Below, in pieces: positions 1 through 61,846 of a DNA stretch of 61,846 nucleotides. Position numbers and translations under genes: made by a program. Origin of the DNA: Xinfangfangia pollutisoli. GTDB lineage: Bacteria > Pseudomonadota > Alphaproteobacteria > Rhodobacterales > Rhodobacteraceae. Within the stretch, counting starts at the first letter, position 1; each line of letters starts with the position of its first letter. The stretch lies in contig NZ_JAICBZ010000012.1 in the NCBI RefSeq assembly GCF_020179405.1, forward strand, positions 1 to 61,846. Reading direction: 5' to 3'. The notes under the pieces were generated by a model that saw only the letters and a list, made by a program, of their open reading frames with translations, had not been told where the DNA came from and did not search any database.

Positions 1-153
1 GATGACTATGTCAGCCTGGGCCGCGATGTGGAAAGCCAGGTGCTGGCCCGCGCCATCCACGCCCATATCCACCGCCGCGTCTTTTTGAACGGCAACAAGA
101 CCGTGGTCTTCCCGGCTTCGCCCGGCAGCTACGCCTCGGAACGCATGGGCTAA
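1..153 (+). CDS. C-terminal fragment of an unidentified protein
   Basis: An open frame enters from the left edge and ends at TAA (151-153), giving the last 50 residues of a protein that closes with [12 protein letters not shown]. Codon use (G/C in the third position) fits a real gene. I do not recognise the family from this tail. It contains no transmembrane stretch and no obvious metal or nucleotide motif. It lies tail to tail with the DUF1636 gene, 24 bases away. Its neighbours are cobalamin-linked genes, but that does not assign a function. Confidence 0.7.
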
Positions 154-177
154 GCGCGCCCCGAGCGCGCCGCCCGG

Positions 178-597
178 CTATTGGATCGGGCCGGCCCGGG
201 TGACGATGATCGCCGCCGGGCCGCCCCCTGCCCCGCCCCCTGCCCCGCCGTCAAGGCCCGCCGCGCGGCTCTGGCAACGGGTGGCCAGATCGGTCAGCGC
301 GTCGATATCGGCATCGGCCGCGACATCGCCGAACAGCCACATCGCCCCGGCCGAGGCGCGCCAGGCCAGGGTGCAGGGCCGGGTGCAGCTGGTCGGACAG
401 GCCGAGCCCGACAGCTCGAACCCCGCGCCCAGACCCGCCAGGGCAATGGCCGAATGCAGCTGCGCCAGCAGCGCCAGGCCGGGCCGGCAGGGCTGGCCGG
501 TATGCCGGCAGATCTGACAGAGGTGGATCTGATGCGCCGCGGGCTTGGCCCCGGCCGGGCAGGATCGCGCCGCCAATGGCGGCATTGGATGGTCCAT
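178..597 (-). CDS. DUF1636 family small metal-binding (thioredoxin-like ferredoxin) protein
   Basis: This 139-residue protein has the cysteine layout of the DUF1636 family: CQICRHTG near residue 26, another Cys shortly after, and SACPTSCTRPC in the middle. That pattern suggests an Fe-S or metal site in a thioredoxin-like ferredoxin fold. Family members tend to sit beside cobalamin synthesis or cobalt transport genes, and no reaction is established. An ATG at 639 is possible, but the ATG at 597 has a strong GGAAGGAG ribosome site 6 bases upstream, so I chose it. The C-terminal third carries a Gly-rich run (GGAGGGAGGG). The gene lies directly behind a cobalamin riboswitch on its own strand, so it should be repressed when B12 is plentiful. 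A role in cobalt or corrinoid handling is inference. Confidence 0.8.
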   Translation of the reverse strand: MDHPMPPLAARSCPAGAKPAAHQIHLCQICRHTGQPCRPGLALLAQLHSAIALAGLGAGFELSGSACPTSCTRPCTLAWRASAGAMWLFGDVAADADIDALTDLATRCQSRAAGLDGGAGGGAGGGPAAIIVTRAGPIQ

Positions 598-649
598 CGC
601 AGGCTCCTTCCGGGGCACCCCGCCCGGCTTGGTGGTCATTTCACGCGAT

Positions 650-838
650 GGCAGGTCTCCTGACTTGCGGGTCGCGGCCTTTCCCCACCTTCCCGGTCCG
701 GCGCAGGGCGCGAAGGACCAGTGGTCGCTCGGGGGCAGGCTCGCCGCTTACAGTTGCGGGGGCAGTCGCGGCCTTGGCTTCGGGGATCCCCCCTTGGCCG
801 CACCGCGTTCCCTTTTAACCCGGACAGGGATGCAAGCG
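650..838 (-). promoter_or_regulatory. Cobalamin riboswitch (B12 box) upstream of the DUF1636 gene
   Basis: Read on the minus strand, the conserved elements appear in order: a GGTTAAAAGGGAA segment, the core GCCCCCGCAACTGTAAGCGG (B12 box region), CCACTGG, CCGGGAAGG, and the closing AAGTCAGGAGACCTGCC. The element ends about 50 bases before the chosen DUF1636 start. A short GGGG/CCCC hairpin next to the ribosome site could be the expression platform. I infer repression of translation or transcription on adenosylcobalamin binding. Confidence 0.95.
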
Positions 839-910
839 CATCTCGGCCCGGGAACCATCGCGCCCAGATGGTCGCGCCGGGCCGGCGAAGTCAAGCCCGC
901 GCCCGCGCGA

Positions 911-960
911 TTGGACATGAGACAATTTCATGTTCTTCAAGAGAATTATGAATTTCAAGC
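911..960 (+). promoter_or_regulatory. AT-rich leader with imperfect dyad upstream of the methionine synthase genes
   Basis: This AT-rich island in GC-rich DNA precedes the split methionine synthase genes. Positions 917-931 read ATGAGACAATTTCAT, an imperfect palindrome of the TGA-N7-TCA type that resembles LysR/MetR-class sites. Further ATGAA and TTCAA half-site-like words follow up to 957. TTGGAC at 911-916 could be a -35 box, but I see no well-spaced -10. No regulator gene is adjacent. I looked for the SAM-II pseudoknot consensus and did not find it. Confidence 0.35.
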
Positions 961-1008
961 ATCTGGCTGGCCGGCCTATATCCGCTGCAACCAGCCTTGG
1001 GATCTTCG

Positions 1009-2045
1009 ATGACCGTGCCTCTTCCCCCCGTGACCGCCGCCGTACCGGCCGAACTGCAAGCCGCCGCGCAGCAGCGCATCCTGATTCTGGACGGGGCGAT
1101 GGGCACGCAGATCCAGGCCCTTGGCCTGTCGGAAGAGGATTATGCCGGCCAGAAGGCCGGGGCCTGCTGCCGCCACCACTCGGACCACCCGCAGAAGGGC
1201 AACAACGACCTGCTGATCCTGACCCAGCCGCAGGCGATCGAAGAGATCCATTTCCGCTATGCCATGGCGGGGGCCGATATCGTCGAGACCAACACGTTTT
1301 CCGCCACCAGCATCGCCCAGGCCGATTATGGCCTGCAGGAGGCGGTCTTCGATCTGAACTCGGAAGGCGCCCGGATCGCCCGGCGCGCGATGGACCGCGC
1401 CATGGCCATCGACGGGCGGCGGCGTTTTGTCGCCGGGGCGGTCGGGCCCACGAACCGCACCGCAAGCCTGAGCCCCGATGTGAACGACCCGGGCTACCGC
1501 GCCGTGACCTTCGACGATCTGCGCCTTGCCTATGGCCAGCAGGTGATGGGGCTGATCGCCGGCGGGGCCGATCTGATCCTGATCGAGACGATCTTCGACA
1601 CGCTGAACGCCAAGGCCGCGATCTTCGCCTGTCTCGAGGCTTTCGCGGCCAGCCGGGTGCATCTGCCGCTGATGATCTCGGGCACCATCACCGATGCTTC
1701 GGGGCGCACCTTGTCGGGACAGACCCCCACGGCCTTCTGGCATTCGGTCATGCATGCCCGCCCCTTCACCGTCGGGCTGAATTGCGCGCTGGGCGCCTCG
1801 GCCATGCGGCCGCATCTGGCGGAACTGGCGGCCGTGGCCGAAACCCGGATCTGCGCCTATCCGAATGCCGGGCTGCCCAACGCCTTTGGCCAATATGACG
1901 AAGGCCCGCAGGAAACCGCGCGCCAGGTGGCGGATTTCGCCCGCGACGGGCTGGTGAATGTGGTGGGCGGCTGTTGCGGCACCACGCCCGAGCATATCCG
2001 CGCGATCGCCGAGGCGGTGGCCCCCTTCTCGCCGAGGGCCGTGCA

Positions 2046-2049
<4 letters not shown>
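1009..2049 (+). CDS. Homocysteine S-methyltransferase domain protein (N-terminal half of a split methionine synthase)
   Basis: This 346-residue homocysteine-binding barrel begins with the typical [11 protein letters not shown]. It carries the zinc-ligand regions GLNCALGA and [11 protein letters not shown], whose Cys residues activate the homocysteine thiol. In classical MetH this is the first domain of a protein of about 1,200 residues. Here it is a separate gene whose TGA overlaps the ATG of the next gene (ATGA), so the two products are probably made in equal amounts and act together as methionine synthase. An in-frame TTG at 997 is an alternative start with no better ribosome site. The split form is common in Rhodobacterales as I recall. 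Confidence 0.93.
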
Positions 2050-4760
<2,711 letters not shown>

Positions 4761-4783
4761 CGGCGCGGGCAGCGGTCGCGGGG

Positions 4784-4820
4784 CGGGCGGCGCGGTTTGC
4801 CCCCAAGGCAGGGCCGCCCG
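4784..4820 (+). terminator. Possible GC-rich hairpin after metH
   Basis: CGGGCGGC (4784-4791) can pair with GCCGCCCG (4813-4820) across a 21-base loop, just after the metH stop and before the nrd promoter. There is no T-tract, so an intrinsic terminator is only a possibility. Confidence 0.3.
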
Positions 4821-4834
4821 CGGCCCGCTAGATA

Positions 4835-4863
4835 TTGACAACCACCGGCACAAAGCCTCTATT
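4835..4863 (+). promoter_or_regulatory. Sigma-70-type promoter for the nrd riboswitch transcript
   Basis: A perfect TTGACA (4835-4840) is followed after 17 bases by TCTATT (4858-4863), which matches four of six -10 positions. Transcription would start near 4870, at the 5' edge of the cobalamin riboswitch. Confidence 0.65.
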
Positions 4864-5034
4864 GATGGTGTCATGGTTCCTGCGAGGCGACTCGCGGGTG
4901 AAAATGGGAAGCCGGTGCGATGCCGGCGCTGCCCCCGCAACTGTAAGCGGCGAGCGAAGCTGGAACACCACTGGGGCCCTGCCCCGGGAAGGCCGGCCAA
5001 GCGTCAAGCCGCAAGCCAGGAGACCTGCCAGGAC
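4864..5034 (+). promoter_or_regulatory. Cobalamin riboswitch controlling nrdHIEF
   Basis: The conserved string is present: GCCGGTGCGATGCCGGC, then GCTGCCCCCGCAACTGTAAG (B12 box), CCACTGG, CCCCGGGAAGG, and the terminal AGCCAGGAGACCTGCCA. Downstream, GGCGGGC (about 5053-5059) can pair with GCCCGCC (about 5096-5102), a plausible expression platform before the nrdH ribosome site. B12 would shut down the B12-independent reductase, a logic described for other bacteria that also hold a class II enzyme. Confidence 0.95.
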
Positions 5035-5148
5035 AGACGAGACGAAACCGTGCGGCGGGCGCGGGGTGCGCAGGTAAAGGCCAGACCTCGGGTCGGCCCG
5101 CCGTGCCCCTGCCCGTCCGCCAGAAAAAGAAGAAAAAGGACCTCAGGC

Positions 5149-5370
5149 ATGGCCATCACCGTCTATTCGAAGCCGGCTTGCGTGCAATGCACCGCCACCA
5201 CGCGCGCGCTGGACGCCCGCGGCCTGCCCTATCGGGTGATCGACCTGACCGAGGATGCCGAAGCGATGGAGCGGGTGATGGCGCTTGGCTATCGGCAGGC
5301 GCCGGTCGTGGTGGCGGGCGAAGCGCATTGGGCGGGCTTCCGCCCCGACATGATCGGGCGCCTGGCCTGA
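5149..5370 (+). CDS. nrdH: Glutaredoxin-like electron donor NrdH
   Basis: This 73-residue glutaredoxin-fold protein has the NrdH redox motif CVQC at residues 11-14 (KPACVQCTATTRAL) and the QAPVVV cis-Pro region. Its length matches NrdH rather than a general glutaredoxin. It supplies electrons, usually from thioredoxin reductase, to the class Ib ribonucleotide reductase encoded downstream. An AAAAAGGA ribosome site sits about 9 bases before the ATG. It is the first gene of the riboswitch-led operon; nrdI begins 7 bases after its stop. Confidence 0.96.
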   Translation: MAITVYSKPACVQCTATTRALDARGLPYRVIDLTEDAEAMERVMALGYRQAPVVVAGEAHWAGFRPDMIGRLA

Positions 5371-5377
5371 CACCGCC

Positions 5378-5775
5378 GTGCCGGCGCTGGTCTATTACTC
5401 TTCGGCCTCGGGCAATACCGCCCGCTTCGTCGCGCAGCTGGGGCTTGAGGCCCTGCGGATCCCGATCTCGCCCGCGGCGCCGATGCCGGAACCCGCCCAG
5501 CCCTATGTGCTGGTCTGCCCAAGCTATGCCGACGGACAGGGCCGCGGCGCGGTTGCCAAACAGGTGATCCGCTTTCTGAACGACGCCCCGCGCCGCGCCC
5601 TGCTGCGCGGGGTCATCGCCAGCGGCAACCGCAATTTCGGCCATCTCTTCGCCTGTGCCGGCGGGGTGATCGCCGCGAAATGCAACATACCCGTGCTGTA
5701 TCGCTTCGAATTGGCCGGGACGGAAACAGACATCGCCCGCGTCCGCGCCGGGCTTGCGACATTCCTGGGGACCCA

Positions 5776-5791
<16 letters not shown>
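5378..5791 (+). CDS. nrdI: Flavodoxin-like NrdI, class Ib RNR activation factor
   Basis: This 137-residue flavodoxin-like protein starts at GTG (5378) with [15 protein letters not shown], the FMN phosphate loop. It has the NrdI signatures VCPSYADG and [11 protein letters not shown]. NrdI supplies the oxidant that assembles the dimanganese-tyrosyl radical cofactor in NrdF. Its last 16 bases overlap the start of nrdE, so translation is probably coupled. The nrdH-nrdI-nrdE-nrdF order is the textbook class Ib arrangement. Confidence 0.95.
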
Positions 5792-8950
<3,159 letters not shown>

Positions 8951-8957
8951 CATCCGG

Positions 8958-9005
8958 GCCGGTCCCCGCGCGGGACCGGCAAGCCCGCGCTGCGGCGCGG
9001 GGCTT
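8958..9005. terminator. Twin hairpins between convergent nrdF and amidase genes
   Basis: GCCGGTCCC (8958-8966) pairs perfectly with GGGACCGGC (8972-8980). Immediately after, AAGCCCGCGC and GCGCGGGGCTT (8981-9005) form a second stem. They fill the 57-base gap between two converging operons and probably act as a bidirectional terminator, although neither has a T-tract. Confidence 0.6.
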
Positions 9006-9007
9006 CG

Positions 9008-10432
9008 CTAGCGCGGCGCAGACGCGACCTGCTCGATCGCGAGGCCGATCTGCAGCAGATCGCGATCCGATCCCACCGGCCCATCAAGCTCAATCCCGAC
9101 CGGCAGGCCATCCCGCGTGGTTCCGGCCGGAAGGCTGAGCCCGGGCAGACCGGCATTCGCGCCCGGATCGGTGTTGCGGATCAGCGTCTCGAACACCCCC
9201 CGCTCGGTTCCGTCGATCATCAGCGTGCCGAAGGCGCTGTCGGTGTCGATCCGCGGGGCCGGGACGGGCACGGTCGGGAAGATCAGCGCCGCCAGGCCCT
9301 TGTCGCGAAACGCATCAGCATAGATCCGGCACAGCTTGGGGCGGTGAACGGTGATCGCGGCGCGATAGGCGTCATCGGGCCGGTCCGCCAGCACCACCTC
9401 GAACGCGGCCCGCACATCGGGATTTGCGATCTGGCGGAAGATCTCGGCCATCGAGAGGTCGGCCCGGCCGTTCGATGCAAGCCAGGCCGGGATATCCTGG
9501 CGCGGTTCATGCAGGACGACCGGGGCCGAGACCTGGCGCCAGGCCTCGCGCAGCCCGGGCAGCCGCAGCGGGATCGGCTCGGCCCCTGCCGCGGCAAGCC
9601 GGTCGATCAGCGCGCGGCAGAGCTGCTCGACCTCGGGGTCGATCTCGGCCCAGAAACAGTCGGGAAGGCCCAGGCGCAGCCCGGCCAGCGGCCGGGCGCG
9701 GACCGGATCGGTGCCGGTGATCACCGCATCCAGCAGCGCCAGATCCGCGACCGAGGCCGCCATGGGCCCGGCCGTATCGTTGCTGTGGCTGATGGGCAGC
9801 AGCCCCTGGGCCGCATAGCGTCGCGCGCGGCCGCCGATGCCGACCGAAGGCCGCAAGCCCGCGATGCCGCACAGGGCCGCGGGAATGCGAATGGAGCCCG
9901 AGGTATCGGTGCCAAGCCCGGCCGAAACGATCCCGGCGGCGATGGCCGCGGCGGTGCCCCCGGAAGAGCCGCCGGTCACCCGCCCGGCATCGTGCGGATT
10001 GCGGGTCATCGGAACGGGCGCGAAATTGGTATTGGTGACGCCGAAGGCCAGTTCGTGCAGATTGGTCTTGCCCAGCAGGATCGCCCCGGCATCGAACAGG
10101 CGCTGCGCGACCGGCGTGGTCTGGCGCGCGTAAAGCTGTGCCAGGGCGGGCGTCGCGCCGGTGGTGGCCCAGCCCTGGACGTCGATATTGTCCTTCACGC
10201 CGATGGGCAGGCCGGCCAGCACCGGCAGAGGCGCGCCGCGCCGTCTTGCCAGATCGACCGCGCGCGCGGCCTCCAGCGCCTTGTCCGGCGCGACGGCGAG
10301 AAACGCATTCAGATGGCCAAGCGCCTCGGCGCGCCCGATCGCCTGGGCCATCATCGCCTCGGCGGTCTGTTCGCCGCTTTGCAGCTGGCGCAGCTGTTCG
10401 GTCATGCGCATGGTCTGCCCCCCTGACATCAT
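9008..10432 (-). CDS. Amidase signature (AS) family hydrolase, indoleacetamide hydrolase-like
   Basis: This protein of about 474 residues has the complete Ser-cisSer-Lys triad of amidase-signature enzymes: Lys in GLPIGVKDNID, the cis-Ser in TGGSSGGTAAA and the nucleophile in GTDTSGSIRIPAAL. Overall it most resembles the indoleacetamide/mandelamide hydrolase subgroup, so an aryl or alkyl amide substrate is likely but not determined. The ATG at 10432 overlaps the livM stop; the ATG at 10411 has a better AGGGGGG ribosome site and may be the true start. It is the last gene of a 12-kb operon that also encodes an ABC importer, a second amidase and an aminotransferase, which points to a catabolic amide. 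Confidence 0.9.
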   Translation of the reverse strand: MMSGGQTMRMTEQLRQLQSGEQTAEAMMAQAIGRAEALGHLNAFLAVAPDKALEAARAVDLARRRGAPLPVLAGLPIGVKDNIDVQGWATTGATPALAQLYARQTTPVAQRLFDAGAILLGKTNLHELAFGVTNTNFAPVPMTRNPHDAGRVTGGSSGGTAAAIAAGIVSAGLGTDTSGSIRIPAALCGIAGLRPSVGIGGRARRYAAQGLLPISHSNDTAGPMAASVADLALLDAVITGTDPVRARPLAGLRLGLPDCFWAEIDPEVEQLCRALIDRLAAAGAEPIPLRLPGLREAWRQVSAPVVLHEPRQDIPAWLASNGRADLSMAEIFRQIANPDVRAAFEVVLADRPDDAYRAAITVHRPKLCRIYADAFRDKGLAALIFPTVPVPAPRIDTDSAFGTLMIDGTERGVFETLIRNTDPGANAGLPGLSLPAGTTRDGLPVGIELDGPVGSDRDLLQIGLAIEQVASAPR

Positions 10433-11439
10433 TTCGCCTTCTCCGCCGCCGATGCGGCCGGCCCCGCAAGGCGCGCGCTCAGGCTTTGGAACAGCCCGCT
10501 CAGGCCCTTCGGCATCAGCACCACGCAGCCGACCAGGATCAGCCCCATGCCGATGTCGCGGAAATCGCCCAATTCGCGCATCAGTTCATCCGCGACCATC
10601 AGCACGACGGCGCCGATCACCGGGCCCCAGACCGTCCCGACCCCGCCGACCACGATCATCGACAGCAGAAACAGCAGATGCGGGAAAGAGAACACCACCG
10701 GGCCGACCACGCCGGTATTGACCGCATAGAAGGCGCCGGCCAGCCCGGTGAAGAAGGCCGACAGGCCGAAGATCCACAGCTGATAGCGAAAGCGGTCGAC
10801 CCCGCGCGCGGCCGCATAGACCGGATTGTCGCGCAGGGCGCGGAAGGCCAGGCCCATGGGGCTGTGAATGATCAGGATCGAGAACAGGATCGCCGCGGTC
10901 AGCAGCGCAAGTCCGACATAGTAATTCCCGATATAGAAGCCCGATCCCAGCCAGTCGCGGAAGCCCAGATCTCCGAAGCGCGAAAAGCCCCGCACCCCGC
11001 CCATCAGCGGCATGCAGCCGGCCGGAGGATGGGTGAAGCAATCGGTATCGTTCACGATCAGCACATACAGCACCTGCGAGACGCACAATGTCAGAAGCGC
11101 GACATAGGGGCCGTAAAGCCGCAGGCAGGCCAGGCCCAGCGCGATGCTGGCAATTACGGCCACGACCGCGCCCGCCGGCATTGCCAGCAGCATCGAGGTG
11201 CCCAGGTAATAGCCCAGCATCGCCGTCACATAGGCGCCGATCGCAAACAGCGCGACCTGGGCAAGCGAGAAGATCCCGCTGATCCCGAAGACCAGGTTCC
11301 ACTGTACCACGACCGTGGCCCAGATGAAGAAGAAGGTGGTCTGGGTCACCGAGTAGCGCAGGCCCGACACCATCGGCCAGGCCAGCGCGGCCGCGGCGAA
11401 AAGCCCGCACAGAAGAAGATCACGACGCATGGCAGTCAT
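10429..11439 (-). CDS. livM: LivM-type ABC transporter permease
   Basis: This 336-residue polytopic membrane protein of the branched-chain amino acid permease family has many hydrophobic helices. It carries the family signatures FSLAQVALFAIGAYVTA near the N-terminus and MGLAFRALRDNPVYAAARGV in the cytoplasmic coupling loop. It pairs with LivH to form the channel. Its start overlaps the livH stop by four bases and its stop overlaps the start of the downstream amidase, so it is firmly inside the operon. The substrate is not determined by the permease; the enzymes around it suggest an amide or amino acid. Confidence 0.93.
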   Translation of the reverse strand: MTAMRRDLLLCGLFAAAALAWPMVSGLRYSVTQTTFFFIWATVVVQWNLVFGISGIFSLAQVALFAIGAYVTAMLGYYLGTSMLLAMPAGAVVAVIASIALGLACLRLYGPYVALLTLCVSQVLYVLIVNDTDCFTHPPAGCMPLMGGVRGFSRFGDLGFRDWLGSGFYIGNYYVGLALLTAAILFSILIIHSPMGLAFRALRDNPVYAAARGVDRFRYQLWIFGLSAFFTGLAGAFYAVNTGVVGPVVFSFPHLLFLLSMIVVGGVGTVWGPVIGAVVLMVADELMRELGDFRDIGMGLILVGCVVLMPKGLSGLFQSLSARLAGPAASAAEKAK

Positions 11440-12314
11440 AGACGAACCCCCTGATGGCGCCCGAATACGCCCTGAGGCTTCCAGATCAGCACCACGATGA
11501 CGAGAAGAAGCAGAAGGGCAAAGCTGAAGCGCACCCCGATCGTATATTGCACCGCCGCCTCGAACAGGCCGATGAACAGCGCCGCGACCACGCTTCCGGG
11601 CACGCGGCCAAGCCCGGCGACGACGCAGATGATGAAGGCCTTCAGCATCGGGTCGCCCCCCATATTGGGCAGCAGGCTGGACAGGGACGAGACGGTGATC
11701 CCCGAGATCGCGGCCAGGCCGCCAGAAATTGCCAGGACCAGCGCATAGACCCCGCCGATCCGCACGCCCATCAACCGGGCGGCATCGCGGTTCTGCGCGG
11801 TTGCCCGGATCGCCATGCCGATGCGGCTTTTCTGCAGAAACAGCCCAAGCGCCAGCATCAGCGCCATCGACAGCCCCAGGATCAGCAGGTTCTGAACCGG
11901 CAGATGCACCCCGCCAAGGCCGATCCCGCCCTGAACCGCCAGCGGCTGCGGTTTCGGCTGGGGGCCGAAGGCCATCAGGATCGCGCTTTCCATCACCGCG
12001 CCGAAGCCGATCGTCGCGATGAAGATGCGGGTCTCGAACCCCTCGGCGCCCAGCATCGGCCGGGCGATCAGCAGATAGATCAGCGCCCCCACGGCCGCGC
12101 AGACCCCGACGGCCACCAGCACGCCCAGCGCGGGCGGCAGGCCAAGCCCGGTCAGCGTGAACCAGGCCATGTAGCCCCCCAGCGCCATCAGCGCGCCATG
12201 GCTCATGTTCAGCATGCTCATCGCGCCGAAGACCAGCGCCAGCCCGACGGTCGAGATCGCATAGACCGCGCCCAGCGTCAGACCCGAGGCGATGATCTGG
12301 AAAAGCACATCCAT
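11436..12314 (-). CDS. livH: LivH-type ABC transporter permease
   Basis: This 292-residue membrane permease has the typical LivH start (GLTLGAVYAISTVGLALVFG) and MLNMSHGALMALGGYMAW. The coupling region is GMAIRATAQNRDAARLMGV and the final helix ends in IWKPQGVFGR. It forms the transmembrane channel with LivM. Three bases separate it from the livF stop and it overlaps livM by four bases. Confidence 0.94.
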   Translation of the reverse strand: MDVLFQIIASGLTLGAVYAISTVGLALVFGAMSMLNMSHGALMALGGYMAWFTLTGLGLPPALGVLVAVGVCAAVGALIYLLIARPMLGAEGFETRIFIATIGFGAVMESAILMAFGPQPKPQPLAVQGGIGLGGVHLPVQNLLILGLSMALMLALGLFLQKSRIGMAIRATAQNRDAARLMGVRIGGVYALVLAISGGLAAISGITVSSLSSLLPNMGGDPMLKAFIICVVAGLGRVPGSVVAALFIGLFEAAVQYTIGVRFSFALLLLLVIVVLIWKPQGVFGRHQGVRL

Positions 12315-12317
12315 CGC

Positions 12318-13031
12318 TTACACCCCCAGATAGGTTTCAAGAAGCTCGGGCCGGCCCGACAGCTGGGTGCCGGTGCCGCTCCAGGCCAGCGTGCCATGGT
12401 CCAGCAGATGCACCCGGTCGGCGATGCCGGCCGCCCGCATCGCGTTTTCCTCGACCAGAAGCAGGCTGCGCCCGGCCTGCCTGAGCCCCGAGATCACCTC
12501 ATAGATCTGTTCGATGACGATCGGCGCCAGGCCCAGCGACGGCTCATCCAGCATCAGCACCCGCCCCGAGGCCATCAGCCCGCGGCCGATCCCGACCATG
12601 CGCCGCTCGCCGCCCGACAGCGTGCGGGCGATCTGGGTCTGGCGGTCGCGCAGCTTGGGCAGCAGGCTGAACACCTCGTCCAGGGCCGCCTTTTCCCGCC
12701 GCCCGGCCGCGGGCAGAAACGCCCCCATCCGCAGGTTTTCAAGCACGGTCATGTCGGGAAACAGCAGATCGCCCTGCGGCACATGCACGATCCCCCGCGC
12801 GACGACCGCGGCGGCGCCCAGGCCAGAGATCCGCGTCTCGCCAAGGCGGATTTCGCCGGACTTCGCCGGGATCAGCCCGGAAATCGCCCGCAGCAGAGTG
12901 GTCTTGCCATGGCCGTTCGGGCCGATCAGCGCGGTCAGCTGGCCCGCCTCGACCCGCAGCGACAGATCGTGCAGCACCGTCTGGTGCCCGTATCCGGCGG
13001 TCAGATGCGAGACGACAAGATCATCCGGCAT
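12318..13031 (-). CDS. livF: LivF-type ABC transporter ATP-binding protein
   Basis: This 237-residue ATPase has Walker A GPNGHGKTT near residue 37, the signature TLSGGERRMVGIGR and Walker B VLMLDEPSLGLAP. The Walker A loop carries His where Ala or Ser is usual; Lys and both Thr are intact, so it should hydrolyse ATP. I chose the ATG at 13031, which overlaps the end of livG by 11 bases; a longer frame upstream lies inside livG. Its partners are LivG and the LivHM channel. Confidence 0.94.
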   Translation of the reverse strand: MPDDLVVSHLTAGYGHQTVLHDLSLRVEAGQLTALIGPNGHGKTTLLRAISGLIPAKSGEIRLGETRISGLGAAAVVARGIVHVPQGDLLFPDMTVLENLRMGAFLPAAGRREKAALDEVFSLLPKLRDRQTQIARTLSGGERRMVGIGRGLMASGRVLMLDEPSLGLAPIVIEQIYEVISGLRQAGRSLLLVEENAMRAAGIADRVHLLDHGTLAWSGTGTQLSGRPELLETYLGV

Positions 13032-13836
13032 GCTGTGCCCCCTGTTCCCGGCCGGCGGCCAGCCGCGCGACTTCCCGGCCCGCGCCCTGCCCGAGATAGA
13101 CCTCGACCACGTCGCGATCCCGCGACAGGCCGGCGGCATCGCCTTCGTACAGCTTCTTGCCGTGATGCAGGATCATCACCCGGCTGGACAGCTGCACCAG
13201 AAAGCGCATGACATGTTCGATCAGCACGACCGTCACCCCATCCGCCGCCACCCGGCCCACGACCTCGGCCACCTGATCGATCTCGCGCTGGGTCAGCCCG
13301 CCCACGGGTTCGTCCAGCAGCAGCAGTTTCGGCGACATGGCCAGGGCGCCCGCGATCATCAGAAGCTTGCGGTCGATGACCGGCAGCGTCGCCGCCGGAC
13401 GGTCGGCGCGGGTCTCCAGCCCGACCCGGCACAGCGCCTCTTGCACCCGGTCGCCGACCTCGGAGGGGATGCGGAAGCCCGGCATCCGGCGCGGTGCGCG
13501 GCCGTAATAGGCCGCGACCAGCACATTTTCCCGCAGGGTCAGACTGTCGAACCCGGTGTTCAGCTGAAACACCCGGGCAAGGCCCGCATGGCAGCGCCCG
13601 ACCGGCGACAGACGGGTGATGTCGCGGCCTTCTAGAACGACCGAGCCCGACGTGACACGCGTCTGCCCCGAGATCATCTCGAAAAGCGTGGTCTTGCCCG
13701 CGCCATTCGGCCCGCCGATCCCCAGCACCTCGCCTGCGGCAAGATCGAAGCTCAGATCGCTGACCGCCATCAGCGACCCGAAGGCCTTCGTGACATTCCG
13801 GCAGGACAGGAGCGGCATTTGCCTGACCTGAGACAT
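13021..13836 (-). CDS. livG: LivG-type ABC transporter ATP-binding protein
   Basis: This 271-residue ATPase has Walker A GGPNGAGKTT near residue 43, Walker B LLLLDEPVGGL and the switch His in VLIEHVMRF. The usual LSGGQ signature is replaced by LPVIDRKLL. I recall a LivG subgroup with LIDRKR at this place, so this looks like subfamily variation rather than damage. The ATG at 13836 sits 5 bases after the binding-protein stop; a second Met at 13818 is an alternative. It works with LivF. Confidence 0.93.
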   Translation of the reverse strand: MSQVRQMPLLSCRNVTKAFGSLMAVSDLSFDLAAGEVLGIGGPNGAGKTTLFEMISGQTRVTSGSVVLEGRDITRLSPVGRCHAGLARVFQLNTGFDSLTLRENVLVAAYYGRAPRRMPGFRIPSEVGDRVQEALCRVGLETRADRPAATLPVIDRKLLMIAGALAMSPKLLLLDEPVGGLTQREIDQVAEVVGRVAADGVTVVLIEHVMRFLVQLSSRVMILHHGKKLYEGDAAGLSRDRDVVEVYLGQGAGREVARLAAGREQGAQHAG

Positions 13837-13841
13837 CGCCG

Positions 13842-15149
13842 TCACCCCTTGATCCAGGGCGGCGTGACGAATTCGGCCTTGGCATAGGGCCAGGGCGCGA
13901 TCAGCACCGGCTCGGCCTGATGGTCCTGGATCTGCAGGAACTGGTGCGGCATGCCGAGCGACGGGTCGTCGGTGCCGCCGGGATACGAGGCCGCCGCCTG
14001 TTCGCCCGGAAGAAAGCGCGTCGTGCCGTTCGGGCCGCGATGGATCATCGCGCGGATCCGCGCGGCGACCTTGCGGTTCTGCGCCTCGTCGCCGGGCGCG
14101 CCCGAGCCGCCGGCCAGCGCCGCCGCCACAGCCCAGATCCATGCCGCGTTATAGGACTGGACGCCCGAGTTATGGCCCGCATCCGCGCCGAACCGCGCCT
14201 TGTAGCGGGTTTCGAAATCCAGCCCGATCTCGTCCTGCAGCGCGCCGATGACGGTCGAGAACACCACCCCGGCAGCGGCGGGGCCGGCGATGTCGCGGAA
14301 GGATTTCACCGAGGGCCCATATTGCATGTAGATCAGGCTGGGCGTCGGGTTGGTCATGAACTGGACCATGAACTGCGCCAGATCGGCCGGGAAATAATGG
14401 GTGACCACGATCACCCCCGGCGGGTCCTGCCGCAGTTTCGACAGGGTCGGCCCCCATTCCGAAATCGGCACGTTGACCGTCTCGTAAAGGCTGACCTCCC
14501 AGCCCAGCGCCGCGGCGCCTTCGCGCACCACATTGGCGATGTTCGACGAATAGGTGCCCGCCGACAGGATGATCGCCAGCTTGCGGTTGGCGGGCGTGAA
14601 GGCGCCCCCCTCGGTCAGCGAGGACAGGAATTTCAGCAGGCCCGACCCGTACCAGGTTTCGGAAGGATCGGTCTGGAACGATCCGAAATACCGTTCGGGA
14701 TCTTCGCCCACCAGCACGCCATGCCCGCTGGACGTATCGTTGTGCAGATAGATGATCCCCGCATCCGCGATCGCATCCTGCACCGCCGAGCCGGATCCGG
14801 TGTTGTAGCCGTTGATCACCGCATGCACGCCGTAGCGGTCGATCAGCCGTTGCACCGCCTGCACATTGGTTGCATCGCCCATCTGCTTGGTGTCTTCGAA
14901 ATAGGGTTCCAGCGGGCGGCCCAGGATGCCGCCAAGGGCGTTGATCTCGTCACAGGCCATGATCAGGCCATTGCGGAACTCGACCCCGTCGGCGGCGGCA
15001 AAATCGGTCAGCGGCGCGGCCTGGCCGACCGGGATCGGCTCGGCCGAGGTCTGCGCCAGGGCGGCATTCGCGCCCGACAGAAGGGCGGCGGCCCCGGTCA
15101 GCCAGGCCGACCCTTTAAGCATGCCTCGGCGATGGATGCGCTGATCCAT
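13842..15149 (-). CDS. Periplasmic substrate-binding protein of a Liv-type ABC importer
   Basis: This 435-residue type I periplasmic binding protein begins with a signal of twin-arginine appearance (HRRGMLKGSAWL, hydrophobic run, then ALAQ), so export by Tat is possible. The mature part opens with IPVGQAAPLTDFAAADGVEF, typical of the LivK/AmiC-like family, and contains NGYNTGSGSAVQD and NDTSSGHG in the expected ligand cleft. It presents the ligand to LivHMGF. Its closest-looking relatives include amide and short-chain urea or amino acid binders, but the ligand cannot be read from sequence. The gene is 30 bases after the upstream amidase and 5 before livG. Confidence 0.9.
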   Translation of the reverse strand: MDQRIHRRGMLKGSAWLTGAAALLSGANAALAQTSAEPIPVGQAAPLTDFAAADGVEFRNGLIMACDEINALGGILGRPLEPYFEDTKQMGDATNVQAVQRLIDRYGVHAVINGYNTGSGSAVQDAIADAGIIYLHNDTSSGHGVLVGEDPERYFGSFQTDPSETWYGSGLLKFLSSLTEGGAFTPANRKLAIILSAGTYSSNIANVVREGAAALGWEVSLYETVNVPISEWGPTLSKLRQDPPGVIVVTHYFPADLAQFMVQFMTNPTPSLIYMQYGPSVKSFRDIAGPAAAGVVFSTVIGALQDEIGLDFETRYKARFGADAGHNSGVQSYNAAWIWAVAAALAGGSGAPGDEAQNRKVAARIRAMIHRGPNGTTRFLPGEQAAASYPGGTDDPSLGMPHQFLQIQDHQAEPVLIAPWPYAKAEFVTPPWIKG

Positions 15150-15179
15150 GTCATAACTCCCTGTTGTGTTTGGTTTTGC

Positions 15180-16610
15180 TTAGGTTGCGCGCCTGGGCAT
15201 CGCCCAGGGATTTGCCTGTTCCAGCTGCGCGGCCAGAGACAGGATCGTCGCCTCATCGTTCAGCTTCGCGGTCAGCTGAATGCCGATGGGAAGCCCGGCC
15301 TCGGAAACCGCCATCGGCACGCTTGCCGAGGGCAGCCCGGTGACATTGGCGGGGGCGGTGAACAGGAAGGATTGCAGCACCCGGTCCCAGGCCGTCTCGG
15401 CCCCCAGGATGGCGGCGTCGAAATGGCCAAGCCGGGGGGGCGCGAAGGGCAAGACCGGCGACAGCCAGATGTCGCGCGCCTGGAAGAAGCCGCCCATCGC
15501 GCGCGCCATGCCCTGAAACACCACCAGATCGCGGATGTAATCCACCGCCCGCCGCGCGATGCCCTGGGCAAAGAGATACTGGTTGAACGGCTCCAGCTCG
15601 CGCACCAGGATCTCGGGATCCTCGCCCCGCGCCGCGGCCAGGGCGCTGAGCCCGCGGGTCACGGTCATCGGCCAGAAGCTTGCCAGGGCCGCGCGGAAGG
15701 CCGCGCCGTCAAAGGGCAGCGTGACCTCTTCGACCTGATGGCCCAGCGCGCGCAGCAGATCGGCGGCCTGCGCCACCGCGGCGCGGCATTCGGGCGCCGC
15801 CGCCGTGCCGTCCGGCGCGTCGAAGGTGACGCCGATCCGCAGCCCGTTGCGCGGCCTGGCAAGCGCCGACAGAAAGCTTTCCGCCGGCGCGGGCGCAACA
15901 TAGGGATCGCCGGGCAGCGCGCCGGCCGTGGCATCCAGAACCGCCGCACTGTCGCGCACCGTGCGCGACACCACATGTTCCGCCGTGATCCCGCCAATCG
16001 CCTCGCCGACATCGGGGCCAAGGGTGATGCGCGCGCGGGACGGCTTCAGCCCGAACAGGCCGCAGCACGAGGCCGGGATCCGGATCGAGCCCGCGCCGTC
16101 ATTGGCATGCGCGACCGCCACATATCCCGCCGCCACCGCCGCCGCCGCCCCGCCCGAAGATCCGCCCGGCGTATGGTCGGGGTTCCAGGGGTTGCGCGTC
16201 GGGCCGCGCCAGACCGGCTCGGTCGTGCCCATGGTGACCATTTCAGGCACATTCGTCTTGCCCAGCGTCACCAGCCCCGCCTGCCGATAGCGGGCCATCA
16301 GCGCGCTGTCATGGTCGATCACGTTATGCTCCAGCAGCCTGGCGCTGCCGGTGGTCGGGGTTCCTGCCATGTGGCAGTAGAAGTCCTTCACCAGGAAGGG
16401 CACGCCGCGAAACGGCCCCTCGGGCAGATCCGCCGCGGCGGCCTGATCCAGCGCCTGGTCGAAAAAGCGCTGGGTCACGGCGTTCAGCGCAGGATCGCCC
16501 GCCTCGATCCGGGCGATGGCGGCCCTGGCCAGTTCCACCGCGCTGACATCGCCTTTCGCGACGGCCTCGGCCTGCGCGGTGGCGTCGCGGTCCAGAATCT
16601 CGTCGATCAT
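15180..16610 (-). CDS. Amidase signature family hydrolase, similar to 6-aminohexanoate cyclic dimer hydrolase (NylA)
   Basis: This 476-residue protein has the full AS triad: Lys in [15 protein letters not shown], cis-Ser in [16 protein letters not shown] and nucleophile Ser in [20 protein letters not shown]. The [24 protein letters not shown] stretch (split here by length) is what I associate with NylA-like cyclic dimer hydrolases and related amidases. It probably opens a cyclic or linear amide. Its ATG overlaps the aminotransferase stop by four bases. The pairing with an omega-type aminotransferase mirrors the nylon-oligomer route (amide to amino acid to semialdehyde), but the real substrate may be a natural lactam or amide. 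Confidence 0.9.
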
Positions 16611-17992
16611 GCCGGTTCCTCCGCCGGGTTTGCGGCAACTTCATCCGCCAAAGCATCAAGCGCCTGCCGCAGCCGGGTGAACAGCAGCGCCAGTTCGGTC
16701 TCGGAAATGATCAGCGGCGGGCAGATTGCGATCGTGTCGCCCAGGTTTCGCAGGATCAGACCCTGATCCAGGGCCAGGGCCACCAGCCGCGCGCCGACGC
16801 CCCGCGCTGGCGCGAAGGGCCGGCGCGCCGCCCGGTCGGCGACCAGCTCAACCGCGCCGATCAGGCCCACGGACCGGCTGTCGCCCACCAGCGGATGCCC
16901 CGCCAGCGCCTGGATCTGCGACCGGAAGACCGGCGCAAGGCCGCGCACCCGGGCCAGCAGATCCATCTCGTCATAGATCCGCAGCGTCTCAAGCGCGACG
17001 GCGCTGGTGACGGGGTGTCCGGCATAGGTGAACCCATGGCTCAGCCCGCCAAGCCGGCTGGCTTCGGCCCGGATCACCTGGAAGACCTCGTCCGTCAGCA
17101 GCGTCGCCCCGATCGGCTGATAGCCCGAGGACAGCGCTTTCGCGACGCTCATCATGTCGGGGCGGAAGCCGAAGGTCTGGCAGCCGAACCAGGCGCCGGT
17201 GCGTCCGAAGCCGCAGATCACCTCGTCGCTCAGCAGCAGGATGCCATGGTCGCGCAGCAGCTTTTCCAGTTTCGGGAAATAGCCGGCGGGCGGGATGATG
17301 ACGCCGCCGGCGCCCATCACCGGCTCGGCGATCATCGCGGCAATGCTATGCGCCCCCTCGGCGGCGATCAGGGCTGCGATCTCGTCGACCAGCCGGTCGG
17401 CAAAGGCCTCTTCGCTTTCGCCAGCGGTGCCGGCCGTGTAGTGATGCGGCGTCTCGGCGAAGATCACGCCCGCATCGGGCCAGGCATAGGCCCCCCGCAT
17501 CGGCGCAAGCCCGCTGAGCGTGGCCCCCAGCACCGTGCTGCCATGATAGGCGCGCTTGCGGCTGATGATCTTGCGCCGCTCTGGCGCGCCCCGACCGCTG
17601 TGATAAAGCCAGGCCAGCTTGATCATCGTGTCGACCGCTTCCGAGCCGGAATTGGCGAAGATCGCCTTGCCCTCGGGCATGGGCGACAGGGCCAGAAGCC
17701 GTTCCGCCAGCTCGATCGCCGCCGGGTTCGAGCGGCGGTTGAAGGTGTGATAGGACCCCAGCCGGCTGATCTGCTCGGCCGCGGCGCGCGCAAGACGCGG
17801 CTCATTGAACCCCAGCGAAGCGCACCACAGGCTGGACATGCCCTCCAGATAGCGGCGCCCGCTGCTGTCGGTGACGAAAACGCCGTCGCCGCGTTCGATG
17901 ATCAGCGGCCCCTGCGCTTCCAGCGCGGCCGGGTCGGTCTGGGGATGCAACAGAACCGCAAGATCGGTTTCGGCAAGGGAATTGCGCATCAC
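16607..17992 (-). CDS. Class III (omega) aminotransferase, PLP-dependent
   Basis: This 461-residue fold-type I aminotransferase shows YLEGMSSLWCASLGFNEPRL, the phosphate-binding ANSGSEAVDTMIKLAW, the DE pair in LLLSDEVICGFGRTG that contacts the pyridine ring, and the Schiff-base Lys in MMSVAKALSSGYQPIGA. Members move amino groups from beta-alanine, omega-amino acids or amines to pyruvate or 2-oxoglutarate. It overlaps ridA upstream and the NylA-like amidase downstream by four bases each. Context suggests it deaminates the amine freed by the amidases. Confidence 0.93.
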   Translation of the reverse strand: MMRNSLAETDLAVLLHPQTDPAALEAQGPLIIERGDGVFVTDSSGRRYLEGMSSLWCASLGFNEPRLARAAAEQISRLGSYHTFNRRSNPAAIELAERLLALSPMPEGKAIFANSGSEAVDTMIKLAWLYHSGRGAPERRKIISRKRAYHGSTVLGATLSGLAPMRGAYAWPDAGVIFAETPHHYTAGTAGESEEAFADRLVDEIAALIAAEGAHSIAAMIAEPVMGAGGVIIPPAGYFPKLEKLLRDHGILLLSDEVICGFGRTGAWFGCQTFGFRPDMMSVAKALSSGYQPIGATLLTDEVFQVIRAEASRLGGLSHGFTYAGHPVTSAVALETLRIYDEMDLLARVRGLAPVFRSQIQALAGHPLVGDSRSVGLIGAVELVADRAARRPFAPARGVGARLVALALDQGLILRNLGDTIAICPPLIISETELALLFTRLRQALDALADEVAANPAEEPA

Positions 17993-18387
17993 GCGGCCTC
18001 GATCCTGGCGGCAAGACAGTCGATCTCAAGCTTCCATTCCGGCCGGCCCAGCGCCTTGACCAGAACCAGCGAGGCGGCCGGATAGGGCGCGGCGATCACG
18101 CTGTCGCGCACCGCCCGGATGGCGGGCAGATCCTCGGGTGCGACGACGAAATAGGTCATCTTGACGATGTCGTCGAAGCCGAAGCCCTGGCTGGCCAGAA
18201 GGGCGCGGAAATTGTCGAAGATGATCCGGGTCTGTTCGCCGGCATCCTCGGGGATCGAGCCGTCGGGCCGCACGCCGACCTGGCCGGCAAGCTGGATCGT
18301 GGTCGCGCCGGGCGGGATGACCACGCCATGCGAATAGTTCCCGAAGGCCGCGGCCACATCGCTGCAGTTGAAATGTCTGATCGTCAT
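17989..18387 (-). CDS. RidA/YjgF family enamine/imine deaminase
   Basis: This 132-residue RidA-family protein has LAGQVGVRPDGSIPEDAGEQ, the FDNFRALLASQGFGFDDIVK core, and a C-terminal PEWKLEIDCLAARIE in place of the usual LVEIEAVA. The Arg that binds the carboxylate in canonical RidA (normally near CRV) is not clearly conserved, so it may belong to a Rid subgroup with a specialised substrate. It presumably clears reactive imine intermediates made by the overlapping aminotransferase. Confidence 0.88.
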   Translation of the reverse strand: MTIRHFNCSDVAAAFGNYSHGVVIPPGATTIQLAGQVGVRPDGSIPEDAGEQTRIIFDNFRALLASQGFGFDDIVKMTYFVVAPEDLPAIRAVRDSVIAAPYPAASLVLVKALGRPEWKLEIDCLAARIEAA

Positions 18388-18398
18388 GGGTCTGCCCT

Positions 18399-19163
18399 TC
18401 AGTTGCGCTGGACCAGCTCGGCCAGCTTCTGCTGGTAGGTTTCACGGAAGGCCTGAAAGCGTTGGGTCGGCGCCGACAGGGCCAGGGCATAAGGGGCGGT
18501 CCCGGCTTCCAGCGGCATCGCCATGCAGGAAATCCCCGGGGCGAATTCCTCGTCGTCATAGCCGATGCCCTCGGCCCGGATGCGGGTGAACTCGGCCTGC
18601 AGCGATTTGAAATCGGTCAGGGTCTTGTCGGTCAGCTTGGCCAGAGGCTGATGGTTCAGCAGGTATTCCGCCATGCGCGCCGTCGCGGCATAGGCCAGCA
18701 GCACCTTGCCCGCCGCCCGCGCATGGGCGTGCAGATACTGGCCATGCGGCATCCCGGCCGAGCGGATCGCATTCACCCCGGCCGCGACCTCGATGATCAC
18801 GATCTCGCCCTGCCACCAGCCGACGACATAGCAGGTCTCGCCCGTCTCCTGCGCAAGTCGGCGCACCAGCGGCAGCATGTAATCCGGCGCCGAGAACTGG
18901 CGGCCGAAGGCCTCGGCCAGCGCGCCCACGCTAAGACCCAGACGGTAATTGCGCTGGTCGTCGCGAGCGATGAAGCCGGTATCTTCCAGCGTGTGGATCA
19001 GGTGATAGGCGGTCTGGCGTTCGATGCCCACCGCCGCGGCGATTTCGCGAACGCTGAGGCCCTGGTCGCTGCGCGCGATGGCCGTCAGGATGTTCACGCC
19101 GCGCACCACGGAATTGATGTGCAGACGCCCGGTTTTTTCGCCGCTCTCGGCCATCAGACGCAC
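18399..19163 (-). CDS. IclR family transcriptional regulator
   Basis: This 254-residue regulator has an N-terminal winged helix (VRGVNILTAIARSDQGLS, then the recognition helix around VGIERQTAYHLIHTLED) and a C-terminal IclR effector domain ending in the typical MAMPLEAG...YALALSAPTQRF region. It is embedded in the operon: its start overlaps the E1 gene by ten bases and ridA follows 11 bases later. It is therefore likely the local ligand-sensing regulator, perhaps acting at the AT-rich promoter before the E1 gene. The internal position implies autoregulation. Confidence 0.92.
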   Translation of the reverse strand: MRLMAESGEKTGRLHINSVVRGVNILTAIARSDQGLSVREIAAAVGIERQTAYHLIHTLEDTGFIARDDQRNYRLGLSVGALAEAFGRQFSAPDYMLPLVRRLAQETGETCYVVGWWQGEIVIIEVAAGVNAIRSAGMPHGQYLHAHARAAGKVLLAYAATARMAEYLLNHQPLAKLTDKTLTDFKSLQAEFTRIRAEGIGYDDEEFAPGISCMAMPLEAGTAPYALALSAPTQRFQAFRETYQQKLAELVQRN

Positions 19164-21181
19164 TCCTTCTGCAGGGTCTGGGTGTTTGAGTGCAGCAGAT
19201 CGACCGCCGCCGCGACGATCTTCGTGGCATCGGGCAGCAGAGCGGCCTGCAGCACCGGCGAGGCCGGCATGCGCACATCGGGGGTGGCGACCCTGCGGAA
19301 CGCAAGCGCCGAGGGGCCCAGCCTTTCGGCAAGCCCGGCGATGATCTCTGCGCCGAAACCGCCGGTCAGATTGGCCTCATGCACCACGACGACCCGTCCG
19401 CCCGTCGCGGTCACGGTCGCGCACAGCGTTTCCCAGTCGACCGGCGACAGCCAGCGCAGATCCAGCACCGACACATCGATACCATCCTGGCCCAGTCGTT
19501 CGGCGGCGACCTCGACCCCGGGCATCACGGCGCCCCAGCCCAGCAGGGTCAGGCTTTTGCCCCGGCGCCGCAGCGCCGCCCCCGCCGTAGACTGGCGCGG
19601 GGCATCGGGCCAGATCTCGCCCGGGCGCTGATACAGGGCGCGGGATTCGATGATCACCGCGGGATCCTCGCCATGCAGCGCCGCGCGCAGCATGTGATAG
19701 GCATCGTCGGGCGTCGAGGGCAGCCCCACCCGCAGGCCCGGCACATGGGCCAGCATCGCCTCCAGCGATTGCGAATGCTGCGCGGTCGAGCCGGGCGTCG
19801 CGCCCTGCTGCACCCGCACCACGATCGGCGCCGTTCTGCTGCCGCGGGTCAGGTAGCGGATATTGGCGGCCTGATTGATGATCTGGTCCAGCGCCACAAG
19901 CAGGAAATCGGCCCACATGATCTCGACCACCGGGCGCTTTCCTTCCAGGGCCAGCCCCACGGCCGAGCCCAGGATGGCGGCTTCGGCAATCGGGGTGTCG
20001 AACACCCGTTTCGCGCCGAAATCCCTTTGCAGATAGCGGGTTGCGCCGAAGATTCCGCCGGCATGGCCGACATCCTCGCCATAGACCAGCACCTCGTCGC
20101 GTTCGGCCAGTTCGCGCTTCAGCGCCTCGTTCACCGCCTGGATATAGGTGGCGTCCCGGGCGCTTCCGCGCGGCCCCGTCCTGTCGGGCCGCGCCGCGGG
20201 CGGGGCCGCGACATGGTGGGTCGCCGTGGCGGCATCGGGCATGGGCATCGCCTGCACCCGCTGCAGAACCCCGGCCCAGTCACGGTCAAGCCGGTCGCGC
20301 AGGATGGCAAGCTCTTCTGGGCTGCTGGCGCCCAGCGCGCAAAGCCGCGCCTCGAGCAGCGCAAGCGGATCGCGAAGCTGGCTTTCTTCCCGGTCCGCCT
20401 TGGGGCGGTAATGTTCGATATCGCGGTTGTAATGCCCCCAAAGCCGGGGCACCCGGCATTCGATCAGGACCGGCCCCTTGCCCGCCAGAACAGTGGCCCG
20501 GGCGATGGCGAAACTGTCGCGCACGGCAAGCGGATCGGTTCCGTCGATGGTGGCCGATTGCATGCCATAGGCATTTGCGCGGCGGGCCAGACGGTCCAGC
20601 CCGGTGATCGACAGCGTCGGCGTCATCTCGGACCAGCCGTTGTTTTCGCAGACGAAGATCACCGGAAGCTTGTAGGCCGCGGCAAAGACAAAGGCCTCGT
20701 GCAGGGCGCCCTGGCTGGTGGCCCCGTCGCCGAATGTCACCACGCAGACCCGGTCCGCCGCCTCGATCTGTGCCGCCATCGCGATGCCGCAGGCGATCGG
20801 GCCGCCCGCGCCGACGATGGAATTCTCGCCCACGAAGCGCGCATTCGGGGCGGTGACCAGGGCCGAGCCGCTGCGCCCGCCATTCACGCCATCGGCGCGG
20901 TGGCACAGTTCGGCAAACAGCGCCTCGGCGGGAACGCCGGTTTCCAGCGCCCAGCCGTGACCGCGATAGGTGGCGATCACCCGATCCGTCGGGCCAAGCC
21001 CGGCCAGGGCGCCGACCGGCACCGCCTCTTGCCCGGCGCAAAGATGCACCGACCCCGCGATCAGCGCATCCTTGCGGGTGCTGTGGTCAAGCGCCGCCTG
21101 TTCGAACTGACGGATGCGGTACATCCGCGCATAGGACTGAACAAGAAACTCGATGTCCGTATCGGTGAGAGAGGCGGGCAA
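19154..21181 (-). CDS. Fused E1 alpha/beta thiamine-diphosphate-dependent 2-oxoacid dehydrogenase component
   Basis: This 675-residue protein joins an E1 alpha half (residues 1 to about 320) to an E1 beta half (about 345-675) by an Ala/Pro-rich linker. The alpha half has the ThDP motif GDGATSQGALHEAF...CENN and a HxxAGQEA-like HLCAGQEAVPVG. The beta half has EALKRELAERDEVLVYGEDVG, DTPIAEAAILGSAVGLAL and RVQQGATPG. It should decarboxylate a 2-oxoacid (branched-chain, pyruvate or acetoin type) and pass the acyl group to a lipoyl E2. No E2 or E3 gene is in the window, so it would have to borrow them. It is the first gene of the operon, which suggests the pathway yields a 2-oxoacid. Confidence 0.88.
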   Translation of the reverse strand: MPASLTDTDIEFLVQSYARMYRIRQFEQAALDHSTRKDALIAGSVHLCAGQEAVPVGALAGLGPTDRVIATYRGHGWALETGVPAEALFAELCHRADGVNGGRSGSALVTAPNARFVGENSIVGAGGPIACGIAMAAQIEAADRVCVVTFGDGATSQGALHEAFVFAAAYKLPVIFVCENNGWSEMTPTLSITGLDRLARRANAYGMQSATIDGTDPLAVRDSFAIARATVLAGKGPVLIECRVPRLWGHYNRDIEHYRPKADREESQLRDPLALLEARLCALGASSPEELAILRDRLDRDWAGVLQRVQAMPMPDAATATHHVAAPPAARPDRTGPRGSARDATYIQAVNEALKRELAERDEVLVYGEDVGHAGGIFGATRYLQRDFGAKRVFDTPIAEAAILGSAVGLALEGKRPVVEIMWADFLLVALDQIINQAANIRYLTRGSRTAPIVVRVQQGATPGSTAQHSQSLEAMLAHVPGLRVGLPSTPDDAYHMLRAALHGEDPAVIIESRALYQRPGEIWPDAPRQSTAGAALRRRGKSLTLLGWGAVMPGVEVAAERLGQDGIDVSVLDLRWLSPVDWETLCATVTATGGRVVVVHEANLTGGFGAEIIAGLAERLGPSALAFRRVATPDVRMPASPVLQAALLPDATKIVAAAVDLLHSNTQTLQKECV

Positions 21182-21204
21182 CTCAGATCTCCCTGCGCCA
21201 GGCT

Positions 21205-21290
21205 TCCAGTCCGTCGGACGCTATAAACCCACCCTTACAGAGTCAATATTTTTATAATCTTATCATTATGTTATACTATTGACGGAAAAA
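21205..21290 (-). promoter_or_regulatory. AT-rich promoter/operator region of the amide-catabolism operon
   Basis: About 50 bases of strongly AT-rich DNA lie just upstream of the E1 start. On the minus strand TTGACT (21248-21243) is a candidate -35 with TATAGC 15 bases later, a short spacing. Upstream of it, ATAAT-N6-ATTAT (21254-21269) is an inverted repeat of the size IclR proteins bind. The 180 bases to the hipA stop hold nothing else I recognise. Confidence 0.5.
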
Positions 21291-21473
21291 GCAATGCGCC
21301 CGCGCCCGCCCGCGTCGCTACGGATGCAGGCGGGCGCCGCTTCGGGCGGCAGGGAAAGAGGAACAGGACGGTCCACTTGCCGGGGCCGTCACCCGGCCAG
21401 GGCAAGGCGTGCGAAAGCCGCAGCCAGGGCGACTCAACCGCCGCGAGCCGACCGCCGCAACCGGGCTGGCCGC

Positions 21474-22718
21474 CTAGCGATCCAGCGTCTTCAGGATGCT
21501 GGCACAGCGGGCGCGGATCGCCTGGTCGACCTCGTCCAGCAGCGGATGGTCGCCGGCGGGCATGGCGGCAACAGCCCCCCTCGCCTCGGCCAGCCGATCC
21601 GGGATCGCCTTGGCCAGTGCCCCGACGCGGCCCAGCGCTACCCTTGGCGCCAGCCCGCATTTTTCCGCCTCGCGTGCCCAGTGCCGCCCCTCGACATAGG
21701 CGCCCCGGCGCTTGTCATCGACATCGAGGGCCAGGTTCTCGGTGATGCCGGGCCAGACCGTGGCGCACATCACATCGTAGATCGGCGCAAGGTCGACCCC
21801 GTCCCCGCGGATCAGGATGGAATAGTTTTTCAGATGCGCATCCGTGTTGCAGCAGAGCACGTTGAACACCATCGCATCCCACAGCCGGAACACTTCGGCC
21901 GCGCCGCCGATGGCGCGCAGCCGGTCCATCATGGCGGCGAAATTGCCCTTCGGGCCGCGCGCCTGGTTGTGCTGGTATTTCGCCGAGGGCGGCAGGCCCA
22001 GCGCCTGGCAGAAATCTTCCTGATGCAGCCGCCGCAACGCCGGACCCTGCGGCAGCCGGTCATAGCGCGCGACCAGCAGATACAGCCGCCGCCCCGCCCG
22101 GCCCGTGCTGACATCGGGCGCACGCAGCCCCACCCGCCGCGCCAGCGTCAGGCACAGCGCCTCATTCTGCACGCCGCCCCAAAGCCGGTCACTGTCGGGC
22201 TTCAGGATATGGCTGGACGCCGTGCCATTGACCGGAATGGCGATCCGCCCCCCCGGCAGCACGCGCACGGCCAGCTTGGTTTGAACCCCGGCCAGCGACA
22301 TCGAGACCCCGTCTTCGCCGGCAAGGAAGGGTTTTCGCGGCAGCTCGTCGATGATCCGTTCCAGATCCTGTTCCGAGCCGAGTTCCCGCACCTCGCTGCC
22401 CGTCGCGCCGCGCTCGGCGAACGAGATCGCCCCCGACGTGTCGCGCCCCACCCGTCCCAGCAGGGCCAGGATATCAGTATGCGGAACATCCAGGATGCGG
22501 GCCATCATGCGGATGGCCTCGGTGTCTTCGGGCAGAAGGTTGATCAGCCAGGGCGCCAGCACCGGCCAGTCCCAGGGCGCGGCGCGAAGTGGCATGGTGG
22601 TTGACAGCGGAAAGGCGCCGTCCTGCGCCAGCCAGGCCGGGTCATAGCGAAAGGCCGGCGCGCCCCCGGCGCTGGCGACGATCTCGCCCACCGGATAGCG
22701 TTCATAAAACAGCTGCAT
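21474..22718 (-). CDS. hipA: HipA serine/threonine kinase toxin
   Basis: This 414-residue HipA-family kinase has an N-terminal subdomain (LINLLPEDTEAIRMMA), the Ser-containing loop SMSLAGVQTKLAV that becomes autophosphorylated in E. coli HipA, the ATP-anchoring HILKPD, EDFCQALG, the catalytic CNTDAHLKNYSIL (catalytic Asp, then Lys-Asn) and the metal-binding LAPIYDVM. All key residues look intact, so it should be active. E. coli HipA phosphorylates glutamyl-tRNA synthetase and causes growth arrest. It follows hipB on the same strand, 9 bases after the hipB stop, as in a standard hipBA operon. Confidence 0.95.
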   Translation of the reverse strand: MQLFYERYPVGEIVASAGGAPAFRYDPAWLAQDGAFPLSTTMPLRAAPWDWPVLAPWLINLLPEDTEAIRMMARILDVPHTDILALLGRVGRDTSGAISFAERGATGSEVRELGSEQDLERIIDELPRKPFLAGEDGVSMSLAGVQTKLAVRVLPGGRIAIPVNGTASSHILKPDSDRLWGGVQNEALCLTLARRVGLRAPDVSTGRAGRRLYLLVARYDRLPQGPALRRLHQEDFCQALGLPPSAKYQHNQARGPKGNFAAMMDRLRAIGGAAEVFRLWDAMVFNVLCCNTDAHLKNYSILIRGDGVDLAPIYDVMCATVWPGITENLALDVDDKRRGAYVEGRHWAREAEKCGLAPRVALGRVGALAKAIPDRLAEARGAVAAMPAGDHPLLDEVDQAIRARCASILKTLDR

Positions 22719-22727
22719 GGCCCGGGC

Positions 22728-22991
22728 TCACAGCGGCGGAAGCAGCGGGCCGGGCGGCTTTGCCCGGTCGGCGAAGAGCGTGCCGATGCGCATGCCCAGC
22801 GCCTCGGCCGCGGCCAGGGCCGGGGCGAGGTAACTGGTGCCCTTGCCCCGCTCCAGCTCGCTGATGAAACGGCGATTGGTGCCGATCATGCCGGCCAGAT
22901 CCGCCTGGGTATGGCCAAGCGCCTTGCGGCGCGCCCGGATCGCGGCGCCGAATTCGCGGGCCAGACGGTCTTCTGCCGTGGACAGGTTCAT
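22728..22991 (-). CDS. hipB: HipB-like XRE-family antitoxin/repressor
   Basis: This 87-residue single-domain helix-turn-helix protein (IRARRKALGHTQADLAGMIG, then NRRFISELERGKGT) has HipB size. The short Pro-rich tail (AKPPGPLLPPL) is the likely flexible end. The ATG at 22991 follows GAGGG by about 7 bases; an upstream extension would run through the operators and is unlikely. It should neutralise HipA and repress the operon by binding the four palindromes found just upstream. Confidence 0.93.
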   Translation of the reverse strand: MNLSTAEDRLAREFGAAIRARRKALGHTQADLAGMIGTNRRFISELERGKGTSYLAPALAAAEALGMRIGTLFADRAKPPGPLLPPL

Positions 22992-23007
22992 GAGCCCTCG
23001 CGCAAAT

Positions 23008-23141
23008 GATACACAGGTGTATCGTATCGGCGGTGAAAGCGCAATATGATACACAGCTGTATCTTCTGCAGCGGCAGCGCCGAAATGATACCGCAAGGTA
23101 GCATCTGATCCGAAATCCGCCCGATGTTACCGATCGGTATC
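23008..23141 (-). promoter_or_regulatory. Four evenly spaced palindromic operators of hipBA
   Basis: Four 16-base sites lie in the promoter region: GATACACAGGTGTATC (23008-23023), GATACACAGCTGTATC (23048-23063), a half-degenerate GATACCGCAAGGTA (from 23087) and GTTACCGATCGGTATC (23126-23141). Their centres are 40, 39 and 39 bases apart, close to four helical turns. The outer frame GATAC...GTATC is shared. HipB of E. coli also uses several operators (TATCC-N8-GGATA), so cooperative repression by HipB or HipBA is the natural reading. Confidence 0.85.
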
Positions 23142-23189
23142 TTCACCCCCTTGCAGAAGCACTTGGGGCGCCGGGCGCCCCGGCGCGGC

Positions 23190-24074
23190 TTAGTCCGGCC
23201 ATACCAGCGACCGGTGCAGTTGCGCGCCGGCCCAGGCGCCATCGCCCACCGCAAGCGAGACGGAATGCGGAAGCCTTGCCACATCGCCACAGGCGAACAT
23301 GCCCGGAAGGCTGGTCTCCTTGGTGTCGGCGGTCTGGATCTGGCGGCCCATCGGCGTTTCGACCAGCGCGCATCCGGCCGCCTCGGCCAAGGGGCTGGCC
23401 GGTTCGGTCCGCGTCGCGGTGAACAGCCCCGCGAAGGACAGCACCCGGCCGTCGCGCAAGACCACCTCTGCCGCGCCGCGCAGCTGCTCGATCGGCTGGT
23501 CCTCGACCGTCACCCCGCGCGCCTGCAGGTCGCGCCGCTGGGCGGCATCCAGCGCCAGCGCGCCATTGGTCAGCAGGGTCACCTCGCCCCATTCCGGCAA
23601 AAGCTGGGCCTGATGCAGCGACATCGGCCCGGTCGCGATCACGCCGATCCGGCCCTGGCCCAGTTCGTAGCCATGGCAATAGGGGCAGTGGAACACGTTC
23701 CGGCCCCAGCGTTCGGCAAGCCCGGGAATCTCGGGCAGCCGGTCGCGGACGCCGGTTGCCAGCAGGATGCGGCGGGCGGCAAAGCTTTGGCCGTCTTGCG
23801 TGGCAACGCGGAAATCATCCTTCCGGCCGGTCAGCGCGACCGCGTGGCCATCGACCCAGCGCAGGGTCGGATAGGCCAGAAGCTGCTGCTTCGCCCCGGC
23901 ATGGATCGCCGCGGGATCGACCCCGTCCTGGCCCAGGAAGCCGTGCGAATGGATGGCAAAGCGGTTGCGCCGCTGGCCCGCGTCGATCACCAGCACCTTG
24001 CGGCGGGCACGCAGCAGCTGCAGGGCGGCGGCCATTCCGGCGTAGCTGCCCCCGATCACGATGACGTCTTGCAT
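23190..24074 (-). CDS. Thioredoxin reductase-like FAD/NAD(P) oxidoreductase
   Basis: This 294-residue two-domain flavoprotein has an N-terminal dinucleotide motif (VIVIGGSYAGMAAALQLL), the redox pair CPYCHGYE near residue 140, and the FAD-closing GMFACGDVARLPHSVSLAVG near the C-terminus. It belongs to the thioredoxin-reductase-like group but has variant flanks, and the NAD(P) loop GVIATGPMSL is not the canonical GxGxxA, so partner and cofactor preference are open. It is 3 bases downstream of an Rrf2 regulator. This pairing is common and suggests redox-responsive expression. Confidence 0.9.
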   Translation of the reverse strand: MQDVIVIGGSYAGMAAALQLLRARRKVLVIDAGQRRNRFAIHSHGFLGQDGVDPAAIHAGAKQQLLAYPTLRWVDGHAVALTGRKDDFRVATQDGQSFAARRILLATGVRDRLPEIPGLAERWGRNVFHCPYCHGYELGQGRIGVIATGPMSLHQAQLLPEWGEVTLLTNGALALDAAQRRDLQARGVTVEDQPIEQLRGAAEVVLRDGRVLSFAGLFTATRTEPASPLAEAAGCALVETPMGRQIQTADTKETSLPGMFACGDVARLPHSVSLAVGDGAWAGAQLHRSLVWPD

Positions 24075-24077
24075 GCC

Positions 24078-24521
24078 CTACTCCTGTGCGGCCCGCCTTT
24101 GCGCATGGCGGCGGGCGAAATCGCGGGCCAGATCGGCCAGCGTCACGTCGGCGAAACGCGCCAGCAACAGCGCCTCGGCCTCGGCGAAAGCGCCTTCCAG
24201 CGCCGCATTCACCGATTGCTCGACCAGACAGTCCGGCGTCTCGTGCCGGTTGCCGATGGCGAAGATTGCAGGCTCGCCCAAGGCCGCGTGCAGCCGCCGC
24301 AGGCTGACCGTTTCCAGATCGGCCGCGATCTGCCAGCCCCCGGCATGGCCGCGCGCGGCACGGACCAGCCCGGCCTCGCGCAGAAGGCCCATGGTCCGGC
24401 GCACCACCACGGGATTGGTGCCAAGGCATTGCCCCAGCGCCTCCGAGGTCATGGGCCCCTCCTGCTCGGCCATATGCAGCAGAGCATGCAGGACCGAGGA
24501 AAGTCGGCTGTCGCGTTTCAT
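24078..24521 (-). CDS. Rrf2 family transcriptional regulator (YwnA-like)
   Basis: This 147-residue Rrf2-family winged-helix protein starts with SRLSSVLHALLHMAEQEGPM and has the recognition helix around LGTNPVVVRRTMGLLREAGL. It lacks the three clustered Cys residues that bind an Fe-S cluster in IscR and NsrR. The Cys in PDCLVEQSVNAALEGAFAEA matches the YwnA-like subgroup. It likely represses itself and the downstream oxidoreductase through the palindrome that overlaps its start. Confidence 0.9.
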   Translation of the reverse strand: MKRDSRLSSVLHALLHMAEQEGPMTSEALGQCLGTNPVVVRRTMGLLREAGLVRAARGHAGGWQIAADLETVSLRRLHAALGEPAIFAIGNRHETPDCLVEQSVNAALEGAFAEAEALLLARFADVTLADLARDFARRHAQRRAAQE

Positions 24522-24557
24522 GTAACTATAGATGTTACGATTCGCGCCGTCTGTCAA
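24522..24557 (-). promoter_or_regulatory. Rrf2 promoter with overlapping operator
   Basis: GTAAC (24522-24526) and GTTAC (24534-24538) form an inverted repeat touching the start codon. On the minus strand, TTGACA (24557-24552) gives a perfect -35, and AT-rich ATCTAT or TATAGT can serve as the -10 inside the repeat. The transcript would have a very short or no leader. Repressor binding here would block RNA polymerase. Confidence 0.6.
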
Positions 24558-24594
24558 GATCCTCCCGACGCGCCCTGCCCCGGTTCCGCTCAGT

Positions 24595-25632
24595 TCAGAG
24601 TTTCGCAGTCTCGCGCAGGCCCGGCCGCGGCCGTTTCGCCCATTCGGCGGGGCTCAGGCCCTTCACCCGGCGGAATTCGCGGTTGAAATTCGATTTGGTG
24701 TTGAAGCCGCTGGCCAGCATCGCTTCGGTGATGGGCTGCCCCGCGGCGATCAGATCGCAGGCATGATCAATGCGCCAGGTGTTGATATGGCGCGACAGGT
24801 TGCTGCCGCTTTGGCGGTTGACGGCGGCCGACAGGCGCTTTTCCGGCAGCCGCATCCGCCGCGCCAGCCGCTGCAGCGTCAGCCCGGGATCAAGGAACAG
24901 CCGGTCCTTGCGCAACAGCGCGTCCAGCCGGGCCAGGATGTCGCGATCCTGATCTGCCGTGGCGGGATCGGGGGTCGCCGGATCGGGGGTCGCGGGGGTG
25001 GGATCGGCACGGTCCTGCGCCTCGCCCGTGGCCTCGGGCGTGCTGCTGAGAAGCCCGATCCCCAGCAGGATCAGCGAGGCAAGCAGGCTGATGATCGCCT
25101 CGGCCCAGGCGGCATGGCCCCGGCTATAGGCCAGCGAGATCAGCACATCGCCCAGCGCCAGGGCGATCAGCAGCCCGCCCGTGACCTGCCAAAGCCGCCG
25201 GGGCTGCGCGCCCGCCGCGATCCGGGCAAGCGGCAGGTCCACCGCCCGGTGCAGCTGGCGCAGGATGGCCGCGCCATAACCCGCGAACACCAGCGACACC
25301 GCCAGATCCAGCGTCTGTGGCGCGTATAGGCGGCAGAACAGGCAGAAGGCCGGCGCGGCAAGATGCAGACCGTCCTCGCGCCAGGACGGGGCGCGGAACA
25401 GGCCTGCGGTGAAGGCCAGCCAGGCCAGCGGCGGGATCATCGCCGCCGTGACCGGCAGGATCGGCCGCAGCTCGCGGATCCCGTATCCCGCCGCCAGCGC
25501 GATCCCCAGCGCCTGCAGCGCGCAGGCCGACAGAAAGATCGCCAATCCCCCGCGCCCGCCCGCCAGCGCGGCGCGCAAGGCCAGGAAGACCAGGCACAGG
25601 GCGATGAAGGCGGGAATGGGCAGCATCAGCAT
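24595..25632 (-). CDS. Membrane-anchored AraC family regulator
   Basis: This 345-residue protein has about seven hydrophobic helices in residues 1-200, a Pro/Asp/Thr-rich linker with tandem DPATP repeats near residue 215, and a C-terminal AraC DNA-binding domain (LTLQRLARRMRLPEKRLSAAVN, then EAMLASGFNTKSNFNREFRR). The architecture is that of integral-membrane AraC regulators of unknown signal. It is monocistronic, and the target is unclear; the divergent hydrolase gene 121 bases away is a candidate. Confidence 0.88.
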   Translation of the reverse strand: MLMLPIPAFIALCLVFLALRAALAGGRGGLAIFLSACALQALGIALAAGYGIRELRPILPVTAAMIPPLAWLAFTAGLFRAPSWREDGLHLAAPAFCLFCRLYAPQTLDLAVSLVFAGYGAAILRQLHRAVDLPLARIAAGAQPRRLWQVTGGLLIALALGDVLISLAYSRGHAAWAEAIISLLASLILLGIGLLSSTPEATGEAQDRADPTPATPDPATPDPATADQDRDILARLDALLRKDRLFLDPGLTLQRLARRMRLPEKRLSAAVNRQSGSNLSRHINTWRIDHACDLIAAGQPITEAMLASGFNTKSNFNREFRRVKGLSPAEWAKRPRPGLRETAKL

Positions 25633-25753
25633 GGGAACACCTCTCTCAGCCCGCTTCTGCGCCGAAATCCGGTTTCAGGCGACCTGAATCCCGGATCCAG
25701 GACGCCGGGCCCGGCGGTTTTGCGCGATCCGCCCTGCGATGATGGAGTGTGCC

Positions 25754-26743
25754 ATGAAACGTCTTCTTGCCCAGATTGCGACCAGTCTTGTCCTTATCGC
25801 CCCCGCTCTTGCCCTGCCCTGTGCCGCGGATCCCGTGCCCGGCCATGCCGTCCTGACCGATGACACGGCGCCGGACCGGCCGCTTTCCCTGTCGCTGTGG
25901 TATCCCGCGCAGGGCGGGGACACGGTGCCGATCGGCGGCAATGCCGTGTTTGAGGCAACGCCGGCGGTGCCGGATGCACGCGTCCCGGGCGGGCGGTTGC
26001 CGCTGATCCTTCTGTCGCATGGCGGTCTTCGCTCGGCCGCGGATTCCGGGGCCTGGCTTGCGGCGGCGCTGGCGGCCGAGGGGTTTCTGGTGGTCGAAGT
26101 CAATGCGCCCGCCCCGGCGACGGCGGCGGCGGCGGTGGATGAGATCTGGCAGCGCCGCCGCGATATCCGCCGCGGGCTGGACCGGATCCTTGCCGATCCG
26201 GTCTGGTCCGGCCATGTCGATCCGGGGCGGATTTCGGTTCTGGGCTTTGCGCTTGGCGGCACGGCGGCGCTGTCGCTGGCCGGCGCGGCCTTCGATCCCG
26301 AGGCCTATCTTCGCGCCTGCAGCGGCCCGGTGCAGGAGGACCCCGATTGCGCCTGGTTCGCCGCGCAATCCGTGACGATGGACCGGGTGGATCAGGCCGA
26401 GCTGGGCAGGCCCGGTGCGGACAGCCGGATCGCCTTCGCCGTGGCGATCGCGCCGGAATATCTGAAGGCCTTCCCCGCAAAGGCGCAGGGGGCCGCGCTT
26501 CCGGCCCTGATCATGACGCTGGGGCCGCAGCCCCTGGCCGGGCCGCCCCCTGCCCGGCAGATCGCCTTTCCCAGGGCGCAGACCGCCGATGCCTTTGCCC
26601 TTTGCACCCAGGCCGGCGCGCAGATCCTGCGGGACGAGGGCGAAGACCCTGCGCTTTGCGGGCAGGACCCGGGCGCGCGCGCCGAGAGTCACGCAGCACT
26701 CATCGCCGCGATCCGCGATGCGCTGGCCGGTGCGCGGCCTTAG
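25754..26743 (+). CDS. Secreted alpha/beta hydrolase of the dienelactone hydrolase-like type, nucleophile Ser replaced by Ala
   Basis: This 329-residue protein has a clear Sec signal peptide (MKRLLAQIATSLVLIAPALA) and an alpha/beta hydrolase core: PLILLSHGGLRSAADSG (oxyanion region) and SVLGFALGGTAALSLAG where the family has GFS(L/M)GG. The nucleophile codon is GCG (26249-26251, Ala166), one base from TCG Ser. Without Ser it should not hydrolyse esters, so it is either a binding protein or a recently inactivated enzyme. A GGAG ribosome site lies 6 bases before the ATG. The 3' end overlaps the convergent kdgK by four bases. Confidence 0.82.
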   Translation: MKRLLAQIATSLVLIAPALALPCAADPVPGHAVLTDDTAPDRPLSLSLWYPAQGGDTVPIGGNAVFEATPAVPDARVPGGRLPLILLSHGGLRSAADSGAWLAAALAAEGFLVVEVNAPAPATAAAAVDEIWQRRRDIRRGLDRILADPVWSGHVDPGRISVLGFALGGTAALSLAGAAFDPEAYLRACSGPVQEDPDCAWFAAQSVTMDRVDQAELGRPGADSRIAFAVAIAPEYLKAFPAKAQGAALPALIMTLGPQPLAGPPPARQIAFPRAQTADAFALCTQAGAQILRDEGEDPALCGQDPGARAESHAALIAAIRDALAGARP

Positions 26744-27657
26744 CCGGGCGTCTGGCGCAGGGCAACAAGGGCGCCGAACTGGCCGATGACCTGGCTTGCG
26801 ATCGCGTGCCCGTCGCGCAGCGCCGCATCGGGGCCGCGCCCGGCCAGGCGGGCGGCCAGATAGCCGCCGTTGAAACTGTCGCCGGCGCCGGTCGTATCGA
26901 CGGGCCTGTGCATCTCGACCGGGCATTCGCGATACTGGCCCGCGGCATGAAGCCCCATCGTGCCGCCGCCATTCTTGACCACCACTTCCGCCGCGCCGGC
27001 CTTCAGCCAGCGGGTGGCGCAGGCTGCAAGCGAGGCGTCGCCAAACCAGGTGGCGTCATCCTCGAAACTGGGCAGCAGGATCTGCGCGCCCTGGGCGGCT
27101 TCGGTCAGCCAATGGCGCATCGCCTCGGGGCTTTCCCAAAGCTTCGGCCGCAGGTTCGGGTCGAAGGCGGTCAGCTTGCCCGCGGCCCGGGCAGCGGCCA
27201 GCCGCGACAGCAGCGCCGCGCGCCCGGCTTCGGGCAGGATCGCCAAAGTGATGCCCGACAGATAGATCGCATCCGCCGCGGCGAAGGCCGCATCCAGATG
27301 GGCGCCATCCTCGGCCAGAAGCCGCGCGGCGGACCGGTCGCGCCAATAGGCGAAGCTGCGTTCGCCCTCGTGCAGCTCGATGGCGTAAAGCCCGACCGAG
27401 CGCTGCGGATCATGGGTCACAAACGCGGTGCCGATCCGCGCCTGCTGCAAAAAGTCCATCATCCGGGCCGAGAAGGGATCGGCGCCCAGCCGGGTCAGAT
27501 AATCGACCTGCCAGCTGTCGGGCAGGCAGGCGCGCGCATACCAGGCGGTGTTCAGCGTGTCGCCCGCGTATCCCAGGCGCCACAGATCGCTGTCCTCGCC
27601 CGCCCCGGCGCGGGACAGTTCGACCATGGCCTCGCCGATCGACAGGAAGCGGCTCAT
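26740..27657 (-). CDS. kdgK: 2-dehydro-3-deoxygluconokinase
   Basis: This 305-residue PfkB-family kinase starts with the typical FLSIGEAMVELSRAG and ends with the ATP/anion-hole motif PVDTTGAGDSFNGGYLAARL containing the catalytic Asp. RDRSAARLL and AFDPNLRPKLW are KdgK-like. It phosphorylates KDG to KDPG for the Entner-Doudoroff aldolase. Its ATG overlaps the uxuB stop, making uxuA-uxuB-kdgK a coupled operon that carries hexuronates from mannonate and fructuronate to KDPG. The aldolase gene is not in this window. Confidence 0.93.
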   Translation of the reverse strand: MSRFLSIGEAMVELSRAGAGEDSDLWRLGYAGDTLNTAWYARACLPDSWQVDYLTRLGADPFSARMMDFLQQARIGTAFVTHDPQRSVGLYAIELHEGERSFAYWRDRSAARLLAEDGAHLDAAFAAADAIYLSGITLAILPEAGRAALLSRLAAARAAGKLTAFDPNLRPKLWESPEAMRHWLTEAAQGAQILLPSFEDDATWFGDASLAACATRWLKAGAAEVVVKNGGGTMGLHAAGQYRECPVEMHRPVDTTGAGDSFNGGYLAARLAGRGPDAALRDGHAIASQVIGQFGALVALRQTPG

Positions 27658-29117
27658 GCCTCGGCCTCGTGGCCGACGGCATGGGCCATGCCCTGCGCCA
27701 GGATCAGGCCCAGCGCCTCGGTGACCGAGCGGCGCCAGTCGGCGGCGTCGCGCAGCGCCGGGGGCAGGAAGCCGGGCAGATCCATCAGCGCGGCACCGAT
27801 CGCGGCGGCATCGCGGGGCAGGCCGGCCAGGGCGGTGCGGATCTCGGCCTCGCGCGGGTCGCGCAGGGCATAGGCCTGGCCGGCATCGGTTTCGCCCAAG
27901 GCATAGCGCATCCAGGCGGCGGTGGCGAAGGCGAAGGGGCGCAGCGGCAGGCCCTGCTCCAGCGCGACAAGCGCGGGCTGGAAGATCCGCTGCGGCAGTT
28001 TCTCGGTCCCGTCCATCGCGATCTGGAAGGTTTCATGCGCGATGGCGGGGTTGCGGAAGCGGTCCTGCAACGCGGCGGCATAGGCCGCAAGGTCGATGCC
28101 CGGCAAGGGCGGCAGAACCGAGGCCGCGGCCGCATGGTGGCGCGCGACCAGCGCCGCCAGCGCGGGATCGGCCATCACGTCACGCACATATTTCTTCCCC
28201 GACAGGAAGCCCGCATAGGCCAGCATCGAATGGCTGCCATTCAGCATGGTCAGCTTCATGCGTTCATAGGGCGCCACGTCCGAGACGAACAGCGCGCCCC
28301 CCGCCTCCCAGGCCGGGCGGCCGGTGGGGAAGTGATCCTCGATCACCCATTGCAGGAAGGGTTCGGTCTCGATCGCGGCCAGATCGGTGCAGCCGGTCTG
28401 ACGTTCCGCCTCGGCCAGGGTCTCGGCGGTGGCGGCGGGGGTGATGCGGTCGACCATGGACGAGGGGAAGGCGACCTCAGCGGCGATCCAGTCGGCCAGA
28501 TCGGCATCGCGCATCCGGGCAAATCCGGTCACGCCATCGCGCAGAAGCGCGCCATTTTCCGGCAGGTTGTCGCAGCACAGAACGGTGAAGGGCGCGACGC
28601 CGGCCGCGCGCCGCAGCCGCAGCGCCTCGGTCAACAGGCCCAGCGCGCCCGAGGGATGGGCGGGGTCGGCCAGATCGGCCGCAACGGCCGGGTGGCGCGG
28701 ATCGGGCGCGCGGCGGGCGCGGTCGATGCCATAGCCCTTTTCGGTCACGGTCAGCGTGACGATGCGCACCTGCGCGTCGACCAGCGCGGCCAGGGTGGCA
28801 GCGGGATCGGCGGCGATCACATCGCGGATCGCCCCGATGACCCGGGCCGAAGTGCCGGCGGCACCGCGTTCGATCAGCGTATAAAGCCCGTTCTGCGGGT
28901 TCAGCGCCTGCGCCACCTCGGTGGACCGCAGGCTGACCCCGGTGATCCGCCAGTCGCCGCCCTGTGCGGCCAGCGCATCATCGGTCATCACCGCCTGATG
29001 GGCGCGGTGAAAGGCGCCGATGCCCAGATGCACGATGCCCCGGCCATGCGCCTGCGGATCATAGCCCGGCAGGCGCGCCGGGCCATGCAGCGCCGTAAGC
29101 GACTCGAGCCGGCTCAC
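27654..29117 (-). CDS. uxuB: Fructuronate reductase / mannitol dehydrogenase family
   Basis: This 487-residue member of the polyol-specific long-chain dehydrogenases has the N-terminal NAD-binding region IVHLGIGAFHRAHQAVMTDD, IVTLTVTEKGYG, and the C-terminal-domain motif LTMLNGSHSMLAYAGFLSGKKYV with the catalytic Lys nearby. Family members include mannitol 2-dehydrogenase. Because it overlaps uxuA and kdgK, fructuronate reductase (D-mannonate oxidoreductase) is the best call. It reduces fructuronate to mannonate. Confidence 0.92.
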   Translation of the reverse strand: MSRLESLTALHGPARLPGYDPQAHGRGIVHLGIGAFHRAHQAVMTDDALAAQGGDWRITGVSLRSTEVAQALNPQNGLYTLIERGAAGTSARVIGAIRDVIAADPAATLAALVDAQVRIVTLTVTEKGYGIDRARRAPDPRHPAVAADLADPAHPSGALGLLTEALRLRRAAGVAPFTVLCCDNLPENGALLRDGVTGFARMRDADLADWIAAEVAFPSSMVDRITPAATAETLAEAERQTGCTDLAAIETEPFLQWVIEDHFPTGRPAWEAGGALFVSDVAPYERMKLTMLNGSHSMLAYAGFLSGKKYVRDVMADPALAALVARHHAAAASVLPPLPGIDLAAYAAALQDRFRNPAIAHETFQIAMDGTEKLPQRIFQPALVALEQGLPLRPFAFATAAWMRYALGETDAGQAYALRDPREAEIRTALAGLPRDAAAIGAALMDLPGFLPPALRDAADWRRSVTEALGLILAQGMAHAVGHEAEA

Positions 29118-30328
29118 CGCAGACCCTCGACCGGATGGTCCAGCGCGGTCATGATGCCGCGCAATTCGGCCAGGCCCTTCAGCCGCCCGATGGTCGGATA
29201 GCCGGGCTGCGCCTTGCGGCCCAGATCGTCGATGATGTCCTGCCCATGGTCGGGACGGAACGGGATCGAGGCATCGGCCCGGCCCGCGGCCTTGCGCTTG
29301 CGTTCCTGCCGCAGGACCGCGGCGATCAGCGCGACCATATCGGTGCCGCCGCCCAGATGCTCGGCCTCGTGGAAGCTGCCGGCGATGTCACCGCTTTCGC
29401 GCAACACATTGCGCAGATGCAGGAAATGCACCCGGTCGCCCAGCCGGTCCATCATGCCCGGCAGGTCATTGTCGGGCCGCGCGCCCAAGGACCCAGCGCA
29501 GAGCGTGACGCCATTGGCCGGCAGGTCCACCGCATCAAGAACCGCGCGATAATCCGCCTCGACCGACATGACGCGCGGCAGGCCCAGCAGCGGAAACGGC
29601 GGATCGTCGGGATGGCAGCACAGCCGGATCCCGATCTCTTGCGCGATGGGCGTGACCTCGGCCAGGAAATCGATCAGATGCTGGCGCAGCTGCGCGGCGG
29701 GCAGATCGGCATATTCGGCCAGATGCCGGCGCACATCGTCCAGGCTGAAGCTTTCGGCCGCACCCGGCAGGCCGAAGACCACGTTCTTCGCCAGATCCTG
29801 CTTCTGCGCCTCGGTCATCGCGGCAAAGCGCCGCGCCGCCGCCTCGACCACCTCGGCCGGGAAATCATTCGCCGCACCGGGGCGGGCCAGGATGTGGATG
29901 TCGAAGGCCGCGAAGTCGATCAGGTCGAATCGCATGCAGGTGCCGCCGGTGGGCAGGCGCCAGGCCAGATCGGTGCGGGTCCAGTCCAGCACCGGCATGA
30001 AGTTGTAGCAGATGACCTCGATCCCGGCCGCGCGCAGGTGCCGCATCGAGGTTTTCCAATTGGCCAGATGGTCGCGCCAATTGCCCTTCTGCTTCTTGAT
30101 GTCTTCGGAAACCGGCAGGCTTTCCACCACTTCCCAGGCCAGGCCCGAGGGGCTGCCATCCTTCATCGTGGCGATTTCGGCCTGGCGGCGGGCGATTTCC
30201 TCGGGCGTCCAGACCGCCCCCGTGGCGACGTGGTGCAGCGCCGAGACGACGCCCTCGACGCCGGCCTGCCGCATGTCATCGACCGAACACAGATCCTTCG
30301 GCCCGAACCAACGCCAGGTTTGCCGCAT
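29114..30328 (-). CDS. uxuA: Mannonate dehydratase
   Basis: This 404-residue protein starts with MRQTWRWFGPKDLCSVDDMRQAG, a hallmark of UxuA. It continues with CYNFMPVLDWTRTDL, IRLCCHPDDPPFPLLGLPR and HLRNVLRESGDIAGSFHEAEHLGG, which hold the metal and catalytic residues. It dehydrates mannonate to KDG. I chose the ATG at 30328, preceded by GGGAGGAG; a longer frame upstream runs into the divergent promoter and is rejected. It is first in the minus-strand arm of the hexuronate island. Confidence 0.95.
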   Translation of the reverse strand: MRQTWRWFGPKDLCSVDDMRQAGVEGVVSALHHVATGAVWTPEEIARRQAEIATMKDGSPSGLAWEVVESLPVSEDIKKQKGNWRDHLANWKTSMRHLRAAGIEVICYNFMPVLDWTRTDLAWRLPTGGTCMRFDLIDFAAFDIHILARPGAANDFPAEVVEAAARRFAAMTEAQKQDLAKNVVFGLPGAAESFSLDDVRRHLAEYADLPAAQLRQHLIDFLAEVTPIAQEIGIRLCCHPDDPPFPLLGLPRVMSVEADYRAVLDAVDLPANGVTLCAGSLGARPDNDLPGMMDRLGDRVHFLHLRNVLRESGDIAGSFHEAEHLGGGTDMVALIAAVLRQERKRKAAGRADASIPFRPDHGQDIIDDLGRKAQPGYPTIGRLKGLAELRGIMTALDHPVEGLR

Positions 30329-30428
30329 TGCCCAATCTCCTCCCTTGCCTTTGCCTGTCGGATACCATGCGCCAAATCTGTTGACTAGTATGGAAGTATG
30401 GCAGTAACCCTTTTGCGGGGAGGACGGG
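30329..30428. promoter_or_regulatory. Divergent uxuA / GntR regulatory region
   Basis: The 100-base gap between the uxuA and gntR starts contains TTGACT (30381-30386, plus strand) and a direct repeat GTATGG-AA-GTATGG (30388-30401) close to an ACTAGT palindrome. These are the only candidates for the regulator's binding site. Both arms could be controlled from here. Confidence 0.4.
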
Positions 30429-31145
30429 ATGGATACGATTCTGGCGAAAGCATCGCTTTTGGCGCAGGGTGCGGCTGTCGGGCCGCAGCTGCACCGGCTG
30501 CTGCGCGACCGGATCATCCGGGGCGACATGCCGCCGGGATCGCGCATTTCCGAAACCGAGATCGCGCTGGCCTATTCCGTCTCGCGCCAGCCGGTGCGCG
30601 AGGCTTTCATCAAGCTGGCCGAGGAACTGCTGGTCGAGGTGCGCCCCCAGCGCGGCACCTTCGTCAGCCTGATTTCCGTCCCCGCCGTCATCACCGCCCG
30701 CTTCATCCGCGAAGCGGTCGAGGCCGATATCGTGCGGCGCGTGGCCGAGCTGGCCGATAGCGCTGCGCTGGAGATCCTGGACGCGCGGATGGCCGAGCAG
30801 ATCGCCCTGCCCGCCGATGCCGCGGGCGAAGACTTCATGCGCGTGGACGAGGAATTCCACCGCGCGCTGGCCGAGCAGGCCGGTCAGGCCGCGGTCGCCG
30901 ACCGGCTGGAAGAGATGAAGATCCACATGAACCGCGTCCGCCATATCAGCGCGCGGCAATTCTCGCGCGAGCGGCTGATCTCGCAGCATGCCGAGGTGGT
31001 CGAGGCGATCCGCGCCCGCGATCCGGCGCGGGCCGAGGCCGCGATGCGTGGCCATCTGCGCGAGATCGTGGTCGATCTGCCCGGAATCGTCGCCACCTAC
31101 CCTGCCTTTTTCGACGGGCATGACGGCCTGGAGGCGATGCCGTGA
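30429..31145 (+). CDS. GntR family (FadR/FCD) regulator of hexuronate genes
   Basis: This 238-residue FadR-type GntR regulator has an N-terminal winged helix (ISETEIALAYSVSRQPVREA) and an all-helical C-terminal FCD domain with the metal-binding His/Asp set around EDFMRVDEEFHRALAE and RHISARQFSRERLISQHAEV. It sits divergent to uxuA and first in the plus-strand arm, so it plays the role of UxuR/ExuR and probably senses fructuronate, mannonate or KDG. Its stop overlaps the next start (GTGA). Confidence 0.92.
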   Translation: MDTILAKASLLAQGAAVGPQLHRLLRDRIIRGDMPPGSRISETEIALAYSVSRQPVREAFIKLAEELLVEVRPQRGTFVSLISVPAVITARFIREAVEADIVRRVAELADSAALEILDARMAEQIALPADAAGEDFMRVDEEFHRALAEQAGQAAVADRLEEMKIHMNRVRHISARQFSRERLISQHAEVVEAIRARDPARAEAAMRGHLREIVVDLPGIVATYPAFFDGHDGLEAMP

Positions 31146-32350
31146 CCGCCGCGCAGGCCCTGGACCGGGCGATGACACGCAGTGCCGGGGATTGGGCGGA
31201 TTGGTTCTGGTCGGTGTCGCTGCCCGACTGGCTGCGCCGCGCGACCGACCCCGAGGGCGGGCTGCTCGATGCGCTGGATGCCGAGGGCCGGGCCGATCCC
31301 GAAGCCGGGCGCACGGTGCTGGCCCAGGCGCGCAGCCTGTTCACCCTGGCGCATCTGGCGCTGCTGTCGGGCGACCCGGCGCTGACCGCCGCGGCCAAGC
31401 GGCAGGTCGCGGTATTGCCGCGCTATCGCAAGGCGCCGGGTCTGTACCGCCGGATGATCGGTCGCGACGGCCAGCCGCTGGACGTTCTGGCGCGCAGCTA
31501 TGACCAGACCTTCGTCCTCCTGGGCCTGGCGACCTGGAACCGGCTGTCGCCCTCGGCTTCGGTCGCGCAAGAGATCGAGGCCTGCTGGCAGGCGCTGTCG
31601 ACCACTTTGACCGATCCCGCGACCGGGCTTTTGCTGGAAGATGACGGCGTGGCGGCCCCTGCGGCGCCCGGTGCGCCGCCCCGGGCGCAGAACCCGCATA
31701 TGCATCTGTACGAGGCCTGCCTTCAGGCCTTCGAGATGTCGGGCAATCCGCTGTGGCAGACCCGCGCCGCCGATGTGCGCGCGCTTGCGCTGCGGCATTT
31801 CCTGGACGCCCAGACCGGCAGCATTGCCGAGTTTCTGACCCCCGACCTGCGCCCCCTGCCCGGCGCCGACGGTCTGCGGCGCGAGCCGGGGCATCAATGC
31901 GAATGGGCCTGGCTGCTGCGCCGCGAGGTCGAACTGGGCGGCGATGCCGCGGTGCTGGACACCGCGCGCCGGCTGGAAGCCTTCGCCGAGGCGCAGGGCT
32001 TTGCGCCGACGGGCCCGCTGGCCGGCGCCGCCTATGACGCGGTCTCGGCCGAAGGCGGCGTGACCGAGCCCACCCATCTTCTGTGGCCGCAGACCGAAGC
32101 GATCAAGCTGTTCGCCCTGCGCCATTCCGCGGGCGAGGCCGGCATGGGCCCCCGCGCGCAGCAGCTGCTGTGCCTGGTCTTCGCGCAGTGGGTCTCGGGC
32201 CGCCCGGCCTTCGTGAACCGGCTGGATGCCCAGGGCCGCCCGCTGTGGTCCGAAGCGCTGACGCGGCTGCAATACCATCTTGTGCTTGCGCTGACAGAAG
32301 GCGCGCGTGCCGGACTCTGGCCGGGCATCCCCCGGCCCCATAACACCTGA
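31142..32350 (+). CDS. AGE-family sugar epimerase/isomerase (N-acylglucosamine 2-epimerase superfamily)
   Basis: This 402-residue (alpha/alpha)6-barrel protein starts at GTG and shows RSLFTLAHLALL, NPHMHLYEACLQAFEM, PGHQCEWAWLLRREVEL (the catalytic His/Glu region) and THLLWPQTEAIKLFAL. Relatives interconvert mannose/fructose, glucosamine forms or cellobiose/mannobiose. In this operon, between a hexuronate regulator and TRAP importer, it may isomerise an imported sugar or uronate. The exact substrate cannot be told from sequence. Confidence 0.88.
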   Translation: MTAAQALDRAMTRSAGDWADWFWSVSLPDWLRRATDPEGGLLDALDAEGRADPEAGRTVLAQARSLFTLAHLALLSGDPALTAAAKRQVAVLPRYRKAPGLYRRMIGRDGQPLDVLARSYDQTFVLLGLATWNRLSPSASVAQEIEACWQALSTTLTDPATGLLLEDDGVAAPAAPGAPPRAQNPHMHLYEACLQAFEMSGNPLWQTRAADVRALALRHFLDAQTGSIAEFLTPDLRPLPGADGLRREPGHQCEWAWLLRREVELGGDAAVLDTARRLEAFAEAQGFAPTGPLAGAAYDAVSAEGGVTEPTHLLWPQTEAIKLFALRHSAGEAGMGPRAQQLLCLVFAQWVSGRPAFVNRLDAQGRPLWSEALTRLQYHLVLALTEGARAGLWPGIPRPHNT

Positions 32351-32365
32351 AGGAGGAGAAAAAGG

Positions 32366-33340
32366 ATGAATTTCAAGACACTTGGGCTGGCCGCGGCGCT
32401 GCTTGCGTCCTCGGCGGTGGCGGCTTTCGCCGAGGTTCAGTTCGCGCTGTCCACCTCGCAGAACGCGACGGACCCGCTGGCCATGGCCATGGAAGAAGCC
32501 GCGACCCAGATCGAGGCGCGGACCAATGGCGAGATTCAGGTGACGGTCTATCCGTCCTCGCAGCTTGGCTCGGACAATGACGTGCTGGAGCAGATCCGCA
32601 ACGGCGCGGCGATTGCCGTTCTGGTCGATGCCGGCCGTCTGGCGCCGTTCCAGAAAGAGCTGGGCATCCTGTCGGCCCCCTATCTGGTCGATGAATGGAC
32701 CCAATATGCCGCGATCACCGCGTCCGAGCCCTACAAGGCCTGGGTCGAGGAACTGGCCGCCTCGTCCGGCCTGCGCCTGCTGAACTACAACTGGTTCCAG
32801 GGCTCGCGGCAGATGTTCACCAAGAAGCCGGTGACCAAGCCCGAAGATCTGGCCGGCGTCCGCGTCCGCACCATCGACGCGCCCGGCTGGCTGGCGACTG
32901 TGAACGCCATGGGCGCGACCGCCGTGCCGATGCCCTGGTCGGAAGTCTATTCCGCCCTGCAACTGGCCGCGATCGACGGCGCCGAGGCGCAGCTGACCGG
33001 GGCTTACGGCATCAAGCTGCATGAAGTGACCGGCAACCTGGCCTTCACCAACCATGTGCAGCTGGTGACCGGCCTGACCACCTCGGAAGCCTGGTTCAAG
33101 ACCCTGACCCCGGAACAGCAGACGATCCTGGTCGAGGAACTGGCCAAGGCCGGCGATGCGGCCTCGGCCGCGACCGTGGCCAAGGGCGAGGAAGTCCTGG
33201 CCGAGATGAAGGCCGGCGGCATGGTGGTGAACGAGGTGAACCCCGAGGACTTCAAGGCCCTGACCGCGGGCGTCTATGCCCAGCTGGGCCTGGAAGAGGC
33301 CCGGGCCGCCCTGCAGCCCTATATCGACGCCGCCAAGTAA
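32366..33340 (+). CDS. dctP: TRAP transporter solute-binding protein DctP
   Basis: This 324-residue periplasmic protein has a clear signal peptide ending at AAFAEVQ. The DctP core includes LGSDNDVLEQIRNGA, VRVRTIDAPGWLATVNAMG with the Arg that binds the ligand carboxylate, and AAIDGAEAQLTGAY. It captures an organic acid, here most likely a hexuronate. A strong AAGGAGGAG ribosome site precedes the ATG. It is followed by a hairpin and the two membrane subunits. Confidence 0.95.
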   Translation: MNFKTLGLAAALLASSAVAAFAEVQFALSTSQNATDPLAMAMEEAATQIEARTNGEIQVTVYPSSQLGSDNDVLEQIRNGAAIAVLVDAGRLAPFQKELGILSAPYLVDEWTQYAAITASEPYKAWVEELAASSGLRLLNYNWFQGSRQMFTKKPVTKPEDLAGVRVRTIDAPGWLATVNAMGATAVPMPWSEVYSALQLAAIDGAEAQLTGAYGIKLHEVTGNLAFTNHVQLVTGLTTSEAWFKTLTPEQQTILVEELAKAGDAASAATVAKGEEVLAEMKAGGMVVNEVNPEDFKALTAGVYAQLGLEEARAALQPYIDAAK

Positions 33341-33349
33341 AATCGCAGC

Positions 33350-33373
33350 GGGCGCGGCGATCCCGTCGCGCCC
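33350..33373 (+). terminator. Intercistronic hairpin between dctP and dctQ
   Basis: GGGCGCG (33350-33356) pairs with CGCGCCC (33367-33373) right after the dctP stop. There is no T-tract. Such hairpins often let the binding protein be made in excess of the permeases by stabilising or partly terminating the transcript. Confidence 0.5.
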
Positions 33374-33403
33374 GATCCCCCGGGAAGGGGCAGGGAGGAA
33401 TTT

Positions 33404-33895
33404 ATGCTGAAACTGTTCGACAAGCTCGAAGAGCTTGTGGCGGTTGTCCTGCTTGCAGGCACCGTCGGTGCCGTGCTGGTCGGGGCCGTTGGCCGCTCAG
33501 TCGGTCATCCGGTGCCCTCCGGCCCCGAAATCGCGCAGTTGCTGCTGATCTGGACCTGCATGCTGGGCGCCGATCTGGTGATGAAGCGCGGCGAGCATAT
33601 CCGCATCTCGGCCCTGCCCGACGCGCTGCCCCCGAACGGGCGGCGGCTGCTGCATCTGATCTGCGTCGTCTGCATCATCGGCTTTCTGGGCTATTGCGGC
33701 TGGCTGGGCTGGCATCTGGCGATGTCGAACTGGGCGCGCGAGATGGGCGCCTCGGGCCTGTCCTATGGCTGGGTCACGCTGGCCTTCCCCGTCGGCTGCG
33801 CGCTGATGATCGTCTCGATGATCCGCCGCCTTGTCGGCCATGGCCTGCTTTTCTCAATCGAACCCGAACACCGCGACGGGGAGCAACTGCTGTGA
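33404..33895 (+). CDS. dctQ: TRAP transporter small permease DctQ
   Basis: This 163-residue protein has four transmembrane helices and the DctQ-family EIAQLLLIWTCMLGADLVMKRGEHI, which includes the conserved region between helices 2 and 3. It bridges the binding protein and the large permease. The TGA is inside the GTG start of dctM (GTGA). Confidence 0.92.
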   Translation: MLKLFDKLEELVAVVLLAGTVGAVLVGAVGRSVGHPVPSGPEIAQLLLIWTCMLGADLVMKRGEHIRISALPDALPPNGRRLLHLICVVCIIGFLGYCGWLGWHLAMSNWAREMGASGLSYGWVTLAFPVGCALMIVSMIRRLVGHGLLFSIEPEHRDGEQLL

Positions 33896-35184
33896 TCTCT
33901 TTCCTGCTTCTTGTCGCCGCCCTGGCCCTGATGGTCATCGGCATGCCGGTTTCCTTCGCCATCGGCGTGGCAAGCCTGGCCTATTTCCTTTTGCCCACCA
34001 CCTTTATGCCCGACGTGACCGCCGTGCAGCGGATCATCGCGGCCAGCCAGTCCTTCCCGCTTCTGGCGGTGCCGCTGTTCATCCTGGTCGGCCATCTGAT
34101 GAACGGATCGGGCATCACACCGCGGATGATGACGCTGGCCTCGACCTGCGCGGGCTGGATGCGCGGCGGGCTGGCCCAGGTCAGCCTGCTTCTGTCGGCG
34201 CTGATGGGTGGCATTTCGGGCTCGGCCGTCGCCGATGCGGCGATGCAGTCGCGCATCCTGGGCGGGCCGATGATCAAGGAAGGCTATTCCAAGGGCTTCA
34301 CCGCGGCGCTTCTGTCGGTGGGCGGGCTGATCACCGCGACGATCCCGCCCAGCCTGGGGCTGATCCTTTATGGTTTCCTGGGCGAGGTCTCGATCGGGCG
34401 GCTGTTCATCGCCGGGATCGTGCCGGGCGTTCTGTTGACCATCGCGCTGATGATCGCCACCGCCTGGATCGCCAAGAAGCGCGATTACAAGCCGGTGAAT
34501 GACCGCCTGCCGACCTTCCGCGAAGTGATCTCGGCGGTGAAGACCAGCTTCTGGGCCATCCTTTTCCCGATCTGGCTGATCGTCGGCATCCGGTTCGGCA
34601 TCTTCACCCCCTCGGAAGCAGGCGCCTTTGCCGTGGCCTATGCGCTGGTCGTGGGCGTGGTGATCTATCGCGAGCTGACGCTGGCCTCGATCATCGACGC
34701 GCTGCTGCTGTCGGTGCGCGACATCGGCATGATCATGTTCATCATCCTGCTGTCGGGCGCCTTCGGCTATGTCATCACCTTTGAACGCGTGCCCCAGACG
34801 CTGGCCGAAGTGACGATGGGCCTGTTCTCGTCGCAGACCGCCCTTCTGTTCACCATCGCGGTCTTCCTGCTGTTGTTCGGGATGCTGGTCGAGGCGACGG
34901 TCATCGTGATGCTGCTGACGCCGATCCTGGTGCCGGTGATCACCGCCGCCGGCATCGACCCGGTGCATTTCGGCCTGATCATGATGACGCTGGTCACCTT
35001 TGGCGGCATGACCCCGCCGGTGGGCGTGTCGATGTTCACCGTCTGCGGCATCCTGAAATGCTCGTACAAGGAATACACGATCGAGCTGATCCCCCTGGCG
35101 CTGGCCGTGTTGGCGGTGGTGGTGATCATGATCCTGTTCCCGCAGATCGTGATGTTCCTGCCCGACATGATGATGGGGGGCTGA
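33892..35184 (+). CDS. dctM: TRAP transporter large permease DctM
   Basis: This 430-residue permease has about 12 helices. It shows PLFILVGHLMNGSGITPRMM, LMGGISGSAVADAAMQSRIL and TVCGILKCSYKEYTIELIPL, all typical of DctM. It imports the substrate with sodium. I chose the GTG at 33892, overlapping dctQ; upstream codons in this frame lie inside dctQ. uxaC begins one base after the stop. Confidence 0.95.
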   Translation: MISFLLLVAALALMVIGMPVSFAIGVASLAYFLLPTTFMPDVTAVQRIIAASQSFPLLAVPLFILVGHLMNGSGITPRMMTLASTCAGWMRGGLAQVSLLLSALMGGISGSAVADAAMQSRILGGPMIKEGYSKGFTAALLSVGGLITATIPPSLGLILYGFLGEVSIGRLFIAGIVPGVLLTIALMIATAWIAKKRDYKPVNDRLPTFREVISAVKTSFWAILFPIWLIVGIRFGIFTPSEAGAFAVAYALVVGVVIYRELTLASIIDALLLSVRDIGMIMFIILLSGAFGYVITFERVPQTLAEVTMGLFSSQTALLFTIAVFLLLFGMLVEATVIVMLLTPILVPVITAAGIDPVHFGLIMMTLVTFGGMTPPVGVSMFTVCGILKCSYKEYTIELIPLALAVLAVVVIMILFPQIVMFLPDMMMGG

Positions 35185-35185
35185 G

Positions 35186-36580
35186 ATGCTGCTGCATCCC
35201 GACCGCCTGTTCCCCGCCGATCCGGGCACGCGTGCCCTGGCGCGGGGGCTTTATGCCACCGTGGCCGATGCGCCCATCGTCTCGCCGCATGGCCATACCG
35301 ATCCGCGCTGGTGGGGGGAAAACCCCGCCTTCGCCAATGCGGCCGAGCTGTTCGTGATCCCCGACCATTACGTGGTGCGGATGCTGGTCAGCCAGGGCGT
35401 GCCTTACGAGGCCCTGGGGATCGGGCCGGGGGCGGAAACCGATCCGCGCGCGATCTGGCGCTGCTTTGCCGCGCAGTACCATCTGTTCCGCGGCACGCCC
35501 TCGCGCCTGTGGGTCGACCATGCCCTGTCCGAGGTCTTCGGGCTGCAGGACCGGCTGTCCCCCGCCAATGCCGATGCGCATTTCGATGCGATCGGCGATC
35601 TTTTGGCCCGGCCGGACTATCGGCCGCGGGCGCTGTATGACCGTTTCGGGATCGAGGTCATCGCCACCACCGATTCCGCGCTGGACGATCTGCACTGGCA
35701 CCGGCAGGCGCGCGAAAGCGGCTGGACGGGCCGGGTCGTGCCGACCTATCGGCCCGATGCGGTGATCGACCCCGAGGGTGAGGGCTTTGCCGCGGCACTG
35801 GACCGGCTGGGCGAGATCACCGGCTGCGATACCGGCGCCTGGCAGGGCTATCTCGATGCCCATCGCGCGCGGCGGGCCTTCTTCAAGGCCGAAGGCGCCA
35901 CGGCCACCGACCATGGACATCCGACCGCCCAGACCGCCAACCTTTCGGCGGCCGAAGCCTCGGCTCTGTTCGACCGTGTGCGCGCCGGCAAGGCCTCGGC
36001 TGCCGAGGCCGAGCTGTTCCGGGCCCAGATGCTGACCGAGATGGCGAAGATGTCGGCGGAAGACGGGCTGGTGATGCAGCTGCATCCCGGGTCCTTCCGC
36101 AGCCACAGCCCCGGCGTCTTCGCGCGCTATGGCCGCGACCGGGGTTTTGATATTCCGGTGCAGGTCGGCTTCACCGCCGCGCTGAAGCCCCTGTTGGATG
36201 CCGTGGGGCTGGATCCGGCCTTCCGCATGATCCTGTTCACGCTGGACGAAACCACCTATGCGCGCGAATTGGCGCCGCTCGCCGGCGCCTATCCCTGCCT
36301 GCGCCTGGGCCCGCCCTGGTGGTTCCATGACAGCTACGAAGGCATCCGCCGCTTCCGCGAGATGGCGACCGAGACGGCGGGCTTCCTGAACACCGTGGGT
36401 TTCAACGACGACACCCGCGCCCTGTGTTCGATCCCCGCCCGCCATGATGTCAGCCGCCGCACCGATTGCGGCTTCCTGGCAGAGCTGGTGGTGACCCACC
36501 GGCTGGACGAGGACGAGGCCTATGCGCTGGCGCCCCTGCTGGCCGGCGGCCTGGCGCGCGAGGGCTATCGGCTGGGCTGA
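35186..36580 (+). CDS. uxaC: Glucuronate isomerase
   Basis: This 464-residue amidohydrolase-fold enzyme has the metal-binding SPHGHTDPRWW near residue 30, IEVIATTDSALDDLHWH, and GLVMQLHPGSFRSHSP. Length and motifs match UxaC. It isomerises glucuronate to fructuronate (and galacturonate to tagaturonate) and so feeds UxuB/UxuA/KdgK encoded on the other strand. Together the island gives the whole route to KDPG except the aldolase. Confidence 0.95.
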   Translation: MLLHPDRLFPADPGTRALARGLYATVADAPIVSPHGHTDPRWWGENPAFANAAELFVIPDHYVVRMLVSQGVPYEALGIGPGAETDPRAIWRCFAAQYHLFRGTPSRLWVDHALSEVFGLQDRLSPANADAHFDAIGDLLARPDYRPRALYDRFGIEVIATTDSALDDLHWHRQARESGWTGRVVPTYRPDAVIDPEGEGFAAALDRLGEITGCDTGAWQGYLDAHRARRAFFKAEGATATDHGHPTAQTANLSAAEASALFDRVRAGKASAAEAELFRAQMLTEMAKMSAEDGLVMQLHPGSFRSHSPGVFARYGRDRGFDIPVQVGFTAALKPLLDAVGLDPAFRMILFTLDETTYARELAPLAGAYPCLRLGPPWWFHDSYEGIRRFREMATETAGFLNTVGFNDDTRALCSIPARHDVSRRTDCGFLAELVVTHRLDEDEAYALAPLLAGGLAREGYRLG

Positions 36581-36646
36581 CGCCCCCTACCCGGATCAGC
36601 GGCTGCCGCGGCCAAACCGCGCGGCGGCAGCCGCCTGCCATCCTTG

Positions 36647-36688
36647 CCGGGGCGGCGCAGGGATCATCCGGCCCCTGCGCCGCCCCGG
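36647..36688. terminator. Strong bidirectional terminator hairpin
   Basis: CCGGGGCGGCGCAGGG (36647-36662) pairs perfectly over 16 bases with its complement (36673-36688) around a 10-base loop. It sits between the convergent uxaC and DUF2834 genes. A second weaker stem (36601-36632) lies just before it. Confidence 0.75.
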
Positions 36689-36698
36689 AACGGCGCCG

Positions 36699-37007
36699 TC
36701 ACGCCCGTTCGCGCAGATACAGATACAGCGGCAGCGCCAGCGACAGGCCCACGAAGAAGCTGGCCGGCAACACCAGCCACCACCGCGCGACCTGATGCTG
36801 CCCCGCGTCCTGCCAGGACCAGACCCAGAAGATCGCGATCGAAATCAGCACATCGGCCGAGAAACCGGCCGCCGGGCCATTGGCGAACAGCGATTGCAGG
36901 AACAGCGGCAGGGCCAGCCCGTTCTGGGCGAAGAAGGCCCCGAAGAACAGCCAGGGCACCACCGTGCCGACAATCGCCATGGCGAGATAGAAGTTTCTGA
37001 GCGTCAT
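36699..37007 (-). CDS. DUF2834 family small membrane protein
   Basis: This 102-residue protein has three hydrophobic helices: NFYLAMAIVGTVVPWLFFGA, SADVLISIAIFWVWSW and WWLVLPASFFVGLSLALPLY. They fit the DUF2834 pattern, including the VPWLFF and short polar loop. The function is unknown. The start at 37007 follows a GGGGGAAA leader. It appears monocistronic. Confidence 0.85.
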   Translation of the reverse strand: MTLRNFYLAMAIVGTVVPWLFFGAFFAQNGLALPLFLQSLFANGPAAGFSADVLISIAIFWVWSWQDAGQHQVARWWLVLPASFFVGLSLALPLYLYLRERA

Positions 37008-37313
37008 GTGCGTTTCCCCCTTCAGCGACGTCCCGGGGCCGGGTCGGGCCTCCGGCGCGGGGGATATCAGACCTTCCCGCGGCCTGCGCGGGGAATCGGC
37101 GCTGCCTGCCGCTTCGAATGCCTTTGCCATGGCCCCCGATCACGGGTCGATCCGGGGCCGCATCCCGGCCCGTGACGGAACCGGACAGACGACGATGGCG
37201 GCTCACCGAAGCGCCGGGGCGTAGGGCCCCTTGACCATACGGGCGACCGGCACGCCGGGAAATCCGGGCGGCAGGAAATCCGGGCGGCGCGAAGGCCAAA
37301 GCCCGCCGGCGGA
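37008..37313. other. Intergenic region without recognisable gene
   Basis: This is roughly 300 bases of GC-rich DNA between two minus-strand genes. It contains a short direct duplication (ATCCGGGCGGC twice near 37264-37288) but no credible start or ribosome site and no domain-like translation. Confidence 0.4.
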
Positions 37314-38210
37314 TCACGGCTCCGGGGCTTCCCGCAATCCCTCGACGATCGCGTTTATGACGGCCGACACCCTTTGCGGTATGAAGCGGCGCGATGGAAA
37401 GACGGCGTGAATCGGCAGTTCCGGCTTGCCCCATCCCTCCAGCACCTCGACCAGCGTTCCGCGCGCCAGATCCTCTTCGACAAGGTGCAGGGGAACCTGC
37501 ACGATGCCGGCACCTGCCAATGCCGCCACGCGCTGCGCCTCGTCATAGTCAAGTTCCAGCGCACCTTTCACATCGACCAGCACCGGCGCGCCCGCCGGTG
37601 TCAGGAAGCGCCATTGATCGCGGGTGGTCAGGTTCAGGTTCAGGATGCAGGGCAAAGTGGCAAGGTCGGCGGGCTTGTCCGGAACCCCGTGGCGCAGCAG
37701 GAACGCGGGCGCGGCGCAGCAGACGAAACGGTAGGTCCCGATCCGCCGCGCGATCAGCCCGCTGGGCTTCAGATTGCCCACACGGATCGCCAGATCATAC
37801 CCTTCGCTGATCAGGTCAACCCGGCGGTCATTCAGCGCAAGTTCGATGATCAACTGGGGGGACGTCTCGACCAGACCGGCCAGAATTGCCGTCAGTTTCT
37901 TTGTGCCCAGCGTGGTCGGCCCCGAGATCCTGACCCGCCCCTTCAACCCGCCCTTCGCATCGCCGATCCCCGACAGCGCCTCAAGCCCGTCCAGAACCTG
38001 CGTGGCCTGCGCCAGAAACTCCTGCCCGCGCGGGGTAAGCCGCAGGGTGCGGGTGGTGCGTTCGACAAGGCGCACCCCATAGCGATCTTCCAGCGACTGC
38101 ACCCGTCTGCCGACCATCGCGGGCGAGACGCCAAGGCGACGCGCAGCCTCGGCAAAGCTGCCGGCGCCGGCCACCGACACGAAGGTTTCCAGTTCGGGGA
38201 TCTCGCTCAT
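37314..38210 (-). CDS. LysR family transcriptional regulator
   Basis: This 298-residue LysR protein has the N-terminal helix-turn-helix (ETFVSVAGAGSFAEAARRLG, then SPAMVGRRVQSLEDRYGVRL) followed by the substrate-binding domain (GRVRISGPTTLGTKKLTAIL). It is divergent from the small reductase gene with a 107-base gap, the standard position for a regulator and its target. A TTG nine bases upstream is an alternative start. Confidence 0.92.
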   Translation of the reverse strand: MSEIPELETFVSVAGAGSFAEAARRLGVSPAMVGRRVQSLEDRYGVRLVERTTRTLRLTPRGQEFLAQATQVLDGLEALSGIGDAKGGLKGRVRISGPTTLGTKKLTAILAGLVETSPQLIIELALNDRRVDLISEGYDLAIRVGNLKPSGLIARRIGTYRFVCCAAPAFLLRHGVPDKPADLATLPCILNLNLTTRDQWRFLTPAGAPVLVDVKGALELDYDEAQRVAALAGAGIVQVPLHLVEEDLARGTLVEVLEGWGKPELPIHAVFPSRRFIPQRVSAVINAIVEGLREAPEP

Positions 38211-38317
38211 CCGATACAATCCTGCAATTCAGAATCTATCATTCAATCTCTACACGCAATGATGCCTCAGGGCTATCTTCCCGACTGAACAAGGGCGAAA
38301 TCACAAGGAACATCATC
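38211..38317. promoter_or_regulatory. LysR / reductase divergent promoter region
   Basis: This 107-base AT-richer gap contains repeated ATTC/GAAT words: CAATTCAGAATC (38226-38237) holds an ATTC-A-GAAT dyad, and CATTCAATC follows at 38241. LysR sites often have a T-N11-A dyad in such a place. No clear -35/-10 pair stands out. Confidence 0.4.
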
Positions 38318-38941
38318 ATGACAACGGCAATCATCGGTCTGGGGAACATGGGCAAGGGGCTGGCGCAGCGCCTGTCGGGGCAGACGGACCTGCTTCTCGC
38401 AAGCCGCAACCTGGACGCCGCGGAGAAGCTGGCGGCAGAGCTGAAGGGCGCGCGGGGCGTCAGCGTCGATGCGGCGATTGCCGGGGCCGATATCGTCATT
38501 CTGGCGCTTGGCTATGAGGCCGCTCTGGACGTCGCGGCCCTGCCGGGCCTTGCGGGCAAGATCGTGGTCGACATCACCAACCCGGTGCTGCCCGATTTCT
38601 CGGGGCTGCAACTGGGCCATACCAGCTCGGCCGCCGAAGAGATCCAGAAGCGCGCCCCGGGGGCCAAGGTCGTCAAGGGCTTCAATACCATCTTCGCAGG
38701 CCTGTTCGGGGCCGAGCGCGCGGCGACCGCCGCGGTTCCGGTGTTCCTGGCGGGCAATGACGAAACGGCCGTCGATGCCGTGGCTGCGCTGGTCGAGCAG
38801 GCGGGCTTCACCCCCGAGCGGACCGGCGATCTGGGCGCGGCCCGGCTGCTGGAGCCGCTGGCCATGCTGAACATCCGCTTTGGCTATGGGCTTGGCAAAG
38901 GCACGTCGCGCGCACCGGGCTGGATCGAAATCGCCGCCTGA
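38318..38941 (+). CDS. NAD(P)-binding reductase of the NADPH-dependent F420 reductase-like family
   Basis: This 207-residue single Rossmann-domain protein has AIIGLGNMGKGLAQRLSG at the N-terminus, VDITNPVLPDFSGLQLGHTS and VVKGFNTIFAGLF. These are typical of the COG2085-type oxidoreductases related to F420H2:NADP reductase. Proteobacterial members do not necessarily use F420, and the substrate is unknown. It is probably activated or repressed by the divergent LysR regulator and ends in a strong terminator. Confidence 0.87.
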   Translation: MTTAIIGLGNMGKGLAQRLSGQTDLLLASRNLDAAEKLAAELKGARGVSVDAAIAGADIVILALGYEAALDVAALPGLAGKIVVDITNPVLPDFSGLQLGHTSSAAEEIQKRAPGAKVVKGFNTIFAGLFGAERAATAAVPVFLAGNDETAVDAVAALVEQAGFTPERTGDLGAARLLEPLAMLNIRFGYGLGKGTSRAPGWIEIAA

Positions 38942-38952
38942 TTGCAAAGACG

Positions 38953-38976
38953 AAAGGCGGGGGATCCCCCGCCTTT
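38953..38976. terminator. Perfect palindromic bidirectional terminator
   Basis: AAAGGCGGGGGATCCCCCGC plus CTTT forms a 24-base perfect palindrome flanked by A and T residues, between the convergent reductase and TetR genes. It follows each stop closely (11 bases and 1 base). Confidence 0.85.
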
Positions 38977-38977
38977 C

Positions 38978-39667
38978 CTATTTCCCGCCGGGCGGGCCGT
39001 AAACGGTCAGGAAGATGTCCACGCCGCGTGCCACCCGCTGCTGGATTTCCACCTCGGTCAGGGGCGGCCGGACGCCCAGCTTGATCTCCAGCGTCACGAA
39101 GCCAAGCCAGAGCCCGGTCAGGGCGTCGGCGGCCTCGGCGCTGCTGGCCTGCCTGAGCTGGCCCCGCGCGATGGCATGTTCGATAAGCGCGGCAAGAATG
39201 CGCTGCCCGCGCCCGGGCCCCGCTTCGAAGAACCGCTTCGGCAGCTCGTCCTCCTGCGCTTCCAGCGAGGCGATCAGCCGATCCCATCCCAAGAGATCGC
39301 GATTGTTGATGAAGGTGACATACCGGGTGCCAAAGGCCGCCAGGGCCTCTGCGATCGGCACCTCGGTTGCACGGGCGAACTGGTCATCGGTGATCGTGAT
39401 ATCGGCCTCGCGCCGAATCACCGCTTCGATCAACGTACTTTTATCCGAGAAATTGGCGTAAAGCGTCGCCTTGGCCACGCCCGCCTTGGCGGCGACCTCA
39501 TCCATGCCAACCTCGATGCCGCGCGCCAGAAACAGCAGGCGGGCGGCATCCAGAAGCGCCGTGCGCTTTGCATCGTCCTTCGGCCGCCCCCGCGGGCGCT
39601 TGGCCTGCGGGTCCGGCGCGGGGGTGGGGTCGGGCGCGGGGGTGGGGTCGGGCAGGTCCGGCACCAT
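38978..39667 (-). CDS. TetR family transcriptional regulator
   Basis: This 229-residue TetR protein has a low-complexity N-terminus with tandem DPTPAP repeats (DNA repeat near 39612-39653), then the helix-turn-helix ARGIEVGMDEVAAKAGVAKA and TLYANFSDKSTLIEAVI. The C-terminal ligand domain is of the AefR-like TetR_C type. Its start overlaps the stop of the upstream DoxX-like gene, so it is second in an autoregulated pair. Confidence 0.92.
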   Translation of the reverse strand: MVPDLPDPTPAPDPTPAPDPQAKRPRGRPKDDAKRTALLDAARLLFLARGIEVGMDEVAAKAGVAKATLYANFSDKSTLIEAVIRREADITITDDQFARATEVPIAEALAAFGTRYVTFINNRDLLGWDRLIASLEAQEDELPKRFFEAGPGRGQRILAALIEHAIARGQLRQASSAEAADALTGLWLGFVTLEIKLGVRPPLTEVEIQQRVARGVDIFLTVYGPPGGK

Positions 39668-40071
39668 CAGGCCAGGACCGAAAGGATCGCCGCCATCATC
39701 AGCCCGCCGACCACGGTGACATGTTCCAGCGCGATGTGGAACTCATGCGTGCGCTTGGGTTCGGAATAGGTCCAGAACGGGTGGCCGATCGGAATGGTCA
39801 GGATCAGGAACACCGCCAGCGCGCCGGCACCAAGCCAGCCCAGCCCGCCGATATTGCTGATCACCAGGGCCGAGCCCAGCAACTGGGTCGCGATCGTCGC
39901 CACGGCGAACAGACGCGGGGCCGGCAGGTTCACGTCGACCATCTCCTGAACGATGGCCTTGAAGTTGAACAGCCCGAACAGCCCCGCCATCCAGAAGACG
40001 AAGGTCAGCACGATATTGGCAACCACGATGGCTGCGGGGTGGCTTAGGGCGAGCGTGATGAAGGTGTCCAT
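39667..40071 (-). CDS. DoxX-like small membrane protein
   Basis: This 134-residue protein has four predicted helices. WMAGLFGLFNFKAIVQEMVD and the following LPAPRLFAVATIATQLLGSAL fit the DoxX/DUF superfamily of four-helix membrane proteins. These often pair with TetR regulators and stress genes, and the function is not established. It is first in the operon behind a strong palindromic operator, with tetR overlapping its stop. Confidence 0.82.
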   Translation of the reverse strand: MDTFITLALSHPAAIVVANIVLTFVFWMAGLFGLFNFKAIVQEMVDVNLPAPRLFAVATIATQLLGSALVISNIGGLGWLGAGALAVFLILTIPIGHPFWTYSEPKRTHEFHIALEHVTVVGGLMMAAILSVLA

Positions 40072-40081
40072 GGGGCCTCAG

Positions 40082-40140
40082 ATAATTATCATACATCTGG
40101 GTATAATAATTAATTTATCAGACTTTCAAGTCTGATAAAT
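40082..40140 (-). promoter_or_regulatory. Promoter and 28-base TetR operator
   Basis: ATTTATCAGACTT and AAGTCTGATAAAT flank a 2-base centre, making a 28-base palindrome at 40113-40140. On the minus strand TTGAAA inside it is the -35 box, with TTATAC 17 bases later as the -10. Repressor binding would cover the -35. A smaller palindrome, GATAATTATC (40081-40090), lies near the start codon. Confidence 0.85.
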
Positions 40141-40231
40141 GTGCCGGACCTGCGGAAAGCCCGGTCCGTCCGCCCCCGGCAGGCCGCATCCGGCGCGAAA
40201 GGCGCGCAGGTCATCGACGGATTTGACAGGG

Positions 40232-41086
40232 TCAGCTGCCGACCAGACGCCTGGCCTGCCCGACGATCGGCGCAAGCATCGGGCCTTGCGCGTCAACGAT
40301 ATCGAAGTGATCGATGCCCTCTGGCGTCACAAGATCCACGGCGTCGCCACTCTGCCTGGCCCGTTCGGCATAGGAGGCCGTCATCTCCTTGCGCCAGGCA
40401 TCTTCAAGGCTTCCGGCAACCAGGACTTGCGGGATACCGAAGGGCAACAGCTGCGCCGGCGAGGTTTCGGCAAAGCGGGGCATCGCTTCGGGCAGGGACG
40501 ACACCCCCAGCAGGGTCAGTATGTCTGTCCGGTTGCCGATCCTGAGCGAGGCTTCCAGATCATTGACGCCGCCAAGCGAGATCACCCCTTTCAGCGGCAA
40601 GGGATCGGGCGTGTAAAGCGCGCTTCCCGCTGGCAGATTTCGCCTTCCGGCCAACCACAAGGCAAGGTGGCCGCCCGTGGAATGGCCGATTGCAATCACC
40701 CTGCGCAGGTCAAGCGGGTGGTGAAGGGCGATCTCGGACAGGTGGTCTGCGCCCGCCGCAACATCGTGAAAGGTGCCCGGATAGCCGCCGCCCAGATTTC
40801 CGAGGCGCCGGAACTCCAGATCCCAGGTGGCAAACCCGGCCTCGGCAAGCGCCTCGACAAAGGGCGAGGCATAGTCCTTGCTCCAATCCGCCGTCCATCC
40901 GCCGCCATGCACGAAGACGACAACCGGGAAGCCTGCCGGCGGTGGAGCATCTTTCGGCAGGCGCAGATCGGCGTATTGAACCGGGCTTTCCGCGCCATAG
41001 CGGATCCGGGCCTCGGGCAAACGGACCGGCAGCGAGGCCGCCAGGTCGAAGGGGTGGGGGTGGTTGGGCGTGGGTGCGTGTGTCAT
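40232..41086 (-). CDS. Alpha/beta hydrolase (esterase/kynurenine formamidase-like)
   Basis: This 284-residue cytosolic hydrolase has the oxyanion-hole motif VVFVHGGGWTADWSKDY and the nucleophile elbow IAIGHSTGGHLALWLAG. The acid region is around VLVAGSLEDAWR, and the catalytic His is in GIDHFDIVD. It belongs to the BD-FAE/kynurenine formamidase-like esterases; no substrate is evident. It appears monocistronic. Confidence 0.9.
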   Translation of the reverse strand: MTHAPTPNHPHPFDLAASLPVRLPEARIRYGAESPVQYADLRLPKDAPPPAGFPVVVFVHGGGWTADWSKDYASPFVEALAEAGFATWDLEFRRLGNLGGGYPGTFHDVAAGADHLSEIALHHPLDLRRVIAIGHSTGGHLALWLAGRRNLPAGSALYTPDPLPLKGVISLGGVNDLEASLRIGNRTDILTLLGVSSLPEAMPRFAETSPAQLLPFGIPQVLVAGSLEDAWRKEMTASYAERARQSGDAVDLVTPEGIDHFDIVDAQGPMLAPIVGQARRLVGS

Positions 41087-41250
41087 TTCAGGGCATGTTC
41101 TGGGCCGAGGGGGCGCCCGCCCTGCAAATACCGGGCGCGCCGACCCTGACTATCACGATCGCGATGGCTTTGCCGAGGCCTTGATCCGGCAGCGGATTTC
41201 GGAACCGCTGCCGCGCGGCAGGCCAGGCTGTGACCCGGCCCGCTGCGCCG

Positions 41251-42501
41251 TTATCCTTGCGTCGGGCGCCCCTGCCCTTCTCGCCCCAGAAGCAGACAGG
41301 CGATCGCGGCAAGCTGGATGGCTGCGGCGCAAAGAAACAGCACCGCCGTTCCGGCAGTGTCGCCCATGCGCAGCAGCCCGAACGCCGCCGGAGCGAAAGC
41401 ATATCCGGCCTGGCCGATCGCCACGATCAGCGGCACCACGCGGGCGGTCTCGGCCGGGGAAAACTCCTGCTGGGCGATCAGGGGCGGCAGCGAGGTCGCA
41501 TTGCCGATGCCCAGCCCGAACAGCGCGATGCCCAGCACCAGCCACAGACCCGCCTCGCCCGCCGCCAGAAGGAACAAGACCGAGCCGATCACCTGCACCC
41601 CGTAGCTGGCACAGGCCACAAGCCGGCGGTCGGCGGCGGCGGGCATCGTCCAGCCGACCAGCGACCGCCCCAGGATCGCGGCAACCGTCGCGCCGCCCAT
41701 CGCCAGGCCCGTCCTCCCCTCGCCCAGCACCGGAACCAGCACCGAGAACAGATGTGCAAGAAGCCCGATCTGGGCGAAGAGCCCCAGCATCATGCCGGCG
41801 GCCAGGGTCAGGAACTTGCGGTCGCGCAGGAAGGATCGGCTGAGCGGCGCCCTGCGCGGAACGGTCTGCGGGGCCGCATGCCCTGCGCCATCGGCGGATT
41901 GGCCCAGGCCCTCGGGCGTGTGGCGGAACACCAGCACCGACAGCATCCCGACCGCGACAAGCATGACCCCGCCGACGGCCAGCGCTGCAGGGGCAAAGCC
42001 CATGCCCGAGATCAGCGCGATCCACAGCGGCGAGAAGATGACGCCGCCCAGGCTTGCCCCGTTATAGGCCATGCCAAGGGCGGCGGGGCGGCGCAGGCTG
42101 AACCAGGGCGCGATCAGCGCGTTGACCGCGGCGGCCCCCATCGCGACCCATCCCGCGCCGCTTACCAATGCCGCCAGGACCAGCTGCCAGGGCTGTGCCG
42201 CCAGCGCCCAGCCAAGGATGCCCAGGGCAAGCAGCGCCGCTCCGGCCACCGTCACCACGGGCACGCCCAGGCGCCGATACAGGCGGGGCAGATTGGCCAC
42301 CACCCCGGCCCCGAACAGGAAATGCACCGTCACCGCCGCCGAGACCATCGCCACCGGCCAGCCGGTGCGCGCGACGACCGCGTATAGAAACACCGGCGGG
42401 CCATAGAAGCCCACGCCCCAGCCGAAAGTGGCCAGAAGAAAGGTGGCGGCGACGACATGCCAGCCGAAGAACGGCCGGGCGGCGGGGGAAGGCAGGGTCA
42501 T
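41251..42501 (-). CDS. Major facilitator superfamily transporter
   Basis: This 416-residue protein has about 12 helices. It starts with FFGWHVVAATFLLATFGWGV and carries the inter-helix motif YRRLGVPVVTVAGAALLALG after helix 2. It resembles monocarboxylate- or oxalate-antiporter-like MFS members. I chose the ATG at 42501; a longer frame would run through the divergent arsR gene. It is probably regulated by that ArsR protein. Confidence 0.9.
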   Translation of the reverse strand: MTLPSPAARPFFGWHVVAATFLLATFGWGVGFYGPPVFLYAVVARTGWPVAMVSAAVTVHFLFGAGVVANLPRLYRRLGVPVVTVAGAALLALGILGWALAAQPWQLVLAALVSGAGWVAMGAAAVNALIAPWFSLRRPAALGMAYNGASLGGVIFSPLWIALISGMGFAPAALAVGGVMLVAVGMLSVLVFRHTPEGLGQSADGAGHAAPQTVPRRAPLSRSFLRDRKFLTLAAGMMLGLFAQIGLLAHLFSVLVPVLGEGRTGLAMGGATVAAILGRSLVGWTMPAAADRRLVACASYGVQVIGSVLFLLAAGEAGLWLVLGIALFGLGIGNATSLPPLIAQQEFSPAETARVVPLIVAIGQAGYAFAPAAFGLLRMGDTAGTAVLFLCAAAIQLAAIACLLLGREGQGRPTQG

Positions 42502-42553
42502 GGGCGAGGCTCTCGATGATGTCGCGCCGGTTATGGGCCAGGCCCGGGCCGCG

Positions 42554-42577
42554 ATGCTTCGGTGAAAGCCGAAGCAT
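42554..42577. promoter_or_regulatory. Palindromic operator between MFS and ArsR genes
   Basis: ATGCTTCGG (42554-42562) and CCGAAGCAT (42569-42577) are perfect 9-base inverted arms with a 6-base spacer, centred in the 121-base divergent gap. The geometry fits an ArsR-type site. Confidence 0.8.
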
Positions 42578-42622
42578 TCGGCCCCGGCTTGCGCTAGGCT
42601 GTGGCAGAACCGGGAGAGCCAG

Positions 42623-43327
42623 ATGGCCACATCGAACCGCATCGCCGAGATCGCCGCCGCCGTGGGCGAGCCCGCGCGGGCCGCCATGCTGGCGGCCTTG
42701 ATGGACGGGCGCGCCCTGACCGCCACCGAACTGGCCGAAGTTGCCGCGATCACGGCGCAGACGGCCAGCGGCCACCTGGCCCGGCTGGCCACGGTCGGGT
42801 TGATCAGCGCCGAAAAGCAGGGCCGTCATCGCTATCACCGCCTGGCCAGCGCCGAGGTGGCGCGGATGATCGAAAGCGTCATGCAGATTGCGGGCGGCGT
42901 CACGCTGGCCCGGCCCCTGCCTCGTACAGGCCCCAGGGATGCGGCCCTGCGGCAGGCCCGCACCTGCTATGATCACCTCGCGGGGGCGCTTGGCGTCAGC
43001 ATCGCCGATGCGCTGCGCGCCAGCGGCGCGGTCGAGATCGAGGGCGATGCCGCAGCACTGTCAAAGGCCGGGCGGGCGCAGATGCAGGCGCTCGGCATCC
43101 TGCAATTCGGGGCCGATCCGCGCGGCACCCGCCCGGTCTGCCGCCCCTGTCTGGACTGGAGCGAGCGCCGCCCGCATCTGGCCGGCGCCCTGGGGGCGGC
43201 GATCTGCGCGCATGCCCTGGATCAGGCCTGGGTGCGGCGCCGCCCGGGCACCCGCGCGCTGGAGATCACGCCGGCCGGCCGGATCGGCTTCCGGCAGGCC
43301 TTCGGGGTTGAGATGCGCGCGGGCTAA
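42623..43327 (+). CDS. ArsR family winged-helix regulator with C-terminal extension
   Basis: This 234-residue protein has an N-terminal ArsR winged helix (AAAVGEPARAAMLAALMDGR, then LTATELAEVAAITAQTASGHL) and a long C-terminal part with VCRPCLDWSERRPHLAG. That part contains a CxxC pair and is typical of the larger ArsR-type regulators that sit beside MFS pumps in proteobacteria. The ligand is unknown; the CxxC could sense metal or thiol-reactive compounds. It is divergent from the MFS gene with a clear operator between. Confidence 0.9.
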   Translation: MATSNRIAEIAAAVGEPARAAMLAALMDGRALTATELAEVAAITAQTASGHLARLATVGLISAEKQGRHRYHRLASAEVARMIESVMQIAGGVTLARPLPRTGPRDAALRQARTCYDHLAGALGVSIADALRASGAVEIEGDAAALSKAGRAQMQALGILQFGADPRGTRPVCRPCLDWSERRPHLAGALGAAICAHALDQAWVRRRPGTRALEITPAGRIGFRQAFGVEMRAG

Positions 43328-43809
43328 GGCCGGCCACCGCATCAAGGGCTGAACGGCGGGTCCTGGGAATGCCGTCTCGCAGGCCGAAGGCGCCGCGCGA
43401 CGGCGAGGGGCGGGAAGCGGGCGTTCGCTGTGCGCCGCATGGATGACCGGCATGGGCCGGCCAGGCCTGCCTTGGCGGCGATCAACCGGATGAGCGGAAC
43501 CCAACGGTCGCCGTGCTGCAGCATGTCCCTTCGGACCTGAAGCAGTCATTGGCTTCAGCGCTCTCGGACCCGGTTGAAAGGCTGGTTGAGCCCTACGCCG
43601 CCGACCCCGGCATTTTTGCGATTGCGAGGGTGTTTGACCTGACCGCACTCGCCTGCTATGGCCTTTGCCCATGGTTCCGGCACCTGCCGCCTGCGGCGCG
43701 AGCCACGGTGAAGCCCGGATGACAAGACACCTCACCCTCGAAGCATTTCGCGCGGTGGGCAATGCAGGCCCCCATTCCACCTTGAAATGCCTCTTATGAG
43801 GAGTGGGCG
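43328..43809. other. Intergenic region of degenerate sequence
   Basis: This is about 480 bases with no credible gene. Short frames exist (for example 43513-43722), but they lack ribosome sites and recognisable families. Parts near 43420-43520 (GCGTTCGCTGTGCGCCGCAT, then ATGACCGGCATGGGCC) resemble decayed spacer repeats I associate with Rhodobacteraceae. GC is lower towards the MATE gene. Confidence 0.4.
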
Positions 43810-45189
43810 ATGTCTGTGCGGCACGCTGACCAACAGGTCAATTCTTTTCTGACCGCCCCGATCGGGCGGCTGTTTCTGTCGAACGCTGTTCCCATGGCCG
43901 TGGTCATGTCGATGGGCGGCGTTCTGAATGTCGTCGATGGGATTTTCGTCGGACATTTCATCGGGGCAGACGCGCTCGCGGCCGTGAGCCTGGCCTTCCC
44001 GGTGGCCATGGTGCTGTCGGCGCTGACGACGCTTGTGGGCGGTGGCATGTCGAGCCTGATGGCGCGGGATCTGGGCGCAGGCGATCGCGTGTCCGCCGGG
44101 CGGATCTTCACCCAGGCGCATGGGCTGGCGCTGGCGATTTCTGCTGGTTTTGCAGTGCTTTGGGCTATTTTCGGCCTTGTGATTGTCGATACCCTGGCTG
44201 CGGGCAGCCCCAGCATTGCCAGATCGGCGCAGGACTATCTGACGATCATTCTTCTTGGCGCGCCGGTCCAGCTCGTGCTTGGCATTCATGCCGATGCCCT
44301 GCGCAATGAGGGACGCGCGGGTCTGATTGCCGGCCTTTCCGTGCTGGTCAACCTGCTCAACATCGGGGCGAACTGGCTGGGGATCGTTGTGCTTGATCTT
44401 GGGATTTCCGGGTCAGCCCTCGGCACCGTCACGGCGCAGACGCTTGGTCTGGCGCTGCTGGTCGGCATGAGGGGGGGCAGCAAGGGCCTGTTGCCACTTT
44501 CTGTTTTGCGCAGGCAGAGCTGGTACGGGGCGTGGTCGCAGATCGTTCGGCTGGGTCTGCCGCTGTGTCTCAGTTTCATTGGCATCGCCCTGGTCGCCAG
44601 TCTGGTGATCCTGTCGCTGCGATTTTCCGGCGGGCCGGGGCATGAGGCCTTGGTTGCCGCCTATGGCGTCGCAACGCGGCTTTTGGGCTTTGCCTTCCTG
44701 CCGCAGATGGCACTTGCACTGGCGATGCAAAGCATTGTCGGCAACAACGCCGGTGCAGGACGAAATGACCGTGCGCGCGCCACCTTGCGGCTGGCGATGG
44801 CCGGCGCCTTCGTCTGGTGCCTGTCGGTGGCGCTGGTCGGGATCTTCGCGGGAACAGCCCTTGGCCGTTGGTTCAGCGACGACCCCGCCGTGATCGCCGG
44901 CGTTGCCACGATCCTGCGACCGATGCTGTTGCTTTATGCCTTATCCGGCCCGGTCCTTGTCCTTGCGCTGTATTTCCAGGCCCTCGGCCAGCCGGGCCGG
45001 ACTGCGGCTTTGACTTTGGTGAAGCCCTGGCTTCTCTTGCCCCTTCTCATCGTGGGGCTTTGTGCCGCCTTCGGTGTGCGGGGCATCTGGCTGGCCTTTC
45101 CGCTCGCGGACACGATCATTCTTGCCCTTGCGGCAATGGTGGGGTGCAACGTCCTGCGCAGGGCCGGCACTGTGGAGGAGCGGGCATGA
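43810..45189 (+). CDS. MATE family multidrug/Na+ antiporter
   Basis: This 459-residue protein has 12 helices. It begins LTAPIGRLFLSNAVPMAVVM and continues GGVLNVVDGIFVGHFIGADA, the DinF/NorM-type first helix pair, with the second half-repeat starting around residue 240. It probably exports drugs or metabolites. A GAGGAG ribosome site lies 7 bases before the ATG. Codon use has more T and A in third positions than its neighbours, which hints at recent acquisition together with the next gene, whose ATG it overlaps. Confidence 0.92.
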   Translation: MSVRHADQQVNSFLTAPIGRLFLSNAVPMAVVMSMGGVLNVVDGIFVGHFIGADALAAVSLAFPVAMVLSALTTLVGGGMSSLMARDLGAGDRVSAGRIFTQAHGLALAISAGFAVLWAIFGLVIVDTLAAGSPSIARSAQDYLTIILLGAPVQLVLGIHADALRNEGRAGLIAGLSVLVNLLNIGANWLGIVVLDLGISGSALGTVTAQTLGLALLVGMRGGSKGLLPLSVLRRQSWYGAWSQIVRLGLPLCLSFIGIALVASLVILSLRFSGGPGHEALVAAYGVATRLLGFAFLPQMALALAMQSIVGNNAGAGRNDRARATLRLAMAGAFVWCLSVALVGIFAGTALGRWFSDDPAVIAGVATILRPMLLLYALSGPVLVLALYFQALGQPGRTAALTLVKPWLLLPLLIVGLCAAFGVRGIWLAFPLADTIILALAAMVGCNVLRRAGTVEERA

Positions 45190-45617
45190 CCATTGATGAG
45201 GCGAAGGCACAGGCGAAGGCTTTGCGCGCCGCGCTGCTGGCGCAGGGAACCACGATCAGTCATTCGCAGGCGCTGGAACTGGTCGCCAGACAGCAAGGTG
45301 CGCGGGATTGGAATACGCTCCACGCGCGGCTGGCTTTGCGCAATGCTCCGGCCGAGCTCGCCGTGAATGACCGCGTGCGCGGCCATTATCTTGGTCAGCC
45401 TTTCACCGGGCAGATCATCGGCCTGTCCGGTCCGGCCAGCCATCGGCGTATCTCAATCCGCTTCGATACGCCGGTCGATGTGGTCAGGTTCGAGAGCTTT
45501 TCGAACCTGCGCCGCCAGGTCACTGCCATGATTGACGAACATGGCCGCGCGCATCGTCATACCTCAGACGGGGCCCCCCAGTTGATTGTGGAAACAGACA
45601 TGGGCCCGCCGTACTAA
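45186..45617 (+). CDS. Glyoxalase-related (Glyoxalase_8-like) small protein
   Basis: This 143-residue protein starts TIDEAKAQAKALRAALLAQG with TISHSQALELVARQQGARDWNTL, the pattern of the family annotated as glyoxalase superfamily/Glyoxalase_8. A small beta domain (VNDRVRGHYLGQPFTGQIIG) follows. Despite the name no enzymatic activity is known. It overlaps the MATE gene by four bases and shares its codon bias. Confidence 0.8.
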   Translation: MTIDEAKAQAKALRAALLAQGTTISHSQALELVARQQGARDWNTLHARLALRNAPAELAVNDRVRGHYLGQPFTGQIIGLSGPASHRRISIRFDTPVDVVRFESFSNLRRQVTAMIDEHGRAHRHTSDGAPQLIVETDMGPPY

Positions 45618-45976
45618 CGCCGGAAAGCGGGGCTGTTCTTGGCTGACGGGCGGGAAACGGTGCTGGATTTCTGCTTTGTCCCCAGCGCCACCGTCGTGGC
45701 CGCGCCCCTTGCTGCGGCATCAATTGAACGTGGGCTTTCCGGCCACGCTTGTCTCTGGAGCATAATGCAGCATCCCGCCTCGGGCCTGCACAAAGGGCCG
45801 GAACGCCGACGGATGGCGGCGCGGCATTGCGCTTGCGGCAATCCTGGAAAAGCCGCCACCCGCGTGTGCTGCGGCAATCGCGACAATCGCTGTAGACAGA
45901 ACCGGCCGTCTGGATGCCGCTGTTTGGATCTTTCGACGTCTGCTGAACCCGTCCGGCGTATGATGACACACCCGCA
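45618..45976. other. Intergenic region before the third riboswitch
   Basis: This is about 360 bases without a supported gene. The minus-strand frames across it have no known domain. The A+T content rises towards 45970, where the promoter lies. Confidence 0.4.
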
Positions 45977-46005
45977 TTGACAACCTCGATCCCGGTCCGC
46001 ATGTT
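45977..46005 (+). promoter_or_regulatory. Promoter for the riboswitch-controlled ABC operon
   Basis: TTGACA (45977-45982) is followed after 17 bases by CATGTT (46000-46005). The start of transcription would fall near 46012, at the edge of the cobalamin riboswitch. This is the same arrangement as before nrdH. Confidence 0.55.
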
Positions 46006-46007
46006 GC

Positions 46008-46185
46008 CCGCGATGGTTCCGGTTCACGCCGGATGAAAAGGGAACACGGTGCGGCACCCCGGTGCCAAATCCGCGACTGCCCCCGCAACTGTAAGCGGCG
46101 AGCAACCTCCGACAGCCACTGATGCGGATGCATCGGGAAGGCGGAGCGCGCTTTGACCCGCGAAGTCAGGAGACCTGCCATCATG
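46008..46185 (+). promoter_or_regulatory. Cobalamin riboswitch controlling the ABC/methyltransferase operon
   Basis: The conserved parts occur in order: GATGGTTCCGG, GATGAAAAGGGAACACGGTG, the B12 box region GACTGCCCCCGCAACTGTAA, GCCACTG, CATCGGGAAGGCG, and the closing GAAGTCAGGAGACCTGCCA. The first start codon is about 40 bases downstream, leaving room for a ribosome-site-masking platform. It predicts repression of uptake genes when cobalamin is sufficient. Confidence 0.96.
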
Positions 46186-46223
46186 ACATGAACCAAGCCC
46201 GGACGTGGGGTCCGGAGAGGGAT

Positions 46224-47255
46224 ATGATGATGACGACCGTTTCCGGCGCGACCCTGCGCCGCGTGGCCTTTGGCTTCGGCCTGGCAAGCATTCTGATCGC
46301 GGGCCTGGCGCGCGCCGATACCTTCCCCTTGGAGATCGAGAATTGCGGCCGCGTCCTGCGCTTCGACGCGCCCCCGCAGCGGGTGGTGGGGCTGGGCCAG
46401 AACAGCACCGAGATTCTGCTGCTGCTGGGGCTGGAAGACAGCATGGCGGGCAGCGCCATCTGGGTTTCTCCGGTTCTGCCCGAGCTGGCGGCGGCGAATG
46501 AGAAGGTGGAACGCATCTCGAACAACATGCCCAGCTTCGAGGCGGTGGTGGCCAAGGAGCCCGACCTGCTGGCGGTGCAGTTCGAAAGCTCGGTCGGGCC
46601 GGAGGGCCGGGTCGGCACGCCGGAGCAATTCGCGGATCTGGGGATCGCGACATATGTCTCGCCCGCGAATTGCGGGACCAGCACCCGCGCCAATGGCGAC
46701 AGTCTGCGCGGCAACCTTTATTCCAATGACCTGCTGTATGCCGAGATCGCGGATCTTGCCCGGATCTTCGGGGTCAGCGCGCGCGGCGGCGAAGTGATCG
46801 CCAAGCTGAAGGCGCGGGAAGAGGCGGCGCGGGCCAGGGTTCAGGGCCGTGCGGATGAAGTGTCGATCCTTTACTGGTTCTCTTCGGCCGAGGTGGCGGG
46901 CGATGCCTGGGTGGCGGGGCGCACGGGCGCGTCGGGCTATATCAACGCCATGTTGGGCGCCAAGAACGTGATCGCGACGGATGAGGAATGGCCGCTTGTC
47001 GGCTGGGAGACCATCGCGGCGGCGGATCCCACGGTGATCGTGATCGGCACCATGGACCGGCGCAGCCAGGCGGCGGATGATCCGGAGGTGAAGAAGGCCT
47101 TCCTGTCCTCGGACCCGGTGGTGAAGGAACTGGCGGCGGTGCGCGAGGGCCGCATCGTCGAGATGGACGCGCAAGCGATGAACCCCACGCTGCGCACCAT
47201 CATGGGGCTTGAAGTGGTAGCGGATGCGCTGGACCGCTTCGGCCTGCTGAAGTGA
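46224..47255 (+). CDS. B12-regulated ABC transporter substrate-binding protein (FecB/BtuF superfamily)
   Basis: This 343-residue protein has a signal peptide ending at GLARAD. It shows PPQRVVGLGQNSTEILLLLG, the start of the type III (helical backbone) binding domain, and KEPDLLAVQFESSVG and ILYWFSSAEVAGDAWVAGRT. It is longer than BtuF (about 266) and closer to the metal-chelate binders. With the cobalamin riboswitch, the ligand should be a corrinoid or a cobalt complex. Three successive ATG codons (46224, 46227, 46230) follow GGAGAGG. Confidence 0.87.
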   Translation: MMMTTVSGATLRRVAFGFGLASILIAGLARADTFPLEIENCGRVLRFDAPPQRVVGLGQNSTEILLLLGLEDSMAGSAIWVSPVLPELAAANEKVERISNNMPSFEAVVAKEPDLLAVQFESSVGPEGRVGTPEQFADLGIATYVSPANCGTSTRANGDSLRGNLYSNDLLYAEIADLARIFGVSARGGEVIAKLKAREEAARARVQGRADEVSILYWFSSAEVAGDAWVAGRTGASGYINAMLGAKNVIATDEEWPLVGWETIAAADPTVIVIGTMDRRSQAADDPEVKKAFLSSDPVVKELAAVREGRIVEMDAQAMNPTLRTIMGLEVVADALDRFGLLK

Positions 47256-48283
47256 GTCTCGCCTCTGCGGGCCGGCCGAGTGTCCTGGCCCTGTCGGCGC
47301 TTGCGGTGCTGGCCGCACTGCTGCTGGCGATCGCCCTGGCGGTGGGGATCGGTGAGATGCCGATCTCTCCCCTGACCACGCTTCAGGCGGTGACCAACCG
47401 GATCGGACTGACCGAGGTGCCGCTGAAGCGGATCGAAGAGGCGGTGATCTGGGATTACCGCCTGTCGCGCGCCCTTGTCGCGGCGCTGTGCGGGGCCGGG
47501 CTGGCGCTGTCGGGCGCCATCCTGCAAAGCCTGCTGCGCAACCCCCTGGCCGAGCCCTATGTGCTGGGGATTTCCGCAGGCGCGTCGACCGGGGCGGTGA
47601 TGGTGATGCTGCTGGGCTTCGGCGCGGGGACCTTCAGCCTGTCCGTCGGCGCCTTTGGCGGGGCGCTGGCGGCGTTTCTTTTCGTCGTGCTGCTGGCGGG
47701 CAATCGGCAGACGGCGGATCGCACGATCCTTGCCGGGGTCGCCGCCTCGCAACTGTTCAACGCGCTGACCTCCTGGATCGTCTCGACCTCGGCCAATGCC
47801 GAACAGGCGCGGAGCGTCATGTTCTGGCTGCTGGGCAGCTTTTCCGGGGTGCGCTGGCCGGATGCGGCGCTTGCGGCGGTGGTGCTGGCGGCGGGGCTGC
47901 TGGTCTGCCTGGCCCATGCGCGCGCGCTGGATGCCTTCACCTTCGGCGAGGATGCGGCCCGCGCGCTTGGCATTGACGTGCGCCGGGTGCGCGTGGTCCT
48001 TCTGGTCACGACCGCGCTGATGACCGCCACCATGGTCAGCATGGTCGGCGCCATCGGCTTCGTGGGCCTTGTCATCCCCCATGCCGCGCGCTTCCTCGTC
48101 GGGCCCGGCCATGCCCGGCTGTTGCCCGCCACCGCCCTGACCGGCGCGCTGTTCATGGTCCTGGCCGACATCGTCTCGCGCCTGATCATCGCGCCGCAGA
48201 TCCTGCCGATCGGGGTGGTCACGGCGCTGGTCGGCGTGCCGTTCTTCTCGGTCATCCTGTATCGGGCGAGGGCGGCGTCATGA
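47252..48283 (+). CDS. FecCD/BtuC-type ABC permease
   Basis: This 343-residue permease has about 10 helices. It shows DYRLSRALVAALCGAGLALS and GAILQSLLRNPLAEPYVLGIS, then GASTGAVMVM, and the coupling motif GEDAARALGIDVRRVR. GTG start overlapping the previous stop by four bases. It forms the homodimeric channel of the B12-regulated importer. Confidence 0.93.
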   Translation: MSLASAGRPSVLALSALAVLAALLLAIALAVGIGEMPISPLTTLQAVTNRIGLTEVPLKRIEEAVIWDYRLSRALVAALCGAGLALSGAILQSLLRNPLAEPYVLGISAGASTGAVMVMLLGFGAGTFSLSVGAFGGALAAFLFVVLLAGNRQTADRTILAGVAASQLFNALTSWIVSTSANAEQARSVMFWLLGSFSGVRWPDAALAAVVLAAGLLVCLAHARALDAFTFGEDAARALGIDVRRVRVVLLVTTALMTATMVSMVGAIGFVGLVIPHAARFLVGPGHARLLPATALTGALFMVLADIVSRLIIAPQILPIGVVTALVGVPFFSVILYRARAAS

Positions 48284-49050
48284 CGATCGAGACCCATGGC
48301 CTGGGCTGGAGCGCGGGGCGGAAAACGATCTTCCAAGGCGTCAGCTTGCGGATCATGGCTGGCGAGACTTTCGGCCTGCTGGGGCCGAACGGATCGGGGA
48401 AAAGTTCGCTCCTTAGGGTGATCGCCGGGCTGCGACCGGCCAGCGCGGGCCGCGTGGCGCTGGATGGAGAGGATCTGTCGCGCCAGCCCGCGCGGCACAT
48501 TGCGCGCAAGGTGGCTGTCGTCGATCAACATGCCACGACCGAGACGGCGATCACCGTGAACGAGGTGGTCCGCCTCGGCCGCACCCCGCATCATGGACTG
48601 CTGTCGCCCTGGACCGCGGCCGATGACCGCATCGTCGCGGCTGCGATGGAACGCGCCGATGTGGCCCATCTGAAGGACCGACCCTGGCAGATCCTCTCGG
48701 GCGGCGAGCGGCAGCGGGCGCAACTGGCCCGCGCGCTGGCGCAGCAGCCGACGCATCTGATCCTGGATGAGCCGACCAACCACCTCGACATCCAGCATCA
48801 GATCGAGATCCTTGACCTTGTCTCGACCCTGCCTGTCACCAGCGTGATCGCGCTGCATGACCTGAACCTCGCCGCGCGTTTCTGCGACCGGATCGGGGTG
48901 CTGCAAGCCGGGCGGCTGGTCGCCTGCGGTCCGCCGGCCGAGGTCCTGACCGAAGCCCTGATCGCATCGGTCTTCGGGACGGCGGCGCAGGTCGCCCCTT
49001 CGCCCCATCACGGGCGGCCGCATGTTCAGTATCTGATGCCGGAGGCCTGA
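48280..49050 (+). CDS. BtuD/FecE-type ABC ATP-binding protein
   Basis: This 256-residue ATPase has Walker A GLLGPNGSGKSS, the Q-loop region AVVDQHATTE, signature ILSGGERQRAQLARALAQQP, Walker B LILDEPTNHLD and the switch His in IALHDLNLAAR. All residues are intact. It powers the importer. Its TGA shares a base with the next ATG (TGATG). Confidence 0.94.
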   Translation: MTIETHGLGWSAGRKTIFQGVSLRIMAGETFGLLGPNGSGKSSLLRVIAGLRPASAGRVALDGEDLSRQPARHIARKVAVVDQHATTETAITVNEVVRLGRTPHHGLLSPWTAADDRIVAAAMERADVAHLKDRPWQILSGGERQRAQLARALAQQPTHLILDEPTNHLDIQHQIEILDLVSTLPVTSVIALHDLNLAARFCDRIGVLQAGRLVACGPPAEVLTEALIASVFGTAAQVAPSPHHGRPHVQYLMPEA

Positions 49051-49805
49051 TGCACAATCGCAGCCTGAAGGATGACATCCGCGATTACTGGGCGGAACGG
49101 TCGCAGACCTATGACGCAAGCCCCGGCCATGGCCTCGGCCCGCGTCGGGCCGAATGGCAGGCACTGCTGTCGCGCCATCTTGGCCCGGCAGAGGGCCGAC
49201 AGGCGCTGGATCTGGGCTGCGGCACCGGCGAGATCACACTTCTGCTGCAGGCGCTGGGGTTCGCGACGACAGGTCTCGACATGACACCGCAGATGCTGGA
49301 CTGCGCGCGGGCCAAGGCGCGGGGCCTGCCGGTTCGCTTCATCGAGGCCGATGCCGCTTTGACCATGCTGCCCGATGCCAGCACCGATGTGATCGTCGCG
49401 CGTTACCTGTTCTGGACCCTGACCGATCCCGCTGCCGCCCTGGCCGACTGGCACCGCATCCTGCGGCCCGGCGGAACGCTGCTGCTGATCGACGGCGACC
49501 ATGTCACCCCGCCGCCTCTTGCCCGGTTGGGGCCGCTGATGGACAGGCTGCTGGGCAAGGATCCCACCGCCGCGCACGGGCTGGTGACGCAGGCGCAATG
49601 GCGCGCCCATGCCGGCATCGTCGCCCGCCTGCCCTTCCGCGACGGTCTGCGTGCGCAGGATCTGACCGTTCAACTGGAAAAAGCCGGGTTCGCTACGGCG
49701 CGCCGTGACACGCGTATCGCCGCCCTGCGCCCCATGGGCTGGCGCCAGCGGCTCCTCCGCCTGGGCACACATCGCTTTGCGATCTCGGCGAGGCGGGCGA
49801 TCTGA
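49050..49805 (+). CDS. Class I SAM-dependent methyltransferase in the B12-regulated ABC operon
   Basis: This 251-residue methyltransferase has motif I ALDLGCGTGEITLLLQALGF near residue 52, the acidic loop TGLDMTPQMLDCARAKA, motif IV VIVARYLFWTLTDPAAAL and the post-motif ILRPGGTLLLIDGD. The family is broad (Methyltransf_11/25) and the acceptor is unknown. One-base overlap with the ATPase gene and the shared cobalamin riboswitch suggest it acts on the imported cobalt/corrinoid compound or on a chelator. That is inference. Confidence 0.88.
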   Translation: MHNRSLKDDIRDYWAERSQTYDASPGHGLGPRRAEWQALLSRHLGPAEGRQALDLGCGTGEITLLLQALGFATTGLDMTPQMLDCARAKARGLPVRFIEADAALTMLPDASTDVIVARYLFWTLTDPAAALADWHRILRPGGTLLLIDGDHVTPPPLARLGPLMDRLLGKDPTAAHGLVTQAQWRAHAGIVARLPFRDGLRAQDLTVQLEKAGFATARRDTRIAALRPMGWRQRLLRLGTHRFAISARRAI

Positions 49806-50202
49806 GCTTCCTGTCCAGTTCTGTTCAACTCAATCGGGAGATTGGTCGGTGCGCCGCAATACACGCCTGCACCAGGCGATCCTTTGATCAAGCGCTGAGA
49901 GAAAGCGCGATGGCCGCTTGGTTTGCTATCGCCTTGCCCAGGACAGGTTTCGCTTATCCGAGATGTTTCAGATCGTTAGGCCGAACGTAGCTGCGACCAG
50001 GGTAGCAGTGGCCGCAACCATCAGTGCGGCGACGACTACCTGTGCGCCGAACAGGTTTCAACTCTCGTGGAGTTGAGATCGGCCCGAAGCGGCCGGTCGC
50101 CCCTCGGCGCGCTCTTCTCGTAGCTGCCGCTCAGGCATTGCGCAGCGACGGCGCAAGGCAGCCCAAAGAGAACCTCCGCGCTGATCGCGGCGCAATCCTG
50201 AC
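49806..50202. other. Intergenic region with a possible gene remnant
   Basis: This is about 400 bases between the methyltransferase and the histidine kinase. On the minus strand around 49976-50060, a frame reads GAQVVVAALMVAATATLVAA and ends at a stop, like the last membrane helix of a lost protein. It has no start codon or ribosome site. Nothing else is recognised. Confidence 0.35.
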
Positions 50203-51177
50203 TCAATCGGTCGCGGCGCGGCCAAAGAGAATGCGGAACCGGGTGGGCTGGCCGGTGCAGAGCGTGATCCCGGCGCGATGGGCAGACAGCAGGTTGCGCA
50301 CGACCGCAAGGCCCATGCCGGTGCCGCCCGACGCCCGACGCGTGGTGAAAAAAGGCTCGAACACCCGCGCTTCGTTGCCCTTCGAGATGCCGCAGCCATC
50401 GTCAGAAATATCGAGAGACACGCCCTCTGGCGACTGGGCGGCCTCGATCCGCACCCGCCCCGCTCCGTGTTCGGCGGCATTACGCAGCATCTGCGCCAGT
50501 ACGATCGCCATGCCTTCGGTCGCGATCGGCAGGGCCAAGGTGTCGCCGGTGGCCGTGATCTCCAACGCCGGGTAATCCGCTTGCAGCGCGGGCAGCAGAT
50601 CGGCCAACCGCGATTGGCCCAGATGGCGCAGTTCACGCGCTTGCGCGGCAAGGCGCAGCGCGGCCAGTTGCGCCTCGATCTGCGCCCTTGCGCCATCAAT
50701 CTCGGCCAGCAACCTGGCATCTTCGGGCGTCAGGGCGCCACCGTCCTGCATCAGTTCCGACGCCGCCCGGATCGCCGCAACGGGGGTTTTCAGTTCATGC
50801 GTGACATGGTCGGTAAAGGCGCGGATCGTCGCCTCGCGGTCACGCGCCGCCTCGGCCATGGCGATCACCCGCACCGCTGTCGCAGCAGTCTCGCGCGTGC
50901 CGAAATGTTCCGGCCGGCGAGCATCGGCGCCGCTTTCCTGCGCCCTTGCATAGCCTTCGAGCGCGCGGATCGGTCGCAACAGGAGCCGCAAGAGCAGCCA
51001 GCCCAGCCCCGCGGTCGCAGCGGTTATCGTCAGCCCCAGCCCCGCCGCCGTCACCTTGAACCCGATGACTGGCCCCAGATAGCGCAGCGTTACCAGTCCG
51101 ATGAATGACAGTGCCAACGTACCCGTCAGCGCTCCGCCCAGCACGAAGGCCAGCGAAGGCCGCCAGCGCCGGATCAT
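50203..51177 (-). CDS. Sensor histidine kinase
   Basis: This 324-residue kinase has two N-terminal helices (residues about 8-30 and 38-66), a HAMP-like linker, the phosphoacceptor box FTDHVTHELKTPVAAIRA with His near residue 125, the N box MLRNAAEHG, G1 DDGCGISKGNEARVFEPFFTTR and G2 GGTGMGLAVVRNLLSAH. The short periplasmic loop suggests intramembrane or accessory sensing. Its start overlaps the response regulator stop. A decayed relative lies at 53476-54325. Confidence 0.94.
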   Translation of the reverse strand: MIRRWRPSLAFVLGGALTGTLALSFIGLVTLRYLGPVIGFKVTAAGLGLTITAATAGLGWLLLRLLLRPIRALEGYARAQESGADARRPEHFGTRETAATAVRVIAMAEAARDREATIRAFTDHVTHELKTPVAAIRAASELMQDGGALTPEDARLLAEIDGARAQIEAQLAALRLAAQARELRHLGQSRLADLLPALQADYPALEITATGDTLALPIATEGMAIVLAQMLRNAAEHGAGRVRIEAAQSPEGVSLDISDDGCGISKGNEARVFEPFFTTRRASGGTGMGLAVVRNLLSAHRAGITLCTGQPTRFRILFGRAATD

Positions 51178-51848
51178 GTGCAGGCGCCCAGTCGCATGCC
51201 CTGCCCATGCACCGTCTCAATGGCGCCGTCGCAGCCCGCCTCGGAGAGTTTGCGGCGCAGGTTGCGCAGGTGGCTGTCGAAGGTGCGGTCCGAAACCGCG
51301 CTTTGCGCTCCCCAAAGCGCCGCAATCAGCACGGGCCGCGGGACGAGCCGGTCCGGCTCGGCCAAAAGCCGCGCTAGGATGTCGAATTCGGTCGCAGTCA
51401 GCGCCTGATCCACCCCCGCGACCCGGCAGACCCGCGCCCGCAGATCGAGCGTGATCTTGCCGTGGGCAAGCGTTTCCGGGCTGGACGCCCACCCCGCGCG
51501 CTTGAGGATCGCGCGCACCCGCGCCACCAGTTCGCGTGGCGAAAACGGTTTCGTCACATAGTCGTCCGCACCCAGTTCCAGCCCGACGATGCGGTCGATC
51601 TCGTCGTCGCGCGCGGTCAGGAACAGGATCGGCACGTCGGATGTGGCGCGCAGGCGACGGCAGACCTCGAACCCGTCCAGCTCCGGCAGGCCGATGTCGA
51701 GCACGATCAGATCGGGCGCCTCCCGACGGGCATGGATCAACGCGCTGGTACCCTCGGCGGCGGTCAGCGTGGCAAAGCCCGCCCGTTCCAGCGCGATCCG
51801 CAACAGATCGCGCAGGCGCGGGTCGTCATCGACGATCAGGATCTTCAT
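51174..51848 (-). CDS. OmpR family response regulator
   Basis: This 224-residue regulator has a receiver domain (ILIVDDDPRLRDLLRIAL with the acidic pair, LIVLDIGLPELDGFEVCRRL with the phosphorylated Asp, ending at DDYVTKPFSPRELVARV) and a winged-helix DNA-binding C-terminus (VDQALTATEFDILARLLAEP, ending RGxGxRLG-like GQGMRLGA). The ATG at 51848 overlaps the DUF4173 stop. Its partner is the kinase just downstream. Confidence 0.95.
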   Translation of the reverse strand: MKILIVDDDPRLRDLLRIALERAGFATLTAAEGTSALIHARREAPDLIVLDIGLPELDGFEVCRRLRATSDVPILFLTARDDEIDRIVGLELGADDYVTKPFSPRELVARVRAILKRAGWASSPETLAHGKITLDLRARVCRVAGVDQALTATEFDILARLLAEPDRLVPRPVLIAALWGAQSAVSDRTFDSHLRNLRRKLSEAGCDGAIETVHGQGMRLGACT

Positions 51849-53332
51849 CGCGTCCGCTCCGGTATCTTCATTGCGGAACTGTAGCGGGCGACGCGCCATG
51901 AACGGAACCCCCATTCCCGCCAACCGGGGGTTTGGGGCGGAAACCAGATCGCGCAGGGGCGGGGCTCAATCCGCAGCCCGGAGGTCGCCCGCATGGCATC
52001 CAGAAACGCGCCATGCGCCATCGGCCCGAGCGAACAGATATAGTCGGTATCGGGGTTGGCCCGGGCCAGGTTCTGCGCCGCGATGATCTGCGCGAAATTG
52101 ACGAAGGCGCAGAGATAGAGTGTGCCAAGGCCAAGCGCCGCACAGCGGATCAAAAGCCACGCGGCATTGCGCCCGCGCAGGAGTTGCACCGCGACAAGGC
52201 CAAGCCCGATCGCCACAAGACCCATCCAGATTAGGGCGTAGAGCCGCAGATAGGTCAGCCCGTAGGTGTCGATGTAATGCTCCAGTCGCATCATCGCTGC
52301 GCCGCACAGCACCATGTTTTGCGCCAGCCACACCAGCAGAAGCGGTCGGATCGCCCGATGTTCGTGCAGGAACGGCCGCGCCGACAGCGCAAACGCCCCC
52401 GCCAGCAGCGCGGTCGCCAAAAGCGGATAGGCGCCGCGATGGGCGTATTCGGCCAGGCTCATCCCCTCGGGCAGGGTGGCGCCAAAGACGAGGATCGACA
52501 GGTCGGTGAGCGATTGCATCGCGATCAGCGCGTTGAAAAGGACAAGCGCGCGCAGCACCGAGCGCGGGTTGAGGCCAAGGCGGGCGGCCCGGGGCAAGGC
52601 GATGGGCGAGAGCGACGCCAGGGCGGGCAAGTCGGGCGACAGCAGGGGAGCGACAAACAGTGCCGCCGCGCCCCAGAACGCCGCGCGCGAAAGCGCCGAC
52701 CAAAGGTCGAGGTCAAGCGCCAGTACCTGTGCCAGAACCGGGTTCGCCTGCATCAGAAGTCCCAAAAACACGAGGCTTCCGGCCAGCGGAAAGGCCCAGT
52801 CGCGCAGGGCCTTGCGCGCGCTGCGGCTGGCGTGAGAAGGGCGAGTGATCTGCGCCAACACGCCCGCGTGCAGTGAAAGTGGCGCCAGCCAGTACCCGGG
52901 CAGACGACCCAGCCAGGCCGCCGTCTGCGCCAGCATCTCGGTCTTCCCGGCCTCGGGGCGGCGCAGCCAGACCAGCGCCAACGCCAGCCCTAGGCCCAGA
53001 AAGGCCAGCGAGAGCGCCTGCAGATGCTCGACTACCGGCAGCGCCGTAAGCACAAGCAGCACCACCGGCCGAGCGGACTGCCGCCAGCTCCCGGCCGCGG
53101 CCACGCCAAGGATCGCAAGTGCGAAGAGTGCCAAGGACAGACCGGGGGCGTGATGCCAAAATAACAGATCCGCCAGCGCGACCAAACCCGTCAGCCCCGC
53201 CCAATGCGGGCCTCTGGTGGTCCGCGCCTCGCCCTGCGGCACACCGGGCGGGCCGGAGACCGGCGCATCAAGCCACCAGCCGTCACGCGCAAGGGACCGG
53301 GGCAGTCCGGGGATAAGTAGGGGCTGTGTCAT
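51845..53332 (-). CDS. DUF4173 polytopic membrane protein
   Basis: This 495-residue protein has about 12 hydrophobic helices and the DUF4173 hallmark AEYAHRGAYPLLATALLAGA near the middle, then YIDTYGLTYLRLYALIWM. The function is unknown. It overlaps the response regulator gene, so DUF4173, response regulator and kinase form one operon. The membrane protein may be the sensory input or the target of the two-component pair. Confidence 0.88.
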   Translation of the reverse strand: MTQPLLIPGLPRSLARDGWWLDAPVSGPPGVPQGEARTTRGPHWAGLTGLVALADLLFWHHAPGLSLALFALAILGVAAAGSWRQSARPVVLLVLTALPVVEHLQALSLAFLGLGLALALVWLRRPEAGKTEMLAQTAAWLGRLPGYWLAPLSLHAGVLAQITRPSHASRSARKALRDWAFPLAGSLVFLGLLMQANPVLAQVLALDLDLWSALSRAAFWGAAALFVAPLLSPDLPALASLSPIALPRAARLGLNPRSVLRALVLFNALIAMQSLTDLSILVFGATLPEGMSLAEYAHRGAYPLLATALLAGAFALSARPFLHEHRAIRPLLLVWLAQNMVLCGAAMMRLEHYIDTYGLTYLRLYALIWMGLVAIGLGLVAVQLLRGRNAAWLLIRCAALGLGTLYLCAFVNFAQIIAAQNLARANPDTDYICSLGPMAHGAFLDAMRATSGLRIEPRPCAIWFPPQTPGWREWGFRSWRVARYSSAMKIPERTR

Positions 53333-53475
53333 GATCTGGCTCCGCAAACTGTTTTGCGAGACCTTGCGTCGGCCCGTGTGCAGTTGCCGCGCGCAGTTTG
53401 TGCAGATGTCGTGCAGAGCGACCGAAGCTGCGCACCGGAGTGCGGCCATTCGCTGACGATTAAGCCGCCCTCGCT

Positions 53476-54325
53476 TCAGGTGTCTTGAATGGCCATTCCG
53501 GTGATGTTGCGCCCCGACACTTCGATTACGGCGCAAGGCAGGTCAGAGCCGCGATTTGTTGATGGTGCGTGGCACGACTGCCTGCGCGAGATGTCTGTTT
53601 CCTGCGCGTCGCATTGCGCCAGATGGAGCCCGCTAACGTCGGCTATCGCCGATTGCCGCGGGTGCGATGCCGCAACCTCACGGGCCGCTTCCCGCCCATT
53701 CCGGCCTAAGGAAAAGGTCAAACGAAACAGCGCCCCCTCGGCGCTCTTCGCCAGCGCGATATCGGTGTGATGGGCCTGCAGGATGCTGCGCACCACCGTC
53801 AGGCCTATCCCGGTTCCGCCTTCTTCAGGGCGGTTGGTGAAGAAGGGATCGAACACCCTGGCCGCGTTTCCAGGTGGCACCCCGCAACCGTTGTCGTGAA
53901 CGGTGAGGGTGCGAGCCTTGTCGGCGTCGCTTGCCCGCAACGTTCCGGTATCGGCACCATACTCTGCCGCATTGCGCAGCACATGGCCAAGGATGATCCG
54001 CAGCCCCTCTGACGCAAGGGGGATTTCGATGGCCATCCCACCGGCAACCGGCCTCAGGCCCGGCCAGTCGGCGTTCAGTGCGGGCATGCGCTGCGATGGC
54101 CTGCCTCGTCCCAGGTCGCGCGTCTCGCGCGCCCTTGCCGCATCGCGCAGGGCAGAAATCTGGGCTTCAAGTTGCGCTCCGGCACTGGCGAGCTGCGCGA
54201 ACGGCGCGGTCCTCTGGCGCCAGCACGGGACTGTCGTCCAGCAACTCCGCGCCCGCCCGGATCGCGGCGGCCGGGTTGCGCTGCTCATGCGTCACGTGAT
54301 CGGTGAAGGTCCGGATCGCATCGTC
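53476..54325 (-). pseudogene. Decayed second histidine kinase (5'-truncated, frameshifted)
   Basis: From 54316 the minus strand encodes IRTFTDHVTHEQRNPAAAIRA, matching FTDHVTHELKTPVAAIRA of the intact kinase. Near 54205 the reading frame shifts, and the match continues in another frame as FAQLASAGAQLEAQISALRD, LRNAAEYGAD, DNGCGVPPGNAARVFDPFFT and EEGGTGIGLTVVRSILQAHH. The membrane part and HAMP are missing, because the relic abuts the DUF2269 stop directly. The H box itself has lost its LKTP. Divergence from the intact copy is considerable, so it is an old duplicate or a foreign relative, not a fresh copy. The last 70 or so codons have no counterpart. Confidence 0.82.
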
Positions 54326-54791
54326 AGAACGTCGGCTTTGCCAGCATCAGCGAAAGGATTGCCAGCACCGCCGCAAAGGCCGGAAAGCCGAAGGCGAACC
54401 ACCAGCGATAAAGCCGATGGTAGGCCTCAGGCAGAGGTCCGCCCTGTGCGGCGGCAAGGCGGGCCATGTCGCGCAGCCGGATCTGCATCCAGACCACGGG
54501 CAGCCAGAACAGCCCCACGAAGACATAAAGGGCCAGCGACAGCGCCACCCAGCCGGACAGCAGCGGCCAGCCTGTCTCGCGCGCCAGCAGATAGCCGGTG
54601 ATCGGCTGAAGGATGGCGGCGGTCGCGGTGAACACCGTATCGGCCAGAACCACGATACCCGCGACATGGGCGATCAGTCGCGGATCGCCCGATCGGTTCG
54701 AGATGACCATGAAGAAGGCGATGCCCGCCCCCGTGCCCAGAAGCACTGTTGCGCCGATCACATGCAGGACGCGCAGGATCTCGTAAGTCAT
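54324..54791 (-). CDS. DUF2269 family membrane protein
   Basis: This 155-residue protein has four helices and begins ILRVLHVIGATVLLGTGAGI followed by AFFMV, the DUF2269 pattern, with GWVALSLALYVFVGLFWLPV and WMQIRLRDMA in the middle. The function is unknown. The ATG at 54791 overlaps the SDR-fusion stop by four bases, so the two are coupled. The kinase remnant begins at its stop codon. Confidence 0.88.
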   Translation of the reverse strand: MTYEILRVLHVIGATVLLGTGAGIAFFMVISNRSGDPRLIAHVAGIVVLADTVFTATAAILQPITGYLLARETGWPLLSGWVALSLALYVFVGLFWLPVVWMQIRLRDMARLAAAQGGPLPEAYHRLYRWWFAFGFPAFAAVLAILSLMLAKPTF

Positions 54792-56083
54792 CGCTCCTCC
54801 AGCCCCAGCGCGACCATGGCCGCCAGCACCATGCCGGGGATGACCTTGATCATCGGCCCCAGCGGATCCAGCCAGAGATCCGGGGCCAGCACCAGACTGC
54901 CAAGAAGGTAGGCTGCCGACAGCCCGATCATCCCCAGGGCCGCCATCCTTGCGCGGGGGCGCCAGAGGATCGCCAGCCCCAGCAGGATATCGGCCAGCGC
55001 CCCGCCAAACACCGTCGGTGCCGCGATCCAGGCCGGAATGCCGCGCCCGCCAAGGACCGCCATGGCGCGCGCCGGGTCGATCAGGGTGATCGCCCCCGAG
55101 GCACACCAGAACAGCGCCAGCGTCGCAATGGCCAGAGGCAGCAGGAAATAGGACCGTGCGAACAGCCTTTCCTGACGGGTTGCAGGCAGGCTTTCCAGTG
55201 TCGCCGACAAAGACCGGCAAGGCCGGCCCCCCGCTTCCAGCCAGGCAGTCGGATCGCCCCGGATCCCGTCCGACAGCGCTTGCAGGGCGCTGCTGCGCAG
55301 CGGCGAGCGCCAGCCCAGATGCCCAAGACCATCGGCGCCCCGCCCGATCAGACGCAGCAATGCATCGGGAAAGGCCGGGCGAAAGCGCGGCGCGGGGAAA
55401 CCTTGCCAATGCCTGACACAGTCAACCAGTGTCGCAAAGCTTTGCGCCCCCGGCTCGGTCAGGTCGGCGACAAGGCCCGAGGGCACCTGACCCTTTGCAG
55501 CCACGACGACCGCCCCGGCCAGGTCGTCGACATGAACGGTCTGCACCCGCGCCTCTGGCAGGACGCGCGGCAGGATCAGGGGCAGCGCGGCCACGCCACG
55601 CAACAGCGCCGTGCCGCCATAGGCCTCGGGCGAAAGCACCAGCACCGGCCGAAGGATCACCCAGTTCCGCGCCCCCGCGGCAAGGATCGCATCGCCACGG
55701 GCCTTCGATCGGAAGAATTCCGTCGATGCCGCAGGCTCCGCCCCCGCCGCCGAGATCTGCACGATGCGCAGCGGTAGACCCCTTGTCGCCTCGACCAGCC
55801 GGGACAACAGCGTGACGTGAACAGCCTCCAGATTGTCGCGCGCCCCGTCCTGCAACGCACCTGCGGCATTCACGACAACATCCGCATCGGCAAGCAGCGC
55901 TTGCCATTCTGCAACGTCAATTGCGCGAATGTCGCGGATCACCCAGGTCGCATCCGGGCTGGAAGCAAGTGCCACGGCGCGCGACCGCCCGATGCCGGTA
56001 ACGGCAAAGCCCTCGGCGGTCAGCGCGCGCATGCAGGCCGCCCCGATCAGCCCATATCCCCCCAGCACGACAGCCTTGCGCAT
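54788..56083 (-). CDS. NAD(P)-binding SDR-type protein fused to a DoxX-like membrane domain
   Basis: This 431-residue fusion has an extended-SDR Rossmann domain in residues 1-290 (VVLGGYGLIGAACMRALTAE, VVNAAGALQDGARDN, FFRSKARGDA in place of YxxxK) and a C-terminal four-helix DoxX-like domain from about residue 305 (YFLLPLAIATLALFWCASGA). The same fusion with a neighbouring DUF2269 gene is common in proteobacteria. It could be a membrane-tethered reductase, and the substrate is unknown. The catalytic Tyr of classical SDRs is replaced by Phe-Phe in FFRSK, so a non-catalytic NAD(P)-binding role is possible. Confidence 0.87.
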   Translation of the reverse strand: MRKAVVLGGYGLIGAACMRALTAEGFAVTGIGRSRAVALASSPDATWVIRDIRAIDVAEWQALLADADVVVNAAGALQDGARDNLEAVHVTLLSRLVEATRGLPLRIVQISAAGAEPAASTEFFRSKARGDAILAAGARNWVILRPVLVLSPEAYGGTALLRGVAALPLILPRVLPEARVQTVHVDDLAGAVVVAAKGQVPSGLVADLTEPGAQSFATLVDCVRHWQGFPAPRFRPAFPDALLRLIGRGADGLGHLGWRSPLRSSALQALSDGIRGDPTAWLEAGGRPCRSLSATLESLPATRQERLFARSYFLLPLAIATLALFWCASGAITLIDPARAMAVLGGRGIPAWIAAPTVFGGALADILLGLAILWRPRARMAALGMIGLSAAYLLGSLVLAPDLWLDPLGPMIKVIPGMVLAAMVALGLEER

Positions 56084-56315
56084 CCTGTCCCGTTCCCGTG
56101 CCTGACCAGATACTTGTTACCGGGTTTGCCAAGGGCCCGACAGGGGCGCGCGCAAGGCTTGCAGTGCAAAACGGGTCAGTTGCGCTTGTGATCAAGCCCT
56201 CCGGCGCAGTGTTGCACCTTGCCTGGATCGCGGCGATCCGGCATGCGCCCCTGGGCGCCGAGCGGGACGGCTTGGCGGCTCAGCCAGATTGCGCCTGCCC
56301 CCAAGGGTCAGCGGA

Positions 56316-57233
56316 TCAGTGCCCTGCAGCCCTCACCGACCAGCTGTGACCGGGTTCGCCGGCGCGCGGGGCTTCCTTCTGCGCGGCGCCAATCCCAGCC
56401 GCGACCGACCATACCCGCCTTGCGCGCCGGCCGGCCTGTGGAGCGCAGTACAGCGAGATGGTGTAGCTCAGATCGGCTGTCCCTTGCCGGACGGCCAGCC
56501 TGCCGGCGGCCACATCGGCCTCGACCAGCGATTCAGGCAACACCCCGCGCCCCGTTCCCGCAATGCATTGCGCCCTTATGTCGGCAGCCATGCCATGGGG
56601 AACCTCAGAGGTTACCGGAAGCGCCATGCGGCAGGCCGTCCAGATCTGTCCGATATAGGTCTGCGGATGCGAGACATGCAGCGGCATGTGCCTGTCCTGC
56701 GCATCGGGCGGCTCAACGATCACCAGCCTGTCGGCGGCGATATCGGCAGGCAGGAACACCCGGAACGCCGCGTCGATCGGAACGCGCGGATGTCGTGTCA
56801 CCAGCGCAAGGTCGACTTCAGATCGCGTCAACATGCGCGCCGCCATGTCGTGATTGGCGATCCGGGGGGCGAAATGCATGCCCGACAGGCGCTGCGCCAG
56901 CCAGGCCTTGAAATCCGGGAAGATCGCCACCGTCGCGCTGTGCGGCATGACGATGGGGATCCCGCCTTCGCTTGGGCTCCAGGGCGACGAGCCGCCTTTG
57001 AAATGGTCGATCTCGGACAGGATCAGGCGGGCTTTCGGAACGAAATCCTCGCCGGCGGCGGTAAGCGAAACCGGCCGGACGCGCCGGTTGATCAAGATCC
57101 GGCCAAGATAGTCCTCAAGCAGGCGCAGGCGCTTGCTCAGGTTGGACTGGGTGGTGTTCCGCCGCTCGGCCGCAAGCGTCAGGTTCAGCGTCTCGGCGAC
57201 GCAAAGGAAATCCCGCAAATGATCAATGTTCAT
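56316..57233 (-). CDS. LysR family transcriptional regulator downstream of the beta-lactamase
   Basis: This 305-residue LysR protein has an N-terminal helix-turn-helix (RDFLCVAETLNLTLAAERRN, then TTQSNLSKRLRLLEDYLGRI) and an effector domain with TGRGVLPESLVEADVAAGRL. It is 48 bases after the class D beta-lactamase on the same strand. LysR regulators of beta-lactamases (AmpR) are normally divergent, so control of the lactamase is uncertain. The C-terminal 30 residues are Arg/Ala-rich and look poorly conserved. Confidence 0.88.
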   Translation of the reverse strand: MNIDHLRDFLCVAETLNLTLAAERRNTTQSNLSKRLRLLEDYLGRILINRRVRPVSLTAAGEDFVPKARLILSEIDHFKGGSSPWSPSEGGIPIVMPHSATVAIFPDFKAWLAQRLSGMHFAPRIANHDMAARMLTRSEVDLALVTRHPRVPIDAAFRVFLPADIAADRLVIVEPPDAQDRHMPLHVSHPQTYIGQIWTACRMALPVTSEVPHGMAADIRAQCIAGTGRGVLPESLVEADVAAGRLAVRQGTADLSYTISLYCAPQAGRRARRVWSVAAGIGAAQKEAPRAGEPGHSWSVRAAGH

Positions 57234-57281
57234 GGGCCCCCCTTGCAGCCCTGCCGAACGAAAGCCAACAGGCCCGCCGCG

Positions 57282-58103
57282 TCATGGCCGTGTCAGTTCA
57301 CCGTCCCCATCCGGCGGGAACAGCGCCCGCATCGCCCCGTCCCGGGCAATCGCACCCGGCGCGCCATCCGGGCGTTCGCTGAACCGGATCAGCCGCGCAA
57401 AGACGATCCGTTCCGATCCCTTTTCCGCCCAGCCGACATACCAGCCAAAGGGTTGGCCTTTCAGCAGCGCGCCGTCGGGACCGAACGGCAGTCCGGCACC
57501 CGTCTTGCCATAGATATGCCAGCCGCCGGCCCGTTCGCCTTGGTCCAGAAGGTCTTTCGTATGCGCGACCGCCGCGGCCGAGACGGGCAGCCTGCCCTCG
57601 ATCATCCGGGTCAGGAAGCCGACCTGTTCGATGGGCGCGATCTGCAGGGACGAACTCAGCCAGGCCTGCGTCAGGCCGTTCCCTTTGCCCTTGTCTCCCG
57701 AAACGTCCCTATTGCCATAATCGAAGGCATCGACATAGGCCGCGAAACGCGCCATCCCGAGCTGCTCGGTGGCGCGCTGCGAATACCAGACCACGGAATC
57801 GCGCATCCAGCTTTCCGGGGTCGTCGCCCGCTTCCATCGCGGGTTCCAGTCGGCATAGCCTTCCTTGAACGGCCATTCCGGCGCGTCCGGTGCGGTGAAG
57901 ATCCCGGCATCGAACGCCATCAGACTGATCGCCACCTTGAACGTCGATGCCGAGGATATCCGCTCGTCGCAAGCCCCCTCGTGGATCAGCGGAACCGATA
58001 CAGCGGGGTTCACCGCGATCATGCAGACCACCTGCTCTTCGGCCAGCGCGGCGGGGGGAAGTGCCAGACCGGCCAGGGCCGCGGCGAGGATCGTCTTGCG
58101 CAT
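57282..58103 (-). CDS. Class D (OXA-type) beta-lactamase
   Basis: This 273-residue secreted protein has a signal peptide (MRKTILAAALAGLALPPAALA). All class D motifs are present: S53-TFK with the acylating Ser and carboxylated Lys, SVV in MRDSVVWYSQ, YGN in FDYGNRDVSG, and KTG in WHIYGKTGAG. Normal family size. It should hydrolyse penicillins; the spectrum cannot be told. AGGAAGGA precedes the ATG at 58103. It is divergent from the YdcF/Mur-ligase genes, so a link to envelope or peptide antibiotic chemistry is conceivable. Confidence 0.94.
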   Translation of the reverse strand: MRKTILAAALAGLALPPAALAEEQVVCMIAVNPAVSVPLIHEGACDERISSASTFKVAISLMAFDAGIFTAPDAPEWPFKEGYADWNPRWKRATTPESWMRDSVVWYSQRATEQLGMARFAAYVDAFDYGNRDVSGDKGKGNGLTQAWLSSSLQIAPIEQVGFLTRMIEGRLPVSAAAVAHTKDLLDQGERAGGWHIYGKTGAGLPFGPDGALLKGQPFGWYVGWAEKGSERIVFARLIRFSERPDGAPGAIARDGAMRALFPPDGDGELTRP

Positions 58104-58499
58104 GAGGGGTCCTTCCTGCCTTCTTGCCTGCCCGCCAGATACGGCCGCATGGGTCGGAAAGTCCAAGTCATCTTCCGACTTCTCGCGCGGCAATCCGGCA
58201 TGATCGGCATGTCAGGACGCCCAGCGCGCCCCGCAAGCCCGGCAGATTTGCCGAACGCGCAAAAATACCTGGCCAGACCAGCGGTTTCAGGACCACGTCG
58301 CCGCGGCGGGCTCCCGCACCATTGCATCAGCCGCCGCAGCCGCCACAGGGCACGGGACCAAGGCCCTTTGCCGGCAGATGCGGCGGCAGGGGGCGGGTCG
58401 GACCGGCGCCCCCGCCCCCCGCCGTTTTCGATTGCCCCGGGGTGGATATCGCGTAGGGTCTGCCCCCTGAAAGGCCTCCGCAGGAGCAAGGGACGCGGC
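58104..58499. promoter_or_regulatory. Divergent intergenic region between beta-lactamase and ydcF-like gene
   Basis: This is about 400 bases. An inverted repeat GTCGGAA (58153-58159) / TTCCGAC (58173-58179) with a 13-base spacer lies about 50 bases upstream of the lactamase start and could be a regulator site or hairpin. GC runs near 58385-58425 can form strong stems. No frame here looks like a gene. Confidence 0.4.
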
Positions 58500-59063
58500 A
58501 TGGATCCATATGACAGCCGCGCGGCCATCAGCGCCTTCCTGTTCAAGAAATGCCGGCCGGAACCTGTGGATCTGGCCTTTGTCCTGTGTAGCCCCTCGAT
58601 CAGCAGCCTTCAGCCGGCCATCGCGCTTTACAAATCGGGGCTGGCCCCAAAACTGCTGATCTCGGGCGCGGGCACGGCCGTCAGCGGGTCGGTGGAATGG
58701 GCCTATTACCGCGATCACGCCCTGGCCTCGGGCGTGCCGGAAAGCGCGCTGCTGCTGGAAAAGGCCGCCCGCAATACCGCCGAGAACGCGGCCTTCGGCG
58801 CGGCGCTGATCGAGAAGGAACTGGGCTGGGCGCAGGTCCGCCGTCTTGCTGTCTGCGCCAAACCCTTTCACATGCGCCGCGCGATCATGACCCTGCGCCG
58901 CCATGTCCCGGCCGATGTGCGGCTGGTGGCCCAGCCCCCGGACGACCCCGGCGATCTGTCGGCCGACAGCTGGTGGCAGACCGCGCAGGGCCGGCAGCGC
59001 ATCTTCGCCGAACTGGGCAAGATCAGCGAATATGCCCTGAAAGGGGATCTGGGCGATGTCTGA
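58500..59063 (+). CDS. YdcF/DUF218 family protein
   Basis: This 187-residue DUF218 (YdcF/SanA/ElyC type) domain protein has FVLCSPSISSLQPAIALYKS, APKLLISGAG, ESALLLEKAARNTAENAAFG (the conserved ARNTxEN) and AVCAKPFHMRRAIMTLRR. Family members are linked to envelope and peptidoglycan or lipid-carrier homeostasis, and YdcF itself binds S-adenosylmethionine. No signal peptide is seen, so it is probably cytosolic like YdcF. The last 8 bases overlap the start of the Mur-ligase/adenylation gene, which implies a common function. AGGAG lies 13 bases upstream of the ATG. Confidence 0.9.
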   Translation: MDPYDSRAAISAFLFKKCRPEPVDLAFVLCSPSISSLQPAIALYKSGLAPKLLISGAGTAVSGSVEWAYYRDHALASGVPESALLLEKAARNTAENAAFGAALIEKELGWAQVRRLAVCAKPFHMRRAIMTLRRHVPADVRLVAQPPDDPGDLSADSWWQTAQGRQRIFAELGKISEYALKGDLGDV

Positions 59064-61846
59064 CCGGGCCCGGCTGCACCTGATCGGCGTGGGGGGAAGC
59101 GGCATGCTGCCGCTGGCGCTGCTGCTGCGGCAGGCGGGCCATATCGTCACCGGCAGCGACGACCTTTGCGCGCCGGCACGTCTTGCCCTGCTGCGGGATC
59201 AGGGCGTCACGGTCCTGTCGGGCGCCGATCCGGCGCTTGCGCGGGCGGCGGACTGTGTGGTGGCAAGCCCGGCCATCCCCGAGACCCATGTGGAACGGCG
59301 CGCGGCGCGGCGTGCCGGCATATCGGTCAAGACCCGCGCCCGGATGCTGGCCGAGCTGATCGCCGACCGACCGGCGATCTGCGTGGCGGGCAGCCATGGC
59401 AAATCGACGGTCACGGCGATGCTGATCCACATCCTGCGCGCGGCAGGCCAGGCTGCAGGACAGACTGCCGGACAGGCTGCGGGACAGGACGATTTCGGCT
59501 ATATGCTGGGCGCCTCGTTTGCCGATCCCGGCCTGGCCCCCGCGCGGCTGGGCGCGCCGGGCGCGCCCTTCGTCACCGAAGCCTGCGAAGCCCATGGCGC
59601 CCTGGCCCAGTGGCGGCCCGCGCATGTCGTGCTGACCAATGTCGATGACGATCACGCCGATCATTATGGCGGGCCGGCCGCGCTGCGGCGCGCCTTTGCC
59701 GATCTTCTGTCGCGCCTGCGGCCAAAGGGGCGGGCCGTGGCCTGCGGGGATGACCCGCAGGTCATCGCGGCGCTGCGGCAGGCGGGCTGTGCGGCCCTGA
59801 CCTATGGCCTTGGCGAGACGGCGGCGTTGCGCGCGGTTCCGGATCGGGCGGGGGGCGCCAGCGTCTTCCTGAACGGGGCCAGGCTGGGGGCGCTGGCTCT
59901 GGCCGTTCCGGGGCGCCACAACCTGCTGAATGCGCTGGCGGCGCTTGGAATGGCGCTTGGCCTTGGCATCGGGTTCCAGACCGCGGCGGGCGCGCTGGCC
60001 GGTTTTCCCGGCATCGCGCGGCGGTTGCAGCGCCTTGCCCCGGACAGCCAGCCACGGATCTTCGACGACTTCGCCCATCACCCGACCGAGATCGCAGCCG
60101 CAATCGCCGTTCTGCGCGAGACGACGCAGGGCCGGCTGATCGCCGTGCTAGAGCCGCAATTGCACAGCCGCGTCACGCGCATGGCCCAGCGCTTCGCCCA
60201 GGCCCTGTCGGCCGCGGACCGCAGCTATATCCTGCCGGTCGCGGCTCTGGGCGAGGCGGGAAATGGCGATGCCGCGCTGGCCCAGGCCTGCCGGGCCGAG
60301 GGGCTGTCCTGCCAGCCCGTCTCGGGCCTGTCCGAGCTGCTGGCGCGGCTGCGCCAGGATCTGCAGGGCGACGATACGCTTGTCGTCATGGCAGGCGCCA
60401 GCGGTGCGCCGATCGCGCCCTGGCTTGCCCAGGCGCTGACGCGCCCGCCTGCGCCCCTTCCGCCAGCCCCGCCTGCCCCCGCGCCAAACCTGATGATCGG
60501 GGCGCAGCGCCCCCTGCCGCCCGATCTGCTGGCCCTTGTCGCCGGCCATGCCGAACGCCAGCCCATGGCAACCGCCGTCGAAATGGGGCACCGCCGGCTC
60601 AGCTATGCCGATCTGGTCCTGAGAAGCGATGACCTTTCCGCCGCCCTTGCCGCCGCCGGCGTCAGGGCCGGCGACAGCGTCGGCGTCTGCCTTGGCCGCT
60701 CGGTGGACCGGGTCACCGCCTTCCTTGCCATCCTGCATCTGGGCGCCGTCTTCGTGCCGCTTGACCCCGCGCTGCCCGAACAAAGGCTGCGCCACATGCT
60801 GACGACCGCGGGCGTGCGACGGGTTGTGGTGAATGCCGCAAGCCCGGCCCTGCCCGAGATCGGCCTTGGTTTCGTGAATTGCGGCCAGCTGCCGGATCGG
60901 GGCGAAAGGCCCATGCCCGATTGGCGCGCCCTGACAAGGGCCGCGGAGGCCACGGCCTATATGATCTTCACCTCGGGCACGACCGGACAGCCGAAGGCGG
61001 TCGAGATCGCGCGCGGGGGGCTTGCCAATTACGCGGCGGCGGCCTGCCGCCACTTCCAGATCGGCCCCGGCGCCCGCGTCTCGCAGATCAGCGGCTTCGG
61101 CTTTGATGTCTCGATCGGCGACATGGCCATGGCGCTGGCCGCCGGGGCCAGTCTTGTCTATCCCTCGGATGTGCAGGCGATCCCCGGCCCGCCCGTCGGC
61201 CGCTTCATCGCGCAGGCGCGGCTGACGCATCTTTCGCTGACGCCCTCGGCCCTGGCGATCCTGCCGCAGGCCGAGCATCCGCATCTGACCCATGTGATCG
61301 TTGCAGGCGAAGCCTGCCCGCCCGCGCTGGTCGAACGCTGGGGAAAGGGCCGCATCTTCATCAACGCCTATGGGCCGACCGAGGCCACGGTCGAAGCGCT
61401 GTTCGCCATCTGCACCCCGGGCCAGCCCGTCGCCATCGGGCGGCCGATCGACAATATGGGCGCCTGCCTGATGACCGAGACGCTGGCGCTGGCCGCACCC
61501 GGACAGGAGGGCGAGCTGTGCCTGTTCGGGCCCGGCCTTGCCCGGGGCTATCGGCACCAGCCCGACCTGACCGCGCAGCGCTTTCCGGTGGTCGACCTTC
61601 CCGGCCGGGGCCCGACCCGGATCTATCGCACCGGCGACCGGGCCCGACCCGGCGCCGATGGCGCCTTCCTGTTTCTGGGCCGGCTGGACAGCCAGCTGAA
61701 GGTGAACGGCTATAGAATCGAGCCGGACGAGGTCGAGGCGGCGCTGTGCTGCCTGCCCGAGGTGATCGACGCGGCAGTGTCGGGCCTGGCCGCGCCGCCT
61801 TCCGCCGATCGCCTGATCGCCCATGTGGTGATCAGGCCCGGCGCGC
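59056..61846 (+). CDS. MurC-like Mur ligase fused to an NRPS-type adenylation domain (3' end outside window)
   Basis: An uninterrupted frame of at least 930 codons runs to the window edge. Residues 1-460 form a complete three-domain Mur ligase most like MurC/Mpl: LIGVGGSGMLPLALLLRQAG, the ATP loop GSHGKST (residue 112), TEACEAHGALAQW, LTNVDDDHADHYGG, VPGRHNLLNALAALGMALGL, and DDFAHHPTEIAAAI. Residues 463-485 are a Pro/Ala linker. From about 490 a full adenylation domain follows: VPLDPALPEQRL (A2), YMIFTSGTTGQPKAV (A3, residue 635), FGFDVSIGD (A4), NAYGPTEATV (A5, residue 770), YRTGD (A7) and GRLDSQLKVNGYRIEPDEVE (A8). A Mur ligase makes an ATP-driven amide bond on a carboxylate; an A domain activates an amino acid for a carrier. 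In MurC the C-terminal FQPH-type motif is replaced by LEPQLHSR, so the substrate may differ from UDP-MurNAc. A carrier or condensation domain may follow beyond the edge. Confidence 0.93.
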   Translation, partial: MSDRARLHLIGVGGSGMLPLALLLRQAGHIVTGSDDLCAPARLALLRDQGVTVLSGADPALARAADCVVASPAIPETHVERRAARRAGISVKTRARMLAELIADRPAICVAGSHGKSTVTAMLIHILRAAGQAAGQTAGQAAGQDDFGYMLGASFADPGLAPARLGAPGAPFVTEACEAHGALAQWRPAHVVLTNVDDDHADHYGGPAALRRAFADLLSRLRPKGRAVACGDDPQVIAALRQAGCAALTYGLGETAALRAVPDRAGGASVFLNGARLGALALAVPGRHNLLNALAALGMALGLGIGFQTAAGALAGFPGIARRLQRLAPDSQPRIFDDFAHHPTEIAAAIAVLRETTQGRLIAVLEPQLHSRVTRMAQRFAQALSAADRSYILPVAALGEAGNGDAALAQACRAEGLSCQPVSGLSELLARLRQDLQGDDTLVVMAGASGAPIAPWLAQALTRPPAPLPPAPPAPAPNLMIGAQRPLPPDLLALVAGHAERQPMATAVEMGHRRLSYADLVLRSDDLSAALAAAGVRAGDSVGVCLGRSVDRVTAFLAILHLGAVFVPLDPALPEQRLRHMLTTAGVRRVVVNAASPALPEIGLGFVNCGQLPDRGERPMPDWRALTRAAEATAYMIFTSGTTGQPKAVEIARGGLANYAAAACRHFQIGPGARVSQISGFGFDVSIGDMAMALAAGASLVYPSDVQAIPGPPVGRFIAQARLTHLSLTPSALAILPQAEHPHLTHVIVAGEACPPALVERWGKGRIFINAYGPTEATVEALFAICTPGQPVAIGRPIDNMGACLMTETLALAAPGQEGELCLFGPGLARGYRHQPDLTAQRFPVVDLPGRGPTRIYRTGDRARPGADGAFLFLGRLDSQLKVNGYRIEPDEVEAALCCLPEVIDAAVSGLAAPPSADRLIAHVVIRPGA

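Follow-up and report, generated by a model that had tools for sequence, protein, structure and literature searches.

Why a MurC-like ligase should share one polypeptide with an adenylation (A) domain of a non-ribosomal peptide synthetase (NRPS) is the question raised by the right end of the DNA analysed here, a stretch of 61,846 nucleotides from Xinfangfangia pollutisoli (the window). The initial annotation placed both in one reading frame and suggested that a cell-wall-precursor-like carboxylate is joined to, or fed into, a non-ribosomal assembly line. Translation gave a single stop-free frame on the forward strand (59056-61845, 930 aa) reaching the window edge, in which the motifs GSHGKST (P-loop), DDFAHHPTE, LEPQLHSR and GFDVS (A4) were all read. 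Mur_ligase, Mur_ligase_M, Mur_ligase_C and AMP-binding all exceeded their Pfam cut-offs, confirming the one-frame fusion as well as the completeness of its three-domain Mur ligase. The window is the entire contig C24, so the gene is truncated by the contig end. Contig C70 starts with the final 77 bases of the window (an exact overlap), and the frame continues there to a stop. The joined gene encodes a Mur-A-PCP-TE protein of 1304 aa, to which C70 adds a carrier (PCP), a cysteine thioesterase (TE; GGNCQGG) and the stop; extending the sequence to the right, as the initial annotation advised, thus located both domains. The features are as follows.

58500-59063 (+): DUF218 (YdcF-like) protein of 187 aa, encoded by the first operon gene (PF02698, 63.2 bits)
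59056-61846 (+): Mur ligase-adenylation-carrier-thioesterase fusion, 5' part; remainder on C70 (L007:2-1201)
59074-59367 (+): Mur ligase N-terminal domain, residues 7-104, with the glycine-rich loop GVGGSGM and GSD (PF01225, 57.9 bits)
59383-59955 (+): Mur ligase central ATP-binding domain, residues 110-300, with P-loop GSHGKST (K116), E175, E178 and H200 (PF08245, 78.9 bits)
60019-60393 (+): Mur ligase C-terminal domain, residues 322-446 (PF02875, 53.6 bits)
60064-60084 (+): DDFAHHP, within the C-terminal domain
60148-60171 (+): LEPQLHSR, altered acceptor motif within the C-terminal domain
60394-60525 (+): linker rich in Pro and Ala, residues 447-490, with the weakest constraint by dN/dS
60547-61551 (+): adenylation core, residues 498-832 (PF00501, 214 bits; TIGR01733, 354.6 bits, cut-off 317.4)
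61770-61846 (no strand): 77-bp contig-end overlap common to the start of C70 and the end of C15, an assembly fork
on C70: AMP-binding_C, PCP (Ser1024; PP-binding above cut-off) and TE (Cys1180, Glu1207, His1258)

Three observations would suit a sequencing or assembly artefact: the contig ends within the gene, its terminal 77 bp are also present in a third contig (C15), and two relatives, L016 and L023, have an interruption close to the 5' end. However, the fusion is uninterrupted in 14 of 16 distinct relatives (11 of 13 in the first set, plus L114, L104 and L115), one of them on the complete circular plasmid pAMI4 of Paracoccus aminophilus. In five pairwise comparisons, dN/dS was 0.19-0.27 for the Mur and 0.21-0.28 for the A domain, against 0.27-0.52 for the linker between them; as judged by these ratios, both domains are under purifying selection. 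The intact relatives, the complete plasmid and the selection acting on both domains that flank the linker rule out the artefact, to which we assign practically no probability, and the fusion stands against the sequencing error that the initial annotation had considered. Around the junction of C24 and C70, identity to ten relatives was 58-84% over the 50 residues before and 74-90% over the 50 after.

The stop of the DUF218 gene overlaps the start of the fusion gene by 8 nt, an overlap found in 10 of the 11 loci measured, L017 being the exception with 11 nt. The DUF218/YdcF-like gene precedes the fusion at all 17 distinct loci, the window included, one of which (L114) was itself found through the DUF218 profile. 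Its predicted structure (pLDDT 87.6) best matched YdcF in the PDB (3ca8; TMq 0.63, E 9e-8), with a marginal sequence match to the same entry (E 0.0067); together with the PF02698 score, this model indicates a DUF218 protein of YdcF fold. Downstream of the fusion, a GH3 (NagZ-like) gene was present at 11 loci and not found at six. The GH3 protein scored 159 bits, below the NagZ cut-off of NF003740 (207), which the separate canonical NagZ of the same genome passes (C174, 217 bits). Nevertheless, its two best PDB matches were GH3 beta-N-acetylglucosaminidases, and it carries KHFPGHGRSAKDSHH, in line with KHFPGHG...DSH, the motif of GH3 N-acetylglucosaminidases. Beyond these two partners, no neighbouring ORF matched two or more other loci among the 14 compared, so that a metabolite in general supply would be expected as the donor. 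The genome also has two genes of the phosphopantetheinyl transferase family. The operon was found in one of 13 genomes of the window's own genus, and this rare and patchy occurrence makes the two-to-three-gene unit look mobile.

The NRPS part scored above the cut-offs for amino acid adenylation (TIGR01733) and for the carrier (PP-binding), and Ser1024, Cys1180, Glu1207 and His1258 were present in all 18 fusion rows (17 distinct). The Asp of A4 (GFDVS) is retained, as claimed in the initial annotation. Its suggestion to predict the A-domain code succeeded as far as reading the codes; no safe match to an amino acid was found. At the ten positions of the Stachelhaus numbering, a first group of fusions reads DVGSIAAV/IEK (L015, DTGSIAAIEK; L023, DVGSVAAIEK), and a second group comprises L022 (DAHGMGLIYK) and L114 (DAHGMGFIYK), so that the products should differ. 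A tree relating the A domains of both groups suffered from long branches and from outgroups that were cut poorly. In the thioesterase, Glu1207 aligned with an Asp that occupies the usual acid position in 4zxh, which would argue against a relocated catalytic Asp of the SulM/ObiF type. Cysteine nucleophiles in NRPS-terminal thioesterases are described for SulM (sulfazecin) and ObiF (obafluorin) in PMC11298585. These enzymes share the nucleophile with the fusion, but they close four-membered rings, and the fusion, with GGNCQGG, lacks the Gln-Cys-Asn motif of SulM; a ring-closed product of this type cannot be claimed.

What, then, does the Mur ligase do in this synthetase? The condensation domain (PF00668) had no match at E 0.001 in the query (searched as two pieces), L012 (Rhodobacter capsulatus DSM 1710), L019, L022 or L115 (Paracoccus aminophilus JCM 7686). 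Among six related synthetases with the same type of thioesterase, three (L116, L093 and L094) carry a condensation domain where the fusion has its Mur ligase, with a Pfam TE in two and GGNCQ in all three. L116 was 35% identical to the query over the A domain and 37% over PCP-TE; a DUF218 search that covered L116 and L093 gave no match in either. The other three (L095, L096 and L097) combine the A domain and the thioesterase with no condensation domain in the ORF: L095 is A-PCP-TE by Pfam, and in L096 a sulfotransferase domain separates the carrier from the TE. A and TE parts of this kind can thus exist where no domain in cis forms the bond, which leaves three of the six to support the argument from the position of the condensation domain. 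A thioesterase-based search, considering the best seven or eight candidates per genome so that its counts and those of two other genome searches are lower bounds, gave matches in at least eight of 295 genomes. The fusion accounted for at least three (G000, G046 and G152), condensation-A-PCP enzymes for G200 and G113, A-PCP without condensation for G153 and G133, and a 343-aa frame for G065.

Our preferred reading, with a rough probability of 0.37, is a synthetase of one module whose ATP-driven Mur ligase stands in for the condensation domain and would couple a carboxylate of the muramic-acid type to an amino acid on the carrier. The same relatives bear on another explanation, namely two consecutive separate enzymes on one chain, like MurC-Ddl: A-PCP-TE would release a processed or free amino acid derivative, which the Mur domain would then ligate to UDP-MurNAc. 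MurC is known fused to D-Ala-D-Ala ligase, and the corresponding NCBIfam model for the bifunctional protein, NF011171, matched the fusion below threshold. L095, L096 and L097 also fit this arrangement, and Mpl, according to PMC3060825, illustrates how Mur ligases evolve toward larger free acceptors. However, loading and release without modification in cis would have no obvious purpose in a two-gene operon, and L116, L093 and L094 place a condensation domain in the Mur position. We rate two consecutive enzymes as only slightly less probable than the favoured reading.

The fused Mur domain scored 283.7 and 285.1 bits in two scans with the MurC model TIGR01082, below its cut-off of 335.1. The genome encodes a separate canonical MurC on C102 (519 bits), which rules out the fusion as the main MurC of the cell. 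The fold superimposed on closed, substrate-bound MurC (1p3d) with a TM of 0.88-0.89. The P-loop K116, E175, E178 and H200 were invariant in alignment A1, and the Mur-ligase catalytic residues (P-loop Lys, Glu173, His198, Asn292/295, Arg326 and Asp344) were kept in 13 of 13 fusion rows. A catalytically idle Mur part, serving as scaffold or regulator, is very unlikely because the Mg, P-loop and ATP-site residues are conserved in all 13 rows and the dN/dS of the domain is low. In the tree, which like the residue comparison included 64 of the 65 Mur-only loci L024-L088 (L060 was left out), the fusions were placed nearest MurC by a weakly supported join (93/46), on a long stem of 1.25 changes per column.

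Of the five residues by which MurC binds the incoming amino acid, as listed in PMC3060825 (Tyr346, His348, His376, Arg377 and Arg380), only His348 and Arg380 were kept in all 13 fusion rows and the other three were replaced in all, as would be expected if the acceptor were not free L-Ala. The initial annotation had pointed out LEPQLHSR in place of FQPH..TR, and the translation and residue comparison bore out this altered acceptor motif. Since Mpl also lacks the MurC acceptor motif and takes a free peptide, the altered site is no proof of a carrier-bound acceptor.

On the donor side, 11 of 13 fusions lack the His70 that contacts uracil in MurC (L022 and L114 have it), and in place of EADESDASF the fusions read EACEAHGAL or similar, with SDASF lost in all 13 rows; the donor may therefore not be UDP-MurNAc. 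Mpl, with Tyr at the His70 position, nevertheless binds UDP. These losses, the sub-threshold MurC score and the long stem would suit a donor unrelated to muramic acid, such as another sugar acid, a nucleotide-linked acid or a peptide, with the cell-wall link only ancestral. MurC with bound UDP-MurNAc-L-Ala is nonetheless among the closest folds, the NagZ-like partner suits an aminosugar, and genes for the synthesis of a different acid do not recur at two or more of the other loci compared, so that we regard an unrelated donor as improbable.

Returning to the favoured one-module synthetase, we infer the following order. The A domain would activate an amino acid and load it onto Ser1024. The MurC-type domain would use ATP to turn a carboxylate, most probably that of the lactyl group in UDP-MurNAc or in a closely related compound, into an acyl phosphate and couple it to the amino group of the amino acid on the carrier, as a condensation domain would. 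The cysteine thioesterase could then hydrolyse or cyclise the product, or transfer it to an amine, and so release it. The NagZ-like GH3 protein, where present, might trim or recycle a beta-N-acetylglucosaminide related to the product; DUF218 is the constant operon partner, to which the proposal assigns no chemistry. The single-polypeptide architecture of the initial annotation holds, and the cell-wall type of the carboxylate that it proposed is indirectly supported by the MurC fold, the conserved catalytic residues and the NagZ-like gene at 11 of 17 loci; the enzyme is a one-module synthetase rather than a line of several modules. Sequence alone names neither donor nor amino acid. A more specific version, to which we give a somewhat lower probability, is a new chemistry of chain initiation: the Mur ligase, forming an acyl phosphate, would cap the carrier-bound amino acid with UDP-MurNAc, and this peptidoglycan precursor would thereby start a small muramyl or nucleotide-sugar peptide, freed by the cysteine thioesterase, in a self-contained operon moving between bacteria.

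Our literature search found no description of a fusion between a Mur ligase and an NRPS module, and its presence in certain bacteria related to purple bacteria hints at a route, so far undescribed, by which a sugar acid could be coupled to an amino acid. If the Mur ligase acts on a carrier-bound amino acid, non-ribosomal synthesis would gain a further route to its amide bond, this one driven by ATP, with a cell-wall precursor as building block and a new class of muramyl-type metabolites to seek. It would also provide a new part for synthetase engineering and a testable role for the DUF218 protein. Should the Mur domain be no more than a MurC paralogue that takes a new acceptor, it would still stand as an uncommon offshoot in the evolution of these ligases.

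Among known systems, Mpl shares with the fusion DDFAHHP, the loss of FQPHRYSRT and, according to PMC3060825, an acceptor other than free L-Ala, as proposed here. However, the fusion has LEPQLHSR instead of the LEPRSN of Mpl, scored 160 bits with TIGR01081 (cut-off 388.7) and clusters apart in the tree, which together rule out an Mpl. MurC has the same three-domain fold, P-loop, Mg and ATP residues, but the fusion falls under the family cut-off, has changed acceptor residues and is fused to A-PCP-TE. The one-module C-A-PCP-TE synthetases L116, L093 and L094 match the fusion in the succession of A, PCP and Cys-type TE, and L095, L096 and L097 share the A and TE parts but lack a Mur ligase. In MurC-Ddl (NF011171), a MurC-type domain is likewise joined to a second enzyme; there the second enzyme, a D-Ala-D-Ala ligase, belongs to the same pathway, whereas the fusion has an NRPS module in its place.

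The window spans all of contig C24 (61,846 bases), one of 188 contigs in a 4.4-Mb assembly. From position 59056, a single reading frame is open up to the contig end, and Pfam assigns the following domains to its product:

Residues 7-104, Mur_ligase
Residues 110-300, Mur_ligase_M
Residues 322-446, Mur_ligase_C
Residues 498-832, AMP-binding

The second half is an amino-acid adenylation (A) domain (NCBIfam TIGR01733, 354.6 bits against a cut-off of 317.4), and the first half scores under the NCBIfam MurC cut-off (283.7 against 335.1 bits). Matches to the whole or nearly the whole query were found at 13 loci of the locus search, from Rhodobacter, Sinirhodobacter, Paenirhodobacter, Pararhodobacter, Falsigemmobacter, Cypionkella, Sphingobium, Rhodobiaceae, Rhodobacterales, Alcaligenaceae, and Zwartia. 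The protein is uninterrupted in 11 of the 13 (1274-1329 aa; 1749 aa in L019), and frame breaks lie close to the 5' end in L016 and L023. The open frame, the Pfam domains in both halves, and these uninterrupted relatives bear out the initial annotation, which had claimed a Mur ligase and an adenylation domain in one frame.

The first bases of contig C70 (L007, 3043 bases) are exactly the window's last 77 bases, and the joined frame encodes a 1304-aa protein that also has AMP-binding_C and PP-binding domains and a Thioesterase match under the Pfam cut-off. The rightward extension proposed earlier for finding carrier (PCP) and thioesterase (TE) domains was thus productive. Identity to ten relatives was similar across the join, at 58-84% over the 50 residues preceding it and 74-90% over the next 50. 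The contig break is an assembly fork, because contig C15 also ends in those 77 bases, within a different ORF of putative xanthine-dehydrogenase FAD-subunit type. Positions 10444-10562 of C15 (L008) match the final 119 bases of the window at 97%, 77 of them exactly, and the C15 end is probably a chimeric join at the local similarity that broke the assembly.

Further searches added fusions in L104 (genome G152), L114 (G475, another family of the same class), and L115, the complete Paracoccus aminophilus JCM 7686 plasmid pAMI4, making 17 distinct loci with the window; L103 was left out of the count as identical to L021 across the compared A-PCP-TE part. L115 carries the same operon, annotated by its commonest domains only (YdcF family protein, amino acid adenylation domain-containing protein, glycoside hydrolase family 3). 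The DUF218 profile search found the operon in at least one of 13 genomes of the genus, one of 385 of the class, and three of 398 of the phylum, and the thioesterase search found the fusion in at least three of 295 genomes of the family. This sparse distribution, together with the plasmid copy, suggests that the operon moved horizontally. Two genes accompany the fusion:

58500-59063, DUF218 gene, 187 aa (PF02698)
L007 (C70):1204-2412, GH3 gene, after the fusion in the operon

The DUF218 gene lies upstream at 17/17 loci. Sixteen of these are the window or came from searches with the fusion or its thioesterase part, and L114 came from the DUF218 profile; in the reverse direction, all three matches of the phylum DUF218 profile search adjoin a fusion. 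The window's DUF218 protein is 49-87% identical to 13 relatives, its gene's stop overlaps the fusion start by 8 nt in 10 of 11 loci measured, and its model (pLDDT 87.6) is nearest to E. coli YdcF (3ca8). GH3 follows the fusion at 11 of 17 loci (the window's, eight of the 13 full-query relatives, with L023 cut by the contig end, L104, and L115); among the other six, L011 and L019 have only 2.6 and 1.6 kb of downstream sequence. With 159 bits, the C70 GH3 comes near the 207-bit cut-off of the NagZ model without reaching it, keeps KHFPGHG...DSH, and has beta-N-acetylglucosaminidases as its top two PDB matches; a canonical NagZ (217 bits) lies on another contig. In a 14-locus comparison (L011-L023 plus the window), no ORF beyond these core genes matched at two or more other loci. 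Adjoining the operon on the opposite strand are a class D beta-lactamase (57282-58193, minus; NF000270, 294 bits against a cut-off of 280) and a LysR regulator (56316-57233, minus), neither of which was found in 19 related loci (tblastn, E 1e-5).

Some loci have peculiarities of their own. The Alcaligenaceae fusion is longer at its C terminus by ~440 residues (L019:6301-7617), in which a glycosyltransferase match falls under threshold (PF13524, 19.8 bits; cut-off 25), another hint at sugar chemistry. The L011 and L020 fusions are almost identical in Mur (synonymous difference 0.027) and diverge tenfold more in TE (0.263), and L011 has an IS3-like ORF, a putative IS3-type transposase, and no GH3 in its 2.6 kb downstream; recombination or insertion is likely.

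The Mur model (pLDDT 86.3) superposes on MurC 1p3d, with UDP-MurNAc-L-Ala and an ATP analogue bound, at TM 0.88-0.89. In the tree, the Mur domains of 13 fusions group together (100/99) at the end of a long stem (1.25), which joins MurC with mixed support (93/46); putative Mpl rows, so taken from their EPRSN motif, are placed elsewhere, apart from the fusions. P-loop, Mg, and ATP-site residues are kept in 13/13 fusion rows. PMC3060825 names H. influenzae MurC His376, Arg377, Arg380, Tyr346, and His348 as presumed contacts of the incoming amino acid. His348 and Arg380 are kept; at Tyr346 all 13 rows have Phe, at His376 11 have Gln and two Leu, and at Arg377 12 have Leu and one Ser. With these three residues replaced, free L-Ala bound in the MurC manner is an improbable acceptor, in line with the hint at another acceptor in the initial annotation. 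Of the donor-site elements, GSD (GID in L019) and the glycine-rich loop, which has single changes in L022 and L114, are kept. UDP-MurNAc is a likely donor, not an assured one, since the uracil contact His70 is lost in 11/13 rows and the MurC segment EADESDASF is replaced by EACEAHGAL or a related sequence. The genome also has a canonical MurC (519 bits), on another contig.

At the ten A-domain specificity positions (Stachelhaus numbering), most fusions read DVGSIAAV/IEK, with one further substitution each in L015 and L023; L022 reads DAHGMGLIYK and L114 DAHGMGFIYK. Because of these two codes, the activated amino acid probably differs between the groups. All 18 fusion rows (17 distinct) have the carrier Ser and TE Cys1180, Glu1207, and His1258, with Glu1207 identified as the acid from an alignment with 4zxh, and the genome has two phosphopantetheinyl transferase family genes. 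Ser is the commoner nucleophile in such thioesterases. The SulM and ObiF thioesterases use Cys for four-membered rings, as a section of PMC11298585 describes; the shared Cys does not show ring closure by the fusion TE. In five pairwise comparisons, dN/dS was 0.19-0.27 in Mur, 0.21-0.28 in A, 0.21-0.39 in the A end and carrier, 0.13-0.31 in TE, and 0.27-0.52 in the linker; both halves are maintained as working proteins.

Elsewhere in the genome, a stand-alone thioesterase-like protein with GGNCQGG (C64, L099:375-1367; no Pfam match at E 0.1) adjoins a B12-binding radical SAM protein (L099:1427-2971), and an NRPS on C62 (L009:122-3379, minus) contains a luciferase-like monooxygenase domain (PF00296, 158 bits) that interrupts its A domain.

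Six A-containing synthetases found through the fusion's thioesterase or A domain were scanned. L116, L093, and L094, with GGNCQ thioesterases, have a condensation domain ahead of A, where the fusion has its Mur ligase; in L095, L096, and L097 the domain scan found A and no condensation domain in the ORF, with carrier and thioesterase matches too in L095 and L096. The Mur ligase therefore occupies a position where a condensation domain can sit, and such modules also exist without one. In Rhodobacter sp. CZR27, L116 is C-A-PCP-TE with the same TE type, and its surroundings (L116:4804-14619) include glycosyltransferase and polysaccharide pyruvyl transferase genes; L096:3000-6431 (G133) is A-PCP-sulfotransferase-TE, its TE match just under the Pfam cut-off.

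From position and residues, we tentatively propose (probability about 0.37) that the A domain would load an amino acid onto the carrier, the Mur domain would join a muramic-acid-type carboxylate, driven by ATP, to the amine of the carrier-bound amino acid, and the thioesterase would release the product. Masking of the acceptor's carboxyl in this way would account for the missing Arg377, and so would a different free acceptor. Ligation on the carrier is the reading we favor, and two separate activities on one chain are only slightly less probable. Among the matching PMC titles and abstract openings, none describes this Mur ligase-NRPS fusion; subscription papers and preprints fall outside that scope, leaving absence from print unproven. 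In passages of PMC8949500, Mur ligases are unmentioned and the MurC match is an author's name. An excerpt of PMC2922099 mentions a cyclodipeptide synthase whose operon includes a Mur ligase gene; there the two are separate genes, whereas here the ligase and the synthetase form a single chain.
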